A DNA stretch of 64,000 nt from an uncultured Bacteroidia bacterium (GTDB lineage Bacteria; Bacteroidota; Bacteroidia; Bacteroidales; UBA932): assembly GCA_902768985.1 (NCBI GenBank), contig CACXNA010000017.1:1-64000 (forward strand), in the 5' to 3' direction. Positions 1 through 64,000 of this stretch are shown here, piece by piece. The position numbers were made by a program, and so were the translations under genes. The notes under the pieces are model-generated. The model made no database searches, was not told where the DNA came from, and saw only the letters and a list, made by a program, of their open reading frames with translations. Each line of letters starts with the position of its first letter. The stretch's first letter is position 1.

Positions 1-57
1 ATGTCGATTGCTTTCTCATAATACTGATCCCTCAGTGTCGTTCGATAAATAAACATT
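1..57. other. Left edge, no supportable gene
   Basis: No gene can be supported here. All three forward frames close within the first 60 bases, so a rightward gene could end inside this stretch, and the terminator-like hairpin at 58-87 suggests one does. Too little sequence is visible to say which frame. Confidence 0.4.
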
Positions 58-87
58 GTTAACTCGTGTTTGCGAGTCAACTTTTTT
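58..87 (+). terminator. Rho-independent terminator
   Basis: A 9-bp stem (58-66 with 73-81, one G-T pair) and a 6-base loop are followed directly by six T residues (82-87). This is a classic intrinsic terminator, presumably for a rightward gene lying left of the window. No candidate gene inside the window uses it. Confidence 0.7.
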
Positions 88-164
88 CAGGGAAAGACAT
101 TTTTGGGACATCTGTAACGGTGGGTATCGAGATTCGCCTGTCGGCAGGTTCAACAATCTGCCCT

Positions 165-296
165 GGGCGCTCACCGCCTCCCATTACGGGAGGCGGCGGT
201 GCCCCCAACCGCTACCAGCCGCACAGGAATACTTTGCCCGCAGATTGATTACCCGCGGGAGCCGCCGGAAATCGTATATTCCGGCGGTGAGCGCCC
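165..296. repeat. GC-rich palindromic element, copy 1
   Basis: A 132-bp element bounded by a perfect 14-bp inverted repeat, GGGCGCTCACCGCC at 165-178 and its complement at 283-296. Inside are two perfect 9-bp hairpins: CCGCCTCCC/GGGAGGCGG at 174-196, and CCGCCGGAA/TTCCGGCGG near the right end. An inverted relative lies at 10756-10883 and a fragment at 11038-11073. It has no coding potential; open frames through it are by-products of its GC content. Confidence 0.8.
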
Positions 297-322
297 CAAA
301 ACTGCCTCACCCGATAGAACGA

Positions 323-430
323 CTGTTTTCCACAAACAACTATCAATCAACACACTACCAGAGTAACTGGGGACTTTGGAACCTGGTTACTTTCAGAAAG
401 TGTTCAATCACAGGTAATTGCATAAAACAG
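323..430 (+). repeat. 108-bp palindromic element, family 1, copy 1
   Basis: Exactly 108 bp. The ends are CTGTTTT and AAAACAG, and the centre is an imperfect palindrome around GTAACTGGGGACTTTGG. By my count it is about 82% identical to the copy at 11099-11206, in the same orientation. Three further copies in the opposite orientation lie at 10485-10592, 10622-10729 and 24274-24381. Constant length, terminal inverted repeats and a central hairpin suggest a MITE- or REPIN-like non-autonomous element. No transposase gene is in the window. Confidence 0.85.
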
Positions 431-492
431 TCAGTCAATCAATCATCCTCCCCAACCCCGAATCCGTGCCCCATCTGCCCCTTAATCAAAAA

Positions 493-623
493 CATCTGCG
501 GAGGAAATGTGCCACTGGATGGCATAGAATGGCGGTTGGGTCCGCAGGTGGCGGCCTGGGGCGCGCATCTGCGGAGTTGATCGGGCCTACAGTGGCGCCA
601 AATCAAGGTTGGGTCCGCAGGTG
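493..623 (+). repeat. Doubled hairpin element, copy 1
   Basis: Two 58-bp hairpin units (493-550 and 566-623). Each starts with CATCTGCGGA and ends with its near-complement TCCGCAGGTG. They are separated by a GC-rich linker, GCGGCCTGGGGCGCG. The motif starts lie 48, 25 and 48 bases apart, exactly as in copy 2 at 11265-11395. The preceding C-rich stretch (about 440-492) is also conserved between copies, so the repeated unit is longer than the hairpins. Structured RNA or REP-like DNA are both possible. Confidence 0.75.
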
Positions 624-643
624 ATTTTGAACAAGGCCGATTT

Positions 644-679
644 TGCGGTAGCCCCACATGATTTTGGGACGTCTACCGC
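644..679. other. Inverted repeat in island 1
   Basis: An 8-bp perfect inverted repeat, TGCGGTAG and CTACCGCA, encloses 20 bases. It lies between the doubled hairpin and the second palindrome family. No T tract follows, so it is not an obvious terminator. Confidence 0.35.
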
Positions 680-729
680 ACGTGAAATCCGATTAACCCG
701 GTTATTTGAGACACCAGATCCATTTTTGC

Positions 730-838
730 TGTGAGCTGGAACTGTTTGTTGGATAGGTGATTAAATATTTGTACTCCCCCGGGATTTGGGGGAGCACAAA
801 TACGTAAATTACTATTAATCTGTCACTTACAGCTCACA
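730..838. repeat. 108/109-bp palindromic element, family 2, copy 1
   Basis: A 109-bp element with ends TGTGAGCT and AGCTCACA (perfect 8-bp terminal inverted repeat) and a central hairpin TTTGTACTCCCCC/GGGGGAGCACAAA. The related copy at 10364-10471 shares the ends and the central stem TTGTAC-CCC/GGGG-GTACAA. Its sequence is unrelated to the 108-bp family 1, but length and design match. It lies 56 bp beyond the end of the minus-strand esterase operon and could double as its terminator. Confidence 0.7.
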
Positions 839-894
839 TCGAGATGTGTGGGCCGGGGCAGATGTGGTGCCCGAGCAGGTCGGGCAGGGCGGGT

Positions 895-3749
<2,855 letters not shown>

Positions 3750-3750
<1 letters not shown>

Positions 3751-6700
3751 TACTTGAGGCCGCGGCTGGAGATCTTGAAGTCAGTGAAGCCCACCTTCAG
3801 CGGGGCGGCCTGCGGCATCTGGAAGCCGCCGCGGCCGGGGCCGCCGCCGAAGCCGCGCATCATCGCGGGCATCTCGCCCTCGCAGGCGATCACACCGGCC
3901 TGCACATCCTGCAGGGTGGCCTGGACCGTGCCCATCTCGACGAACTTCTTGCCGTCGACGGAGTAGGAGGCGGTGTAGCTGTCGCCCTGCTTGGAGAGGC
4001 GCAGCCAGAGCACGTTGTCCGCACCCACGATGCCGTCGAGCGGCAGGGTCACGGAGCTCTTCTGCTGGCCGTTCTCCTCGACCGTCAGCTGCAGCTGACC
4101 CGCAGCGGGGCCGGCGTCAGCCGGACGGCGGAAGTTGAAGGTGGCGGCGTAGACATATTTCACGAAGTTGTCGTCGCACTGGTAGGCCACCAGACCTGCA
4201 TTCTGCGCAGGGGCGGCCGGAGCGGCGAAGCAATGCATCTTCGTCTCCACGGTCCAGTCGCTGTTGGCGCTCTGGAGCAGGATGTTGGAGGCGCTGTTAC
4301 CCTCCAGGGCGATGTCGCCCTTGCCGGCGGTCAGCACGAGGCCGTCCGCGGCGGAGAGCGCCCAGGCGGAGGCGTCCTCACGGACCCAGTGCCAGGCCTT
4401 GTCGAGCGCACCCTTCTTGAAGGAGTCGGAGACGCCCTTCGTGCCGAAGTTCACGAGGATCTCGCGGCTGTCGCCGGTCTGCTCGTCGCGGAGCGTCACC
4501 ACGGCGGTGCCGGGCACGGCCTCGGCCTGCTTCACGTCCACCTTGATGGCAGGATCGGCGGCCACGGCCTCCACCTTCGGCGCCTTGCCGGCCTTGAGCA
4601 CATAGCTCACGGCCGCGGCGTCGCCGAGTTTCACGGCTTTGCCGCCGACCTTCAGGCTGGAGAGCCCGAGGTTCGGCATCACCTTCACGGCGAAAGTGTC
4701 CTCGACGGTCTTGCCGTCGATGGTCACGGCGCAGGTCACGGTGGCGACACCCATCGAGACGGCCTTCACGATGCCGTCGGCGGAGACGCTCACCACGGCC
4801 GGGTTGTTGCTCCGCCAGGTGGCCTTGGCGCCCTCATAGAAGCTGTCGTCGTTCATGCAGGCGGAGAAGGAAGCCTGCGCGGTCTGGCCGATGCGGAGCA
4901 CGGAGGCGTCGCAGCTGGCCCAGACGGTCTTGAGGCTGCGCTTCAACGCGCCGGACATCGTGGCGGTCACGCTGCCGCGGATGTCCTGCGAGGAGGAGCC
5001 GAACTCAAAGACGTAGCGGCCCTGGTCGTAGGTCATGCGGTCGGCCTCCATGTCCCAGAACCAGAGATCGGCGCAGTCGATATTGATGCTGACGGTGCGG
5101 GTCTGGCCGCGCGGGATCGTGACGCGCTGAAAGCCCTTCAGGCGCTTCGCAGGGCGCTCCAGGGCGGCCGGGCTGTCCGGGGTGCGGACATAGATCTGCA
5201 CCACCTCGTCGGCGCTGTAGTCGCCGGTATTGGTCACATCCACGCAGAGCGTGATCTTATCGTTCGGAGTGATGGCGCTCTTGCTGATGCGGAAGTTGCT
5301 GTATTCGAAGGTCGTGTAGCTCAGGCCGTAACCGAACGGATAGGAGACCTCCTGGTTGAAGTACCAGAGAGTGCGGCCGACGTTGCCGGAGCTGCGGCGG
5401 AGGTTGTAGTCGGTGATGGCCGGAAGGTCCTTCACGCTCTTGAACCAGGTGGCGTTGAGCTTGCCGCCCGGGGAGACTTCGCCGAAGAGCAGGCGCGGGA
5501 TGGCCTCGCCCTGGGCCTGGCCGTTGTAGCCGGTCCAGAGGATGCCGCCGATGCTCGGGAGGTTGCGGAATTCCTCCACCTCCACGCAGCCGAGGGTCTG
5601 CATCACCACGATGGTGTGGGGATTCACGGCCGCGACGGCCTGGATCAGCGCCATCTGGTTGCCCGGCAGGAGCAGCGTCAGGCGGTCGGCCTCCTCCGTG
5701 GCGGTGTTCTCGTCGGTGCCGACGAACACCACGGCCACGTCGGCCTCGCGGGCGGTCTTGAGGGTCGCCTCGTCGATCGGGGCGTCGGTCGGGGCCTTAT
5801 AGACAAGGTAGACGGTCTGCGGACCGTTGAAGCCAAGCTTCAGGGCGCTGGTCTTCATCGGCATGGAGGCGCCGTAGACGCCGCCCACGCGTGCGCCAGA
5901 GGCCTTCGTGGCCTCGATGCGGCCGATCAGGTTGCCGTCCGGGCCGCCCACGCGGATCTCGACGATACCGCCCTCGGTCGGGATGTTCAGGCCGACGGTG
6001 ATGTTCTCGATATTGGTGATGTCGACGTTGTCGTACGCCGTCCAGGCGCCGTCGTCGATGGTGCGGACCTGCTCTTCCTCGCCCATGCCGGAGCCGACGG
6101 TGATGCCGTCGGCGGCAGCGGTGTACTTGGTGGCGTCGTAGCGGGTCACGGAGCCGTCGGTCTTCTCGATCTCGAAGTAGCCGATGTAAAGGAGGTTGCT
6201 CTTGCTCTTGATGTCGCCGCCCACGGCGAGGCGGACGTCCACGTCATAGCCCTTCTGGGCCAGCCAGGCCTTGATGCCGGCGTACGGGGAGATCATCGCG
6301 GAGGCCTCCGGACGGCCGGAGTACGGGCCGAGCTCCACGTCGTCGGCCTGCGGGCCGATGAGCGCGATGCTCTTGATGGCCTTGGGATCGATCGGCAGGG
6401 CCTTGCCCTCGTTCTTGAGGAGGACCGGCGTGCGGACGGCGATCTCGGCCGCCAGCGCGCGGTGCGCGGCGGAAGCCACACGGGCCGCCTCGAACTTGGT
6501 GTAGGGCACCATCTGCTCGGGGTCAAATTCGCCCGTGCGCATGCGGATGGTGAACATGTTGATGAGCGCGCGGTCAATGTGGGCCATCGGCAGGATGCCC
6601 TGCTCGTAGGCGCTGATCGCATAGCGCTGGTAGATGCTGCCGCAGTCGGAGTCCACGCCGGCCTCGAGGCCCATCGCCGTGGCGATCTCGCGCGTGGCGG

Positions 6701-7550
6701 CGTAGTAGTGGCCGTCGAAGATGTCCTGGATGGCGGCGCAGTCGCCCGTCACATAGCCCTTCATGCCGTAGGTGCGGCGGGCCAGCGTGTCAAGGTAGAA
6801 GGCGCTGGCGGACGTCGGGACGTGGTTGACGGCGTTGTAGGAGGACATGATGGAAGGGAGCTTCTCATCCTCGATCAGGCGCTTGTAGGGATAGAGGTAG
6901 AATTCGCGCATGTCGCGGCTGTCCATGTTGGAGCTGCTGACGTGGCGGTCGAATTCGCTGTTGTTCGCGAAATAGTGCTTGGCCGTCGGGACGGCCTTGA
7001 GGTATTTCGCGTCAGCGCCCATCATGCCGCGGACGAAGCCGCGGGCCATTTCGGCCGCGAGGAACGGATCCTCGCCGTAGGACTCGCCGGTGCGGCCCCA
7101 GCGGGGGTCGCGGACCGGCTCGACGACCGGCGACCAGAAGGTCAGGCCCTTCGTGCCGGTCTGGAAGATGGCGCGGGCCTCGTCGGCGATGGCGTCAGCC
7201 ATCCACTCGGCCACGGAAGGGTCCCAGGTGGAGCCGATGGCGACGCTGTTCGGGTAGGATGTCGGGCCGAGGATGCCCACGGAGGGGTTGGCGCCGGAGA
7301 GCACGCCGTGCAGCGCCTCGCTCCAGACGTTGTAGTTCTTGATGCCGAGCCGCGGCACGGCGGCCATGTTGTTGCCCAGCAGGCTCTGCTTCTCCTCGAG
7401 CGTGAGGCGCGAGACCAGGTCCGTCGCGCGCTCCTCGAAGGAGTAGGCCGTGTTAAGGTAAATCGGCAGCTGGCTGTCCTGCGCCAGCGCGGAAGCCGCG
7501 GCGACGAACGCCAGCGCTCCCGAGAGGAATACTTTACGGAAACAGTTCAT
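3750..7550 (-). CDS. Large exported GH3 beta-glycosidase with accessory domains
   Basis: A 1266-residue glycoside hydrolase family 3 enzyme with a signal peptide ending ALAQ (residue 24). The GH3 TIM-barrel carries the nucleophile Asp near residue 285 in GYVTGDC. An insert in the second GH3 domain (about 450-590) resembles a CBM6/PA14-type beta-sandwich. A fibronectin-III-like domain follows (about 760-840, EVVQIYVRTP), then a bacterial Ig-like (BIG2) domain (about 860-950) and a C-terminal lectin-like sandwich (about 1050-1266). Similarity is to beta-xylosidases, so xylo-oligosaccharide hydrolysis is the likely job. It heads the four-gene operon, with a -7 box TACCTTTG at 7605-7598. The accessory domains make it much longer than typical GH3 enzymes (700-900). 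Confidence 0.9.
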
Positions 7551-7597
7551 ATTGGTTTTGTAACAAGAAGTATTGGTTTTGTTGCTGTGTATGTATT

Positions 7598-7605
7598 CAA
7601 AGGTA
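7598..7605 (-). promoter_or_regulatory. -7 box for the GH3 operon
   Basis: TACCTTTG on the minus strand matches the Bacteroidetes -7 consensus TAnnTTTG and lies about 48 bases before the GH3 start. No clear -33 TTG sits 20 bases upstream, so the promoter may depend on an activator. It faces the GH51 promoter across about 20 bp. Confidence 0.5.
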
Positions 7606-7625
7606 CGGATTATTCCTTATTTTTC

Positions 7626-7633
7626 TATATTTG
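7626..7633 (+). promoter_or_regulatory. -7 box for the GH51 gene
   Basis: TATATTTG fits the Bacteroidetes -7 consensus. Transcription would begin near 7640, which rules out the in-frame TTG at 7631 as a start codon and favours ATG 7655. No convincing -33 element is seen. Confidence 0.55.
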
Positions 7634-7654
7634 TATGAAACAATTTTTATCAAA

Positions 7655-10207
7655 ATGATAACACTCAAACGCATTCTCCTTCTCGGAGCGCTCCTTTCGG
7701 GCCTTTGCGCCAGCGCACAGGACAACGTCAGCCTTCGGGTGAACGCCCAGACCATCGACGGGCAGATCGACCCGCTCATCTACGGCCAGCTCTTCGAGCA
7801 CATCTACTTCTCCGCCAACAACGGCGTCTGGCAGGAGATCATCTACGGCCGATCCTTCGAGCCGGAGCACTACCCCGGCATCGCCCCGCGCGACGGCTAC
7901 TTCGACGGCTGGTTCGCCGATGCCGACGAGGTGCTGCATTCCCCTACCCGCTATGAGCAGCCCATCGAGCTGGTCAAGCTCGACACCGACAGCTACGATA
8001 TCGAGATGGATGTGAAGTGGCGCGCCTACAAGCTCCCGGGACGGCGCTGGAGCGGCGGTCTGCTGGACCTGCGCTTCGCCGTGAAGGACCAGGCCGACGG
8101 CGAGCCGTATTTCCTGCGGCTCTACGACCCCGCCTATGAGGGACAGCGTTTCACCCTCGCCCAGACCGAGGCCCAGATCGAAGCCGACCGGCAGGCGCAG
8201 GCCCTCGCCCAGGCCCAGAAGCAGGCCGTGAGCGCCGAGTTCTCGCTCGCCACGCGCGTGGAGAAGGAAGTGCCCTTCTTCGCCGGCCGCACCCGCAAGG
8301 TCGTGACCCTGGAGTCCTTCGCCACGAAGGCCGCCCAGGCCGCCCAGATCGACCAGGAGGCGTGGCACCACGTCAAGGTCAGCTGCCGCGGCAAGAGCAT
8401 CTCCGTGTGGTGGGACGGCAAGAAGATCCTCTCCAAGAGCGTCCCCACCAGCCGCAAGGAGAATACGATCACCCTTTGGGAGAATTATACCGAGGCCCTC
8501 TACCGCAACATCCGTATCAGCAGCGGCAAGCAGGTCCTCTACGCGGGCATGCCCGAGCAGGTTCGCGTGCCGGATGTCGCCCCCGAGTGGACCGCTTTCG
8601 GCGATGCCGCCTTCAAGCTCGTCAAGGGCGATGCCGTCAATATGGATTACGCCCAGCAGATCAGCGCCAAGGGCGTCTCCGGCCTGCAGCAGGGCCCCCA
8701 GGCCGTGCGGCCCGGCGACCCCTTCGTGGGCTCCGTCTATGCCAAGGGCGATGGCCGGGCGCGCCTGAGCGTCGGCCTGCGCAAGGACGGCCAGTGGCTC
8801 GTCCGCCAGAACCTCGGCTGCCCGTCTCCCGACTGGCAGAAATATGAGTTCACCCTCGACGCAGGGGCCTACGAAGGCGATGCGGACTTCGCCATCGCCG
8901 CCGAGGACGGCACCCTGCTCGTCGACCAGGCCTCCATGGGCACCCGCCAGGGCCAGGCCCTCGGCGGCTTCCGCCCGGACATCTTCCAGGCCGTCAAGGA
9001 TCTGCACCCGACCTGTCTGCGCTGGCCGGGCGGCGGCTACGCGGCCCAGTACGACTGGAAATGGGGCGTCGGTCCGCAGGAGGCCCGCCGCCGCTGGGAC
9101 CACTGGCAGTGGCTGGACTACGACCAGAACTGCTTCGGCACCGACGAGTTCATCCGCTTCTGCCGCGAGGTCGACTCCGAGCCCGTGATCGTGGTGAGCG
9201 TGGGCTTCGAGCGCCCGGAATCCGAATACCAGCAGCTCCTCGAGAACGCCGTCAACTGGCTGCGCTACTGCAACGAGCCCGCCACGGGCGAATGGGGTGC
9301 CAAGCGTGCCGCCAACGGCCATCCGGAGCCCTACAACGTCAAATACTGGGAGATCGACAATGAGATGTGGGAGATGGGCATCGACCGCTACGAGCGCTGC
9401 GTGCGCGACTACTCCACCGCGATGCGCGCCGTCGATCCTTCGATCAAGATCATCGTCTGCGGCGGCTTCCCGGAGGACGAGGCGTTCATGAACCGCTCCG
9501 GCCGCTTCTTCGACTACATGTCCCTGCACCACTACGAGCAGCAGGGCGGCTACGCCAGCGGCCCCGTCCGCCTGGCGCAGCAGTACCAGCGCTATGCCGA
9601 CATGATCGCGAAGTGCCCGAACCCCAACATCAAGCTGTTCATCTCCGAGTGGAACCTCAACAGCACCGACTGGCGCACGGGCCTGTTTGCCGGCGGCTTC
9701 CTCAACGTCTGTGAGAACATGGACGTGGTGGCGATGGGCGCCGCGGCGCTCTTCATCCGCCGCACCGACGCCCCCGACTGGAACAACGCCTTCATCAACT
9801 TCGACTACCAGGGCCTCTTCTGCGCCCCGAACTACCTCGTCACCGAGCTCTGGGAAGACCACTACTCCCCCTACCGTCTGGCGTATGAAGGCGACACGAA
9901 GGAGCTGAGCGTCTCCACCACCCTGGCCCGGAACGCCGGCAGCGTCATCGTCAAGGTCGTCAACCCTACCGACAAGCCTTACACCCTGACGCTTGACGGC
10001 AACTGGGGTCCCCTCTCCGGTGCTGAGTACGAGTACATCGCCCCGGGCGACCTCCTCGCCGCCAACACCATGGAGCAGCGCCACGCCGTCGGCCGCCAGA
10101 CCCAGTCCCTGCCGCTTACCACGGCCGCCGGCTCCGATGCCCCCGACCGCCTCGTGATGACCGTCGCCCCCTACTCCGCCGGTGTCATCACCCTGAACCG
10201 CCAATAG
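7655..10207 (+). CDS. Exported GH51 alpha-L-arabinofuranosidase
   Basis: An 850-residue GH51 enzyme, probably releasing arabinose from arabinoxylan. The ATG at 7655 gives a clean signal peptide (MITLKRILLLGALL to ASAQ); the upstream in-frame TTG would lie inside the -7 box. An N-terminal LamG/CBM-like sandwich (about 40-330) includes an Ala/Gln-rich helical stretch near 165-190. The catalytic barrel has the acid/base Glu in EIDNEMW (about 567) and the nucleophile Glu in FISEWN (about 665), followed by a C-terminal beta domain. It is divergent from the GH3-esterase operon. Product assignment is strong; exact substrate is inferred. Confidence 0.9.
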   Translation: MITLKRILLLGALLSGLCASAQDNVSLRVNAQTIDGQIDPLIYGQLFEHIYFSANNGVWQEIIYGRSFEPEHYPGIAPRDGYFDGWFADADEVLHSPTRYEQPIELVKLDTDSYDIEMDVKWRAYKLPGRRWSGGLLDLRFAVKDQADGEPYFLRLYDPAYEGQRFTLAQTEAQIEADRQAQALAQAQKQAVSAEFSLATRVEKEVPFFAGRTRKVVTLESFATKAAQAAQIDQEAWHHVKVSCRGKSISVWWDGKKILSKSVPTSRKENTITLWENYTEALYRNIRISSGKQVLYAGMPEQVRVPDVAPEWTAFGDAAFKLVKGDAVNMDYAQQISAKGVSGLQQGPQAVRPGDPFVGSVYAKGDGRARLSVGLRKDGQWLVRQNLGCPSPDWQKYEFTLDAGAYEGDADFAIAAEDGTLLVDQASMGTRQGQALGGFRPDIFQAVKDLHPTCLRWPGGGYAAQYDWKWGVGPQEARRRWDHWQWLDYDQNCFGTDEFIRFCREVDSEPVIVVSVGFERPESEYQQLLENAVNWLRYCNEPATGEWGAKRAANGHPEPYNVKYWEIDNEMWEMGIDRYERCVRDYSTAMRAVDPSIKIIVCGGFPEDEAFMNRSGRFFDYMSLHHYEQQGGYASGPVRLAQQYQRYADMIAKCPNPNIKLFISEWNLNSTDWRTGLFAGGFLNVCENMDVVAMGAAALFIRRTDAPDWNNAFINFDYQGLFCAPNYLVTELWEDHYSPYRLAYEGDTKELSVSTTLARNAGSVIVKVVNPTDKPYTLTLDGNWGPLSGAEYEYIAPGDLLAANTMEQRHAVGRQTQSLPLTTAAGSDAPDRLVMTVAPYSAGVITLNRQ

Positions 10208-10211
10208 TCAT

Positions 10212-10232
10212 TCCGGGCTTGACCCGGAATCC
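10212..10232 (+). terminator. Hairpin just after the GH51 gene
   Basis: A perfect 8-bp stem ATTCCGGG/CCCGGAAT with a 5-base loop, four bases after the GH51 stop codon. It has no T tract, so it may protect the mRNA end or be a dispersed short palindrome rather than a terminator. Confidence 0.4.
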
Positions 10233-10280
10233 CGTCCTGTCCGACCTGATCGGGCATCTCGGAACCGTTTTAGCCCCTTT

Positions 10281-10324
10281 TTGGCGCCGACCCAGGTTTA
10301 AAAACCCCGGTCGGCGCCAATTTT
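10281..10324 (+). terminator. Probable terminator after the GH51 gene
   Basis: A perfect 12-bp stem (TTGGCGCCGACC at 10281-10292 with its complement at 10309-10320), a 16-base loop, then TTTT. It is the strongest hairpin downstream of the GH51 gene and the likeliest transcript end. Confidence 0.6.
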
Positions 10325-10363
10325 AGCCTTTTTCGGCTCCGACAAGAAAAACCCCTTTTTCGT

Positions 10364-10471
10364 TGTGAGCCATATCTCCTTGTCTCTCAATAAAATACTA
10401 TTTTGTACCCCATCAAATCAAGGGGAGTACAAATTCATTAAATCCACATACTCAGTCACTTCCACCTCATA
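10364..10471. repeat. 108-bp palindromic element, family 2, copy 2
   Basis: Ends TGTGAG and CTCATA (one mismatch from a perfect inverted repeat), with a central hairpin built on TTTGTACCCC and GGGGAGTACAAA. It is related to 730-838, with the same ends and central stem and diverged arms. It lies 13 bp from a family 1 element. Confidence 0.65.
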
Positions 10472-10484
10472 GCAAAACGTCAAA

Positions 10485-10592
10485 CTGTTTTTCGTAACTA
10501 TCTGTAGATAAAGGTATTGCTAAACTAACCAGCTCCCCAGGTCCCCGGTTACTTTGGCAAATATTTGATTGATAGTTTCTTACAGAAAACAG
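10485..10592 (-). repeat. 108-bp palindromic element, family 1, copy 2 (inverted)
   Basis: Exactly 108 bp from CTGTTTTTCGTAAC to AAAACAG, in the opposite orientation to copy 1. Read on the minus strand, its arm ACTATCAATCAAATATTTG matches the left arms of 323-430 and 11099-11206. The centre retains CCCCGGTTACTTTGG. Confidence 0.8.
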
Positions 10593-10621
10593 GGCACTAC
10601 CTCCGCTTCTGGCAGTAGGTA

Positions 10622-10729
10622 CTGTTTTACGTAACTTATTTTATCTGAGCCATTTATGAAACTAACCGGGTCCCGGAGTCCCCGGTTAGTTTCATAATTG
10701 TTTGACATTTAGTGGTTTGCGGAAAACAG
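10622..10729 (-). repeat. 108-bp palindromic element, family 1, copy 3 (inverted)
   Basis: Exactly 108 bp, from CTGTTTTACGTAAC to AAAACAG, with a strong central hairpin ATGAAACTAACCGGG/CCCGGTTAGTTTCAT. It sits 29 bp from copy 2 in the same orientation. Confidence 0.85.
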
Positions 10730-10755
10730 CAACTCGCTGCTTTCGGGGTGAGTTT

Positions 10756-10883
10756 GGGCGGTCACCGCCGGAATATACGATTTCCGGCGGCTCCCGCGGG
10801 TTATCAATTTGCTAGCAAGGTCGTTTAGTGCATCTGGCAGTGCTTGGGGGCACCGCCGCCTCCCATTACCATAGTCGGCGGCT
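10756..10883 (-). repeat. GC-rich palindromic element, copy 2 (inverted)
   Basis: The inverted relative of 165-296. The conserved segment runs from GGGCGGTCACCGCC through the perfect hairpin CCGCCGGAA/TTCCGGCGG and the block CTCCCGCGGGTTATCAA to GGGGGCACCGCCGCCTCCC. Following the inverted 108-bp copy 3, it preserves the pairing of the two elements seen at 165-430, so they probably moved as one unit. Confidence 0.75.
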
Positions 10884-10893
10884 GCATGACGGA

Positions 10894-10926
10894 CGATTTT
10901 GAGAGCCATGGGGGCTCTCAAAATCG
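10894..10926. other. Perfect 14-bp stem-loop in island 2
   Basis: CGATTTTGAGAGCC (10894-10907) and its exact complement (10913-10926) are separated by ATGGG. No T run follows on either strand. The surrounding 10927-11037 has no gene I can support. Confidence 0.5.
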
Positions 10927-11037
10927 CCTGCTTGCTGCCCAGTTGTTCCGGCAGCACCAGGCAACAGGCGTGGCGTCGCGAGCCGTGCGGTGGTGTACGC
11001 CCTGGCTACTCAATTAGCATACCTCTTCCGGCTGGAA

Positions 11038-11073
11038 CCGCCGACTACCGTAATGGGAGGCGGCGACAGCCCC
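11038..11073 (+). repeat. GC-rich palindromic element, fragment
   Basis: The segment CCGCCGACTACCGTAATGGG and the following AGGCGGCG match the reverse complement of 10857-10885, so this is a truncated copy. It sits 25 bp before 108-bp copy 4, the same order as in island 1. Confidence 0.6.
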
Positions 11074-11098
11074 AAAAATGCATCACCCGACGGAATGC

Positions 11099-11206
11099 CC
11101 GTTTTTCATAAACGACTATCAGTCAAATACTTGCTAGAGTAACCGGGGACTTTGGAACCTGGTTACTTTCAGAAAATATTCAATCATAGGTAATTACGAA
11201 AAACAG
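11099..11206 (+). repeat. 108-bp palindromic element, family 1, copy 4
   Basis: Exactly 108 bp and about 82% identical to copy 1 by my count (19 mismatches, no gaps), in the same orientation. The central block GGGGACTTTGGAACCTGG is unchanged. It is followed after 58 bp by the doubled hairpin, as in island 1 (62 bp). Confidence 0.85.
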
Positions 11207-11264
11207 GCAACCCATCCTCCTTCCCCACCCCCAAATTCTTGCCCAAACTCCCCTTAATCAAAAT

Positions 11265-11395
11265 CATCTGCGGAGGGAACATGCCACTGGATGGCGTAGA
11301 AGGCAGGTGAGGTCCGCAGGTGGCGGCCTGGGGCGTGCATCTGCGGAGTTGACCGGGCCTACAGTTGCGCCAAATCAAGGTCGGCTCCGCAGATG
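11265..11395 (+). repeat. Doubled hairpin element, copy 2
   Basis: CATCTGCGGA at 11265 and 11338 and TCCGCAGG/ATG at 11313 and 11386 reproduce the 48-25-48 spacing of 493-623 exactly. Most of the sequence between is also shared, including GTGGCGGCCTGGGGCG and the segment CGGGCCTACAGT. Conserved geometry over diverged loops suggests a structured element. Confidence 0.75.
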
Positions 11396-11435
11396 TTTTT
11401 GAACAAGGGGCGGGAGGCAAGGTCAGACATAACGA

Positions 11436-11466
11436 AGAAACCCCCGGGTCGGAACCGGGGGTTTCT
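11436..11466. terminator. Bidirectional terminator-like hairpin
   Basis: A perfect 12-bp stem (11436-11447 with 11455-11466) and a 7-base loop. It lies 65 bases beyond the stop of the minus-strand esterase-GH43 gene and closes the repeat island on the plus strand. T-rich flanks are short on both sides. Confidence 0.6.
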
Positions 11467-11530
11467 TTATAGGATTCGGAGCTTTGCGACCCAGGGGGTC
11501 CGGGGGGTTAGCCCACCGGCGATTAGCCGT

Positions 11531-13738
11531 CTACCGGAAGGAGATCCAGTCGATCTCGATGGAGCCGGAGGCGAGCTCGGCGGTGATGTCCTGCATGCCG
11601 ACGGCCTTGCCCTGCTTGGCCGGGAGGACCACCTCGGTCCAGTCGGCGGAAGCCGGGATCGTGTAGGCGACGGGCTTGCCGGCACCGACGGTGACGTTCA
11701 GCACGGCGCCGTCACCCTTGGCGCGGAAGACGATGCTCTTCGGGGCCTTGGCGCCGAAGTCCACGTCGTTGAAGCGCACGCGGTCGTACTGCTGCGTGAA
11801 GCGGACCTTCCAGCCGGCGAAGTAGTTATACTCGTCGAGGTAGTCGATCTTCGCACCGACACACTCGCTGTAGCGGTCGATGTTCAGCTCGTCGGTGGAC
11901 TTGAAGTAGCCCACGCCGCGCCAGGTCGGGACGACCGGGATGATGGTGCCGTCCTCGCGGAAGTACACCTTGTCGACGCGCACGGAGCGGTTCTTATCGA
12001 AGGTCGGGCTGAAGTCGTTGTGGTGGTAGAAGAGGTACCACTCACCCTTGAACTCCACGAAGGAATGATGGTTGGTCCAGCAACCGACCGGGGACTCCTC
12101 CATGAACACGCCCTTGAACTCGTACGGACCCAGCGGGTTGTCCGACATGGCGTAGGCCAGGGTCTCGGTGCCGCCGTCCAGGCGCACCCACGGATAAGTC
12201 AGATAGTACTTGTCGCCACGGCGGAACATGAACGGGCCCTCGGTCTGGCCCTTCGGGAAGGTCTCGTCCAGACGGACGGCCGGACCCTCGATGGCGGTCA
12301 TGCTGTCGGCGAGCTTGGCGCCGCGCAGGCCCATGCCGGACCAGATGATGTAGATGGTGCCGTCATTGTCCTTGAAGACGCAGGGATCGATGCCGCCCGT
12401 GCCCTGCACGGTATTCGCCTCGATCTCGAACGGACCGGAGGGGCTGTCGGAGACGGCCACGCCGATGCCGAAGCCGAAGCCACGGCCGCGCTTGGGGGCG
12501 TTCGGGAAGTAGAAGTAGTACTTGCCGTCCTTCTCCACGCAGTCCGGAGCCCACATCGAGTTGGCCTTCGGGTCGCCCCAGGGCACATCCTTCTGGTCCA
12601 CGATGTTGCCGTGGTCGGTCCAGTGGGTCATGTCGTCGGTCGAGAAGACGTGGTAGTCGGACATGCAGAACCAGGGCTGCACACCCTGATACTTCACGGT
12701 CGGGATGTCATGGGAAGGATAGAGGTACAGGCGACCGTTGAAGACGTGCGCGGACGGGTCGGCGGAGAACTGGTTGTTGATGACCGGGTTGGTACCGGAG
12801 ATCATGGTGCTGCCCTTCTCGAAACGGACCTTGTCGAGGAAGTTGGTCATGGAGCGGAGGGTGTACTCCGTGTACATGTTGAAGCCATGGCCGCCGCCAT
12901 CGACGAGGTAGAGCTCGGCGCGGACGCCGGCATTGTCCAGCAGCTCATAGAAGTGCGAGCCCTGGCAGTGAGGGACCACGTTGTCGGCCGTGCCGTGGAA
13001 GATGGCCACCGGCGGATCGTTGGCGTCGATGTAGTTGGTGGCGTTGAGCGCCTTGAAGCGCTCCTCGTTGCCCTTGAAGGAGAAGCCCATCACGGCCTCC
13101 TCGGGAGCGTGGTTCCAGGTGTCCTCGGCGGCGCCGCAGCTCATGTAGTTGAGATCCACGGGGCCGGACCAGTCGAGGGCCGCGTTCACGCTGCTGCTGA
13201 ACTCGAGGTTGCCGCCCACGTTGCCTTCCAGCTCCTTCACGCCGCCGCTCGTAGCAGCCAGCGAGGAGAGGTGACCGCCGGACGAGAAGCCGGACGTGGC
13301 CACGAAGGAAGTGTCAAAGCGATACTTGTCGGCATTGGCGCGCACCCAGCGGATGACGCCCTTGATGTCCTGGATCTGGGCCGGGAACTTGGCGTCCTGC
13401 GAGGAACGGTGGTTCGGGCAGACGACGGCATAGCCGGCGTCCAGCAGGGCGTTCACGATGGTGCCGAGGTCGGCCATGCCCTTGGAGTTGTTGGAGTACC
13501 AGGCGCTGCCGTAGATGTGGACCACGACCGGGTAGGAGTCCTTCTGCATACGCGGCAGATAAACGTCCAGCTTGTGGTAAACCTGGTCGTCACCCGCATA
13601 GTCGATGTCCTTGAACTCCTGGGAGCTGTGGACGTCGAACTTGGGCATCTGGAAGCCGCCGAAGCCGCCGGCGGGCTGGGCCTGCAGGGAGATGGCCCCC
13701 GCCAGGCCTGCGATCAAAAGCAATATCTTTTTCATCAT
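11531..13738 (-). CDS. Exported bifunctional esterase-GH43 enzyme
   Basis: A 735-residue two-enzyme fusion. A signal peptide ends at SLQAQ (residue 21) and a Gly/Phe-rich linker follows. Residues about 35-310 form a BD-FAE/acetyl-xylan-type alpha/beta-hydrolase with the nucleophile Ser152 in GFSSGG and an H-G-F pattern near its end. Residues about 325-620 form a GH43 five-blade propeller (NPVINNQFSADPSAHVFNG contains the catalytic-base Asp region). The last 120 residues resemble a CBM6 sandwich. It would deacylate and debranch xylan on one chain. The ATGATG at 13738/13735 starts a normal MKK signal; an upstream frame extension is untranslated leader. Promoter TTG-N20-TATATTTG lies just upstream. 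Confidence 0.9.
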   Translation of the reverse strand: MMKKILLLIAGLAGAISLQAQPAGGFGGFQMPKFDVHSSQEFKDIDYAGDDQVYHKLDVYLPRMQKDSYPVVVHIYGSAWYSNNSKGMADLGTIVNALLDAGYAVVCPNHRSSQDAKFPAQIQDIKGVIRWVRANADKYRFDTSFVATSGFSSGGHLSSLAATSGGVKELEGNVGGNLEFSSSVNAALDWSGPVDLNYMSCGAAEDTWNHAPEEAVMGFSFKGNEERFKALNATNYIDANDPPVAIFHGTADNVVPHCQGSHFYELLDNAGVRAELYLVDGGGHGFNMYTEYTLRSMTNFLDKVRFEKGSTMISGTNPVINNQFSADPSAHVFNGRLYLYPSHDIPTVKYQGVQPWFCMSDYHVFSTDDMTHWTDHGNIVDQKDVPWGDPKANSMWAPDCVEKDGKYYFYFPNAPKRGRGFGFGIGVAVSDSPSGPFEIEANTVQGTGGIDPCVFKDNDGTIYIIWSGMGLRGAKLADSMTAIEGPAVRLDETFPKGQTEGPFMFRRGDKYYLTYPWVRLDGGTETLAYAMSDNPLGPYEFKGVFMEESPVGCWTNHHSFVEFKGEWYLFYHHNDFSPTFDKNRSVRVDKVYFREDGTIIPVVPTWRGVGYFKSTDELNIDRYSECVGAKIDYLDEYNYFAGWKVRFTQQYDRVRFNDVDFGAKAPKSIVFRAKGDGAVLNVTVGAGKPVAYTIPASADWTEVVLPAKQGKAVGMQDITAELASGSIEIDWISFR

Positions 13739-13767
13739 TAAAAATTGGTTTCGCTCCGAAATGTGTC

Positions 13768-13798
13768 CAAATATACTTTTTTTCGGCAGAAATGCCAA
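13768..13798 (-). promoter_or_regulatory. Promoter of the esterase-GH43 gene
   Basis: On the minus strand, TTG at 13798-13796, exactly 20 bases, then TATATTTG at 13775-13768. This is the Bacteroidetes -33/-7 arrangement and predicts a leader of roughly 20-25 bases. Confidence 0.7.
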
Positions 13799-13855
13799 TC
13801 GCCCCCGCGCGAAAAAGGGCAATTTGAGCGAATAATAATAACCAAAGACGGCAAA

Positions 13856-15616
13856 TTACAACTCCCCCTCGTCCAGGCGGCGCCGCCGTTCGGCGGGCGA
13901 ATCCGGCGCGGGGCCGCTGCGCCGCGCACGGCAGACGTCGCAGCTCCCGCAGTCCTCGGTCTCCTCCTGGCCGAAATAGCGCAGCAGCCAGCGCGAGCGG
14001 CACTCCTCCGTGCCGGAGGCGTACTCGACCATCGCGTCTGAGCGCGCGCGGGCGTTTTCCAACAGGAAATTGTACTTCTCCTTCTGCAGGTCTACATTGC
14101 CCGGCATCAGGCGGTTATGGTGGAGGAAGACGACGCTGCAGCGGTCGCCGGGGATGTATTTGATCACGTGCTCCAGCGAAGTGCGGTAGAGCAGCTGGCG
14201 CAGCTGGGGAATGGTCATGCCGAGGGCCGCGGCCACGGGCTCCTCGCGGATGGGCACGGGCCAGGAGAAGATGCCCGAGTAGCGGCGCATCAGCACCTCC
14301 AGCAGCGAGACCATCGCCGGCTCCGGAAGGTCGACATCGTAGAGCGCGTCGCGGTCTACGAGGATGCCCACCTGCGTGGCGATCTCCACGTCCTCCGAGA
14401 AGGTCAGGTGCTCCGCGCGCTCGAGGTATTTCAAGGCGTAATGCACGGGCGCGCGTTCCAATTTAAAGTGCTTCGCAAAGGCCTCCAGGTCGAATTTCAG
14501 CTGGCGGCCCGCGCCGGCCTCGTACGGGATTTCGAAGAAGATGTGCAGCTTCTGGTAGATGTCCTCGATGTAGGCAAGCGAAGGGAAGGACACCTCGCGG
14601 AGCTGCTGCAGGCGCCGCACGTCGGTGGCGTTCCAGAGCAGCACCGCGTAGGACGGCTTCCCGTCGCGCCCCGCGCGCCCGGCCTCCTGGAAGTAGGATT
14701 CCGGACTCTCGGGCAAGCCCGTGTGCGCGACGAAGCGCACGTCGGGCTTGTCGATGCCCATGCCGAAGGCGTTCGTGCACACCATCACGCGGATCTCTCC
14801 CCTTTTCCACGCCTCCTGGCGGGCCGTGCGCGTCTCCCCGGACAGGCCGGCGTGGTAATAAGACGCGCTGATCCCGTTCGCCGCGAGGAACGCGGCCGTC
14901 TCCTCGCAGCGGCGCCGGTGGCGCATGTAGACGATGCCGGAGCCCTCCACCCCGCGGCAGATGCCCAGCAGCTGGCCGCTCTTGTCCTCGCAGCGGCGGA
15001 CGATGTACGACAGGTTGGGCCGCTCGAAGCCGCTGCGCAGCAGCAGCCGCTCGCGAAATTCCAGCTTGTCCATGATGTCCTCCGCCACCCGCGGGGTGGC
15101 CGTGGCCGTGAGGGCGATGACGGGCGCGTCCACGCTCTTGCGCAACTCGCTGATGGTCAAGTAGTCCGGGCGGAAATCGTAGCCCCACTGCGAGATACAG
15201 TGCGCCTCGTCCACGACGATGTAGTTGATCGGCAGCAGGGACAGCCACGACTGGAAGAGCGCCGTCCCCAGCCGCTCGGGCGAGACGTAGAGGAACTTGA
15301 AGTCGCCGTAAGCGGCATTGTTCAGCACCAGCTCCACCTCGCGGCGCTCCATGCCCGCGTGGATGGACAGCGCGCGGATGCCCCGCGCCTCGAGGTTCTG
15401 CACCTGGTCCTTCATCAGGGCGATCAGGGGCGTCACGACGAGCGCGATGCCCTCGCGCATCAGCGCCGGGACCTGGAAGCAGACGGACTTGCCGCCGCCC
15501 GTGGGCAGGATCGCGAGTACGTCCTTCCCGTCCGCCGCGGCGGAGATAATCTCCTCCTGCATCGGACGGAAGGCGTCGTAGCCCCAGTGCTGCTGCAGAA
15601 CTTCCAATGCTTCCAT
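13856..15616 (-). CDS. recQ: ATP-dependent DNA helicase RecQ
   Basis: A 586-residue RecQ-family helicase, unwinding DNA 3' to 5' in recombination and repair. It has Walker A in PTGGGKS, Walker B and motif II in DEAHCISQWGYDFRP, motif VI in QEAGRAGRDG, an RQC winged-helix region (about 360-500), and zinc-binding cysteines including CGSCDVC near the C-terminus. It ends without a recognisable HRDC domain, so it is shorter than RecQ of Escherichia coli (about 610). A -7 box TACATTTG lies only five bases before the ATG, implying an almost leaderless transcript; it is divergent from pckA. Confidence 0.92.
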   Translation of the reverse strand: MEALEVLQQHWGYDAFRPMQEEIISAAADGKDVLAILPTGGGKSVCFQVPALMREGIALVVTPLIALMKDQVQNLEARGIRALSIHAGMERREVELVLNNAAYGDFKFLYVSPERLGTALFQSWLSLLPINYIVVDEAHCISQWGYDFRPDYLTISELRKSVDAPVIALTATATPRVAEDIMDKLEFRERLLLRSGFERPNLSYIVRRCEDKSGQLLGICRGVEGSGIVYMRHRRRCEETAAFLAANGISASYYHAGLSGETRTARQEAWKRGEIRVMVCTNAFGMGIDKPDVRFVAHTGLPESPESYFQEAGRAGRDGKPSYAVLLWNATDVRRLQQLREVSFPSLAYIEDIYQKLHIFFEIPYEAGAGRQLKFDLEAFAKHFKLERAPVHYALKYLERAEHLTFSEDVEIATQVGILVDRDALYDVDLPEPAMVSLLEVLMRRYSGIFSWPVPIREEPVAAALGMTIPQLRQLLYRTSLEHVIKYIPGDRCSVVFLHHNRLMPGNVDLQKEKYNFLLENARARSDAMVEYASGTEECRSRWLLRYFGQEETEDCGSCDVCRARRSGPAPDSPAERRRRLDEGEL

Positions 15617-15621
15617 CAGGG

Positions 15622-15629
15622 CAAATGTA
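15622..15629 (-). promoter_or_regulatory. -7 box overlapping the recQ start region
   Basis: TACATTTG on the minus strand ends five bases before the recQ ATG. Transcription would start at or next to the start codon. No good -33 element is visible. Confidence 0.45.
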
Positions 15630-15663
15630 GGAAATTTTCCCAGAAACTCTCCGAACCGCAGGC

Positions 15664-15695
15664 TTTGGAATTCTCACGGAAAATTACTATATTTG
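15664..15695 (+). promoter_or_regulatory. Promoter of pckA
   Basis: TTTG at 15664-15667, a 20-base spacer and TATATTTG at 15688-15695 make a full consensus Bacteroidetes housekeeping promoter. The predicted leader of pckA is about 55-60 bases. Confidence 0.8.
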
Positions 15696-15757
15696 CCCGA
15701 ATCTAAGGAATCGGCAAAAAGCAAGTTATTCAAATAAAGTTTTAAAACATAAAAGTT

Positions 15758-17362
15758 ATGGCTAAGATCGATTTAAGCAAGTACGGCATCAAGGGAGTGA
15801 CCGAGATCCTCTACAATCCTACTTATGAGGTCCTCTACAACGAGGAGACCAAGCCCGGCCTCGAGGGCTACGACAAAGGTCAGGTGACCGAGCTCGGCGC
15901 CATCAACGTGATGACCGGCGTCTACACCGGACGTTCCCCTAAGGACAAGTACATCGTGATGGACAAGAACTCCAAGGACACCGTGTGGTGGAACACCCCG
16001 GACTATCCGAACGACAACCACGAGATGTCCGAGAAGGTCTGGAAAGAGGTCAAGAGCCTGGCTATCAAGCAGCTCAGCGGCAAGCGCCTCTTCGTCGTCG
16101 ACGGCTTCTGCGGCACCCACAAGGACACCCGCATGAAGGTCCGCTTCATCATGGAGGTCGCCTGGCAGGCCCACTTCGTGACCAACATGTTCATCCGTCC
16201 GAAGAACCAGGCCGAGTTCGACCAGGATCCTGACTTCGTGGTGTACTGCGCCTCCAAGGCCAAGGTCGACAACTACGCCGAGCTGGGCCTCCGCTCCGAC
16301 ACCTGCGTCGCGTTCAACGTGTCCAGCAAGGAGCAGGTGATCCTCAACACCTGGTACGGCGGTGAGATGAAGAAGGGTATGTTCTCCATGATGAACTACT
16401 ACCTCCCGCTGAAGGGCATCGCCGCGATGCACTGCTCCGCCAACACCGACATGAACGGTGAGAACACCGCCATCTTCTTCGGTCTGTCCGGCACCGGCAA
16501 GACCACCCTCTCCACCGACCCGAAGCGTCTGCTCATCGGCGACGACGAGCACGGCTGGGACGACGAGGGCGTCTTCAACTTCGAAGGCGGCTGCTACGCC
16601 AAGGTCATCAAGCTCGACAAGGAGTCTGAGCCCGATATCTACAACGCCATCCGCCGCGACGCGCTCCTCGAGAACGTGACCGTCGACGCCGAGGGCAAGA
16701 TTGACTTCAACGACAAGAGCGTCACCGAGAACACCCGCGTGAGCTACCCGATCTACCACATCGAGAAGATCGTCCGTCCGGACAGCCACGGCCCCGCAGC
16801 CAAGCAGGTCATCTTCCTGTCCGCCGACGCTTTCGGCGTGCTGCCTCCGGTCTCCATCCTGACCCCGGAGCAGACCAAGTACTACTTCCTGAGCGGCTTC
16901 ACCGCCAAGCTCGCCGGTACTGAGCGCGGCATCACCGAGCCGACCCCGACCTTCTCCGCCTGCTTTGGCCAGGCCTTCCTGGAGCTGCACCCGACGAAGT
17001 ACGCCGAGGAGCTCGTGAAGCGCATGGAGAAGAGCGGCGCCAAGGCCTACCTCGTGAACACGGGTTGGAACGGCACCGGCAAGCGTATCTCCATCAAGGA
17101 CACGCGCGGAATCATCGACGCCATCCTGGACGGCAGCATCGACAAGGCTCCGACCAAGACGATCCCTTACTTCAACTTCGAGGTTCCGACCGAGCTCAAG
17201 GGTGTCGACACCGGTATCCTCGATCCTCGCGACACCTACGCCGACGCGAAGGTGTGGGAGGAGAAGGCCCAGGATCTCGCCGGCCGCTTCATCAAGAACT
17301 TCCACAAGTACGAGTCCAACGAGGCCGGTAAGGCTCTCGTCGCCGCGGGCCCGCAGCTGTAA
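15758..17362 (+). CDS. pckA: Phosphoenolpyruvate carboxykinase (ATP)
   Basis: A 534-residue cytoplasmic enzyme interconverting oxaloacetate + ATP with phosphoenolpyruvate + CO2 + ADP. In fermentative Bacteroidales it usually runs in the carboxylating direction toward succinate. The P-loop is [11 protein letters not shown] (about 245-255), the metal/nucleotide loop is [20 protein letters not shown], and the length is normal for the ATP-type family. Codon use is strongly biased toward C-ending codons, fitting high expression. It has a consensus promoter and an intrinsic terminator, so it is a one-gene unit. Confidence 0.97.
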
Positions 17363-17380
17363 GGATTCCTTCCTTTATAA

Positions 17381-17408
17381 AAAACCGCTCCGCAGGGGCG
17401 GTTTTTTT
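17381..17408 (+). terminator. Rho-independent terminator of pckA
   Basis: An 11-bp stem (one G-T pair) built on AAAACCGCTCC/GGGGCGGTTTT with a 3-base loop and a run of seven T, 18 bases after the pckA stop. Confidence 0.9.
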
Positions 17409-17463
17409 GTTTTTATTCCTATCTTTATAGTCCACATTCAACATAAACCTATTTTAAAACATT

Positions 17464-18012
17464 ATGACTCTCATCATTGTCATCATCGTCCTCGCCCTCC
17501 TCGTTCTGTGGGTGATTTCCGTTCAGCGCAAGCTCGTCAACCAGGATGAGCTCTGCAAGAACTCCATGAGCACCATCGGTGTCCAGCAGGAAAGCCGCTG
17601 GGACGCCCTCACCGGCATGGTCGAACTCATCAAGTCTTACAATGAGCATGAGTACAACACCCTCCGCGACGTGATCGCCCAGCGCCGTCCCATCGACGGC
17701 AACAGCAGCGCCGAGGAAGCCGACCAGCAGGAGAACCTCATGGGCCAGGTGGCCAGCCGCCTGAACGTCGTGATCGAGCAGTACCCCGACATCAAGGCCA
17801 ACGAGAACTACGCCAAGGCGATGGACGCCGTCGACAAGTACACCAACATGGTCCGTACCAGCAAGATGGTCTACAACGACACCGCCACCAACTACAACAA
17901 GCTCATCCGTCAGATTCCGGATTCCTTCGTGGCCAGCCTGTTCGGCTTCAAGGTGCGCGAGTACCTCAAGATCGAGGACCAGAAGACGGGGATGCCTTCC
18001 CTCAAGATCTAA
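17464..18012 (+). CDS. lemA: LemA family membrane-anchored protein
   Basis: A 182-residue LemA protein: one N-terminal membrane segment (about residues 2-22, signal-anchor) and a long helical-bundle domain with the family pattern QRKLVNQDELCKNSMSTIGV and RWDALTGMVELIKSYNEHE. The function of LemA is not settled; it is often found next to DUF2207 or TPM/YgcG proteins, as here, where the next gene starts two bases downstream. Confidence 0.9.
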   Translation: MTLIIVIIVLALLVLWVISVQRKLVNQDELCKNSMSTIGVQQESRWDALTGMVELIKSYNEHEYNTLRDVIAQRRPIDGNSSAEEADQQENLMGQVASRLNVVIEQYPDIKANENYAKAMDAVDKYTNMVRTSKMVYNDTATNYNKLIRQIPDSFVASLFGFKVREYLKIEDQKTGMPSLKI

Positions 18013-18014
18013 GA

Positions 18015-19724
18015 ATGAAGCGGTGGATTACCTTATTGGCGGCATTGGTTACGACCTTTGCCGCTTTTGCCGATGAGCAGAAGGTCTACGACCTGGACAT
18101 CACGGTCACGCTCTATTCCCACGGCATCGCCGGCATCCACGAGGTCTGGGACCTCGACACCGGCGAGGGCATCACGGAGTGGTACCTTCCCCGCGAGAAC
18201 CTCGGCGACATCGAAGTGTTCAACCTCAAGGTCCTGGACGAGCAGTACAACAACGCCAATGCTTTCACGGATGTCGGCGAGTGGGATGTCGACCTGAGCC
18301 GCAAGCAGAAGACCGGCAAGAGCGGCATCGTGCATAAGTACAACGGCGTCGAGCTCTGCTGGGGCATCGGCGAATACGGACACCACGTCTTCCATGTCTT
18401 CTACGGCATGAAGAACGTCGTCAAGACCCTCAACGACTACGACATGCTCCACATGCAGTTCGTCAACGACGAGATGAAGTCGCCCCCGCAGCACGTACGC
18501 GTGACCATCGAGACCGACCAGGAGTCCGTGAAGGCCGTGCTGGACACCGCCAACACGCGCATCTGGGGCTTCGGCTACGAGGGCACGGTCGCCTACCAGG
18601 AGGACGGAACCGTGGTCTTCGAATCCTCCGAGCCCTTCGGCTACTACAGCTCCGTGATCGCCCTGCTGCGCTTCGACAAGGGGATCTTCGACTCCCCCAG
18701 CGTGCAGGACCGCGACTTCCAGGAAGTGCTGGACCGCGCGTTGGAAGGCGCCGACTTCGGCCCACGCGGGGACAGCTACGATGACGACGAGGATGACGAC
18801 TGGTGGGCCTCCCTGATTGCCATCCTGCTGATGTTCTTCGGCTCCAAGAAGGTCCTCAACAAGGGCATGGGCAAGGTCAGCAAGCGCGAGAAGAAGAAAT
18901 TCATGGGCGCCAAGGAGAGCGAAGTCACCTGGTACCGCGACATCCCGATGGACGGCGACCTGATCGCCGCCGACTACGCCCTCTCCCGCCTCGGCGAGGA
19001 CCGCAAAAAGAACGCCCTCGCCTCCGCGGAGATCCTCCGCATGATCTACCAGGGCTACCTGGACGTCCGCAAGGACGCCAGCGGCAAGATCGAGATCGTC
19101 TTCGCCGACAGCAAGTACGGCAAGGGCGAGATGGATTCCATCGCCAGCGACCTCTGGAGCATGATGCTGGAGGCCTCCGGCAGCGACCGCGTCCTTCAGG
19201 ACAAGGAGTTCTCCACCTGGTCCAACAAGAATAAGAAACGCCTCTACAGCTGGACCGAGAAGATGACCCTGATGGGCAAGAAACGCTTCCGCGACAACGG
19301 CTGGATGCAGACGGTCAGCACGAAGACCACGCCCGAGGGGCAGCTGGAGGTCCAGCACCTCGTGGGCTTCCGCAAGTTCCTGGAAGACTTCACCCTGACC
19401 GGCCAGCGCGAGACCATTGAAGTGCACCTATGGCAGGACTACCTCGTCTACGGCGCCCTGCTGGGCATCGCCGACAAGGTGGCCAAGCAGCTCAAGGACA
19501 TCGACCCGGTGCTCTTCGAGCAGACCATCGGCTACGACTACACCACCTTCAACGGTGCGCTCAACTCCCTGAACAGCCTGTCGCGCTCCATCACGAGCGC
19601 CAACCGCGCCTACGCCGCGTCCACCTATTCCGGCGGCAGCGGCTGGAGCGGCGGTGGCGGCCACAGCTCCTTCGGCGGTGGCGGCGGCTTCAGCGGCGGC
19701 GGCCACGGCGGTGGCGGACGCTAG
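18015..19724 (+). CDS. DUF2207 membrane protein, LemA partner
   Basis: A 569-residue DUF2207 protein. It has a signal peptide (cleavage near AAFADE), an extracytoplasmic beta-rich domain (about 22-250), an acidic stretch DDDEDDD just before a membrane segment (about 260-275), and a cytoplasmic helical region. The last 30 residues are almost only Gly, Ser and His (from about 540), as in other DUF2207 and YgcG proteins. It forms a two-gene unit with lemA. No enzymatic activity is assigned to the family; a joint envelope role is inferred from the conserved pairing. Confidence 0.85.
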   Translation: MKRWITLLAALVTTFAAFADEQKVYDLDITVTLYSHGIAGIHEVWDLDTGEGITEWYLPRENLGDIEVFNLKVLDEQYNNANAFTDVGEWDVDLSRKQKTGKSGIVHKYNGVELCWGIGEYGHHVFHVFYGMKNVVKTLNDYDMLHMQFVNDEMKSPPQHVRVTIETDQESVKAVLDTANTRIWGFGYEGTVAYQEDGTVVFESSEPFGYYSSVIALLRFDKGIFDSPSVQDRDFQEVLDRALEGADFGPRGDSYDDDEDDDWWASLIAILLMFFGSKKVLNKGMGKVSKREKKKFMGAKESEVTWYRDIPMDGDLIAADYALSRLGEDRKKNALASAEILRMIYQGYLDVRKDASGKIEIVFADSKYGKGEMDSIASDLWSMMLEASGSDRVLQDKEFSTWSNKNKKRLYSWTEKMTLMGKKRFRDNGWMQTVSTKTTPEGQLEVQHLVGFRKFLEDFTLTGQRETIEVHLWQDYLVYGALLGIADKVAKQLKDIDPVLFEQTIGYDYTTFNGALNSLNSLSRSITSANRAYAASTYSGGSGWSGGGGHSSFGGGGGFSGGGHGGGGR

Positions 19725-19741
19725 AAAAACTACTTGATTGA

Positions 19742-21985
19742 TTACGAGATCCGGCTGAAATCCCGGATCTCGTATTTTTCTTTCCGCAGCTCCCGCACCA
19801 GCGGGGCGTTCTGCGGCGCGGAGAGCGTCGGGTCGGCGTCCAGGACCTGCCCGGCGTAGATGCGGGCCTCGGTGAGCAGCTGGCCGTCCTTCGCCAGCGA
19901 GGCGATGTTCAGGCTGATGGGCAGGCCGCTCTGCTGCGTGCCCTCGAGGTCGCCGGGGCCGCGCATCTTCATGTCCTGCTCGGCGATCTCGAAGCCGTCC
20001 TCCGTCTGGCACATCAGGTCCAGTCGCTGCTGGGCCTCCTTGGACGTCTTGACGTCCTTGACCAGGATGCAGTAGGACTTCTCGGCGCCGCGCCCCACGC
20101 GGCCGCGCAGCTGGTGGAGCTGGCTCAGGCCGAAGCGCTGGGCGCTCTCAATCACCATCACGGAGGCGTTCGGCACGTCCACGCCGACTTCGATCACCGT
20201 CGTGGAAACCAGGATGTTGGCGCGGCCCGCCACGAAGGCGGACATGTTGAAATTCTTCTCCTCGCTGCTCTGCTGCCCGTGGACGATGGCCACCTTGTAG
20301 TCCGGCAGCGGGAAGGCGCTGACGATCTCCTCGTAGCCCTGCTCGAGGTTCTGCAGGTCCATCTTCTCGCTCTCGAAGATGAGCGGGAAGACCACGAAGA
20401 CCTGGCGGCCGCGGGCGATTTCTTCCCGCATGAACTTGTACATCGCCGCCCGGCGGTTCTGCCCGATGCACATCGTCTGGACGGGCTTGCGCCCCGGCGG
20501 CATCTCGTCGATGACCGACACGTCGAGATCGCCGTAGAGCGTCATCGCCAGCGTGCGCGGTATCGGCGTGGCAGTCATGACCAGAATGTGCGGAGGCACA
20601 TTCTGGTCTAACGATGCTTTCACCCCCTGCACCCCCTCAAGGGGGATGGCCGCAGATCGCTGCGCTCGCGGCGCCCACGCACCACTGCCAGGAGGCACCA
20701 GTGGACCTTTGCTCCAAAGCTTCGATCGCTGCTCCACGCCGAAGCGGTGCTGCTCGTCGATGACGGCGAGGCCCAGGTTGCGGAAGACGACGTTGTCCTC
20801 CAGCAGGGCGTGCGTGCCCACGATGATGCCCAGCGAGCCGTCCTCGAGGGCGGCGTGGATGGCGCGCCGCTCCTTCTGCGTCGTGCTGCCGGTCAGCAGC
20901 GCGCACTGCACGGAGGTGGGTTTCAGGTATTTCTGGATATTGGCATAGTGCTGCTGCGCGAGCACCTCGGTCGGGGCCATGATGCAGGTCTGGAAGCCGT
21001 TGCCGATGGCCATCAGGCAGCTCAGCACGGCCACCATGGTCTTGCCGGAGCCCACGTCGCCCTGCAGCAGGCGGTTCATCTGGTGGCCGCTGGTGAGGTC
21101 GGCGCGGATCTCCTTGATCACGCGCTGCTGCGCGCCCGTCAGCGAATACGGAAGGGCGTTGTAGCACGCGTGGAAGTCGGGGCCCACCTTGGGCATCTGC
21201 AGGCCGCGCTCGCCGCGCGAGCGGACGTATTTCTGCTTCAGCAGCGACAGCTGCAGGAAGAAGAGTTCCTCGAATTTGAGGCGGTAGGTCGCCTTCTGGA
21301 GGGCGTAGGAATCCTTCGGGAAATGGATGTTCTTCAGCGCGTACGGCAGCGACACGAGCCCCCGGTCGCGCAGGACGTACTCCGGCAGCGTCTCCTCGAC
21401 CTCCGGGAGGCAGAGCGACAGGGCGGCGGACTGGAGCTTGCACATCACCTTGCCGGTGATGCCGCCCGCCTTGAGCTTCTCCGTGCTCGGGTACACGCCC
21501 ATCAGGGCGCCCTGCGACATCGCCCCTTCCTGGGGCGCATCCACCTCCGGGTGGACGATGTTCATGCGCGTGCCGAAGGCCTGCGGCTTGCCGAAGAAGA
21601 GGAAGGTCGCCCCCGGGACGAGCCGCTGGAAGTTCCACTTGATCCCCTTGAAAAACACCATCTCCATGCGCCCGGAGGCGTCTTCGACGATGACCGACAG
21701 GCGCTTGCAGGCGCCGAAATGGATGGGATTGGTCTCCTGCGAGACGATGGAGCCGGCGGGGCCGTACAGCGTGCGGGTCACGACCGTGGCCTGCAGCTGG
21801 ACGAAGGCGAGGTCGGGCGCCACCTGCGCGATGGGCGTGATCCCGCTGCGGTCGATGTAGCGGAACGGGTACAGGTGGATGAGGTCCGAGAGGGTCTCGA
21901 TCCCGAGTTCGCGACGCAGGAGTTCGGCCCGCTTGGGACCGACCCCGGCGAGGTACTGTATGCTGCTGTCCAGTTCCTTGGCCAT
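19742..21985 (-). CDS. recG: ATP-dependent DNA helicase RecG, with in-frame insertion
   Basis: A 747-residue replication-fork remodelling helicase. It has the N-terminal wedge/OB domain (to about 270), Walker A GDVGSGKT, motif II DEQHRFG, motif III MTATPIPRTLA, and the C-terminal RecG motifs QLRGRVGRG and GPGDLEGTQQSG. ATG at 21985 (MAKELDSSIQYLAGVGPK) is chosen because it matches the usual RecG start; the frame is open much further upstream but runs under another gene. Residues about 429-461 are a 33-codon insertion between motifs II and III, from a repeat element also found in pcrA. Everything else is intact, so the protein may still work. The -7 box lies four bases upstream. Confidence 0.93.
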   Translation of the reverse strand: MAKELDSSIQYLAGVGPKRAELLRRELGIETLSDLIHLYPFRYIDRSGITPIAQVAPDLAFVQLQATVVTRTLYGPAGSIVSQETNPIHFGACKRLSVIVEDASGRMEMVFFKGIKWNFQRLVPGATFLFFGKPQAFGTRMNIVHPEVDAPQEGAMSQGALMGVYPSTEKLKAGGITGKVMCKLQSAALSLCLPEVEETLPEYVLRDRGLVSLPYALKNIHFPKDSYALQKATYRLKFEELFFLQLSLLKQKYVRSRGERGLQMPKVGPDFHACYNALPYSLTGAQQRVIKEIRADLTSGHQMNRLLQGDVGSGKTMVAVLSCLMAIGNGFQTCIMAPTEVLAQQHYANIQKYLKPTSVQCALLTGSTTQKERRAIHAALEDGSLGIIVGTHALLEDNVVFRNLGLAVIDEQHRFGVEQRSKLWSKGPLVPPGSGAWAPRAQRSAAIPLEGVQGVKASLDQNVPPHILVMTATPIPRTLAMTLYGDLDVSVIDEMPPGRKPVQTMCIGQNRRAAMYKFMREEIARGRQVFVVFPLIFESEKMDLQNLEQGYEEIVSAFPLPDYKVAIVHGQQSSEEKNFNMSAFVAGRANILVSTTVIEVGVDVPNASVMVIESAQRFGLSQLHQLRGRVGRGAEKSYCILVKDVKTSKEAQQRLDLMCQTEDGFEIAEQDMKMRGPGDLEGTQQSGLPISLNIASLAKDGQLLTEARIYAGQVLDADPTLSAPQNAPLVRELRKEKYEIRDFSRIS
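20592..20698 (-). repeat. 99-bp in-frame insertion element in recG
   Basis: Direct repeats GGAGGCAC at 20592-20599 and 20691-20698 bound the insert, whose length (99 bp from repeat to repeat) is 33 codons exactly. The 33-bp core at 20620-20652 is 32/33 identical to 48059-48091 in pcrA. Removing one direct repeat plus the insert restores a natural RecG sequence (SKGPLV joined to PPHILVM). The ends of the insert are inverted copies of the flanking recG sequence: CACATTCTGGTC (12 bp) on one side, CCACTG on the other. Confidence 0.8.
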
Positions 21986-21989
21986 ACTA

Positions 21990-21997
21990 CAAATATA
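21990..21997 (-). promoter_or_regulatory. -7 box of recG
   Basis: TATATTTG on the minus strand, four bases before the recG ATG, predicts a leaderless or nearly leaderless mRNA. It is back to back with the -7 box of the S9 peptidase gene. Confidence 0.55.
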
Positions 21998-22020
21998 CGA
22001 AAAATCCGGCCGAAAATTAT

Positions 22021-22028
22021 TACATTTG
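22021..22028 (+). promoter_or_regulatory. -7 box of the S9 peptidase gene
   Basis: TACATTTG, 26 bases before the ATG at 22055. No good -33 element is seen 20 bases upstream, a region shared with the divergent recG promoter. Confidence 0.5.
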
Positions 22029-22054
22029 CACTTCCAATACAGAACGACCACAAT

Positions 22055-24271
22055 ATGAAACGAGTATTCATCGCATTTACCTGTCTTGTTATGGCAATCA
22101 GTTGTGCTAAGAAAACCGACGAAAGCGGCTACATCGGCCCGTCCGAGATCCAGATCACGGACGGCGTGATGACCCCCGAGACGCTGCTCGCGTTCGGACG
22201 CCTGTCCGACCCGCAGCTCTCCCCCGACGGCAGCCGCATCCTCTACGGCGTTTCCTATACCGACATCGCGCAGAACCGCAGCTGCCGCAACCTCTTCCTC
22301 TGCAACCCGGACGGCTCCGACAAGGTCCAGCTGACGCGTTACGCGAAGAGCGTCAGCGGCGCCCGCTGGGCGAATGACGGCAAGAGCATCTACTTCATTC
22401 AGGGCGGCCAGCTTTGGAAGGCTCCGCTGAAGGGCAACCAGCTCGGCAAGCGCGAGCAGCTGAGCGACTTCCCCAACGGGGTCAGCGAATTCAAGCTCTC
22501 CCCGGACCAGCAGCAGGTGATCCTCGTCAGCACCATCAAGAACAAGGCCCTGGAGCAGCCCGCCGACGCCTACGAGGACCTCGACAAGGCGCAGGCCTAT
22601 GCCACCGAGGACCTGATGTACCGCCACTGGGACCACTGGGTGACCGACGTGCCGCGCAGCTACGTGGCCACGCTCGGCAACGGGATGATCACCCCGGAGA
22701 ACGCCGTGGACATCCTCGACACCGAGGAGCTCTTCGAGCTGCCCACCGAGCCGTTCGGCGGCGCGGAGCAGCTGGACTGGGCCCCGGACAACCGCCACAT
22801 CGTCTATTCCTGCCGCAAGAAGGTGGGCAAGCAGTACGCCTTCAGCACCAACACCGGCATCTATATCTATGACACCCTCACCGGCGCCACCCTCGACGTC
22901 AAGACGGACGGCGGCTACGACACCGACCCCGTCTGGAGCCCCGATGGCAGGCACATCGCCTGGATCGCCATGGCCCGTGACGGATATGAGGCGGATCGGC
23001 AGCGACTATTCGTCGCTGACGTCGAGCTGGTTGACATCGCCGACGGCCAGAACGCCGGCGTGCAGGTGCTGAGCGTCCGCGAGCTGCTGCCCGCGTTTGA
23101 CCACGACGTCGCCGGCCTGGTCTGGCACGGCGACGAGCTGTTCTTCAACGCCCTCGTCGGCGAAGGCGTCCAGGCGCTCTACTGCGCCGACCTGACGGGC
23201 GACGTGCAGCGCATCACCTCCCCCGACTGGAACTTCGACTTCTTCTCCCCCTTCGCCTTCCGCGAGAACGCCGGCGGCGTGGAGCTGCTCGCGTCCTACT
23301 ACTGCCTGAAGTTCCCGACCGAGCTGGTGTCCGTCAAGATCACCGAGTCCGGCGTGACCTTCGCCCAGATCACCAACGAGAACCAGCACATCCTCTCCCA
23401 GCTCGACGATATCAAGGACGAGCGCGTGTTCGTCGAGACCGTCGACTACCAGAAGATGCTCTGCTGGGTGCTCTATCCCCCGAAGTTCGATCCGTCCAAG
23501 CAGTATCCCGCCATTGAGATCGTGCTCGGAGGCCCGCAGGGCAGCAATTCCCAGGATTGGAGCTACCGCTGGAACTACCGCCTGATGGCCCAGCAGGGCT
23601 ACATCGTCATCCTCCCGAACCGCCGCGGCACCACCGCCTTCGGCCAGGCTTGGAAGGAGCAGATCTCCGGCGACTACGCGGGCCTGAACATGCAGGACTA
23701 CCTGAGCGCCGGCCGCTACATCAAGAACCAGCCTTACGTGAGCAAGCTCGCCTGCGTGGGCGCCTCCTACGGCGGCTATTCCGCCTATATGCTGGAAGGT
23801 ATGCACGGCGACCTCTACGATTGCTTCATCGCGCACGCCGGCATCTTCGACGAGAAGCAGCTCTGGTACACCACCGAGGAGATGTGGTTCGCCAACTGGG
23901 ACAACGGCGGCCTGACGCAGTACGCCTACACCCCCGGCCAGGTGGGCCCGGCCTACGACGGCGTCACCTTCGGCGGCATGCAGCAGGCCGGTGCGCCCTA
24001 CGCCTACACCCCGAAGGCCCAGCGCCACTACGCCAACTCTCCTTCCTCGATGGTCACGAAGTGGCACACCCCGATCCTCTGCATCCACGGCATGATGGAC
24101 TACCGCATCCCCTATGAGCAGGGCATGGCGGCCTTCAACGCTGCGCAGATGATGGGTGTTCCCTCCAAGCTCGTGATCTTCCCGGAGGAGAACCACTGGA
24201 TCCTCCAGCCGCAGAACTCCCTCTACTGGCACCGCGTCTTCTACGACTGGCTCGAGCGCTGGATGAAGTAA
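22055..24271 (+). CDS. S9 family prolyl oligopeptidase, lipoprotein
   Basis: A 738-residue serine peptidase of the prolyl-oligopeptidase/dipeptidyl-peptidase family. A lipoprotein signal (MKRVFIAFTCLVMAISC) anchors it in the envelope. A beta-propeller with WD40-like PD40 strands (PQLSPDGSRILYG, DPVWSPDGRHIAW) precedes the alpha/beta-hydrolase domain. Ser571 lies in GASYGGYS, the Asp in MMDYRIPYEQ and the His in ENHWI. It probably trims peptides from the N-terminus, but the exact specificity cannot be read here. ATG 22055 is chosen for its lipobox; the same frame stays open far upstream only as antisense to recG. Confidence 0.9.
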   Translation: MKRVFIAFTCLVMAISCAKKTDESGYIGPSEIQITDGVMTPETLLAFGRLSDPQLSPDGSRILYGVSYTDIAQNRSCRNLFLCNPDGSDKVQLTRYAKSVSGARWANDGKSIYFIQGGQLWKAPLKGNQLGKREQLSDFPNGVSEFKLSPDQQQVILVSTIKNKALEQPADAYEDLDKAQAYATEDLMYRHWDHWVTDVPRSYVATLGNGMITPENAVDILDTEELFELPTEPFGGAEQLDWAPDNRHIVYSCRKKVGKQYAFSTNTGIYIYDTLTGATLDVKTDGGYDTDPVWSPDGRHIAWIAMARDGYEADRQRLFVADVELVDIADGQNAGVQVLSVRELLPAFDHDVAGLVWHGDELFFNALVGEGVQALYCADLTGDVQRITSPDWNFDFFSPFAFRENAGGVELLASYYCLKFPTELVSVKITESGVTFAQITNENQHILSQLDDIKDERVFVETVDYQKMLCWVLYPPKFDPSKQYPAIEIVLGGPQGSNSQDWSYRWNYRLMAQQGYIVILPNRRGTTAFGQAWKEQISGDYAGLNMQDYLSAGRYIKNQPYVSKLACVGASYGGYSAYMLEGMHGDLYDCFIAHAGIFDEKQLWYTTEEMWFANWDNGGLTQYAYTPGQVGPAYDGVTFGGMQQAGAPYAYTPKAQRHYANSPSSMVTKWHTPILCIHGMMDYRIPYEQGMAAFNAAQMMGVPSKLVIFPEENHWILQPQNSLYWHRVFYDWLERWMK

Positions 24272-24273
24272 CG

Positions 24274-24381
24274 CTGTTTTTCGTAACTTTCAGTTACTAA
24301 ATCATTTATGAAAGTAACCGGATACTTTGGTACCCGGTTACTTTCATAATATACTGATTGTTCGTTGTTTGCTAAAAACAG
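24274..24381 (-). repeat. 108-bp palindromic element, family 1, copy 5
   Basis: Exactly 108 bp from CTGTTTTTCGTAAC to AAAAACAG, with the best central hairpin of the family (ATGAAAGTAACCGG/CCGGTTACTTTCAT). It fills the gap between two convergent genes: two bases after the S9 peptidase stop and three before the thioesterase stop. It could act as a shared terminator for both. Confidence 0.85.
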
Positions 24382-24384
24382 CTA

Positions 24385-25140
24385 CTATTGCTCGAAGAGC
24401 AGTTTTTCAATGAAGACCTGGTGGTCTTCCACCCTGCCCTCTATGATATGGGCGCCGTCGGGGTCGAGGGCGTGCCAGAGCTCGACGGTCTCGCCGGGCC
24501 GGGCCTCGCGGTTGAAGTTGATGGTCAGCTCTTTGACCATCTTTTCGTTGACCAATTCTTCCGGCAGGGCGTCCATCGCCCAGACGGTGTATTTGACGTT
24601 GTTGGCGTGCTGGTTGTAGTCGATGTCGGACCAGCGGACCGTGTGCGTGCCGAGCAGCTCCAGCGCGGCGCCGCGCGGCACCGCCACCTTGCCGGCGGGG
24701 GCTTCGATGGCGAAGTCCCTGCTCTGCGGATCCATCGAGGTGAACTCTGACAGAAAATCAGGCCGGACCAGACGCCGCTCCTCGATGTTCATCACCACCC
24801 AGGAGCTGGTGGAGTTGACGGCCGGCTGGCCGTCAGCACCCAGGATCTGGTAGTCACGGAGGAAGTACAGCCCCTGCAGGCCCTTGTGCCACGTAAGCAC
24901 CTTGCAGGACTCCTTGTGCATCACCGGCCGCTCGAAACGGACGTGCTGCCGGGCCAGGACCCAGGTGCAGCCGTAGGGGCCGAGCTGTTCGTCGCCAAAG
25001 TTAAGTTTGTCTGCACCAAAGACCGCCATGTGCTGGGCCAGGTCCAGGAATGCGGCGGGGCGCAAGATATGCCGGCGGTCCACCTGATAGCAGGTGGCCG
25101 TAAAATCTTCGTAAAATTTATCTTTCAGGTAATCCATCAT
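24385..25140 (-). CDS. Acyl-ACP thioesterase (FatA/TE14 type)
   Basis: A 251-residue cytoplasmic double hot-dog thioesterase that releases fatty acids from acyl carrier protein. It has two tandem hot-dog halves (about 1-125 and 140-250); the second carries the family motif WSDIDYNQHANNVKY with the catalytic Asn/His. The ATGATG start (25140/25137) lies inside the end of the Nif3-family gene (23-bp overlap). It is last in the operon, ending at the 108-bp palindrome. Bacterial copies often supply free fatty acids for lipid remodelling; that role is inferred. Confidence 0.88.
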   Translation of the reverse strand: MMDYLKDKFYEDFTATCYQVDRRHILRPAAFLDLAQHMAVFGADKLNFGDEQLGPYGCTWVLARQHVRFERPVMHKESCKVLTWHKGLQGLYFLRDYQILGADGQPAVNSTSSWVVMNIEERRLVRPDFLSEFTSMDPQSRDFAIEAPAGKVAVPRGAALELLGTHTVRWSDIDYNQHANNVKYTVWAMDALPEELVNEKMVKELTINFNREARPGETVELWHALDPDGAHIIEGRVEDHQVFIEKLLFEQ

Positions 25141-25912
25141 AACAAATCGGGTTGGTGTCGAGGCCGGTCTTGACGTCCTCGACGCCAGGACAGTTCGCCT
25201 GCAGGTACGCCTGCAGCAGGTCCTGGGTGTATTGTTCGCTCTGGTAGTGGCCGAGCTCCGCGAGGAGCACGCCGCCGTTCTCAAAATAGTCGTGGTAGTG
25301 GAATTCGCCGCTGAGGAAGCAGTCGGCGCCGGCGCGGATGGCGTCGCGCAGCAGGAAGGCGCCGGCGCCGCCGCACAGGGCCACGCGCCGGACCATCCGC
25401 CCGTCGAGGGCGGAATGGCGCAGGCACTGCACGCCGAAGACCCGCTTCACGCGGGCAAGGAATTCCGCGTCGCGCTCCGCCTGCGGCAATTCGCCGACCA
25501 GGCCCGCCCCGGCGTCCTCCCCTTCCAGGGGCGACAGCCAGCGGAGGTCCTGCAGGCCGAGCAGCGAGGCGATCTTGTGGTTCACGCCGCCGGGGGCGTT
25601 GTCCAGGCTGGTGTGCGCGGAGTATACGGAGACGCCGCCCGCGAGGGCCTTGACCACGCAGCGCTGCTGGTAGGTGGTGTCGGAGACCTGCCGGAGGGGT
25701 TTAAAGAGGAGCGGATGATGCGAAACAATCAAGTTACATTCCTTCGCAATCGCCTCTTCTACAATGGCTTCCGTGATGTCCAGGCAGACCAGCACGCGGC
25801 TGATCTCCGCATCCGGGAAGCCGACCTGCAGGCCCGAGTTGTCCCACTCGTCCTGCAGCTTCAGGGGCGCCAGCCGCTCCAGCGCGGCGATGATTTCACG
25901 CAGTTTTGCCAT
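25118..25912 (-). CDS. Nif3-like dinuclear metal center protein (DUF34)
   Basis: A 264-residue Nif3/YbgI-family protein. Metal-binding elements are visible: the N-terminal DEWDNSGLQVG, the SHHPLLFKPL block, SAHTSLDNAPGGVN, and the C-terminal SGEFHYHD and ELGHYQSEQ. It is sometimes annotated GTP cyclohydrolase I type 2, but the cellular role is unclear. ATG 25912 (MAKLREII) is preferred; an in-frame GTG at 25921 would add three residues. A possible -7 box TACCTTCG lies at 25942-25935. It overlaps the thioesterase gene. Confidence 0.88.
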   Translation of the reverse strand: MAKLREIIAALERLAPLKLQDEWDNSGLQVGFPDAEISRVLVCLDITEAIVEEAIAKECNLIVSHHPLLFKPLRQVSDTTYQQRCVVKALAGGVSVYSAHTSLDNAPGGVNHKIASLLGLQDLRWLSPLEGEDAGAGLVGELPQAERDAEFLARVKRVFGVQCLRHSALDGRMVRRVALCGGAGAFLLRDAIRAGADCFLSGEFHYHDYFENGGVLLAELGHYQSEQYTQDLLQAYLQANCPGVEDVKTGLDTNPICYDGLPER

Positions 25913-25948
25913 ACGCTTCACGATTTTGCAACCGCGAAGGTACGCAAA

Positions 25949-26827
25949 TTATTCCAGATAGCGCGCGCGAAGGGTCTGGATATCCTCGTCGGAGAGGCCC
26001 ATCGGGCCATGGAGGTAGGCGTCCAGGGAGCCGTATTCCCGGTCGATCCGGTCCAGCGCCTGGATGAAGTTGTCGGTATTGCAGCCCAGGAAGGCCTTCA
26101 CCACCCCCACCTCTTCGTCCTTGCCGCCCCAGAAGCGGACCCGGCGGGTGTACTTCTTCACATCCGCCTCATAGACCTTGTTCGTGGCGTCGAAGTCCGC
26201 CACGATGGTCTCCCGGTCGGCCCCCAGGGCCGCCAGGATCAGCGCGGAGGCGATGCCCGTGCGGTCCTTGCCCTGTGAGCAGTGGTAGAGCACGGCGCCT
26301 TTTTCCGCCGCCAGCACGTGGCGGAAGAAGGCGGCGAACTGCTCCTGGCTCTCCGGCCGGAACAGCAGGATGGGATACATCTCCCGGGCCACCTCCTGCG
26401 CCTTCTTGTTGAAAGCGGCGGCGACGATGATCTTCTTGACCTCGAACTTCTTGTGGCCGGTGAATTTCTTTTTCTCCTTCTCCGTCATGCCGGCGCCGGC
26501 ATTGCCGGTGGCATCGATAGGCAGGGGGATATATTCCGCGCCCGGGACCGTCCGGTCCTCCTTCCCCTTCTTCTCGCCCTCCTTCCGCATATCGATGACC
26601 GTGCTGGTCGGAAGCTGCGAGAGGTACTGCAGGTCCGCGTCCGTGGCCTCCGCCAGGTGCGCGGAGCGCAGGAGCAGGCCGTCCCGGACCTTCCGCCCAT
26701 CCTGCATGACGTAGCCGCCCAGGTCCCGGGCGTTGACGATGCCCCGGACCGGGAGGAACTGCTGCGCAGAAACGACCGTAGAAACGAACAAACCCATCGG
26801 AATCAATAATCTGCTGACATGGAGCAT
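25949..26827 (-). CDS. Exported tyrosine/dual-specificity phosphatase
   Basis: A 292-residue phosphatase of the Y_phosphatase3 family. An N-terminal signal peptide (to about VVSAQQ) puts it in the periplasm. The family opening NARDLGGY is followed by the P-loop HCSQGKDRTG (Cys about 183) of the HCx5R class. A Lys-rich insert near 108-135 (TEKEKKKFTGHKKFEVKK) is unusual for the family core. It lies in a run with intracellular signalling proteins although it is itself exported. The substrate is unknown; phospho-tyrosine and phosphoinositide are both possible. Confidence 0.85.
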   Translation of the reverse strand: MLHVSRLLIPMGLFVSTVVSAQQFLPVRGIVNARDLGGYVMQDGRKVRDGLLLRSAHLAEATDADLQYLSQLPTSTVIDMRKEGEKKGKEDRTVPGAEYIPLPIDATGNAGAGMTEKEKKKFTGHKKFEVKKIIVAAAFNKKAQEVAREMYPILLFRPESQEQFAAFFRHVLAAEKGAVLYHCSQGKDRTGIASALILAALGADRETIVADFDATNKVYEADVKKYTRRVRFWGGKDEEVGVVKAFLGCNTDNFIQALDRIDREYGSLDAYLHGPMGLSDEDIQTLRARYLE

Positions 26828-26837
26828 AAACCAAAAG

Positions 26838-27698
26838 CTAAAGGTAATAATTCTTGATTGAACGCCGTATCATGACGCAGAAAAAGAGCTCCTCCGCCAG
26901 CCGGGGCGGCACGAATTCGCAACGGAGCACGAGGTCCAGGCAGGCGAAGCGCGCGGCCTGCCGGTCGAACTCCGTGTGGTCTTCCTGGCCGGAGTAGGCT
27001 TTGGCGAAGGCGTCCCAGAAGCGGTGCAGCTGCTCCTCGCCCATGTGGAAGATGTCCTGCACCTGCTTCATGGAAGCATAATCGTGGCAGATCTGGTACA
27101 GGTGGCCGAGGTCGAACATCGGGGACCCGTAGCCGAAGCGGTCCAGGTCGATCCAGAGATAGTGGCCTTCCGAGCTGACCAGGTTGCCCATATTCAGGTC
27201 GCCGTGGCTGCAGGTCGTGACTTCCGGGACGGTCAAGGCGAAGGCCCGCAGGATCTCGCGGTTCTTCTTCCCGATGAACCTTATCTTGTCCACCGCACGC
27301 AGCAGCTGCTCCTTCCGGTTGGGGAAGAAATCGGTGTTGCAAGGCGTCGTGGAGAGGGTTTTGAACTGCTCGCACAGCACCTGCGCCATCTCCTCCGTGC
27401 GCTCGGGCGCGTCGGCGCAGAGGCGCGAGAGGGATTTCTTGTTTCTGATGCGCTCGGACAGGGTGCCGAACCCGTCCCCGACGCGGACCATTTCGAGCAT
27501 CCGGGGAATCGGGAGTCCAAGGCCTTCCACGGCCTTGGACACCTCGAACTCATGCCGGACAAACGCCTCCGTATTGAGCCCCGGGCGGTTGACCTTCAGG
27601 ATCGCGTCCGGCTCGGACGAATCCACGTAAACACTTCCGTTGCCGCCCTCACCTACCTTGGTCCAGGCGTTGATGTCTATTGTTCTATATTCGCTCAT
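26838..27698 (-). CDS. APH/choline-kinase-like phosphotransferase
   Basis: A 286-residue protein with the small-molecule kinase fold. It has a Gly-rich loop (VGEGGNGSVYV), a Lys in the VAIK-like strand (AILKVNRPG), the catalytic loop HGDLNMGNLV and the metal-binding Asp in WIDLDRFGYGS. It is soluble with no signal. Bacteroidales carry many uncharacterised members, and the substrate cannot be inferred from sequence. It starts nine bases after the lipid kinase stop. Confidence 0.8.
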   Translation of the reverse strand: MSEYRTIDINAWTKVGEGGNGSVYVDSSEPDAILKVNRPGLNTEAFVRHEFEVSKAVEGLGLPIPRMLEMVRVGDGFGTLSERIRNKKSLSRLCADAPERTEEMAQVLCEQFKTLSTTPCNTDFFPNRKEQLLRAVDKIRFIGKKNREILRAFALTVPEVTTCSHGDLNMGNLVSSEGHYLWIDLDRFGYGSPMFDLGHLYQICHDYASMKQVQDIFHMGEEQLHRFWDAFAKAYSGQEDHTEFDRQAARFACLDLVLRCEFVPPRLAEELFFCVMIRRSIKNYYL

Positions 27699-27707
27699 TC
27701 CAATGAA

Positions 27708-28640
27708 TTAGTCTTTCTTCGGCAGCCGCAGCGGCAGCGCGCCCGGCAGGATCTTGAGATCGAAGTGGGAGCCGGGGAGCTGTTCGCCGTCAATGTAGAT
27801 GTCGATCAGGTCCTTGCTGCTGATCGTCACCTCGCGGGCCTGCCGGAAGAGGATCCGCTTCCCGGCCGCCTTGCAGCCGATGTGGTCGCCCTTGCGGTAG
27901 TGAGGGATCAGCAGGAGGAGTCGCAGCAGGCTCATCGCCCGGAAGTAGCAGACATCGATCAGGCCGTCATCCACTTTCGCCGTCGGCGCGCAGTTGAACT
28001 CGCCGCCCACGCGATGCCCGTTGGCGAAGGTGCAGAGCACCATCGGGCCCCGGGCGATGCGCTCGCCGTCCACGTAGACCTTGATGTGGTTGTAGCGGCT
28101 GGTGAGGATGGCGTTGATCACGCCCCGCGTGTAGGCCTGGTGGGCGGATTTCCCCTGGGCCACGAGCTCGTTGGCGCGGGAAGCGACCTTGGAGTTAAAA
28201 CCGATGTTGCAGACATTCAGGCAGTAACTGTCGTTGACCTGGATTACATCTATAGGCTGCACGGTGCCGGCCAGCATGGCCTTGACGTTGCGGAAGTCGT
28301 AGCCCGGGAAGTTGATGATGAAGTCCTCCGTGGCGCCGGCGAAGTACAGGATGGCGATGGTCTTGTTGGCGCACTGCCTGGCGGCCTGCTCGCTGGAGCA
28401 GGCATAGCCGACCAGGCCGGAGGCCACGCCGTTGATGATGCCGTTGCCGCCGCAGGCCACGAAGCAGACTTCCTCCTCCGGATGCAGGTCGCAGTACAGG
28501 CGCACGTAGCGCGTGGCGTCACCCTCGCCGAGGGTGGTGTACACCTCGTGCGGATGCGGGTTCTCCTTCAGCTGGAAGTAGAAATCCTGGTACTGATGGG
28601 CTTTGTCGTCCCGTCCGTTGATGATATAGATGTACTTCAT
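27708..28640 (-). CDS. Diacylglycerol/lipid kinase family protein
   Basis: A 310-residue DAGK-catalytic-domain protein (YegS/DgkB type) expected to phosphorylate a membrane lipid using ATP. The nucleotide loop reads CGGNGIINGVASGL, with Asn where the family has GGDGT; this departure in the signature may reduce activity or reflect a subfamily. The C-terminal lobe includes FANGHRVGGEFNCAPTAKV and DGLIDVCYF, characteristic of the family. It overlaps the RsbU-type phosphatase gene by four bases (ATGA). Confidence 0.82.
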   Translation of the reverse strand: MKYIYIINGRDDKAHQYQDFYFQLKENPHPHEVYTTLGEGDATRYVRLYCDLHPEEEVCFVACGGNGIINGVASGLVGYACSSEQAARQCANKTIAILYFAGATEDFIINFPGYDFRNVKAMLAGTVQPIDVIQVNDSYCLNVCNIGFNSKVASRANELVAQGKSAHQAYTRGVINAILTSRYNHIKVYVDGERIARGPMVLCTFANGHRVGGEFNCAPTAKVDDGLIDVCYFRAMSLLRLLLLIPHYRKGDHIGCKAAGKRILFRQAREVTISSKDLIDIYIDGEQLPGSHFDLKILPGALPLRLPKKD

Positions 28641-29758
28641 ATTTTCAAGCTCATGATCGTGATGTCGTCGCTCTGCGGATGGCTGCCGGTGAAGCCCTTC
28701 ACCGACTGGTAGATGTGCTCCACGACGGTCTTCTCATCCCCGTCGGCCGCGCTCTGCTGCACGGCCCCCAGGAGCCGCTCCTCGCCGAAGAGGGCGAAGT
28801 CGTTGTTCTCGGCTTCCGTGACGCCGTCGGTGTAGGCCACCAGGCGCGTGCCCGGCTCGAGCTCGATGGATTCGGATTCGTAGGGGAAGTTCTCCATCAG
28901 GCCGGCGGCCAGGTTGCTCTTGACCTGGAGGAAGCGCGGCGCCTCGCCGGGCGCCAGGATGACGGGCGGGTTGTGGCCTGCGTTGCAGTAGTCCATGTGC
29001 CCAGTTTTCACGTTGATACGACCGATGAAGAGCGTGACGAACATGTCGTTGCTATTGGAGTCGGCCACGCTGTTGTTCAGGCGGCTCACCGACTCGCTGA
29101 GCGGGAGGTCCAGGGTCGCCACGAAGTGGAGCATGGCGCGGGTGATGGACATCACCAGCGAGGCCGGGACGCCCTTGCCACTCACGTCGCCGACGGCGAA
29201 ATGGAGCACGTCTCCCTTCTGGATGAAGTCGTAGAGGTCGCCGCCCACCTCCTTGGCAGGCCGGAGCAGCGCATGGAGCTGGGGCGGGAAGTCCGTGCTC
29301 AGCATGCCCATCTGGATGGTGCGCGCCACGTTCAGCTCCGACTCCATGCGCTCGTTGTCGCTCTTGGTGGTCTTCATCTGCACGATGTAGTCCGTGACGG
29401 AGTTCTGCAGGTAGACGAAACTGTCCCGCAGGCGCCGCATCTCATCCTTGCTGGAGATCTCCGGCAGCTTGGCCTTGAAGTTGCCCATGCCCATATTCAT
29501 GGCCGACACGGATAGCTCCGTGATCGGGCGCGTCATCCGGCGGATCTCCTTCCGGCACACGAAAAACACGATCACCAGGCCCAGGATGCCCGCGATCAGC
29601 AGGCTCAGGACCAGCAGCAGCGGGGCCTGGCGGGCACTCTCGTGGGCAATCACATACTGGGTGGCGATCCCAATGACCACAAAGGAGGCTAGGAAGATCA
29701 CCGAAACGATGCCGATGATTCTCCAGCTCAGCCTGCTTGAAAAGGATCTGTTATTCAT
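28637..29758 (-). CDS. RsbU/SpoIIE-type PP2C phosphatase with HAMP
   Basis: A 373-residue membrane signalling phosphatase. Two membrane segments (about 10-32 and 42-66) are followed by a HAMP domain (about 67-120), a short coiled coil, and a SpoIIE/PP2C domain (about 150-373) with GGDLYDF, VGDVSGKG and SDDITIM metal-binding motifs. Such proteins dephosphorylate STAS anti-sigma antagonists. No STAS or HATPase gene is in the window, so the partner is elsewhere or the target differs. It heads a six-gene minus-strand run. Confidence 0.88.
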   Translation of the reverse strand: MNNRSFSSRLSWRIIGIVSVIFLASFVVIGIATQYVIAHESARQAPLLLVLSLLIAGILGLVIVFFVCRKEIRRMTRPITELSVSAMNMGMGNFKAKLPEISSKDEMRRLRDSFVYLQNSVTDYIVQMKTTKSDNERMESELNVARTIQMGMLSTDFPPQLHALLRPAKEVGGDLYDFIQKGDVLHFAVGDVSGKGVPASLVMSITRAMLHFVATLDLPLSESVSRLNNSVADSNSNDMFVTLFIGRINVKTGHMDYCNAGHNPPVILAPGEAPRFLQVKSNLAAGLMENFPYESESIELEPGTRLVAYTDGVTEAENNDFALFGEERLLGAVQQSAADGDEKTVVEHIYQSVKGFTGSHPQSDDITIMSLKI

Positions 29759-29772
29759 TCTTCTCTATCCTT

Positions 29773-30354
29773 TTAGAGATAGAATCTGCAGGAGACATTG
29801 CCGGAGTTCAGCGTGAACGAGAAAGTATCGGACTTGTCTACGATCTGGTTGGAGGAATCTTTGTACTTGTAATTCTCGTAGTAAAACTCGCCGATCGTGA
29901 CGCCGATGGCAAAGCGGGGATTCACCTTGAATTCAAAATAGAGCGGAGCGAAATAAAGGTAGTATCCATTGTACTTGCCATTGACGAGCACGGTGGAAGT
30001 ATATTTCTGCTTGAAAGAACCCAACTCATAACCGCCACCGATTTCCGGAGTGTAGTAGAAATTGTCCGTCAGCTTGACGTAGTACGCAATGTTGGGGTTG
30101 AAATAGACGCCGAACGTGTTTTGTTTCAGGTTGTCGGCGACGGTCGTGGAGGTGAAGGGCACGCCCACGGCGAACGACAGACGGAAATTGTCCGCAACGA
30201 AATAATTAAACTCGCCCGCGGCCTGCACCGCGGTATACGGGGCATTCGAGAAAGCGCCTCCGGCGTAAACACTGATGGCTTTGTCGCCACGCTGCTGAGC
30301 AGAAAGGCTCACGCATGCGGTGAGCGCCAGAAGAATGCAAAAAAGGCGTTTCAT
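29773..30354 (-). CDS. Outer-membrane beta-barrel protein, 8-strand type
   Basis: A 193-residue exported protein: a signal peptide ends at SLSAQ, then alternating hydrophobic strands finish in the aromatic C-terminus CRFYL, as expected for BAM-assembled barrels. ATG 30354 (MKRLF) is preferred to 30360. No functional family is recognised. It lies 14 bases upstream of the RsbU-type gene in the same direction, possibly part of its transcript. Confidence 0.7.
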   Translation of the reverse strand: MKRLFCILLALTACVSLSAQQRGDKAISVYAGGAFSNAPYTAVQAAGEFNYFVADNFRLSFAVGVPFTSTTVADNLKQNTFGVYFNPNIAYYVKLTDNFYYTPEIGGGYELGSFKQKYTSTVLVNGKYNGYYLYFAPLYFEFKVNPRFAIGVTIGEFYYENYKYKDSSNQIVDKSDTFSFTLNSGNVSCRFYL

Positions 30355-30404
30355 ATGCATTAATAATTAAATGGTTAACACTTTAAAGTTAGTATAAAAA
30401 TTGA

Positions 30405-31769
30405 TTAAACGACTTTATCTCTCCATTTTTTTCTGTGGATGTACACCACGCACTGGATCCAGATGCACAGCGCATAGACGCCGTCGGCCGTCCAGCACAC
30501 GGCCACGTTGGATTTCAGGATGCCGATGATGACGGTGCAGTAAACGGCATAGATGCACAGGGCCACGGCATCGATGCGCAGGCAGACGCGCGTATTTCCG
30601 GTTCCCGCCACGGACTGCAGGTAAACATTCCACGGCAAGGTAAGCAGGGAGGCCGCACACATCACCCGCAGCGTCGGGACGGAACCCTGGATCAGCGAAG
30701 GGATATCGGTAAACAGGCTGATAATCCAGTGCGGGAAAATGGCGAAGACAGCCAGCAGCGGCACCATCGTCACGGCGCAGAGCACCAGCACCCGCCGGAT
30801 CACCGGCATCACGCCTTCGGGATGGCCCTCGCCGATGATGTTGCTCACCAGCGTCGCCGCCGTGGAGGCGAAGGCCGCCGAGAAGACGAACGGCACTTCG
30901 GAGATGCTCCGCACGATGTTGGCGATGGCCAGATCCTCCTCGCCCAGATGCTCGATGAAGAGGAAGAATAGCAGCCACACGGAGACATTCAGGACATACT
31001 CCAGCATGACCCAGGAGGCGGTGGAGAAGATCTGCCTGAGCTCCCTCCACACGGGCCCGACCAGCTTCTGCAGGCCATATTTCCTGTCGGCCGTGAAGAA
31101 AGTCCAGACGACGAAGAAAAGGAAGGAGATGCCTTCCGCGATCGTCGAAGCCAGGGCGGCGCCCTTGATGCCCATCGCCGGTGCGCCCAGCTTGCCGAAG
31201 ATGAGCACCCAGTCCAGGAAGATATTGCTCGCCACGAGCACGAGGGAATTCCAGGTGAGGCTCTTCGTCTCCCGCGTCCCCACGTAGAATGCACGGAACA
31301 ACGCCGTCATGAAGGCGAAGAGCAGTCCCGGGATTCTCCAGTTCACATAGACCACGGACGCCCTGAAGATGTTCTCCGACTGCAGCAGCCCCCGGAGCAA
31401 AGGCGGGGACAGCAGGTACGAAAGGAGCATGGTCACCAGCGCCAGCCCCGCCAGGAACCAGACGCCCTGCCAGAACACGCGCCCGATGGCGCCGAAGTCC
31501 GTCCCGCGCTCGCAGGCCTCCCCGTTGCGCCGGCCGATGATGATCTGGACCCCGATGGAGAAGCCGAAACCAAGCATGTACAGAATCGTAAAATAGACGC
31601 CGGCAATGGCCGATGCGCCCAGCTCAATCTCGCCGACGCGGCCCAGGAAGGCCGTGTCGGTCATGCCCAGCAGCTCCTCCATGACAAGGGCTACCAGAAT
31701 GGGGAACGTTATCCTCCAAATGGATTTGAAGGAATAACTCTCCGGGAGCATATATACCGATTCTGTCAT
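30405..31769 (-). CDS. MATE family efflux transporter
   Basis: A 454-residue, about 12-segment inner-membrane exporter of the MATE (NorM/DinF) family. The two-fold repeat is visible: LGMTDTAFLGRVGEIELGASAIAG in the first half, and the second half begins near residue 235. The family usually drives export of cations or drugs with Na+ or H+; substrate unknown. It lies between two beta-barrel genes with short gaps. Confidence 0.9.
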   Translation of the reverse strand: MTESVYMLPESYSFKSIWRITFPILVALVMEELLGMTDTAFLGRVGEIELGASAIAGVYFTILYMLGFGFSIGVQIIIGRRNGEACERGTDFGAIGRVFWQGVWFLAGLALVTMLLSYLLSPPLLRGLLQSENIFRASVVYVNWRIPGLLFAFMTALFRAFYVGTRETKSLTWNSLVLVASNIFLDWVLIFGKLGAPAMGIKGAALASTIAEGISFLFFVVWTFFTADRKYGLQKLVGPVWRELRQIFSTASWVMLEYVLNVSVWLLFFLFIEHLGEEDLAIANIVRSISEVPFVFSAAFASTAATLVSNIIGEGHPEGVMPVIRRVLVLCAVTMVPLLAVFAIFPHWIISLFTDIPSLIQGSVPTLRVMCAASLLTLPWNVYLQSVAGTGNTRVCLRIDAVALCIYAVYCTVIIGILKSNVAVCWTADGVYALCIWIQCVVYIHRKKWRDKVV

Positions 31770-31788
31770 GAACTATTCTATCAGTCCG

Positions 31789-32355
31789 TTAGAATAGATA
31801 ACCGATTGCGAGCGTCAGCTCGTTGCTCTTTTCCGTTACGCCGGCTTCCTTGCTGCAATTCAACAGACCGAATTTGTAGCCGATCTTCACGCGGAATGAT
31901 TCCTGGATGTCGCACCAGATACCGCCACCGAGGGACATGTCAAATCGCCTGGACTCCTTATCGTAGTAGTCGTGATGCGGATTCGTGGAGATATCCTTGC
32001 TGAAGAGACCGTAATAGAAAGTCGGACCGACGAAGAGCGAAAGACGGGTATCCCTTCTGTCAGAGAGGCAGAGGTTGAAGTCGATGGGAGCGAAAAGATC
32101 GCACTCTCTGTACTTGACACCGTATTTGTTGGTAAAGAAAAAGTTGACGCCCAGACCCGGCGCAACGGAGAGGGAGCCGACTAACGGGATGTTATAATCC
32201 ACCACCGCCGCAGCGCCGTTGTAATACTGTGTCGCGCGCACGCCTTCCATCTCGGTCATCATCGAATTCATCTGATAACCCACCTGTACGCTGAACTGCG
32301 CATAAGCCATCGCTGAAATCATCAGCGCAACGGCCAGTAAAAATACTTTTTTCAT
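31789..32355 (-). CDS. Outer-membrane beta-barrel protein (porin-like)
   Basis: A 188-residue exported protein: the signal peptide ends AMAYAQ, about eight amphipathic strands follow, and the C-terminal aromatic residue is in IGYLF. It matches the general outer-membrane beta-barrel family common in Bacteroidales. It may be co-transcribed with the MATE gene 19 bases downstream. Function unknown. Confidence 0.72.
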   Translation of the reverse strand: MKKVFLLAVALMISAMAYAQFSVQVGYQMNSMMTEMEGVRATQYYNGAAAVVDYNIPLVGSLSVAPGLGVNFFFTNKYGVKYRECDLFAPIDFNLCLSDRRDTRLSLFVGPTFYYGLFSKDISTNPHHDYYDKESRRFDMSLGGGIWCDIQESFRVKIGYKFGLLNCSKEAGVTEKSNELTLAIGYLF

Positions 32356-32406
32356 GACTGCTGTGTTATTAATTGGTTAGTTATTCCAAAAACTTGTTCT
32401 TTTCAT

Positions 32407-32445
32407 ATCAGATTCCTAAACTGCGGCGTATAATATAGAGCATTA
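32407..32445 (-). pseudogene. Possible relic of the 56-residue ORF family
   Basis: On the minus strand a 12-codon tail reads IMLYIIRRSLGI then stop. It resembles the C-terminus of the 56-residue frame at 36703-36873 (MILNLIRRNLG) in peptide and DNA (about 26 of 35 bases by my count). It is too short to be sure. Confidence 0.25.
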
Positions 32446-32474
32446 TGCAAAGGTCCCTCTTGGGCATATTACAA

Positions 32475-33554
32475 CTACGGCTTATACACAAACGGACTCT
32501 CGCTCACGGGGCCCACCTTGCCGCCAACGGTGACGGTACCGATGCGGGTATAATCCGCACCTCCGCCGATGCTGTGAGGGGCGTTGTCCGACACTTTCTT
32601 TACCGTCACTTGCGTAACGCCGTTTGTAACGGTAATGCTGCCCGCACTTCCTCTCGCCCCGGTACCGATTCCGGCGGCATCGCATTCGCCTTCAGCCGTG
32701 ACCGTTCCCCCGCTGATAAGGATGTCTCCGCACGTGGCATTTCCCTCGCCCGAACCGATGCCGGAAGCGGAAAGAATGCTATTGCCGGAAGCCATGACCG
32801 TGCCGCCACTGATGGTGATATTGCCGCAGACGGAAGGCGTGTCCGTGTCTTCATCTTCATCTATATCGGTGCCGGAACCGCCGCCGATGCCGGCTGCGAA
32901 TTCCCCTCCGCAAGACGTTACAGAACCTCCGCTGATGGAGATATTCCCGCATTTTGCATGATAACCGCTCCCGATACCGGCTGCAGAAGGCCCTCCAAGG
33001 GCTGTTACCATACCGCCGCTGATGGTGATGTCGCCACAACTCATCCCCTTCCCGGTTCCTATGCCAGCGGAATACTCACCCCCGGTAGCCCGGATAGTAC
33101 CGCCCTGAATAACAATATTGCCACCGTTCTTGCCGTATTCGTCCTCGCTGCCTATACCCGGGGCATATCCGTTGCTGGAGACATCCAGTTTCCCAGCCCC
33201 CGTAATGGTAAGCGTCTTGCCTTCAGGGACAAAGATCCCAGGGAATGAGGAATCGAATCCCCTCACGATATTGTTTCCCACCAGCACAAGGGTGGCGTCT
33301 CCAAGCGCCGTGATGCCGGCCCATTTATACTCCCGGTCATTCACACCGTAGATGACGGCATTCTTCAGCGTCACGGTGGCACCGTCGGCGATGGTAATCT
33401 TGTAGTTCCCGTCCATGATACCCGTAAGCGTTTCGCCGTCCCGGGCCTCATAGTCGGTCATCAGACTGGCCAGGTTGAGCGTCTTTACCTCTCCCGTTTT
33501 GGTACAGGACAGAGCCAGGAGCATCATGCTCAGAATAATCAGTACTTTTTTCAT
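32475..33554 (-). CDS. Repeat lipoprotein, predicted beta-solenoid
   Basis: A 359-residue lipoprotein (signal MKKVLIILSMMLLALSC). After a strand-rich N-terminal part (about 25-115), five to six imperfect repeats of 28-38 residues follow, each with I-I-GG-V/I-A-GG--AAGIG-G----CG, as in right-handed beta-helix proteins. A DEDEDTDT insertion sits in one turn. Such proteins in Bacteroidales are probably cell-surface carbohydrate-binding or adhesive; the role is inferred. An in-frame ATG at 33566 is an alternative start. Confidence 0.72.
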   Translation of the reverse strand: MKKVLIILSMMLLALSCTKTGEVKTLNLASLMTDYEARDGETLTGIMDGNYKITIADGATVTLKNAVIYGVNDREYKWAGITALGDATLVLVGNNIVRGFDSSFPGIFVPEGKTLTITGAGKLDVSSNGYAPGIGSEDEYGKNGGNIVIQGGTIRATGGEYSAGIGTGKGMSCGDITISGGMVTALGGPSAAGIGSGYHAKCGNISISGGSVTSCGGEFAAGIGGGSGTDIDEDEDTDTPSVCGNITISGGTVMASGNSILSASGIGSGEGNATCGDILISGGTVTAEGECDAAGIGTGARGSAGSITVTNGVTQVTVKKVSDNAPHSIGGGADYTRIGTVTVGGKVGPVSESPFVYKP

Positions 33555-33567
33555 AAGGGACTTCATT

Positions 33568-35026
33568 CTAGGACCGCGCTGCGATGATGTCTAAAAGGTA
33601 ATGAGGGGTAAAGAAATGGTCCATAAACTGGTAATACCCCAGCAAGGGAAGCACGGCCTTGTACTGCTCGGAGAGCAGACCCTTTTTGATACGGAGGTCA
33701 CCGGGGCCGGCGATGTCCAGGACATTCTGGTCCTGAGCCGTGTACGCCTTCCATTCCACCTTGTCTGTGGACGGGTTGCCGTAGCGCGCGAAATTGGTCC
33801 ACATCTGCATGACGGCCGTGAAGATCTCATCCGAGTTGTTGGTGCCGTTAAAGGAGCTGTTCGTTCCGAAGCCGCGCATATTGAACACGAACATGAGTTC
33901 CACGGAATGGGCCGCACCAATCTCCGGATTGCTGCCCGGATACGACCAGTAGTAGCAGAACGTCTTGTTGAACGCGCTCTGCACGTCGAGCTGCAGGAGC
34001 ATGGGAACCCGGAACATGATCTCATTGATGAACTCCGTCTCGACAAGTCCCGGCTCCTGGGTCCTGCAGACCCGCCGGAATTCCTCGTAATACTTCTTGT
34101 CCTCTTCCTTCAGGTAGGGGACGGCATCGCCTGCGGCGCGCTGGGCGTATAGCTTTTGCTCTTCAATGCTCAGCATCGGACCCTCACCCATGAAAAGCCT
34201 CATCTCGTCGGCCGTGCTGCCGGCCATGATGGATATGTGCTTCGCATAGCCCTTCTTGTACATCTCGATGGGGGCCTCAGGAAGTACCTCCGTACCGTAG
34301 TAAGGGCAAGATGTAAACTTACCCACGGCATTGACATACGCCTCCTGGAGCTTCTCTTCGGTAAGGGCCATAATCTCGTCCATGGTCTTGCAGCCGGTGT
34401 ACTCGAGCAGCGCCTTGGTTTTGCCCTGCGCAGCTTCGCAGCCCACCGGGAAGGCCAGGGTGGTGGAGCCGCTTTGGGCGATGACCTTCTGGAAATACCG
34501 GTTGGCCTCCTTCATGACCGGCAGGATGGAGACGGAGCCGCCGCCGGCGCTTTGCCCGAAGATGGTCACGTTGTCGGGGTCGCCGCCGAAAGCGGCGATG
34601 TTCCTGCGAACCCGAGCCGACAACGTACGCCCCGCCGTGAATCCAGACCATTACCGGTTTTTTCGCCGTCTTGTCGTCGGCATTCAGCCATATGTTCAGG
34701 TATAGGCAGTCCTCGGACATCAGCTTCTGAACGCAATCCGGGTAGCCGAGGGAGCCGAAAGCACCCTTTCCGTAGTACTTAGCCTCGAAGACACGGTCGC
34801 ATGCGTCCACATACTCCGGCGCCTTGAAGCGGCGCCCGCCCACGGGCGCCTTCGCGTAAGGGATGCCCAGCCAGGATGCAACCCCGTATTCCTCGGTTCC
34901 GACGAAGATGCCGTTCACGCACTTCACGGCATGGGCCTCGTCGAAACTTCCCTTTATCTCACTGTTCAAGCAATCGTACTGCTCAAATCGGATTAAGTCT
35001 TTGAATTCCCTTTTCATATCAGTCAT
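33568..35026 (-). pseudogene. Carboxylesterase type B, frameshifted with internal deletion
   Basis: Two frames together make a carboxylesterase related to the intact gene at 36913-38463. The N-terminal part (35026 to about 34615) ends at VWIHGGAYVVGSG; the C-terminal part continues in another frame at NIAAFGGDPDNVTIFGQSAG. Compared with the intact paralogue, about 60-65 residues between these points are missing and the deletion is not a multiple of three. The deleted part includes the segment before the nucleophile elbow, so a functional enzyme cannot be made. The Ser elbow GQSAG remains in the downstream piece. An assembly error is possible but the junction looks clean. Confidence 0.8.
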
Positions 35027-35052
35027 TGTTTTAGGATTTCATGAGATAATTA

Positions 35053-36690
35053 TTAATTATAAATCAAGCATCGTCCGGTCATTTCCACGGGTTGTTCCAG
35101 GCCCATAATGCGGAGGATGGAAGGGGCCACGTCGGCCAGAACGCCGTCCTGCACCGTTGCGTTCCCGTTCTCCGTAACATATATGAAAGGAACCGGGTTC
35201 GTGGAATGGGCCGTATTGGGCGATCCATCAGCATTGAGGGCGTGGTCGGCATTCCCGTGGTCGGCCGTAATAATGGTTTCATAGCCCATAGCCCTGGCGG
35301 TTTCCACCACTTCATTCAGGCAGTCATCAATCACCTTCACGGCCGTCTCAATCGCGGGGTATACGCCCGTGTGGCCCACCATATCGGCATTGGCGAAATT
35401 CACCACAATCCAATCATATTTGTTTGTCTTGAGCGCCTCTACCAGTTTGTCCTTCACCTCGTAGGCAGACATTTCGGGCTTGAGGTCATAGGTAGCCACC
35501 GCGGGAGAAGTCACAAGGATACGTTCCTCCCCTTCAAACGGTTCTTCACGGCCTCCATTGATGAAGGAGGTCACGTGGGCGTATTTCTCGGTCTCGGCAA
35601 TATGCAGCTGCTTCAAACCCTTGCCGGCGATGTATTCGCCGAGGGTATTATCCAAGTTCTCCTTGGGGAAAAGGACGTGAACGCCCGTGAAGGAATCGTC
35701 ATACGGCGTCATGCAGTAGTATTGGAGATTGGGGATGGTTGTCATGCCCTGCTCCGGCATGTCCTGCTGCGTAAGCGCAACGGTGAGTTCTTTGGCGCGG
35801 TCGCTGCGGAAGTTGAAGAAGATGACTACGTCACCCTCCTTGATGCGGCCGTCAATGCTACTGTTGACCAGCGGCTCCATAAACTCGTCGGTGTTCTTGT
35901 GCTCCTCGGTGTGGCTGTCGTAGCACGACTGCACACCCGCCACTATGTCATCCAGCTCGCGGCCCTTGCCATTTACGATGAGGTCGTAGGCCAGTTTGAT
36001 TCGGTCCCAATGCTGGTCACGGTCCATAGCATAATACCGGCCGATGACGGTGGCCACCACGCCGGTGCCAGCTGTCTGCATATGCTGCTGCAGGTCGATG
36101 ATAAAGCCCTTGCCGGCCATAGGGTCGGTGTCGCGGCCGTCCATGAAGCAGTGGACGTAGCAGTTGGAGATGCCATACAGGGCGGCGATATCGATGAGCT
36201 TCTTGAGGTGGTCAAGCGAAGAGTGAACGCCGCCGGTGGACGTGAGGCCCATCAGGTGCAGGCTCTTGCCGCTGGACTTGGCATAACTGTACGCCGCTTT
36301 GATTCCTGCGTTCTCCAGGATGGAATTGTCGTCGCAGGCGCGGTTGATCTTCACCAGGTCCTGATATACCACGCGCCCGGCGCCGATGTTCAGATGGCCC
36401 GTCTCCGAGTTGCCCATCTGTCCGTCAGGAAGCCCCACGTACTCGCCCGAAGCCTGCAGTTGGGAATGAGGAGAGCTGGCGGCCAGGTAGTCCATATACG
36501 GGGTGGTCGTCTGTGAAATCACGTCGTCTTTGCCCTTGTCGCCAATTCCCCACCCGTCCAGAATGATCAACAGCACTTTCTTGCCGACGTCTCCGGGCTC
36601 ACCCCCGTTGCTCCTTGTGCACGCAGAAAACGCACCCACGCTGCAAACGAGGGCGGCGGCGAGAACTCCACAAACGATTAGTTTCTTCAC
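35053..36690 (-). CDS. gpmI: Cofactor-independent phosphoglycerate mutase with lipoprotein signal
   Basis: A 545-residue iPGM, normally a cytosolic glycolytic enzyme (3-phosphoglycerate to 2-phosphoglycerate). Here it begins with [10 protein letters not shown] and a hydrophobic stretch ending in FSAC (Cys24), a lipobox, then the Ser/Gly-rich linker [10 protein letters not shown], and only then the usual [12 protein letters not shown] start. Catalytic features are all present: Asp45 in DGWG, Ser95 in [30 protein letters not shown] and TADHGNAD. The start codon is GTG at 36690, with no ATG alternative near. It would be exported and lipid-anchored, a very unusual location. It sits between esterase genes in the accessory block. 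Confidence 0.88.
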
Positions 36691-36702
36691 GTTCTAAACT
36701 TT

Positions 36703-36873
36703 TTATTCCGGAACCATTCCTAAATTACGGCGTATCAGGTTGAGAATCATATCCGAAGGAGCGCCGGAGCCATTGCGGATTTTGCTGACGTAACCCTCTT
36801 TATCGCCCACGGTGACGGTCAGGATGAGTTTATGATTTACGGCCGCAAAGAGATAGGAAAGGGTCATCGTCAT
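36703..36873 (-). CDS. Small ORF, 56 residues, unknown
   Basis: An ATG-started frame of 56 codons fills the gap between the carboxylesterase and gpmI genes (39 bases after one, 12 before the other). The product begins MTMTLSYLFAAVNHKLI and ends MILNLIRRNLGMVPE. It is in the same frame as the carboxylesterase stop codon, so it could also be a 3' extension exposed by readthrough or the tail of a decayed gene. A similar C-terminal tail occurs at 32407-32445. I do not recognise it. Confidence 0.4.
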   Translation of the reverse strand: MTMTLSYLFAAVNHKLILTVTVGDKEGYVSKIRNGSGAPSDMILNLIRRNLGMVPE

Positions 36874-36912
36874 TCTGACAGTTGTTCTTTTATAAAGTAA
36901 GCTCTGTTCTTG

Positions 36913-38463
36913 TTAGCAAACCCTTTTGGAAGAGCCGTTGCCAAGGCGCTCCGCCCAGGACATCATCAGGTCTTCCCGTCTTCCGAAAATATCCTTCTGC
37001 ATGCCGATGGCATCATCGAAGACCATCGTCTGGCGGTCGTCCCCTGAGAACTTCTTCCACGCGTATTTGCCGGTGGAAGGGTTGCCCGTCCGGGCGAAAT
37101 TGGTCCACATCTCCTTGACGACATGGCGGAACTCGCAGTCCTCGGTCGAGACGATTTCTCCGCTCCCCATCGGGTCCGGAATGGGATTGTCGAACAGGTA
37201 CGGAAGCTCGGCCGCGTGTGCGGCACCAAGCTGGGGGGTTGTCACCGGCTTCTTGATGAAGTACATATAGGTATTGCCGCCGGCGGCAGCATGCCGGATG
37301 GCCATATCGGTGTTGCCCGCGCGGAAGTTGATGTCGTTGCAGTATTGCTCCAGCCGGCTCCCCTCGCTTTCGCCTGCGAGCGTGGCCATGAACTCGTCAT
37401 ACATGGCCTTCTCCTGCTCGTTCAGCAGCGCGCGGTCCCGCTTCGCAATCCACCTGAGCGTATTCAGGAAGCCTTCCTCGCCGCCTTCGTACGGGACGAA
37501 GTACCTGATTTCGTCAAGGGTAGACCCGATTATCAGATCAAGTTTGGCCCGCTTCGCGTCTCCCCACATCTTGTACAGATCCGCCCGGTCCTCGGGCAGC
37601 GTGACGCCGTCGAGGAGCGGGAAGTTGGCACCTCCCAGAAGGCAGTTCTTGTCAATGAGCGCCGCTTTCAGATAGGCATCCACAAGCTGCCCGGTGGTGA
37701 GCGCCATCAGCTCGTCCATGGTCTGGCAGCCCGTCGCGGTCAGGAAGTTCTGCGTAACGTGGATGCCGTGCTCCATGGTGTCGGTGTAGGCGATGTTGGC
37801 GCTTTGGGCGATGACTCTCTTGAAGAGCCCTTCGCTTCCTTCGATGAGCGGGAGGAAGGTGACGCTGGCCGAGCCGGCCGACTCGCCGAAAATGGTCACG
37901 TTATCCGGATCTCCTCCGAACCCGGCAATGTTTTTCTGAACCCACCTGAGGGCCTCCAGCTGGTCCAGCAGGCCCAGGTTACCGGCCTCCTTGAAGTTTT
38001 CTCCGCCAGGGACCCGCTCGAAGTTCATAAATCCCAAAAAGCCCAGGCGGTAGTCGATGGACACGAACAGGATGTCGGGGCACTGTTTGGAGATATTGGC
38101 CAGGTTATACAGGGGCGAAGCCTGGGATTCTGCGCAGAAGCCGCCTCCGTGAATCCACACCATGACCGGTTTCTTGCCGTCCGTGCAGCGGGTATTGCAA
38201 TAGACGTTCAGCACCAGGCAGTCTTCGCCGAACTCTGCCGTACCCATCGAATCGTTCGCGGGCCCGATAGGTACGTGGCCGGGCTTGGTGGCATCATACA
38301 CGCCGTCATCGTCTGCGGCAGGAAGTGCCTTTTGCCAACGAAGCTTCCCCACCGGCTGCGTTGCGTAGGGGATGCCCTTCCAGATAATTAACTCATCCGT
38401 CTCCTTACCGACGAAAGTACCGTTATTGCACTTGACGGCCAGTTTTGTATTGTCTTGTTTCAT
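36913..38463 (-). CDS. Carboxylesterase type B (pNB esterase-like)
   Basis: A 516-residue alpha/beta-hydrolase without signal peptide, so cytoplasmic. It has the oxyanion-hole sequence WIHGGGF, the nucleophile Ser in FGESAGS (about 200), and a catalytic His region AAHAAELPYLF near 425. Type B carboxylesterases hydrolyse a broad range of esters and are common in Firmicutes and Actinobacteria; a transferred origin of this block is possible but only inferred. It shares the GGDPDNVTIFG block with the neighbouring broken paralogue. 31 bases separate it from the amidohydrolase gene upstream. Confidence 0.88.
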   Translation of the reverse strand: MKQDNTKLAVKCNNGTFVGKETDELIIWKGIPYATQPVGKLRWQKALPAADDDGVYDATKPGHVPIGPANDSMGTAEFGEDCLVLNVYCNTRCTDGKKPVMVWIHGGGFCAESQASPLYNLANISKQCPDILFVSIDYRLGFLGFMNFERVPGGENFKEAGNLGLLDQLEALRWVQKNIAGFGGDPDNVTIFGESAGSASVTFLPLIEGSEGLFKRVIAQSANIAYTDTMEHGIHVTQNFLTATGCQTMDELMALTTGQLVDAYLKAALIDKNCLLGGANFPLLDGVTLPEDRADLYKMWGDAKRAKLDLIIGSTLDEIRYFVPYEGGEEGFLNTLRWIAKRDRALLNEQEKAMYDEFMATLAGESEGSRLEQYCNDINFRAGNTDMAIRHAAAGGNTYMYFIKKPVTTPQLGAAHAAELPYLFDNPIPDPMGSGEIVSTEDCEFRHVVKEMWTNFARTGNPSTGKYAWKKFSGDDRQTMVFDDAIGMQKDIFGRREDLMMSWAERLGNGSSKRVC

Positions 38464-38494
38464 GAATTGAATTCTCCGTTATATTGTATAGGAA

Positions 38495-40132
38495 TTACGC
38501 CCTGAATGCCTCTTCTCCGTCCACGATGGTAGCGATGATGTTAGCCGCAGCCACCTTGTCCAGGCTGTCATGAAGGAAATCGCAGTCAAACACCGTCATG
38601 TTGGCTATCTTTCCAAATTCGATGGAGCCCACGCGGTGCTCCTGATGCCAGACCCGGGCAATGTTGATGGTCATAGCCTCAAGCGCCTGCTCGCGGGTAA
38701 CGGCTTCGGAGGGATTCAGTGGCATGGCTCCGAGGCCCGGGAACAGTTCTTCCGGAACATTGCGCGCCTCCGCCATATAGAAACTCAATTTGACGCTCAT
38801 CATGGGCGAGACCGGATAGTCTGAATGGAAGACCACATTGGCGCCTGCGTCAAAGAAGGACTTGATCGGATAAGCTTTGTTGGCCAGCTCTTCACCTACA
38901 TAAGAGGACTCCATGGCAAAGGCCGCCGGAATCTTGGTCACCCAGAGCGGCGGCACAGCAGGGATGGAGCCGGTTTCCGCCATCCGGCGAATATCCTCTT
39001 CCGTCACAAAGTGCAGGTGCGCCAGCACGTTGTTCTGCTTCTTGTCTCCGGTAATCTTTATCGCGTCCTCTATGCAGCCCAGCATGAAGTGCGTGGCGCC
39101 ACCGCCTTCGGAGTGGCAATGGACGGCAAACCCTTCCTTGTCGGCCTCCACGATGAGCTGCACCATCTTGTCGTGACTGTTGAAACGTTCCACGCCATGA
39201 TAGCCCGGCTGGTCGGCGTAATCCTGGTTCTGCCAGCCGGTATGCGCCTCCGTAACACCATCCAGGAAGCATTTGATGCCCACTATGTGCAAATAGTCGC
39301 TGTCATATTTGGCGCGCAGTTCAGCTGCACGGGCAACCTCCGCCTTCGGGTCTTCCACGTTGTCGGGAGATAATGCATACGCATACGTGCGCAGTTTCAG
39401 TTTGCCCTCTTCCTCCAATTCATGGAAGGCCTGGGCGCATTCCGGGTAGAAGAGTTCCATACCTGCATCGGCCACACCGGTAAAACCGTTGCCCAGGGCA
39501 AAATCCTGCCAGGCGAGAAGGTACTTCTTAGCGTCCTCCATACTCTTCGGAAGATTATCCAACACCCGCAGTACCGGGGTCTCGCAGATATAGCCGTCCG
39601 GTTCTCCCTTTTCGTCTACATGGACCTGGGCGCAACCCACTTTCCTGGCATATTCTGCATCGATACCCGCCCATTCCAGCGCCTTCGAATTGAGCAGCAT
39701 GGAATGTCCGCCGCCGGTTTGCAAGATAAGGATCTTATCGGAGCAGATTTCGTCCAGATACGCTTTGCTCACGTATTCCTCCGTTTCATTCCACCCGGCA
39801 GCCACATAAAAGGAGCGATTTGGATTCTTGGCAATGAAGTCCTTGATGATCTCGCGGTATTTGGCATAATCGGCCAGCCCTACTTGTGCCAGGTTTGCCT
39901 GTCCCACAAGGCGGTCACCGGCAAAATACGGGTGGCAGTGGGACTCCAGGAAACCGGGATAGATAAAGTTTTCACCGTAATCCAGCACCTGGGCATCTGC
40001 GCCGGCAAGCTTCCTTGCTTCCTCAGCGCTGCCTATATAGGCAAATACGCCGTCCTTTACATATGCAGCCTTGGCAAGGGGGCGCTTTTTATCCACCGTG
40101 ATGATGTTGCCAAGAATAAGTGACTTTTTCAT
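38495..40132 (-). CDS. YtcJ-like amidohydrolase (family 3)
   Basis: A 545-residue metal-dependent amidohydrolase with no signal peptide. The N-terminal composite beta-domain is followed by the HxH metal site in PGFLESHCHPYF and a TIM barrel with conserved KCFLDGVTEAHTG (catalytic Lys position), HCHSEGGGAT, LAHLHFV and FHSDYPVS. YtcJ-type enzymes act on N-formyl or cyclic amide compounds; the actual substrate is unknown. It is one of two complete paralogues in this block, besides a relic. Confidence 0.85.
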   Translation of the reverse strand: MKKSLILGNIITVDKKRPLAKAAYVKDGVFAYIGSAEEARKLAGADAQVLDYGENFIYPGFLESHCHPYFAGDRLVGQANLAQVGLADYAKYREIIKDFIAKNPNRSFYVAAGWNETEEYVSKAYLDEICSDKILILQTGGGHSMLLNSKALEWAGIDAEYARKVGCAQVHVDEKGEPDGYICETPVLRVLDNLPKSMEDAKKYLLAWQDFALGNGFTGVADAGMELFYPECAQAFHELEEEGKLKLRTYAYALSPDNVEDPKAEVARAAELRAKYDSDYLHIVGIKCFLDGVTEAHTGWQNQDYADQPGYHGVERFNSHDKMVQLIVEADKEGFAVHCHSEGGGATHFMLGCIEDAIKITGDKKQNNVLAHLHFVTEEDIRRMAETGSIPAVPPLWVTKIPAAFAMESSYVGEELANKAYPIKSFFDAGANVVFHSDYPVSPMMSVKLSFYMAEARNVPEELFPGLGAMPLNPSEAVTREQALEAMTINIARVWHQEHRVGSIEFGKIANMTVFDCDFLHDSLDKVAAANIIATIVDGEEAFRA

Positions 40133-40148
40133 AATGATCCAGGATTTT

Positions 40149-40280
40149 TTAATTCACCTTCTTTCCGTTGATAAACACATCTGTCGGCAGGTTGTGGCTG
40201 AAGCCTTCGTGCTCTGCCGTCAGGAGGTCCTTGTCGAACACCAGGAAGTCGGCGTTCTTGATAATGTGGTCAGCTTTCAT
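40149..40280 (-). pseudogene. Relic of an amidohydrolase gene, in-frame deletion
   Basis: A 43-codon frame whose first 10 residues (MKADHIIKNA) equal the N-terminus of the amidohydrolase at 44274-45926 and whose last 33 match its C-terminus (ADFLVFDKDLL and EGFSHN). Roughly 500 codons between are gone. The junction falls at a short direct repeat, AAGRACGC, present at both ends of the intact gene, so a slippage or recombination deletion explains it. It is too short for an enzyme, though the frame is still open. Confidence 0.75.
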
Positions 40281-40325
40281 AATATGGTATTTTAGCGTTA
40301 AAATTAACTCGGATGTTGTTGTACA

Positions 40326-40925
40326 TTATCTGGCCCAGGTGTTACCCGGGATTCCCTTTATGGAAAGCTCATCGTCGGTGAGGTTGGTCTTGAGGGCGGA
40401 AAATGGCATGGAGAGCGTTTCCTTGATTTCACCCTCCGTCCCGGAGTCGGCCTTGGTGAGCGTGCCTGAATAACTGGTGTTGTTCAGCGTCAAGTTATTG
40501 TTGCTCAAGGTCATTGTAGTGCCGGGGACATTGGTCATATTATCGCCATAGCTGCTACCGTCGGCCTTGGTGAGCACGGTGCTCTCGCCGCTGACAGGAT
40601 CGCTGAGTACGATGTCACCTTTGCTGGTCAGCTCCCATTTGAAGCCGGCTTCCTCAGGACCGCCATAGACTGCCACAAGCTCGTCGCTTTTGGAATCGAA
40701 CAGGCCCAGGTAGATGCAGCCGCTATGATCTGCGTCTGCCTTCACGGCCAGCAGCACCTTGTCAAAGGGGACGCCCGTCTCCGTGACATCGGAATAGTCA
40801 TACTCGTCCCACCATATACCCACAAGACACTGCTCCGCGAGTTTGACGTCTATTTCACGCATGCAGCCTGTCAGACCCGACAGAAGCATAGCTGCAGCAA
40901 ACAATGCAAAGAATAACTTTTTCAT
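40326..40925 (-). CDS. Small lipoprotein, unknown
   Basis: A 199-residue lipoprotein: signal MKKLFFALFAAAMLLSGLTGC with a good lipobox (Cys21). The mature part is beta-rich, with GIWWDEYDYSD near the start resembling lipocalin-like Bacteroidales lipoproteins, and repeated Thr/Ser/Asn strands. The next upstream gene, the GLUG-repeat protein, ends three bases before its start codon, so they are co-transcribed. No function can be given. Confidence 0.7.
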   Translation of the reverse strand: MKKLFFALFAAAMLLSGLTGCMREIDVKLAEQCLVGIWWDEYDYSDVTETGVPFDKVLLAVKADADHSGCIYLGLFDSKSDELVAVYGGPEEAGFKWELTSKGDIVLSDPVSGESTVLTKADGSSYGDNMTNVPGTTMTLSNNNLTLNNTSYSGTLTKADSGTEGEIKETLSMPFSALKTNLTDDELSIKGIPGNTWAR

Positions 40926-40928
40926 GAT

Positions 40929-43900
40929 CTATTCTCCCTTGAATGTTAACACTGATTCGTTCACCATGACGGTAGCTTTGGTTGCGCTGTCGCCTATCTT
41001 GAAGTAGGCATGCAGGGCGCCGACACCCGCTCCGGCAATGGGACTGTAGATCGCGTTGGAGCCGCCCAGGAGCAGGACACTCTTGTCCTCGGTGTCAAAT
41101 GCGATGCTCTTGTACACGCCGATGAAGCGGACGCGGGCATCTCCCTTGGCTCCGTTGTCATAACTGCGGTCGGTGGCATCGATGGTAACACCTCTGAACT
41201 CGGGGTTTACGATGTTCTCACCGCTGGCCCACTTGATAAAATAAGGTGTTCCCGCCTTGAGTTCGGTAACAGCATCGCCGAAGGTCAGGTTGAGCGTGGA
41301 GCCGCTGACGGCGGCGTTGCTGAGCGGACGGGCCACGGCGCCCTCGAGAGGCGAACCGGCAAGCGTCAGGTTGAACGGCAGGCAGATGGTGTTCCACGAG
41401 CCGTCCTTGTAGAGCGTGCAGCCCGTGAGGGTTACATTTACGGTAGTACCGTTAAGATCGCTGATGGACTGACCGTTATCGGTTTTGTCGTCCAGATCGA
41501 GGAGGGCACCCACGTAGTACTTACCATCACAGGACAGGCCGTTCTGGTATACCTGCAGCATGCCATAGTCTTTCACCAGTTCACCGAGGTTCGCGGGAGC
41601 TGTCTCAAAGACAACGGCCTTCGCACCCTGATCATTGCCGAAGGACTCAGTATAGTAGCTGTTCTGAATGGAATACTTGCCGTTAGGAGAGACTGCGACA
41701 AACGGGCCGAATATATTCTGGCTGATTTTCATCTCCGGCGAGGGAGCGAAGAGGCAATCGATAAAATGGGCAAAGACGGTCGAATTAGCAAGACCGCCAA
41801 GGCCACCAGCCGCGTTGAAAAGACTGATATTACCACCCCTGAAGGCAATGATACCCGTGAAGGCGCAGCCGCTGAAAGTAATGTCCGTGTTGCTGTTGTA
41901 CAGAGACACAAAGCCGCCGATAAACCCGTCATCATGAAAGTGAACAGAGCTGATGCAATTCTCAAAGAATGTGGTCCCTTCAGCCTCGATGGCAACACCT
42001 GCCATCGTCTCAAACTGATTAGATTCTATGCGGCCAGCCGTCCTAAGGTTCTTGATGGTAGCGTTTTTGACCAACTGGAACAGAGCAGCATTCTTCCTGT
42101 TAATGTAGTTGACCGTGATTGTATGCCCGTCGCCGTCGAAGATCCCTTCGAACGAACCGCCCATTGTTGTCACGCTGATGTCGCTTGTCAGCTTTATATA
42201 TTTGCCGGTATAGAGACAGCCGCTGCGGGTTAGTTCAGCGAAAAGGTCCCAGTCGTCTGTACTGCTGATGGTGTAAGGGTCGGCCTCCGTACCTGATCCT
42301 GGAAGCAACCGATTAGTCCAATAGTACTTGCCATTATACTGGACGGCATGAGCGTAAACCTTTACCAGGCCATAGTCTTTCACAACGCCGCCAAGCTGGT
42401 CAGGAGCGGAGGTAAGGACCTGAGCAGAAAAACCCTGGTCAGCAGGCAGGTTCTCGGTAGCAACGAAGAAGCACTTGTCAATGGTTGGCTCGAAGGTGGT
42501 ATGCCAGCGGGCGAAGGTGTTGTTGAGCATACCTCTATCCACACTGACAGGCGCCATGAGCGAGTAGCGGATCGTGGGCTTGTTGTACACCGGCCATCCA
42601 ATGAATCCGCCACAGTTGCCGGTGCTGTTTGTGGTGGCAAAGGATCCGTCGAAGACGCAGCCTTCTATGATGATCTCATTGTTGGCGCCGCTAAGTTCGC
42701 CCACAAGGCCCCCGTGGGTCCCATCGCCGCTCTTGCTGCTGTTGATGTTGACCGAACTGAGGCAGTTGGTGAGCCTCAGCGAGCCATGCGATTCGGACAC
42801 CAAGCCGCCGGCATACTTTGCGCTGGTGGTGATGGTACCGGCCACGGAGAGATTCTTGATGACCGCATTCTTGACATGGCGGAACGGAGCGGTGTTGTTT
42901 TCTGTAGTATTCACGTTGAATGTCAGCGTGTGCCCTTCTCCGTCGAAAGTGCCCTGGAAAGAGTCGGCATCGCCCGTCCCCACCATCTGGTCGATGCTGA
43001 TGTTGTTCGTGAGCTTCACGAATTGGCCGCCGAGGGTAATGCCGCTGTTGACAACACCGGCGAAGTCGTTCCAGTCGGCCGTGCTTTTGACAATGAAGGG
43101 GTCGGCCTCCGTGCCCGCGTGATTGAGGAATTCCGGTGAGCTGAAGACGACATGGATACTGACTTTTTTCTTCGGCATCGTGAAACTCAGCGTGCCGTTA
43201 ATATCGCCTTGGGAGTAAACCCAGTTGCCGTCGGCATCCTTGATGTCGATGCGCTCCACCCTGCCTGTCAACCTGGTCACCGTGACGGTCTGGCCACTGC
43301 GTGCTCCCGGAACGCCATCCTCCCCGCCGGCACTGTACATGGCGGTGCCTTTTCCCTCGGTGGAGAAAGCGAGGTCATAGGTATATTTGATGGCTTTGCG
43401 ATACATGTCATTGCCGGCGGCGTCATTGAACTCGCTTTGAGAGAATGAGCTGTGATTATTGTTCAACGTGCCGTCCTGGTCACCAACATAGATATTGTCT
43501 TGCGAGTGATCCACCGACACGGAGCCGTAAAAAGTGACGTGACTGATGGTTCCTTCGTTGCTGCCGGCTATGCCGCCCACGCCGGAATTACCATCGGTGT
43601 TCTTTACATCACCTATCATGCAGCAGTATTTTACATTGCCACTAGATTCATTCAAGCCGACGATGCCGCCCAAGTCCGCATCTTTCGAAGAATGATAATG
43701 GTCGCTTTCGACGTGGCCGGACACCCAGCAGTTTTCTATCGTGCCGTAGTTGTTGCCGGCGATGCCACCCACCATTCGCGCATTGCCCACCTTGATAAAG
43801 CAGTCCACGTGAAGGTTCGTCACAGTGCCACTGTCAGCAATCGTTTCGAAGAGTCCCTCGTAGTTGTCGCTAGTATCTTCAATCCTGATGCGGATGGTAT

Positions 43901-44252
43901 GGCCGTTGCCATCGAACTTGCGTTTATAGCGCGTGCTCCCCATAGGTTTCCACGACGCGGCAGTCATATCGAGGTCGGCGTCCAGACGGTATGCGACATC
44001 GTAGTAGTATACATCTTCGGGCATATAAGGGGAAATCACATCACCCCAGTGGTTGCGTACATAAGCCAGTTCGGCAGGCGACGTGATGATTACAAACAAT
44101 TCTCCATTATTAATAAATTCCGGCTTTGCTTCCGATGAGCCGTCCCAGACTTTGTAGCTCTGCGCCGACGTCACCGGTCCCATGGCCATAAACAGGATCG
44201 CCGCGATGGCAAGCCTTATAAGCAGATGGGGTATTATACCATTCCTGGTCAT
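40929..44252 (-). CDS. Large exported GLUG-repeat / beta-helix protein
   Basis: A 1107-residue exported protein; the signal peptide ends PVTSAQ. GLUG-type motifs (GGIAGNNYGTIENCWVSG, GGIAGSNEGTISHVTFYG) mark beta-helix stretches. Two long internal repeats each begin GTEADPF/Y-I-ST-DW and end VKDYGLVKVY or VKDYGMLQVY before YNGKYY-like strands. The C-terminal 150 residues are a separate beta domain (WNTICLPFNLTL) seen in secreted Bacteroidales proteins. Likely a surface adhesin or polymer-binding protein; binding partner unknown. Confidence 0.75.
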   Translation of the reverse strand: MTRNGIIPHLLIRLAIAAILFMAMGPVTSAQSYKVWDGSSEAKPEFINNGELFVIITSPAELAYVRNHWGDVISPYMPEDVYYYDVAYRLDADLDMTAASWKPMGSTRYKRKFDGNGHTIRIRIEDTSDNYEGLFETIADSGTVTNLHVDCFIKVGNARMVGGIAGNNYGTIENCWVSGHVESDHYHSSKDADLGGIVGLNESSGNVKYCCMIGDVKNTDGNSGVGGIAGSNEGTISHVTFYGSVSVDHSQDNIYVGDQDGTLNNNHSSFSQSEFNDAAGNDMYRKAIKYTYDLAFSTEGKGTAMYSAGGEDGVPGARSGQTVTVTRLTGRVERIDIKDADGNWVYSQGDINGTLSFTMPKKKVSIHVVFSSPEFLNHAGTEADPFIVKSTADWNDFAGVVNSGITLGGQFVKLTNNISIDQMVGTGDADSFQGTFDGEGHTLTFNVNTTENNTAPFRHVKNAVIKNLSVAGTITTSAKYAGGLVSESHGSLRLTNCLSSVNINSSKSGDGTHGGLVGELSGANNEIIIEGCVFDGSFATTNSTGNCGGFIGWPVYNKPTIRYSLMAPVSVDRGMLNNTFARWHTTFEPTIDKCFFVATENLPADQGFSAQVLTSAPDQLGGVVKDYGLVKVYAHAVQYNGKYYWTNRLLPGSGTEADPYTISSTDDWDLFAELTRSGCLYTGKYIKLTSDISVTTMGGSFEGIFDGDGHTITVNYINRKNAALFQLVKNATIKNLRTAGRIESNQFETMAGVAIEAEGTTFFENCISSVHFHDDGFIGGFVSLYNSNTDITFSGCAFTGIIAFRGGNISLFNAAGGLGGLANSTVFAHFIDCLFAPSPEMKISQNIFGPFVAVSPNGKYSIQNSYYTESFGNDQGAKAVVFETAPANLGELVKDYGMLQVYQNGLSCDGKYYVGALLDLDDKTDNGQSISDLNGTTVNVTLTGCTLYKDGSWNTICLPFNLTLAGSPLEGAVARPLSNAAVSGSTLNLTFGDAVTELKAGTPYFIKWASGENIVNPEFRGVTIDATDRSYDNGAKGDARVRFIGVYKSIAFDTEDKSVLLLGGSNAIYSPIAGAGVGALHAYFKIGDSATKATVMVNESVLTFKGE

Positions 44253-44273
44253 AATGGTTTTTCCTTATTGGTT

Positions 44274-45926
44274 TCACTGTTGCTTCCCGCCGAAATACAC
44301 CTGAGCCGGCATGTTGTGGCTGAATCCTTCGGGCTCCGCTTTGAGGAGATCCTTGTCGAACACCAGGAAGTCGGCGTCCTTGCCCACTTCGATGGAGCCC
44401 TTCTTCGCCTCGATGCCCAGCTGCTTGGCGCCGTTGATGGTGTAGCCGATGAGCATTTCCTCTGCGCTCATCCTTTCCTCTGCCGGCGGATTGAGCAAGG
44501 GGGAAATGCAGTACGCAGGGACGTTGGTCTTCTCCGAAATGGTGCGCGTCATACCGATTTCCATACCCAGGTAGGGGCTCCAGGTGGTGAAGTCACCGTA
44601 GGCCACGTTGTCGCTGGACCAGGCCACCAGGGCGCCGGTGTTCCAGACCGTCTTGCAGCGGTACATGTGCGTGGCACGCTTCTCTCCCAGCATGGGGGTC
44701 AGGATGCCCGGGCCGCCGCCGTTATGCCACCAGGGAGTATAATTCGCGAATACTCCCAGCTTGGCAAAGCGCGTGAGGTCTTCGTCGGCCTGCACCTCCA
44801 GGTGGGCGCAGGTGACCTTGACATGGTATTTGTCTCCCAGTTCCTTCCGGGCCAGCTCCACGCCGTCCAGGATTACGCGGGACGCTGCAGCGCCGACGGT
44901 GTGGACGTGAAGGTCAAGGCCGGCCTCGTTGAGGGCCTTGAGGATTTCGGCTACCTGGGCGGGCTGGAACGCCGTCGTACCCGTGGCACCGGTGTCTACA
45001 TAAGGTTCTACCTGGGCCGCGGTTTCAATCTTGAGGGTACCATCCATGAAGATCTTCAAGGTGTGCACCTTCAGGTGCTCCGTGTTATATTTTTTGTTGA
45101 AACGCTTCACTTCCCCGATGGCCTCGTGCATCTTGCTGGGACGGGTGAGCACGTAGCAGCCGTCGATATAGGTGGCAAGCTTGCCTTCCTTGTCCATCTT
45201 GCACAGAATGTCATACATCCGCTCGTGGACGGGATTGTGCTCCGGGAAGCCGGCGTCGAAGACCGCGCTGACGCCCACCTTTTTGGAATACTCGACCCAG
45301 CGCTCGAGAGACGCCCGGATCTGCTCTTCCGTCAAATCGTTGACGCCGTCGAAGAGGATAGGCCAGCTGGCGGTTTCGAACGAATTGCCGGTCACGTGGC
45401 CGTCCTTGCGGACGTAGTAGGCCAGCCCCGGAACGGGGTCCGGGGTGTCATCGTGGATTCCCATCCTTTCCAGGACCTTGGAGTTCACCCAGTTACTATG
45501 GCATTCGCCTTCCAGGAGGATAAGTTCGCTGTCGGGACAGATGGCGTCCAGGTCTTCCTTGGTGATCTCCTCCCCTTTCAGGTAGTGGCGCTCCAACAGG
45601 AAGCGGTAGCATTTCTGGCCGGGATGCTCCTTGACATAGCCCGCCATGAATTCCATGGCGCCCTTCTTTCCGTCGGGTTCGAAACGGACGCCCAGGTCGG
45701 CGTAGTCAAATGCGACCGGAATGGTCACATGGACGTGACTGTCGATGATGCCGGGCATGATGAATTTACCGCCGAGGTCCGTGACCTCTCCCTCAAAGCC
45801 GGCCAGGCCGGCGTCATCGCCCACATAGACGAATTTGCCGTCTTTCACGGCAAGGGCCGTGGCCTGCGGGTTTTTCTGGTTGGACGTAAAGATTTTCGCG
45901 TTCTTAATGATGTGGTCTGCTTTCAT
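44274..45926 (-). CDS. YtcJ-like amidohydrolase (family 3), second copy
   Basis: A 550-residue cytoplasmic amidohydrolase with metal site PGIIDSHVHVTI, Lys region LKIFMDGTLKIET, DLHVHTVGAAA and WSSDNVAYGDF. ATG 45926 is preferred because the 43-codon relic starts with the same MKADHIIKNA; the only upstream start in frame is a TTG at 45968. The region before it is A/T-rich and has no coding signature. It is 38 bases after the small membrane protein gene and probably shares the operator at 46617-46656. Confidence 0.85.
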   Translation of the reverse strand: MKADHIIKNAKIFTSNQKNPQATALAVKDGKFVYVGDDAGLAGFEGEVTDLGGKFIMPGIIDSHVHVTIPVAFDYADLGVRFEPDGKKGAMEFMAGYVKEHPGQKCYRFLLERHYLKGEEITKEDLDAICPDSELILLEGECHSNWVNSKVLERMGIHDDTPDPVPGLAYYVRKDGHVTGNSFETASWPILFDGVNDLTEEQIRASLERWVEYSKKVGVSAVFDAGFPEHNPVHERMYDILCKMDKEGKLATYIDGCYVLTRPSKMHEAIGEVKRFNKKYNTEHLKVHTLKIFMDGTLKIETAAQVEPYVDTGATGTTAFQPAQVAEILKALNEAGLDLHVHTVGAAASRVILDGVELARKELGDKYHVKVTCAHLEVQADEDLTRFAKLGVFANYTPWWHNGGGPGILTPMLGEKRATHMYRCKTVWNTGALVAWSSDNVAYGDFTTWSPYLGMEIGMTRTISEKTNVPAYCISPLLNPPAEERMSAEEMLIGYTINGAKQLGIEAKKGSIEVGKDADFLVFDKDLLKAEPEGFSHNMPAQVYFGGKQQ

Positions 45927-45964
45927 GGTCTTAGTGATTTTTTTATTTATAGTTAGTTTATATT

Positions 45965-46522
45965 TCAAGTGTTTGTCTCTTTAACAAAACAGGCCACGAG
46001 GCCATAGGAAATGGTCGGGCGGATCCAGATTTCGACGAGCATATAGTTGGTGTACTCGTTGGCGGCCTCCAGGGCGATATCGACGTTGTAGAGGATCGCG
46101 ATGGCCAGGTCAAAGACGAAAATCATCCACAGGTTCGCCTTGGAGTAGGTTTTCCACTCCTTGCGGGAGTAAAAGAAGGTGAGCATGAGGAGCAGCGCCA
46201 CCGACAGGACGAGGGTCGCCAGATGGATGCCGTAATAGGCCAGCTGGGGCGGGAAGAGGATGTCGCGCAGCAGGATGGCGAAGCCGATGCAAACGGAACA
46301 CCAGTAGTTGAACTGCTGCGTGGTGAGGCGGTACTGGAAGAAGTACATGCCCATCATCACCAGACAGGCGATGTAGAGGAGATTGAGTACCAGTTCGGGC
46401 CAAGCCTCGCTCAGGCCGAAATGGAGTACACCGTAGAGCATCACTCCGACGGAAAGGATGGCCGCAAGAGCGGTGACACCAACGTCGAAAATGGCAGATT
46501 TCTTCTTGAATCTGATTTCCAT
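45965..46522 (-). CDS. Small multi-pass membrane protein, unknown
   Basis: A 185-residue protein with a basic N-terminus (MEIRFKKKS) and about five to six membrane segments. No family is recognised. It is the first gene downstream of the tandem 20-bp repeat and the membrane AraC gene, so it is the most direct candidate target of that regulator and may be a partner of it or a substrate permease subunit. Confidence 0.65.
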   Translation of the reverse strand: MEIRFKKKSAIFDVGVTALAAILSVGVMLYGVLHFGLSEAWPELVLNLLYIACLVMMGMYFFQYRLTTQQFNYWCSVCIGFAILLRDILFPPQLAYYGIHLATLVLSVALLLMLTFFYSRKEWKTYSKANLWMIFVFDLAIAILYNVDIALEAANEYTNYMLVEIWIRPTISYGLVACFVKETNT

Positions 46523-46580
46523 AAATACTGATGGGTTATTAGCTGGTTAGTTAGTAAAAACATAGATAGTCATTTTCCTC

Positions 46581-46588
46581 CGAAACTA
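46581..46588 (-). promoter_or_regulatory. Possible -7 box of the accessory operon
   Basis: TAGTTTCG on the minus strand, near the TAnnTTTG consensus, about 60 bases before the membrane-protein ATG and just downstream of the tandem repeat. No consensus -33 element is present, which would suit an activator-dependent promoter. Confidence 0.35.
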
Positions 46589-46616
46589 CAATACAGCCAG
46601 GGTTCCAGCTTGCAAT

Positions 46617-46656
46617 TTTTGCAAATTCTGGAACTCTTTTGCAGATTCTGAAACTC
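46617..46656 (-). promoter_or_regulatory. Tandem 20-bp repeat, likely AraC operator
   Basis: On the minus strand GAGTTTCAGAATCTGCAAAA is followed without gap by GAGTTCCAGAATTTGCAAAA (18 of 20 identical). Two directly repeated sites two helical turns apart are the usual binding arrangement of AraC-family proteins, and an AraC gene ends 17 bases away. The repeats lie just upstream of a weak -7 box for the next gene. Binding itself is inferred. Confidence 0.6.
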
Positions 46657-46672
46657 CCGAAGGGGGAAAAGG

Positions 46673-47776
46673 CTACTTATCCGGATCGCGCATCCAGGCC
46701 GAAACCGTCTGTCCCGTGACCTGCTTGAACGATGCCGCGAAGGTACTGTAACTATGGAAGCCGCTCTCGTACGCAAGCTGCTGGGCGGTGAAAATGCGCC
46801 GCTCGGAAACAGCTTCATGGTACAAGCGGATGAAGTGCCGAATGCGAAGGCCGTTGATATAAGCGTTGTACGTTAGCCCCTGCTGGGCGAAGAAGCGGCT
46901 CAGGTAACTGTGGTTGGTGCCGATGGTCTGGGCGAGCTGCGCCAGGGTGAGGTCGTGCTGCAAGTAAAGCTGCGCCGCCTCGCACTTCTTTTCGAGCAGG
47001 GGTCCGATGTTGGCCGGGATCAGCGTTGACGCAGCCATCCGCTCGGCTTCTGCCGGATCTTCCTCCGGCAGGGCACCGGAGTTCAACTCCTGCAGCGTTT
47101 CCACGCGCCAAAGCAACAATCCGATCAGGACGAGCACGTCCACTTGCAGCAGATAGGTGACAACCAGGCCGGTATCTGAATTCTCGTAGATGACGAAGAA
47201 GATCAGGAAAACCGCCAGCACCAGAAGACTCAACCGGATCTCCTTGTGCTCCAGGTCGGCATAGTTGTCCTGCAGCCAGCGTCCATAGCGCCGGACAGCG
47301 AAAACTATATACAAAGTAAAGAGAACGATCAGCACCAGGAGATAGATGCGCAGCGGCAGGATAACGGACATGTCCGCGCGGAGAAAGTAGATGCCTGACA
47401 GGGCGAAAACGGGCAGCAGGGAGACGCAGACCGGCCAGAAAGGACGCCGCCGGTCCTGGAGCATGGCCAGCAGCGTACCCATCATCGTGGGAAGCATCGT
47501 GATCACGTCCAGGAAACAGACAATCCAATAGGCGGTCATCATGTCTTCCTGCGAGTCGATGGAGTTGGCAGCAATCATCCACCATACATGGCTGAGCGCC
47601 ACGGCAAGTAGGAAAGCAGCGGCCCAGCGGCGCAGGCGGACGGGAGACGTCACATCGGGTGCGATGGCGTTCGCCTTCCTGAACAGGAGAAAGAGGGCGG
47701 CCGCCACGCCCAGCAGCGTCACGCCGCCGCAGAGCATCACGAAGTAAACGTCTTGAAGAAGTTGCTGATAGTCCAT
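46673..47776 (-). CDS. Membrane-anchored AraC-family transcription factor
   Basis: A 367-residue regulator with six to seven membrane segments (about 1-230) and a C-terminal AraC/HTH_18 DNA-binding domain (about 260-365) with the two helix-turn-helix units LTLAQLAQTIGTNHSYLSRFF and TAQQLAYESGFHSYSTFAASFKQVTG. It would sense a signal at the membrane and bind DNA from there. It begins 11 bases after the pcrA stop with no room for its own intergenic promoter. The tandem repeat 17 bases beyond its end is the obvious target. Confidence 0.85.
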   Translation of the reverse strand: MDYQQLLQDVYFVMLCGGVTLLGVAAALFLLFRKANAIAPDVTSPVRLRRWAAAFLLAVALSHVWWMIAANSIDSQEDMMTAYWIVCFLDVITMLPTMMGTLLAMLQDRRRPFWPVCVSLLPVFALSGIYFLRADMSVILPLRIYLLVLIVLFTLYIVFAVRRYGRWLQDNYADLEHKEIRLSLLVLAVFLIFFVIYENSDTGLVVTYLLQVDVLVLIGLLLWRVETLQELNSGALPEEDPAEAERMAASTLIPANIGPLLEKKCEAAQLYLQHDLTLAQLAQTIGTNHSYLSRFFAQQGLTYNAYINGLRIRHFIRLYHEAVSERRIFTAQQLAYESGFHSYSTFAASFKQVTGQTVSAWMRDPDK

Positions 47777-47787
47777 ACTATTTTGTT

Positions 47788-50244
47788 CTATGCCAGCGGG
47801 CGGATTTTGGCGTATTTGAGCAGCAGGAGCTTCTCGCCGTGGTCGTCGAAGCGGATCTTGGCCTTCATCTCGGGGGCGCGGCCAGAGAGTTCAAGGATGG
47901 TGCCCGAGCCGAAACGGTTATGTTCAATCCGCTGACCAACAGTCAATTCCGTCATAGGTACTCCCACAAAATTCGCATCCGCGAGTGCTGACGCGGCGGC
48001 AGAAACACCTGTCCCCGGCTGGTTGGCGCGCGGGCGCCGGTCCGCGTCAGCGGATATCCGGCCATCCCCCTTGAGGGGGCGCAGGGGGTGAGAATTCGGA
48101 TCGATTCGGCCTTGTCCGAATCGTAAAGCTCCGCCACGCTTCTGATACTGCACACCGGAAGACTGACCATAAGTACCACCACCGACACCGAAGCGGTCGA
48201 GGCGGCCGCCGGTGAAGCGGGAGCCGAAGCCGCCCCATTCGTGCGTCACGCCGGCATTGTCGAAATCGGCATCCTCCAGCGGATTCTCGATATAGCGCGG
48301 ATCGATCTCCTTGAGGAAGCGGGACGGCGCGTTGGACTCGTGCTTGCCGTTGCGCATGCGCGTCCCGGCGAAGGACAGGCGCACCGCCTTCTTGGCGCGC
48401 GTCATCGCGACGTAGAAGAGCCGCCGCTCCTCCTCAACCTCCGGCTTCGCCGCCAGCATCGAGGCGCTCGGGAACAGGTTCTCCTCCATGCCGGCCACGA
48501 ACACGTACGGGAACTCCAGGCCCTTCGAGGAGTGGGCCGTCATCAGCGCCACTTTATTATTAGTATCCTCGTCCTCGCTCACGTCGACGTTGCTGAGCAG
48601 GGAGACGTTCTCCAGGAAATCGTCCAGCGTGAACACGCCGACCTCTCCCCCTTCGGCCTCGTAATCCTCGGCCTCCTCCCTGCGTTCCTCGACGAACTGC
48701 GCCACGCTGTTGATGAGCTCCTCGAGGTTCGCCACGCGGGACAGGCCCTCAATGGAGGTGTCCAGCTTGTAGAAGGCGTACAGGCCGCTCTCGTCGGCGA
48801 TACGCTTCGCCAGCTCCCAGGCGTCGGTCGTCGGGACGAGGCCCGACAGCCGGAGGATCATCTCGCAGAACGGCTGCACCTTGGGCACCTCGCGCGCGGC
48901 CTGGAAGAGCGGCCAGCCCTGCTGGCGCGCCACGGCCTCGATGGCCTCCATGGCCTTGTCGCCGACGCCGCGCGCGGGCTTGTTGACCACCCGGCGGAAC
49001 GACTCGTCGTCGCGCGGGTTGACGACCAGCTTGAAGTAGGCCATCATGTCCTTGACCTCGGCGCGGTCGAAGAACGAGTTGCCCGAATAAATCATATAAG
49101 GAATATTGCGCCGGCGGAGCTGCTCCTCCAGCGCGCGGGACTGCGCGTTCGTGCGGTACAGGATGGCGAAATCCTGGTACTGGGCCCGCGCGGTGCGCAT
49201 ACGCTCCAGGATCTCGGAGACGATCATCACCGCCTCCTCCGTCTCCGTGTAGGCCTTCAGCAGGCGGATCGGCTCCCCGTCCTCACCCACGGCGTAGCAC
49301 TCCTTGGGGATGCGCCCCTCGTTGTGGGCGATGAGCGAATTGGCGGCGTCCACGATGACCTGTGTGGAGCGGTAGTTGCGCTCCAGGCGGAAGAGCTTGC
49401 ACTCAGGGTAATCCTTCTTGAAACTGAGGATGTTCTCGATGCGCGCGCCGCGGAAGGCGTAGATGGACTGGCTGTCGTCGCCCACCACGCAGATGTTGTG
49501 GTGGCGCTGCGCCAGCTTCTTGAGGATCAGGTACTGCGCCTGGTTCGTGTCCTGGTACTCGTCCACCATCAAGTGCGTGAAGCGCCCGGAGATGGAGGCG
49601 AGCGCCTCCGGGTTATCCCGGAGCAAGTAGTTCATATTCAGCAGGATGTCGTCGAAGTCCATCACCCCGCTCTGCTTGAGCTTCTCCTGGTAGCGCTGGT
49701 AGACCTCCCCCAGGCGCGGGCGCTTGGCGTGGTAGTCCTGCGCCTGGAGCTCCTGGGCGGCCTGGTAGGCCGTGTAGGTAATGAGGTTATTCTTGGCCAT
49801 GGAGATGCGGGAGAGCACCTCGCGCGGCTTGTAGATCTTGTCGTCGAGTCCCATCTCCTTCACGCAGGCCTTGACGGCGCTCTGCGAGTCGGAGGTATCG
49901 TAGATGGTGAAATTGGTCGGATAGCCCAGCGATTCCGCGTACTCGCGCAGGAAACGCACGAACACGGCGTGGAAGGTGCCCATCACCACGCGCCGCACAT
50001 TTCCGTCGCCGACCATCGCGGCGATCCGTTCCTTCATCTCGCCGGCCGCCTTCTTCGTGAAGGTCAGCGCCAGGATGCGCGCATCTGCCTGTAATGCCAG
50101 TATATACGCCACCCGGCTGGTCAGCACGCGGGTTTTCCCGGATCCCGCTCCCGCCACGATTAGCACCGGTCCGTCCACCTGGCAGACGGCTCTCTTCTGC
50201 TCCTCGTTCAATTCTTCCAAAATCGTGTTCACTTTATCCATCAT
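47788..50244 (-). CDS. pcrA: UvrD/PcrA-type DNA helicase, with in-frame insertion
   Basis: An 818-residue superfamily I helicase. Motif I GAGSGKTRVLTSRVAY, motif II DEYQDTN, motif III GDDSQSIYAFRGA, motif IV RLERNYRST and motif VI VAMTRAKKAVRLSFAG are present; the C-terminal Tudor-like domain follows (LTVGQRIEHNRFGSG). Between it and the helicase core, about residues 710-743, lies an insertion from the repeat element also present in recG (core at 48059-48091). The reading frame is kept. ATGATG at 50244/50241 is the start; a TAATTTCG-like -7 box lies close upstream. Confidence 0.92.
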   Translation of the reverse strand: MMDKVNTILEELNEEQKRAVCQVDGPVLIVAGAGSGKTRVLTSRVAYILALQADARILALTFTKKAAGEMKERIAAMVGDGNVRRVVMGTFHAVFVRFLREYAESLGYPTNFTIYDTSDSQSAVKACVKEMGLDDKIYKPREVLSRISMAKNNLITYTAYQAAQELQAQDYHAKRPRLGEVYQRYQEKLKQSGVMDFDDILLNMNYLLRDNPEALASISGRFTHLMVDEYQDTNQAQYLILKKLAQRHHNICVVGDDSQSIYAFRGARIENILSFKKDYPECKLFRLERNYRSTQVIVDAANSLIAHNEGRIPKECYAVGEDGEPIRLLKAYTETEEAVMIVSEILERMRTARAQYQDFAILYRTNAQSRALEEQLRRRNIPYMIYSGNSFFDRAEVKDMMAYFKLVVNPRDDESFRRVVNKPARGVGDKAMEAIEAVARQQGWPLFQAAREVPKVQPFCEMILRLSGLVPTTDAWELAKRIADESGLYAFYKLDTSIEGLSRVANLEELINSVAQFVEERREEAEDYEAEGGEVGVFTLDDFLENVSLLSNVDVSEDEDTNNKVALMTAHSSKGLEFPYVFVAGMEENLFPSASMLAAKPEVEEERRLFYVAMTRAKKAVRLSFAGTRMRNGKHESNAPSRFLKEIDPRYIENPLEDADFDNAGVTHEWGGFGSRFTGGRLDRFGVGGGTYGQSSGVQYQKRGGALRFGQGRIDPNSHPLRPLKGDGRISADADRRPRANQPGTGVSAAASALADANFVGVPMTELTVGQRIEHNRFGSGTILELSGRAPEMKAKIRFDDHGEKLLLLKYAKIRPLA
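48010..48120 (+). repeat. Insertion element copy in pcrA
   Basis: The 33-bp core at 48059-48091 is the reverse complement of the recG core with a single mismatch. Further shared sequence (CGGCGCCC-CGC-CCA) extends the match on one side. It is bounded by imperfect direct repeats GGACAAGG and GGACAGG (minus strand). Flanking hairpins are again formed by inverted copies of adjacent pcrA sequence: CGATTCGG/CCGAATCG (48102-48123), and GCTGACGCGG with its complement (47987-48051). It is in the opposite orientation to the gene compared with recG, so it is translated as a different peptide. Confidence 0.7.
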
Positions 50245-50315
50245 AGCGGCACGAAATTACAAAAAAAAGTGGTATCTTCGCGTCGCGATTTGCGAAAACT
50301 TATAACGTTATATTC

Positions 50316-51677
50316 ATGTCACAAACCTTCGTTTTGAAAAAGGGTCTGAACATCCCCATTGCGGGTGAAGCAGAACTCCGTGTCTCAAAGACGATTGCGC
50401 CGGGCATTGTGGCCGTCCAACCGACGGACTTCAAGGGTTTCCTCCCGCGACTGCTGGTCAAGGAAGGCGATCCCGTGCTCTGCGGTTCCCCCGTCGCTGC
50501 AGACAAAAAGAACGCCGACATCCTCCTGACCTCCCCCGTGAGCGGTACGGTCAAGGAGATTGTCCGTGGCGAGAAACGCAAGCTGCTGGCCATCCTGATC
50601 GAATCGGACGGCAAGCGGCAGTGCGTCGACTTCGGAGCTAAGGACGCAAGCCAGCTGGACGCCGCGCAAGTGCGCGAGGCGCTTCTCCAGAGCGGCCTGT
50701 GGCCCTGGCTGATCCAGCGCCCGTACGGCATCCTCGCCAACCCCGAGGTCCGTCCGCGCGACATCTTCGTCTCCACCTTCAGCACCGCGCCGCTCTCCGC
50801 GGACGCCGCTTTCTGCTTCGGCAGCGAGCTGGCCGCCGCCCAGGCGGGCATCTGCGCCCTCACCAAGCTGACGGACGGCAAGGTCTACGTCGGCCTTGAC
50901 GGCAACAAAGCCTCCTCCGCTTTCGCGGGCCTGAAGCACTGCGAGCTGAACACCTTCCGCGGTCCGCACCCCGCCGGCAACGTGGGCGTGCAGATCAGCC
51001 ACATCGCCCCGATCCGCAAGGAAGACACCGTCTGGACGGTCTCCCTCGCCGGCCTCGTCGCGATCGGCAAGCTCTTCACCACGGGCAAGTACGACGTGCG
51101 CCGCAAGGTCGCCGTCACCGGCCCGATGGCTCTCCAGCCTTCCTACGTCGACGCCCTCCCGGGCACGCCGATGCAGGATCTCGCCGCCTTCTTCGGCAAC
51201 ACCCCCGCCGAGCAGCTCCGCGTCATCAGCGGTGACGTGCTCAGCGGCACGTCCGTGGGCGCCGCGGGCTACCTCGGCTACTTCGACAACCAGATCACGA
51301 TCCTGCGCGAAGGCACCGACCAGGAGCTCCTCGGCTGGATCCGTCCTTTCCGCTTCAACCAGTTCAGCGCCGACCGCAGCTACTTCTCCTGGCTCCTGCC
51401 GAAGAAGAAGTACGCCATGAGCACCAACCTGCACGGCGGTCCCCGCGCGTTCCTGATGAACGACGGCTACTATGCCAAGGTCCTCCCGATGGACCTCTAC
51501 CCCGTCTACCTCGCCAAGGCCTGCCTCGCGGGCGAAATCGAGAAGATGGAGAAGTTCGGCATCTACGAAGTGCTCCCCGAGGACCTCGCCACCTGCGAGT
51601 TCGTCGACCCGAGCAAGAACAATATCCAGGCAATGATCGAACAGGGCATCAACCTGATGCTCAAGGAAATGGCTTAA
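50316..51677 (+). CDS. nqrA: Na+-translocating NADH:quinone reductase subunit A
   Basis: The 453-residue NqrA subunit, cytoplasmic side of the sodium-pumping NADH:ubiquinone (menaquinone) oxidoreductase. It has the typical Barrel-sandwich opening (KKGLNIPIAGEAEL) and the family region VGVQISHIAPIRK. It is first of the six-gene nqr operon; nqrB starts four bases after its stop. A TATCTTCG -7-like box lies at 50273-50280. Confidence 0.95.
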   Translation: MSQTFVLKKGLNIPIAGEAELRVSKTIAPGIVAVQPTDFKGFLPRLLVKEGDPVLCGSPVAADKKNADILLTSPVSGTVKEIVRGEKRKLLAILIESDGKRQCVDFGAKDASQLDAAQVREALLQSGLWPWLIQRPYGILANPEVRPRDIFVSTFSTAPLSADAAFCFGSELAAAQAGICALTKLTDGKVYVGLDGNKASSAFAGLKHCELNTFRGPHPAGNVGVQISHIAPIRKEDTVWTVSLAGLVAIGKLFTTGKYDVRRKVAVTGPMALQPSYVDALPGTPMQDLAAFFGNTPAEQLRVISGDVLSGTSVGAAGYLGYFDNQITILREGTDQELLGWIRPFRFNQFSADRSYFSWLLPKKKYAMSTNLHGGPRAFLMNDGYYAKVLPMDLYPVYLAKACLAGEIEKMEKFGIYEVLPEDLATCEFVDPSKNNIQAMIEQGINLMLKEMA

Positions 51678-51681
51678 AAGT

Positions 51682-52797
51682 ATGAACAGTAATTTCGAAA
51701 AAGGCGGCAAATTCTACTGGCTGCACTCTACGGTTGACGCTTTTGAGACTTTCCTGCACGTGCCGGGCACCGTCACCAAGAAGGGTTCCCACGTCCGTGA
51801 CTCCATCGATCTCAAGCGCATCCTCATCCTCGTGGTGATCGCCGCCGTGCCCGCAGCCCTCTTCGGCATGTGGAACGTCGGTTATCAGCACGGCCTGGCG
51901 GTGGGTGACCTCCGCCTCAACATCATCGGTAACTGGTGGTACGGATTCCTCCGTGTCCTGCCTCTCTACCTGGTCTCCTACATCGTCGGTCTCGGCATCG
52001 AGTTCGCCTCCTGCCAGATCCGCGGCGAAGAAGTGAGCGAGGGCTACCTCGTGTCCGGTTTCTTCATTCCCCTCATCGTCCCGGTGGACATCCCCCTGTG
52101 GATGCTCGGCGTCGCCGTCGCGTTCGCCGTCATCTTCGGCAAGGAGGTCTTCGGCGGCACGGGCATGAACATCGTCAACCCGGCGATCCTGACGCGCGCC
52201 TTCCTCTTCTTCTCCTACCCGAACTACATGTCCGGCTCCGACTGCTGGATCCACTACAAACCGACCGAGCAGCTCGTGGACGGCTTCACCGGCGCCACCC
52301 CGCTCGCGCTGGACGGCGCCACCGCGCAGTACGGCACCGGTTTCTGGGATCTCTTCATCGGTACGGTCCCGGGCTCCGTGGGTGAGACTTCCGTGATCGC
52401 CATCCTGCTGGGTGCCATCATCCTCATCTGGACCGGCATCGCCAGCTGGAAGATCATGCTCAGCGGCATCCTCGGTGTCCTCTTCGTGGGCGGCATCGGC
52501 GACCTGGCCGGCATCACCACGATCCCCTGCTACATGCAGCTCCTCTACGGCGGCTTCGCCTTCGGTATCGTCTTCATGGCGACCGACCCGGTCACGTCCG
52601 CCCAGACCGAGTGCGGCAAGTGGATCTACGGCTTCCTGATCGGCGCCCTCTGTATCACCGTGCGCCTCTTCAACCCGGGCTACGCCGAGGGTATGATGCT
52701 CGCCATCCTGCTCTGCAACGTCTTCGCTCCGCTGATCGACCACGTCGTCATCAGCACGCACATTTCCCGTCGGGAAAAGAAACTCAAAACCGCCTAG
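51682..52797 (+). CDS. nqrB: Na+-NQR subunit B
   Basis: A 371-residue integral membrane subunit with about ten membrane segments. The covalent-FMN Thr lies in DGFTGATPLA. It also binds riboflavin and participates in the sodium path. It has normal length and is four bases after nqrA. Confidence 0.95.
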   Translation: MNSNFEKGGKFYWLHSTVDAFETFLHVPGTVTKKGSHVRDSIDLKRILILVVIAAVPAALFGMWNVGYQHGLAVGDLRLNIIGNWWYGFLRVLPLYLVSYIVGLGIEFASCQIRGEEVSEGYLVSGFFIPLIVPVDIPLWMLGVAVAFAVIFGKEVFGGTGMNIVNPAILTRAFLFFSYPNYMSGSDCWIHYKPTEQLVDGFTGATPLALDGATAQYGTGFWDLFIGTVPGSVGETSVIAILLGAIILIWTGIASWKIMLSGILGVLFVGGIGDLAGITTIPCYMQLLYGGFAFGIVFMATDPVTSAQTECGKWIYGFLIGALCITVRLFNPGYAEGMMLAILLCNVFAPLIDHVVISTHISRREKKLKTA

Positions 52798-52801
52798 CCG
52801 T

Positions 52802-53581
52802 ATGAATACCAATAGCAACGCATATACTGTCATCTACACCACCCTCGTGGTTGTAGTCGTGGCTGCTGTCCTGGCTTTCACGGCCATGAAGCTCAAGCCC
52901 TCGCAGAGTGCCAACGCCAAGGCGGAAACCCTGCGCCAGATGATGTCCGCGGCCGGTATCAAGTCGACGGACGAACTCTACGCCACCAAGAACGCCGATG
53001 TCCTGCAGCTCTACGCCGACAACATCGAACAGGCCTACACCATCGGTCTGGACGGTGAGCAGAACGGCACCCTGTCCACCGAGCTGAAGAACATCGAGCT
53101 GGTGGACAACCTCAAGCCGCAGAACAAGGCCATCAAGGAGAACACCGGAGTGACCCTCCCGGTCTACGTTTTCAAGAGCGGCGTCGCCGTGATGCCGATC
53201 TACGGAGCCGGCCTCTGGGGCCCGATCTGGGGCTATGTCGCCTTCCAGCCGGACCACTACACCATCGCCGGCGCCTACTTCGACCATGAGTCCGAGACCC
53301 CGGGCCTCGGCGCCAAGATCAAGGACGAAGCCTGGTTCCGCGAGAAGTTCATCGGCAAGAAGGTCGAATGGGGCGCCGAGCCCGCCTTCAAGCTCGAGAA
53401 GAACGTCGAAGCTACCGGCGCTGAGAACGCCGTGGACGCCATCACCGGCGCCACGATGACCTCCAAGGGCCTGAACGAGGCGCTCAACGTCTGGTTCAAG
53501 GCCTACGAGAAGCACTTCGGCCTCGGAGCTTTCTTCGGTATGCTCGAAGAACACGAAATCACTAACGAAGAGGAGGAATAA
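52802..53581 (+). CDS. nqrC: Na+-NQR subunit C
   Basis: A 259-residue subunit with one N-terminal membrane segment (about 9-28) and a periplasmic FMN-binding domain. The covalent FMN attaches to Thr in DAITGATMTSKG near residue 220. It lies four bases after nqrB. Confidence 0.95.
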   Translation: MNTNSNAYTVIYTTLVVVVVAAVLAFTAMKLKPSQSANAKAETLRQMMSAAGIKSTDELYATKNADVLQLYADNIEQAYTIGLDGEQNGTLSTELKNIELVDNLKPQNKAIKENTGVTLPVYVFKSGVAVMPIYGAGLWGPIWGYVAFQPDHYTIAGAYFDHESETPGLGAKIKDEAWFREKFIGKKVEWGAEPAFKLEKNVEATGAENAVDAITGATMTSKGLNEALNVWFKAYEKHFGLGAFFGMLEEHEITNEEEE

Positions 53582-53583
53582 TT

Positions 53584-54195
<612 letters not shown>

Positions 54196-54207
54196 TCGCG
54201 AAGCCCT

Positions 54208-54822
54208 ATGGAATATATCAGCTTATTCGTCAAGTCAATCTTTGTTGACAACATGATCTTCGCATACTTCCTGGGTATGTGCTCATACCTGGCGGTATCG
54301 AAGAATGTGAAGACAGCCAACGGCCTGGGCCTCGCTGTGATCTTCGTGCTCTTCTTCACCCTCCCCATCAACTGGGTCCTGAACACCTACGTGCTTCAGC
54401 CGGGCGCCCTCAAGTGGCTCGGTCCCCAGTTCGCCGAGGTGGACCTGAGCTTCCTGAGTTTCATCGTCTTCATCGCGGTGATCGCCGCCTTCGTGCAGAT
54501 CGTCGAGATGATCGTCGAGAAATATCTTCCTTCGCTGTACTCCTCGCTGGGTATCTTCCTGCCGCTGATCGCGGTGAACTGCTCCATCCTGGGCGGTTCC
54601 CTCTTCATGCAGCAGCGTGACTTCCCGACCCTCGGCGAACCGCTCGTCTATGCGCTGGGTTCCGGCATCGGCTGGTACCTCGCCATCGTCTGCCTCGCCG
54701 CCATCCGCGAGAAGATGTCCTACAGCAACGTGCCCGCACCGCTCAAGGGCGTCGGCATCACCTTCATCACGGTGGGCCTGATGGGCATGGCGTTCATGAT
54801 CTTCATGGGTATTCAATTATAG
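54208..54822 (+). CDS. nqrE: Na+-NQR subunit E
   Basis: A 204-residue, six-segment membrane subunit paralogous to NqrD, with the family sequence [20 protein letters not shown]. Conserved Cys residues in the membrane, such as the one in FLGMCSYL, are consistent with the iron site shared by NqrD/E. Operon position is normal. Confidence 0.95.
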
Positions 54823-54834
54823 GAGGAACGCGCT

Positions 54835-56109
54835 ATGACACCTACAATCTTAGCTTCTATCGCAGTCATCGTCCTCGTGACGCTGCTGCTGGTGGTCCTC
54901 CTGCTCGTGATCAAGGGCATCGTGACCCCGAAGGGTACTATCCAAATCGACATCAACAACGGCAAGAAGACCCTCTCCGTCAATCCGGGCAACTCCCTGA
55001 TGAACACGCTCGCCGAGCAGAAGATCTTCCTCCCCTCCGCCTGCGGCGGCAAGGCCAACTGCGGCCAGTGCAAGGTCCAGGTGCTCGAGGGCGGCGGTGA
55101 GATCCTCCCGACCGAGACCGGCTTCTTCAACCGCAAGCAGATCAAGGAAGGCTGGCGCCTGGGCTGCCAGGTCAAGGTCAAGGACAACCTGAAGATCCAG
55201 GTGGCCGAGTCCGCCCTCTCCGTGAAGAAACTCGAGTGCGAAGTGATCTCCAACGAGAACGTCGCGACGTTCATCAAGGAGTTCACCGTCCGCCTCCCCG
55301 AAGGCGAGGAGCTCGAATTCAAGAGCGGCGAGTACATCCAGATCGACATCCCCGCGTACGAGGCCGACTTCGCCGACATGGGCGTGGCCGACATCTACAA
55401 GGGCGACTGGGAGAAATACGGCATCACCGGGCTCAAGTTCAAGAACGACGTCCCGACGATCCGCGCCTACTCCATGGCTTCCTATCCCGGCGAGAAGGGC
55501 ATCATCAAGCTCAACGTGCGTATCGCGACCCCGCCGTTCGACCGCACCCAGCCGAAGGGCGTCTTCAAGTTCGTCCCCGGCGTGCCTCCGGGAATCGCCT
55601 CCACGTACGTGTTCTCCCGCAAGCCGGGCGACAAGGTCATGATCAGCGGTCCTTACGGTGAGTTCCTCCTCCCGAAGAACGATCCGGAAGATATGGAATA
55701 CATCTTCGTGGGCGGTGGCGCCGGTATGGCTCCGCTCCGCAGCCACATCATGCAGCTGTTCAAGACCCTCAAGACCGGCCGCAAGGTCCGCTTCTTCTAC
55801 GGCGCCCGCGCCCTCGTCGAGGCCTTCTACCTGGAGGACTTCGCCGAGATCGAAAAGGAGTTCCCGAACTTCCACTTCACCCTGGCCCTGGACCGTCCGG
55901 ACCCGGCAGCCGATGCCGCCGGCGTCAAGTACACCCCGGGCTTCGTGCACAACGTGATGTACGAGACCTACCTCAAGGACCACGAGGCCCCCGAGGACAT
56001 CAAGTACTTCATGTGCGGCCCTCCTATGATGGTCAAGTGCGTGAACGAGCTCCTCGACTCCCTCGGCGTCGCGCCGGAGAACGTCCTCTACGACAACTTC
56101 GGAGGTTAA
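54835..56109 (+). CDS. nqrF: Na+-NQR subunit F
   Basis: The 424-residue electron-entry subunit: an N-terminal membrane anchor (about 4-25), a 2Fe-2S ferredoxin domain with ACGGKANCGQCKVQV, an FAD-binding domain (RAYSMASYPGE), and an NADH-binding domain ending in YDNFGG. It accepts electrons from NADH. It is the last nqr gene, closed by a strong terminator. Confidence 0.96.
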   Translation: MTPTILASIAVIVLVTLLLVVLLLVIKGIVTPKGTIQIDINNGKKTLSVNPGNSLMNTLAEQKIFLPSACGGKANCGQCKVQVLEGGGEILPTETGFFNRKQIKEGWRLGCQVKVKDNLKIQVAESALSVKKLECEVISNENVATFIKEFTVRLPEGEELEFKSGEYIQIDIPAYEADFADMGVADIYKGDWEKYGITGLKFKNDVPTIRAYSMASYPGEKGIIKLNVRIATPPFDRTQPKGVFKFVPGVPPGIASTYVFSRKPGDKVMISGPYGEFLLPKNDPEDMEYIFVGGGAGMAPLRSHIMQLFKTLKTGRKVRFFYGARALVEAFYLEDFAEIEKEFPNFHFTLALDRPDPAADAAGVKYTPGFVHNVMYETYLKDHEAPEDIKYFMCGPPMMVKCVNELLDSLGVAPENVLYDNFGG

Positions 56110-56136
56110 CGGTCCGCCGAACACCTTTTAATATTG

Positions 56137-56172
56137 AATCAAGCCCGCTCAAAAAGCGGGCTTGATTTTTTG
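56137..56172 (+). terminator. Rho-independent terminator of the nqr operon
   Basis: A perfect 13-bp stem AATCAAGCCCGCT with its complement, a 5-base loop and a T run, 27 bases after nqrF. Confidence 0.93.
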
Positions 56173-56230
56173 TCTGATCGGAAAATCGGGAATTATTTCA
56201 CAATTACCCCCTGACGAATTTTACAGGTTC

Positions 56231-56261
56231 TTGGAGGATTGTCCGGCCGCAACTACTTTTG
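56231..56261 (+). promoter_or_regulatory. Promoter of the fimbrial-type lipoprotein gene
   Basis: TTG at 56231-56233, a 20-base spacer and TACTTTTG at 56254-56261 match the Bacteroidetes arrangement. The ATG at 56267 is only five bases beyond the -7 box, so the mRNA should be leaderless, and longer upstream starts in the frame are excluded. Confidence 0.65.
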
Positions 56262-56266
56262 CTGCC

Positions 56267-57214
56267 ATGAAAAACTCGACAAAACCCCGGAGCCGGCAGC
56301 GCTCCTATCTCAACCTGCTGAATGGCCCTTTTCGGCATGACCGCTCTCTGCGGCATGCGGGGTCGCCTCTCACCTACTGTGCCCTATTATGTGTCTTGTT
56401 CTTGTTGCCGGCTCTGCTGGGTTCTTGCCAGCGGGAACCCGTCCCGGGTTACGAGGAGGACCCGCCCGTCCTCCCGGTAGATTCCGTGCTCACCTGTATC
56501 CGCGTGCAGCCGGACGGCTATCCCGTCCGCACGCTGGACCTCTTCGTCTACGGCGCGGACGGGCTCCGCTCGCTGGAGCGCCAGGTCACGCTGGAGGAGC
56601 CGCAGGACACGCTCCTGCTCCCCACCCTGCCCGGCGAGAAGATCCTCGTCGGCATCGCCAACAGCCCGCACCGCTTCAACCGCAAGGCGCTGGAGCGCTA
56701 CGACGCCATGGAGCAGCTCACGTTCAAGTTCACGGACGACGACCCCGGCTGCCCCATCCTGGGCGGCTTCTGCACGACGGACAACCACGACGGGGAAATC
56801 CACCTGCAGCCCCTGCTCTGCCGCGTCGTGCTCACTAAGGTCTGCAACACGATGGACGGCTACGACCTGCTGGAGGACCCGCACGTGCGGCTGCGCGACC
56901 TGCCGGATGCCGCCGAGATCCTCCGGAAGGAGGAATTCCGCCCCACGGAGCTGCTCGACGCCGACAAATGGGTCCTGCTCCCCTGCGATGTGGGCTATTT
57001 CCCGCAGGAGCCTGGGCTCGTACTCTGGTGCTACCCCAACGACACGCCCGAGGACGTGCTGGGCGTGCCGCGCCCCGCGCTGGAATTCGAATGCAGCATC
57101 CGCGGGCAGATGTGCTCCTTCGAGGTGCCGCTCCCGCCCCTGCCGCGCGGTTGCAGCAAGAGCGTCGAGATCACCATCGAAGGCCCCGGCAGCTTCCGCT
57201 ACAACATCCAGTAG
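56267..57214 (+). CDS. FimB/Mfa2-like fimbrial subunit lipoprotein
   Basis: A 315-residue lipoprotein; an unusually long, Arg-rich N-region of about 37 residues precedes the hydrophobic core and the lipobox LLGSC. The mature part has two beta-sandwich-like halves with patterns (VRTLDLFVYGADGLRSLER, GEKILVGIANSP) typical of the FimB/Mfa2 tip and anchor proteins of Bacteroidales type V pili. No FimA/Mfa1 gene is adjacent, so the assignment is moderate. Confidence 0.6.
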   Translation: MKNSTKPRSRQRSYLNLLNGPFRHDRSLRHAGSPLTYCALLCVLFLLPALLGSCQREPVPGYEEDPPVLPVDSVLTCIRVQPDGYPVRTLDLFVYGADGLRSLERQVTLEEPQDTLLLPTLPGEKILVGIANSPHRFNRKALERYDAMEQLTFKFTDDDPGCPILGGFCTTDNHDGEIHLQPLLCRVVLTKVCNTMDGYDLLEDPHVRLRDLPDAAEILRKEEFRPTELLDADKWVLLPCDVGYFPQEPGLVLWCYPNDTPEDVLGVPRPALEFECSIRGQMCSFEVPLPPLPRGCSKSVEITIEGPGSFRYNIQ

Positions 57215-57221
57215 AATTGCG

Positions 57222-57229
57222 TATCTTTG
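57222..57229 (+). promoter_or_regulatory. -7 box of the GT14 gene
   Basis: TATCTTTG, four bases before the ATG at 57234; another start-proximal -7 box predicting a leaderless transcript. Confidence 0.5.
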
Positions 57230-57233
57230 CGTC

Positions 57234-58139
57234 ATGAGTTCCGGTAGACACGCATACCTGATCCTGGCGCACGCACAGCCCGGGCAGCTCCGCAAGCTGC
57301 TCGGGCTGCTGGACCATCCCCGCATCGACCTGTTCGTACACATCGACGCGAAGGCCGGGTTCGACGCCTCCGCGCTCGACGGCTGCTGCAAGCATTCCGC
57401 CGTGCATTTCGTCGAGCCGCGCATCAGCGTCAACTGGGGCGGCGTCAGCATCATGCGCGCCACGCTGGCCCTGCTGAAGGAAGCCACGCGCGAGGGGCAC
57501 TACGATTTCTACCACCTGGTCAGCGGGATGGACCTCCCCATCAAGCCCCAGGACGAGATGCTCGCCTTCTTCGACGCCCATCCCGGTCAGGAGTTCCTCA
57601 AGATGTGGCCCTTCGAGGCCCAACGCGAATCACGTTTCCGCTATTTCACCCTTTTCCCGGAGGGAAGGCACTTCTTCCTGACGAACCTGATCAACAATAT
57701 GTTCAAGGGCATCCTGATGGCCCTGCACATCCGCATCAACCGCGACATTGAGTTCCGCTTTGCGGCCCAGTGGTTCAGCATCACAGACGACTTCGCCCGG
57801 CACGTGATCGGACAGGAAGCGTGGCTGGAGAAGGTCTTCCGGCACACCAGCACCTGCGATGAGGTGTTCATGCCCACCCTGCTGTGGAATTCCCCCTTCC
57901 GGGACCGCCTGTTCGATCCGACGATCCACCTGGAGCGGGAGCAGGCCGTGGACGAAGAGCACCTGGGCAACCTCCGTTTCATCGACTGGACACGCGGGGA
58001 GAGCATCCGTCACCCGTGGACGTTCCGGGCGGACGACTGGGATCTGCTGATGAGCGTCCCCTATTTCTGGGCACGCAAATTCGACGAACGTGTGGATGCG
58101 GAGATTATCGACCGCCTCTACGATTACCTCAGACGCTAA
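57234..58139 (+). CDS. Core-2/I-branching-like glycosyltransferase (GT14)
   Basis: A 301-residue cytosolic glycosyltransferase of the GT14 type (beta-1,6-N-acetylglucosaminyltransferase-like). It has the opening HAYLILAHAQPGQLRKLL, the donor-site region HIDAK, and FYHLVSGMDLPIK and PTLLWNSPF motifs seen in the family. ATG 57234 is preferred to a longer frame because it sits just past the -7 box and gives the canonical start. It ends four bases inside the convergent glycosyltransferase gene, so the 3' ends overlap. Confidence 0.85.
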   Translation: MSSGRHAYLILAHAQPGQLRKLLGLLDHPRIDLFVHIDAKAGFDASALDGCCKHSAVHFVEPRISVNWGGVSIMRATLALLKEATREGHYDFYHLVSGMDLPIKPQDEMLAFFDAHPGQEFLKMWPFEAQRESRFRYFTLFPEGRHFFLTNLINNMFKGILMALHIRINRDIEFRFAAQWFSITDDFARHVIGQEAWLEKVFRHTSTCDEVFMPTLLWNSPFRDRLFDPTIHLEREQAVDEEHLGNLRFIDWTRGESIRHPWTFRADDWDLLMSVPYFWARKFDERVDAEIIDRLYDYLRR

Positions 58140-58834
58140 AGATAACGGATTTCATCCCGCAGCGGCCGGAAGTGCCGCGGCGAGGTGTAGCCCGGGATAG
58201 AAGCGTGCCAGCGGCGCATCTGCGCCAGGGCCGCTTCCCGGTTGTAGCCCGTCCCTTTCGGATGCACCACCCGGACCCGGTCGTCCACCAGCACCAGCAT
58301 CCGCTTGATGCGCGCCACATGGCTGAACGCGAGGTCAATCCCCCAGCCCATGCGGTTCAGCTCCAGGTCGACCGGCAGCACGGCGTCCAGGATCTCCCGG
58401 CAGACGAGGTGGAACCACCCCTCCTGGAAATTGACACGGCGCAGCCGCCCCGTGTAGTGGCAGACGCTCTGGTACAGGGCGCGGCCATGCCAGGACAGCG
58501 CACAGCTGGGCTGGTAGAGGCCCACATTGGCGGTCCGGAGCATGTCCAGCATGCCAGCGATCAGTTTTTCCGTGTTCTTCGCATCGATCTCGATGTCGCT
58601 GGTGACCACCATCAGCCAGCGGTAGTCCCGCTCCTGCAGCAGCCGGTAGGCCTCGTTCATCAGGCCGGAATAGTAGATGTTGTCCAGGTGCAGGGCGCCT
58701 TCGTGGGCGCACGGCGGCTCGCTGCCGCTGTCCAGGATCACGGTGTCGAAATGCGGCGACAGGCGCTCCCACCAACCGATCGCATCCGCGTTCCGGTTGT
58801 AGTTGAGTATGCAGCAGAGGACTTTGTTCTCCAT
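58136..58834 (-). CDS. Glycosyltransferase, GT2-like
   Basis: A 232-residue, single-domain glycosyltransferase of the GT-A fold: ILNYNRNADAIGWW opening, a TSDIEID segment at the DxD position, and a C-terminal acceptor region. No membrane segments. It begins one base after the preceding gene stop (TGA-G-ATG), so translation is probably coupled. Confidence 0.75.
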   Translation of the reverse strand: MENKVLCCILNYNRNADAIGWWERLSPHFDTVILDSGSEPPCAHEGALHLDNIYYSGLMNEAYRLLQERDYRWLMVVTSDIEIDAKNTEKLIAGMLDMLRTANVGLYQPSCALSWHGRALYQSVCHYTGRLRRVNFQEGWFHLVCREILDAVLPVDLELNRMGWGIDLAFSHVARIKRMLVLVDDRVRVVHPKGTGYNREAALAQMRRWHASIPGYTSPRHFRPLRDEIRYL

Positions 58835-58835
58835 C

Positions 58836-59672
58836 TCAGACGATATCTTGGAAGCGTTCCGGGATGCGGACGACGATGCGGAGCTCGAACATCGCCGGCT
58901 TGTTGAGCGCGTAGGGCGGACGGCAGAGCGTCTGGCAGACGCGCGCGAAACGCGTCCAGCGGTCGAAGTCGCGCGCGGGCAGCTCCGTTGCGTAGCGGAT
59001 GGTGCGGGCGCGCTTCTGCATGTGCGCGCCCCAGCCCTGGCTGAGCCGGTCGGCGTCCTGGAAGCGGTCCTGCAGGCGTTTCATGTCGAAGTAGCCGAAG
59101 TGCAGCAGGTACAAGTCCTTCCCGATGTGGAAATTATGCCCCTTGATGCGGTGGAAACCCGATCCCCACACGCAGGGTTTCGCGACGATTGAGGGCTTGG
59201 TGTAGCGCGTGCCGATCTGCGCGTAGTGGCGCTGCTGCAGGAAGGGGCGGTCCTCCGTGATGTCGGGTTCCTCCCCCAGTTTCTGCCCGAAATCCAGGCC
59301 CAGGGCCGACAGCGACACGCCGATCTTTTGCTCGCTGAGGTACTCCCGCAGGCTGAGCCCGCGCCTGGGATCCACGACCACGAATTCGTCGGCGTCGACG
59401 CCGATCACCAGGTCGTAGCCGCCGGCGAGCAGCGCCGCGGCCTGGTCCGAGAGGAACTTCAGCCGTCCCTTCTCGGCGGAGACCACCTGCGTGCCGATCT
59501 TCTCGTGCAGCTGTGCGTGCGTGCCCTCGCAGAAGGGCGCGATGACCTGGTCCGTACCGTCAAACCAGATATAGAGGTTCTCCCGGCCCAGCTGCGCGCC
59601 GTAGTATTCCACCCACTTGCGCAGGTAGAAGTCGTCGTTGCGGACCATGGTGAGGGCGGCTATCTTTTTCAT
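58836..59672 (-). CDS. Glycosyltransferase, GT2/GT92-like
   Basis: A 278-residue glycosyltransferase with TMVRNDDFYLRKWVEYYG opening and the metal-binding VIGVDADEFV; RIKGHNFHIGKDLYLLHFGY near the C-terminus. It resembles GT92/DUF23-type enzymes and family 2 enzymes of capsule loci. Start overlaps the uvrA stop by four bases (ATGA). Confidence 0.78.
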   Translation of the reverse strand: MKKIAALTMVRNDDFYLRKWVEYYGAQLGRENLYIWFDGTDQVIAPFCEGTHAQLHEKIGTQVVSAEKGRLKFLSDQAAALLAGGYDLVIGVDADEFVVVDPRRGLSLREYLSEQKIGVSLSALGLDFGQKLGEEPDITEDRPFLQQRHYAQIGTRYTKPSIVAKPCVWGSGFHRIKGHNFHIGKDLYLLHFGYFDMKRLQDRFQDADRLSQGWGAHMQKRARTIRYATELPARDFDRWTRFARVCQTLCRPPYALNKPAMFELRIVVRIPERFQDIV

Positions 59673-62455
59673 AAGTACTTGGCTGTAAAGGTGTCAGCGT
59701 TTTTCAAATCTTCCGGCGTGCCGGCGAAGACCACCTGGCCGCCGCGGTCGCCCGCGTCCGGGCCGAGGTCGATCACCCAGTCCGCCGCGCGGATCACGTC
59801 CACGTTGTGCTCCACGACCACGAGTGAGTGCCCTGCCGCAAGCAGCGCGTCGAAGGCCTGCAGGAGCTTCTCAACGTCGAAGAAATGCAGGCCCGTGGTC
59901 GGCTCGTCGAAGAGGAAGAGGATCTTCTCGGACTTCGACTTGCTCCGGCTCAGGGACAGGAAGTACGCCAGCTTGATGCGCTGGCTCTCGCCGCCCGACA
60001 GGGTCGAGCTGCTCTGGCCCAGCTTGATGTAGCCCAGGCCCACTTCCTGCAGCGGCCGCAGCTGCTCCGCCACGCTGCGGGCCTCTTCTTCCGGCCCCGC
60101 GGCGAAGAACTCAATCGCCTCGTCCACGCTCATATTCAAGATGTCGTCGATATTTTTCCCGCGGTAGCGCACGTCCAGCACCTCGGGCTTGAAGCGCTTG
60201 CCGCCGCACTCCTCGCACACCATCTCCACATCGGCCATGAACTGCATGCCGATGCGCACGACGCCCTCGCCCTGGCATTCCGGGCAGCGGCCGCCGTCGG
60301 TGTTGAACGAGAAATGATTGGCCGTCAGGCCGGCGATCTTGGCCGCCTGCTGCGCCGCCATCAGCTTCCGGATGCCGTCGTAGGCCTTCAGGTAGGTCAC
60401 GGCGTTCGAACGCGAGCTGCGCCCGATGGGGTTCTGGTCCACGTACTCGACGCGCGTGATGCGGTCGAGGTTGCCCGACAGGCCGCGGTGCGTGCCCGGC
60501 AGGTCGCCGGCTTCGTGGATGCGCCGGTACAGCGCAGGATATAAGATATCCCCCACCAGCGTGGACTTGCCGGAGCCGGACACGCCGGTCACGACCGTCA
60601 GCACGCCCAGCGGGAAGCGGACGTTGATGTCCTTGAGGTTGTGCTCCATGGCGCCGTCCACGTTGACGCTGTACTGCCAGGGGCGCTTTTCGCGCGCGTA
60701 GCGCAGCTTTTCGCCGTTCAGGTACTGGAGCGTCAAGGATTTGGAGATGTCCTCCGGTCCGGCCTCACCGGCCTTCCCGGAGAAAACGATATTTCCGCCA
60801 TTCACGCCCGCCAGCGGGCCCATGTCGATGAGCAGGTCCGCTGCGCGGATGATCTCCTCGTCGTGCTCCACGACGATCACGGTGTTGCCGATGTCGCGCA
60901 GGCGCCGCAGCACGCCGATCAGGCGCTCGGTGTCGCGCGGGTGCAGGCCGATGCTCGGCTCGTCGAGGATGTACATCGAGCCCACGAGGCTCGAGCCCAG
61001 CGCGGTCACGAGGTTGATGCGCTGGCTCTCGCCGCCCGACAGGGTGTTGCAGGCGCGGTCCAGCGTCAGGTAGCCCAGACCCACGTCCACGATGCACTGC
61101 AGGCGGGAGACGATCTCGGACACGGGCTCCGCCACGATGCTCCGTTCCGTCTCCGTCAGCTGGACTGTGGAGAAGAAGTCCAGCGCCTGCTCGGCCGTCA
61201 TCTGCAGGATGTCGTGGATATTCCGGCCGCAGACCTTCACCCAGAGGGCCTCGCGGCGCAGGCGGCTGCCCCCGCAGGCGGTGCAGGTGGCCCGGCCGCT
61301 GAAGCGGCTGAGCATGTATTTGTACTGGATCTTGTAGCGCTGGGTCTCCACCCAGGCGAAGAAGTCGTTGATGCCCACGAAGGTGCTGTCGTCCCCCTCC
61401 ACGTATTTCGTGTTCCAGATCAGGTCCTTCACATCGCGGGAGAGGTTGCAGTACGGCTCGAAGATGGGGATGCCGTAGCGGTCCGCGACCTCGATCAGGT
61501 GGTCGCGGAACCAGCCCATCTTCTCGCCCCGCCAGCAGGCGATGGCGCCGTCGTAGATGCTCTTGGTCTTGTCGGGGACCACCAGGTCCTCGCTGATGCC
61601 GATGATCTTGCCGAGGCCGCCGCAGGTCGGGCAGGCGCCCAGCGGCGAATTGAAGCTGAACAGGTATTCGTCCGGCGTGCGGAAGCTGATGCCGTCCAGC
61701 TCGAAGCGGTTGTTGAAGGGCTTCCGCGCGCCGTCCTCCGACTGCACGGCCATCCGCCCGTCCCCGCGGGAGAAGGCGTCCGAGACCGAGGAAAGCAGAC
61801 GCGTGCGCGTGTCCTCGTCCGGCGCGCCGGCCATCCGGACACGGTCCACCAGCAGCCAGGCGTCCTCGAGGCTGTCGGGCCCCTGCTGCAGGGCGTCGTC
61901 GATCTTGAGCGGCTTCCCGCCCGCCAGGAGGCGGTTGTAGCCGTCCTCCTTGAGCTGCAGGAGCAGCTCCACGCGGTCCTTGCGGGCATCCCAGCCCAGG
62001 TCGGCGAGGATATAATAGGTCCCCTTGGCGGCGGCCAGCCAGGCCATCACGTCCGCCACGGAGTCGCGGTGCACTTCCTTCCCCGACACGGGGGAATAGG
62101 TACGCCCGATGCGGGCGAAGACGAGCCGCAGGAAATCGTAGATCTCCGTGGTCGTGGCCACGGTCGAACGGGGGTTGCGCGTGCTGACCTTCTGCTCGAT
62201 GGCGATGGCCGGCGGGATGCCGTCGATGCTGTCCACGTCCGGCTTGGTCATGCGGCCGAGGAACTGCCGCGCGTAGGACGAAAGGCTCTCGGAGAAGCGG
62301 CGCTGCCCTTCGGCGTAGAGCGTATCAAAGGCCAGCGAGGACTTCCCCGAGCCGGAAATGCCCGTGACGACCACGAACTTCCCGCGGGGAATCCGCAGGG
62401 TCAAATTCTTGAGATTGTTGACCCTGGCACCCTTGATTTCGATGTATTCTTCCAC
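59669..62455 (-). CDS. uvrA: Excinuclease ABC subunit A
   Basis: The 928-residue UvrA damage-recognition ATPase of nucleotide excision repair. It has two ABC modules (Walker [10 protein letters not shown] near residue 32 and GVSGSGKST near 630), two LSGGESQRI signatures, and zinc sites CPTCGG/CTACGG and CPECQG/CEECGG. The length is normal. It sits directly between a Wzz-like gene (no spacing) and two glycosyltransferase genes (4-bp overlap), so DNA repair is embedded in a polysaccharide transcription unit. Confidence 0.96.
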
Positions 62456-63577
62456 TTATTCCTCGTCCTTCTTCTTGACGTTCGCGCGGATGTCGCGACC
62501 CCAGAGCACCCAGACGGCACCGGCCATAGCGCCGAGGAACATGCAGGCGATCAGGATCGTCACCTTGGAAGGCTTGGAACGCTTGAGCGGCACCTGCGGC
62601 GGATTGATGATCGTGAAGACGGGCGTCTCCTGCTGCACTTTGGCCCGGGCGGTCTGGACCTGCTGGGCGCAGGCGTTATAGAGCTGGTAGTTGAGATTCA
62701 TCTCGTTCTGCAGACGCTCCTGCTCGGTCTTGACGCGCTGGAGGATCACGCCCTGGTTGCGGTCCACGTAGCTGGCGTAGTTCTGCTGCGAGGTGAAGTA
62801 GGCCGTCTTGGCCTCTTCATAGAGGGTTTCGTAATATTCCAGATCCTGACGGGACTTCTCCGTCCGGTAATTGGTCACGTAGGTCTGCAGGCGGACGATC
62901 GCCTCCTCGGAGATCTTGGCGGCGACCTTCGGATCCTGGGCCGTGACGGTCAGCACGAGCACGGAGGTCTTCTTGTCCACCGACAGCGCGATGCTCTTGC
63001 GGATGGACTTCGCGATCTCCTCCTGCTCCTCGGTCAGCTCCTTGGGATTCAGGTCGGCGTAGCCTTCCACCGGCTCCGTCTTCTCACGGAAGAGGCCCAT
63101 GAACCAGCCCAGCGCCTTGAACGGGGCGCTGATCACGCCGCTCCACCAGGGGCTGCGGGTGTACTCCTTCAGGTAGGTGTAGTAGTCGGCGGACATCAGC
63201 TCCTTCTTGTGCTTGAAGTCCACCTGCACCGGGAAGAGCTCCACGATGAAGGGCGTGGACTTCATGATGTCCGGATAGAGGTCGGGATAGACGGCGTCGT
63301 CCGAGCTCATCGAGCCCAGGCTGATGCCGGCCAGGCTCGCGAGGGAACCCAGGCTACCGCCGGCCCCCTTGGCCACGCTCTCGGGCGCCATCTTGGACTC
63401 GACGGTGTACTCCTTCGGAATGCTGAATCCGATCACGAGGCCCACGACGGCGGCGATGCCGCACCACTTCAGAATCAGCCGCCACTCGCTGAAGAGCTTG
63501 CGGAGCAGCTCCATGATGTCGATCTCGTCGTACTCTTCATCCTCGTAGAGGGGTTCGATATATTTCTTCTCTTCCAT
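62456..63577 (-). CDS. Wzz/GumC-like chain-length determinant
   Basis: A 373-residue inner-membrane polysaccharide co-polymerase. Membrane segments flank a long periplasmic coiled-coil domain: about residues 38-57 and 345-362. The C-terminal membrane region is preceded by the Pro-rich [15 protein letters not shown], the family hallmark. No tyrosine-kinase domain, so any kinase is separate. It ends adjacent to the uvrA ATG with no spacing and follows the Wza-like gene by one base. Confidence 0.88.
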
Positions 63578-63578
63578 G

Positions 63579-64000
63579 TTATTTCTTCAACGTGTTAATC
63601 AACGATACGACCACCATGGCCAGGGAGGCCGTGGAGGAGCTCAGGGAGATGATTTCACCGGCGCTCATGCCCTTGCGGTCCGGCTTGGTCGGGACGATGA
63701 TCTCGCAACCCGGCTCGATCTTCAGGCCACCCAGCTTCTTCACGGCGGAGCTGCCGTTCATGTAGACGACGTGCACCTTGTTGCGCTGGGCGCGCATGCC
63801 ATAGCCGCCCGCGGCCTGGATGTAGTAGTCCAGCGACTTGCCGGGCACGTACACGACCGTGTTCGGATACATGACGTTGCCGCTGATGCGGACGGTGCTG
63901 AGCTGCTCCGGCACGTAGATGCGGTCGCCCTCGCGCAGGATCAGGTCATACTCCGAACCCGGGTGCTTCACGGCCTTGTCCAGCTCGATACCGACCGTGT
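63579..64000 (-). CDS. Wza-like polysaccharide export protein, partial
   Basis: The C-terminal 140 residues of an outer-membrane polysaccharide exporter; the gene continues past the right edge (the frame is open to the last base with IELDKAVKHPGSEYDL). An SLBB domain is visible (VRISGNVMYPNTVVYVPGKSLDYYIQAAGG), then a C-terminal hydrophobic helix (SLAMVVVSLINTL) that may form the pore. It is first of the run Wza, Wzz, uvrA, two glycosyltransferases. Confidence 0.85.
   Translation of the reverse strand, partial: TVGIELDKAVKHPGSEYDLILREGDRIYVPEQLSTVRISGNVMYPNTVVYVPGKSLDYYIQAAGGYGMRAQRNKVHVVYMNGSSAVKKLGGLKIEPGCEIIVPTKPDRKGMSAGEIISLSSSTASLAMVVVSLINTLKK

Follow-up and report, generated by a model that had tools for sequence, protein, structure and literature searches.

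A mobile repeat inserted in frame in recG

The window analysed here is a 64,000-nucleotide stretch of contig C17, which belongs to a 28-contig, 2.35-Mb genome of an uncultured Bacteroidia bacterium. It carries a recG gene, identified by the NCBIfam models NF008168 and TIGR00643 with scores above both cut-offs, and between the motifs DEQHRFG and MTATPIPR this gene contains 33 codons that give 32–33 extra residues. The parts of the insertion, together with a second copy of its core in the window, are as follows.

19742–22087, minus strand: recG with the insertion, from NCBIfam recG models and alignment; the start codon was picked from the alignment and is approximate
20579–20591, minus strand: host-side arm (y) of the 3' hairpin, made of native recG codons for HILV, by comparison with empty recG alleles
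20592–20595, minus strand: hairpin loop, native PP codons; with 20596–20599 it makes up copy 1 of the direct repeat (GGAGGCAC)
20596–20608, minus strand: inserted arm y', an inverted copy of the host arm, 13/13 complementary
20609–20617, minus strand: variable spacer from the core to y', from the sequence and comparison of copies
20618–20682, minus strand: conserved element core with the in-frame reading GAWAPRAQRSAAIPLEGVQGVK, from 7 copies in the source genome and 64 same-genus copies
20683–20690, minus strand: element 5' end (CAGTG of CAGTGGTGCG) with its junction to the host, similar in recG copies L139, L140 and L044
20691–20698, minus strand: copy 2 of the direct repeat (GGAGGCAC), a possible 8-bp target duplication of the recG insertion
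48028–48091, plus strand: second core copy, in antisense orientation within a PcrA/UvrD-type helicase gene, in its C-terminal part and past the model-matched stretch
48102–48123, plus strand: 3' hairpin of the pcrA copy with 8-bp arms and a 6-nt loop, from the sequence and hairpin scoring

The two motifs are 57 aa apart in the RecG of the window, against 24–25 aa in insert-free recG of the same genus. Among 30 recG alleles compared, 21 were empty (24–25 aa between the anchors) and nine carried inserts, in a set that is biased towards empty alleles because most of its members were drawn from the top 30 matches of a query without insert; the filled alleles L034, L044 and L139, which the pattern missed and other comparisons found, lie outside this count. 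The RecG of the window shares 89 and 91% identity with two of the empty proteins. An AlphaFold2 model of RecG built on a 16-sequence alignment was mediocre (pLDDT 65, pTM 0.46), and in it residues 463–496, corresponding to the insert, had a pLDDT below 50 and were unstructured, with a helix on one side and a strand on the other.

Elsewhere in the window, the blocks 165–636 and 10753–11408, about 10.8 kb apart, share long direct (75–83%) and inverted (85%, 112 nt) repeats.

Recurrence and distribution of the element

In the source genome, a repeat of roughly 70 bp has seven strong copies, the recG insert among them. Six other places match this insert at E 3.5e-9 or better, and one of them is the pcrA copy in the window. 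The core common to the recG and pcrA inserts spans 39 nt at 92% identity, and its inner 33 nt agree at 32 positions by eye, as had been noticed from the letters. Within the genus, the 68-nt core was found in 12/151 genomes, and a variant query under a stricter limit matched 25 of 400 genomes (two candidates scored per genome). The family-level search matched 9/199 genomes, namely the source genome and eight of one sister genus (g4), which keep only a shortened form between genes, a 27–29-nt part around CCCCCTTGAGGGGGNGCAGGGGGTGA; at the order level, one of 295 genomes matched, the source genome itself. The exact core pattern was present in 32 stretches of genome contigs, all titled Bacteroidales or Bacteroidia and several with ruminant sample names. 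Searches for the element in viral contigs, plasmids and phages returned no match, an Rfam search of the recG region (window 20400–20900) was likewise negative, and a limited literature search found no name or earlier description of the family.

A sequence-only reading of the window had taken the extra residues for a mobile palindromic-type element, akin to the Rickettsia palindromic elements (RPEs), tolerated in frame in a loop of RecG. That proposal is supported: related RecG proteins lack the insert residues, and the core is present elsewhere in the genome and in relatives. The observation of an in-frame repeat insert in the recG of the window is confirmed.

The sister-genus copies (L216–L223) are relatives of the core with 3' hairpins scoring 11–23. 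Near tRNA and tmRNA genes, their arm seems by eye to be a mirror copy of sequence flanking or ending the RNA gene; the tmRNA in L217 is the clearest case. A weak core match in L234 (about 2534–2660 in reverse-complement coordinates) stands right after the stop codon of a gene, with a 21-bp perfect inverted copy of the last codons and stop of that gene. A second repeat family of about 80 bp, reading TVAARGLVNGG...GDERSEV, was also seen in several genes; its sites in the source genome are C1:219805, C3:125635 and C7:61047 (L240–L242), with others in L095, L099, L100, L105 and L214. The outer arms of this second family differ among copies and look complementary within each by eye, and it occupies the same recG loop in other genomes.

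Host genes and reading frame

The element sits mostly in genes of one Bacteroidales genus. The hosts identified above NCBIfam cut-offs are RsmG, TruA, a SpoIID/LytB-domain protein, MurE, MtaB, NADPH-dependent glutamate synthase and FGAM synthase; the PcrA/UvrD-type, RlmN and RlmI matches are strong yet below curated cut-offs, and two such ORFs are truncated by the ends of their loci. Both filled and empty alleles are known for recG, rsmG, mtaB and the spoIID-like, glutamate synthase, rlmI-like and rlmN-like genes. Among the hosts named, RNA-modification and DNA-repair enzymes seem frequent, which resembles the intragenic REPs of PMC3733652.

Across the element, one sense frame is open in 60 of the 64 same-genus copies, and the other two in 2/64 and 3/64. 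The exceptions are an apparently intergenic copy with no open frame (L007), antisense copies in pcrA (L004) and murE (L137), and a copy whose label is shifted by a one-base length difference (L036). A stop in the favoured frame occurs in one of 56 aligned cores, and that core is an antisense copy. Further antisense copies lie in recG (L051, L138) and, by eye, in an apparent rRNA methyltransferase gene (L083). In the analyses of frame, diversity, internal stem and hairpin against identity, the weak matches L037, L170 and L234 and the eight sister-genus copies were counted apart or omitted; the diversity and stem analyses used the 56 and 54 of 64 copies, respectively, that are full-length and more than 75% identical.

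With one sense frame free of stops the element can persist inside proteins, and recG, rsmG and the other hosts appear to be translated through it as an extra loop. Judging from these open frames, the element is most likely translated and not spliced or bypassed. Selection on the encoded peptide was considered and rejected: pairwise diversity at codon positions 1, 2 and 3 is 0.081, 0.183 and 0.154, so that third positions show no freedom and the conservation does not look codon-like. Conservation seems to act on a nucleic-acid structure in which one frame happens to stay open. Inside the element body are two hairpins, GCCGGATCGC-GACA-GCGATTATCCGGC and CCCCC-TTGA-GGGGG, with GCAGGGGGTGAAG after them. 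The internal stem is 94% paired, against a mean of 86% and a maximum of 88% in shuffled controls, and compensatory changes are present. Terminal inverted repeats were not found for the family, the hairpins being internal only, and the REP tag tetranucleotides are not fixed in it (CGTC in 21/64 copies, at most 10 at any one position; GTAG in 7/64).

A hairpin with a host-derived arm at the 3' junction

At its 3' end the recG insert runs into a perfect 13-bp hairpin with a 4-nt loop (20579–20608), beside the codons for PPHILV. The inserted end had been described as an inverted copy of this flank, and all 13 positions are indeed complementary. Ten codon-shuffled copies of the whole window contained three hairpins of at least 11 bp, one of them 14 bp.

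Flank copying on this side is usual among the copies. A 3' hairpin score of at least 8 was reached by 36/51 copies, compared with 2/255 mononucleotide shuffles. In the 44 copies with such a score, 6–12 variable nucleotides usually follow the core on its right (36 of 44); after this spacer comes an arm of 8–21 nt that is the reverse complement of host sequence a few nucleotides downstream, with a loop of 2–6 nt in 35 of the 44. The outer arm is host coding sequence, which reads PHILV in RecG, LDLGT in RsmG, VESVVIP in RlmN and DFDVC in the SpoIID-like protein. In antisense recG copies the hairpin follows the 3' end of the element to the opposite side (L138 with 21 bp, and L051, which shares its site with L108).

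A stronger control set filled against empty alleles within seven host genes, and scores of at least 8 were reached by 23/29 filled and 5/54 empty alleles. Here L189 was counted as filled, and 11 alleles with other or antisense inserts were excluded, one of which (L183) scores at least 8; the alleles in this contrast and in the recG spacing comparison include orthologous copies and are not independent, which makes the p-values calculated for the contrast too small. In the empty recG alleles (n = 23), the best hairpin that uses the host right arm scores only 3–6. Six of the 29 filled sites score below 8, including the glutamate synthase alleles L211 and L212 and the rlmN allele L047. The contrast is weak for the spoIID-like gene, in which three of six empty alleles score 8–9 and three filled ones 8–11, and three of the five high-scoring empty alleles belong to this gene. 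In the spoIID-like gene of L183, a different insert stands beside nearly the same host-mirroring hairpin that accompanies the element in L039, L182 and L184, as if element bodies had been swapped beside a standing hairpin.

The arms also change together with the host. In four hand-chosen recG segments, 4 of 13 arm pairs changed on both sides along with the host codons, and 94% of cells are paired, compared with 25–47% in slid controls. The covariation score was reached by 2/500 shuffles, the count of pairs changed on both sides by 49/500 and the pair-type count by 302/500. Three of the four insertions have their left junction in common and are probably one old insertion, in which case the covariation would postdate the insertion. 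In the mtaB copies L029, L195 and L196, the arm sequence, centre and loop all differ. No correlation links the quality of the hairpin to the identity of the core (rho 0.14, p 0.29, n = 64), and this together with the differing centres in mtaB counts against simple inheritance of the hairpin. By the same token, later rewriting or selection fits as well as a hairpin made once at insertion and then decaying.

The 5' side and the direct repeat

The other edge of the recG insert pairs CCACTG with CAGTGG (6 bp, 11-nt loop). CAGTGG is largely element sequence, recurring as CAGTGGTGCGTGGG or GAGTGGTGCGTGGG in other recG copies. Over 51 copies, left-side hairpins scored at least 7 in 8/51, compared with 20/153 mononucleotide shuffles, which is not above chance. 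Of the flank copying proposed for both edges, the part on the 3' side of the element therefore stands, and the part on the 5' side does not.

The 8-bp direct repeat in recG is present as read, with GGAGGCAC at 20592–20599 and again at 20691–20698, and of all examined sites, only this insertion in another genome (L096) has it too. Direct repeats of at least 7 bp occur at 9/63 sites, two of these being one recG insertion. Mismatched pairs have such repeats in 5.6% of cases; with 3–4 sites expected, the excess is mild. Target-site duplication as a general mark of insertion is not borne out by these numbers, although some sites may carry occasional duplications.

Origin of the insert and of its hairpin

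We consider it likely that the insert is a small, structured, non-autonomous mobile DNA element, inserted in frame and translated as an extra loop, whose 3' arm derives from template switching on the host flank. Template switching has been described to create and maintain perfect hairpins by reverse-complement copying of adjacent sequence (PMC8794818). The same pattern is seen here, since the arm reverse-complements the adjacent host sequence and follows host changes, the latter in four recG sequences only; in this family it is bound to one end of a dispersed element. Such switching most likely made or renewed the 3' arm. The 3' end of the right-hand host strand would fold back, using a short stem already present in the host (GTGC-CTCC-GCAC in the case of recG), be extended by copying itself and then run on into the element during insertion. 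Later, the arm would be rewritten by the same kind of quasipalindrome correction and so follow changes in the host codons. That insertion itself takes this hitherto undescribed route, with the target strand folding back at its 3' end, copying itself and continuing into the element, is a possibility we advance tentatively. If it is true, each new copy builds its terminal hairpin from the host, and the one-sided inverted copy of the target is the signature of the mechanism.

Alternatively, the 3' hairpin could be kept by selection. The element or its putative transposase would need a terminal hairpin that borrows its arm from the host, or the hairpin would function in the mRNA, and the compensatory changes would be selected instead of templated. 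We regard this as rather unlikely, even though the hairpin is one-sided, keeps its 6–12-nt distance from the core in 36/44 copies scoring at least 8, is not lost as the core diverges, and scores 11–23 at all eight sister-genus copies examined (14 places listed), where some hairpins may be terminators. Hairpins are weak at six of 29 filled sites, and the arms, centres and loops that differ between the mtaB insertions are explained more simply by templated rewriting.

A preference of the element for hairpins already standing in the target is improbable, since only 5/54 empty alleles of the seven genes score at least 8 and the recG empties stay at 3–6. This idea draws on the VPPH codons, which give the short GTGC-CTCC-GCAC stem in the empty recG allele L092 too, on the 8–9-point hairpins of three of six empty spoIID-like alleles, and on the four of eight sister-genus copies whose neighbour is a tRNA or tmRNA gene, a place at which one expects terminator hairpins. 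The arm may be seeded by a short stem of the host, which does not account for 13–21 bp.

The sequence-only reading had also thought it conceivable that the insert is cut out of the RNA or skipped by the ribosome, the direct repeats in the hairpin loops serving as joining sites. The same 8 nt do lie at or in both recG hairpin loops; identical loop repeats are not general, the same frame is open in 60/64 copies, and the idea, not supported by these data, is very improbable. An ordinary variable RecG loop or an assembly artefact can be dismissed, for although the comparison leans heavily on metagenome-assembled genomes (by title), the same core recurs in unrelated genes and in many independent assemblies.

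Returning to the template-switched mobile element that we favour, searches for Y1 transposase and reverse transcriptase in carriers and non-carriers gave no enzyme that could be linked to its movement. Y1_Tnp matched at E 0.001 or better in 11/12 carriers versus 99/139 other genomes; being weakly present in most genomes, with or without the element, it points in neither direction; carrier G119 is not among the matching genomes, and the source genome has one match, at E 1e-3 only. Reverse transcriptase (PF00078) gave no match in six of 12 carriers, including the source genome, and was found in five of 12 non-carriers. A retroelement mobilised by reverse transcriptase was therefore rejected, the enzyme being absent from half of the carriers examined; one acting in trans and later lost may have been involved.

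Relation to known elements and significance

Selfish elements that sit in frame in conserved proteins have been described above all from Rickettsia and Wolbachia, and to our knowledge the question of how they move is unsolved. The RPEs and the Wolbachia protein-coding palindromes are structured repeats of 105–146 bp fused in frame in conserved genes, and a guanylate kinase carrying such an element is reported to be active (PMC2229807). The Bacteroidales family likewise inserts in frame in conserved protein genes. It comes from a different phylum, and neither the terminal inverted repeats nor the long stem-loop of those elements was found in it; a 3' junction built from the host is not described in the part of PMC2229807 consulted. 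The likeness to RPEs is one of description, and the exact core pattern was found only in Bacteroidales and Bacteroidia contigs.

Enterobacterial RU/ERIC and the 107-bp Correia elements are likewise small and non-autonomous, have open frames and occur as in-frame fusions with genes, and in the account of PMC2229807 that we consulted they are MITE-like with terminal inverted repeats. Compared with them by description only, the Bacteroidales family shows neither the terminal inverted repeats nor the regular target-site duplication of a MITE. Intragenic REPs (GTAG/CGTC), linked to RAYT, are small palindromes that sometimes lie in repair and RNA-modification genes; two Xanthomonas species have recB hit at roughly matching positions, and CGTC repeats are reported from five phyla including Bacteroidetes (PMC3733652). 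The REPs of that report, as far as consulted, are mostly intergenic, and neither GTAG nor CGTC is fixed in the Bacteroidales family. In Nematomorpha mitochondria, perfect inverted repeats lie in translated genes with both arms coding for conserved protein regions (PMC6649704); unlike in the Bacteroidales family, no mobile repeat is mentioned in the consulted part of that report.

The Bacteroidales element thus behaves like RPEs and intragenic REPs and is filed under neither, because terminal inverted repeats and fixed REP tags were looked for and not found. What distinguishes it from both is the 3' junction, where in most cases the host sequence just downstream reappears inverted at the end of the insert. 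Because near relatives offer many alleles with and without the element, its boundaries can be determined in detail. The inverted copy of the host flank, present on one side only, is a concrete and testable footprint of the arrival or upkeep of the element, and in recG the arms of its hairpin are seen to evolve in step with the codons of a conserved helicase.
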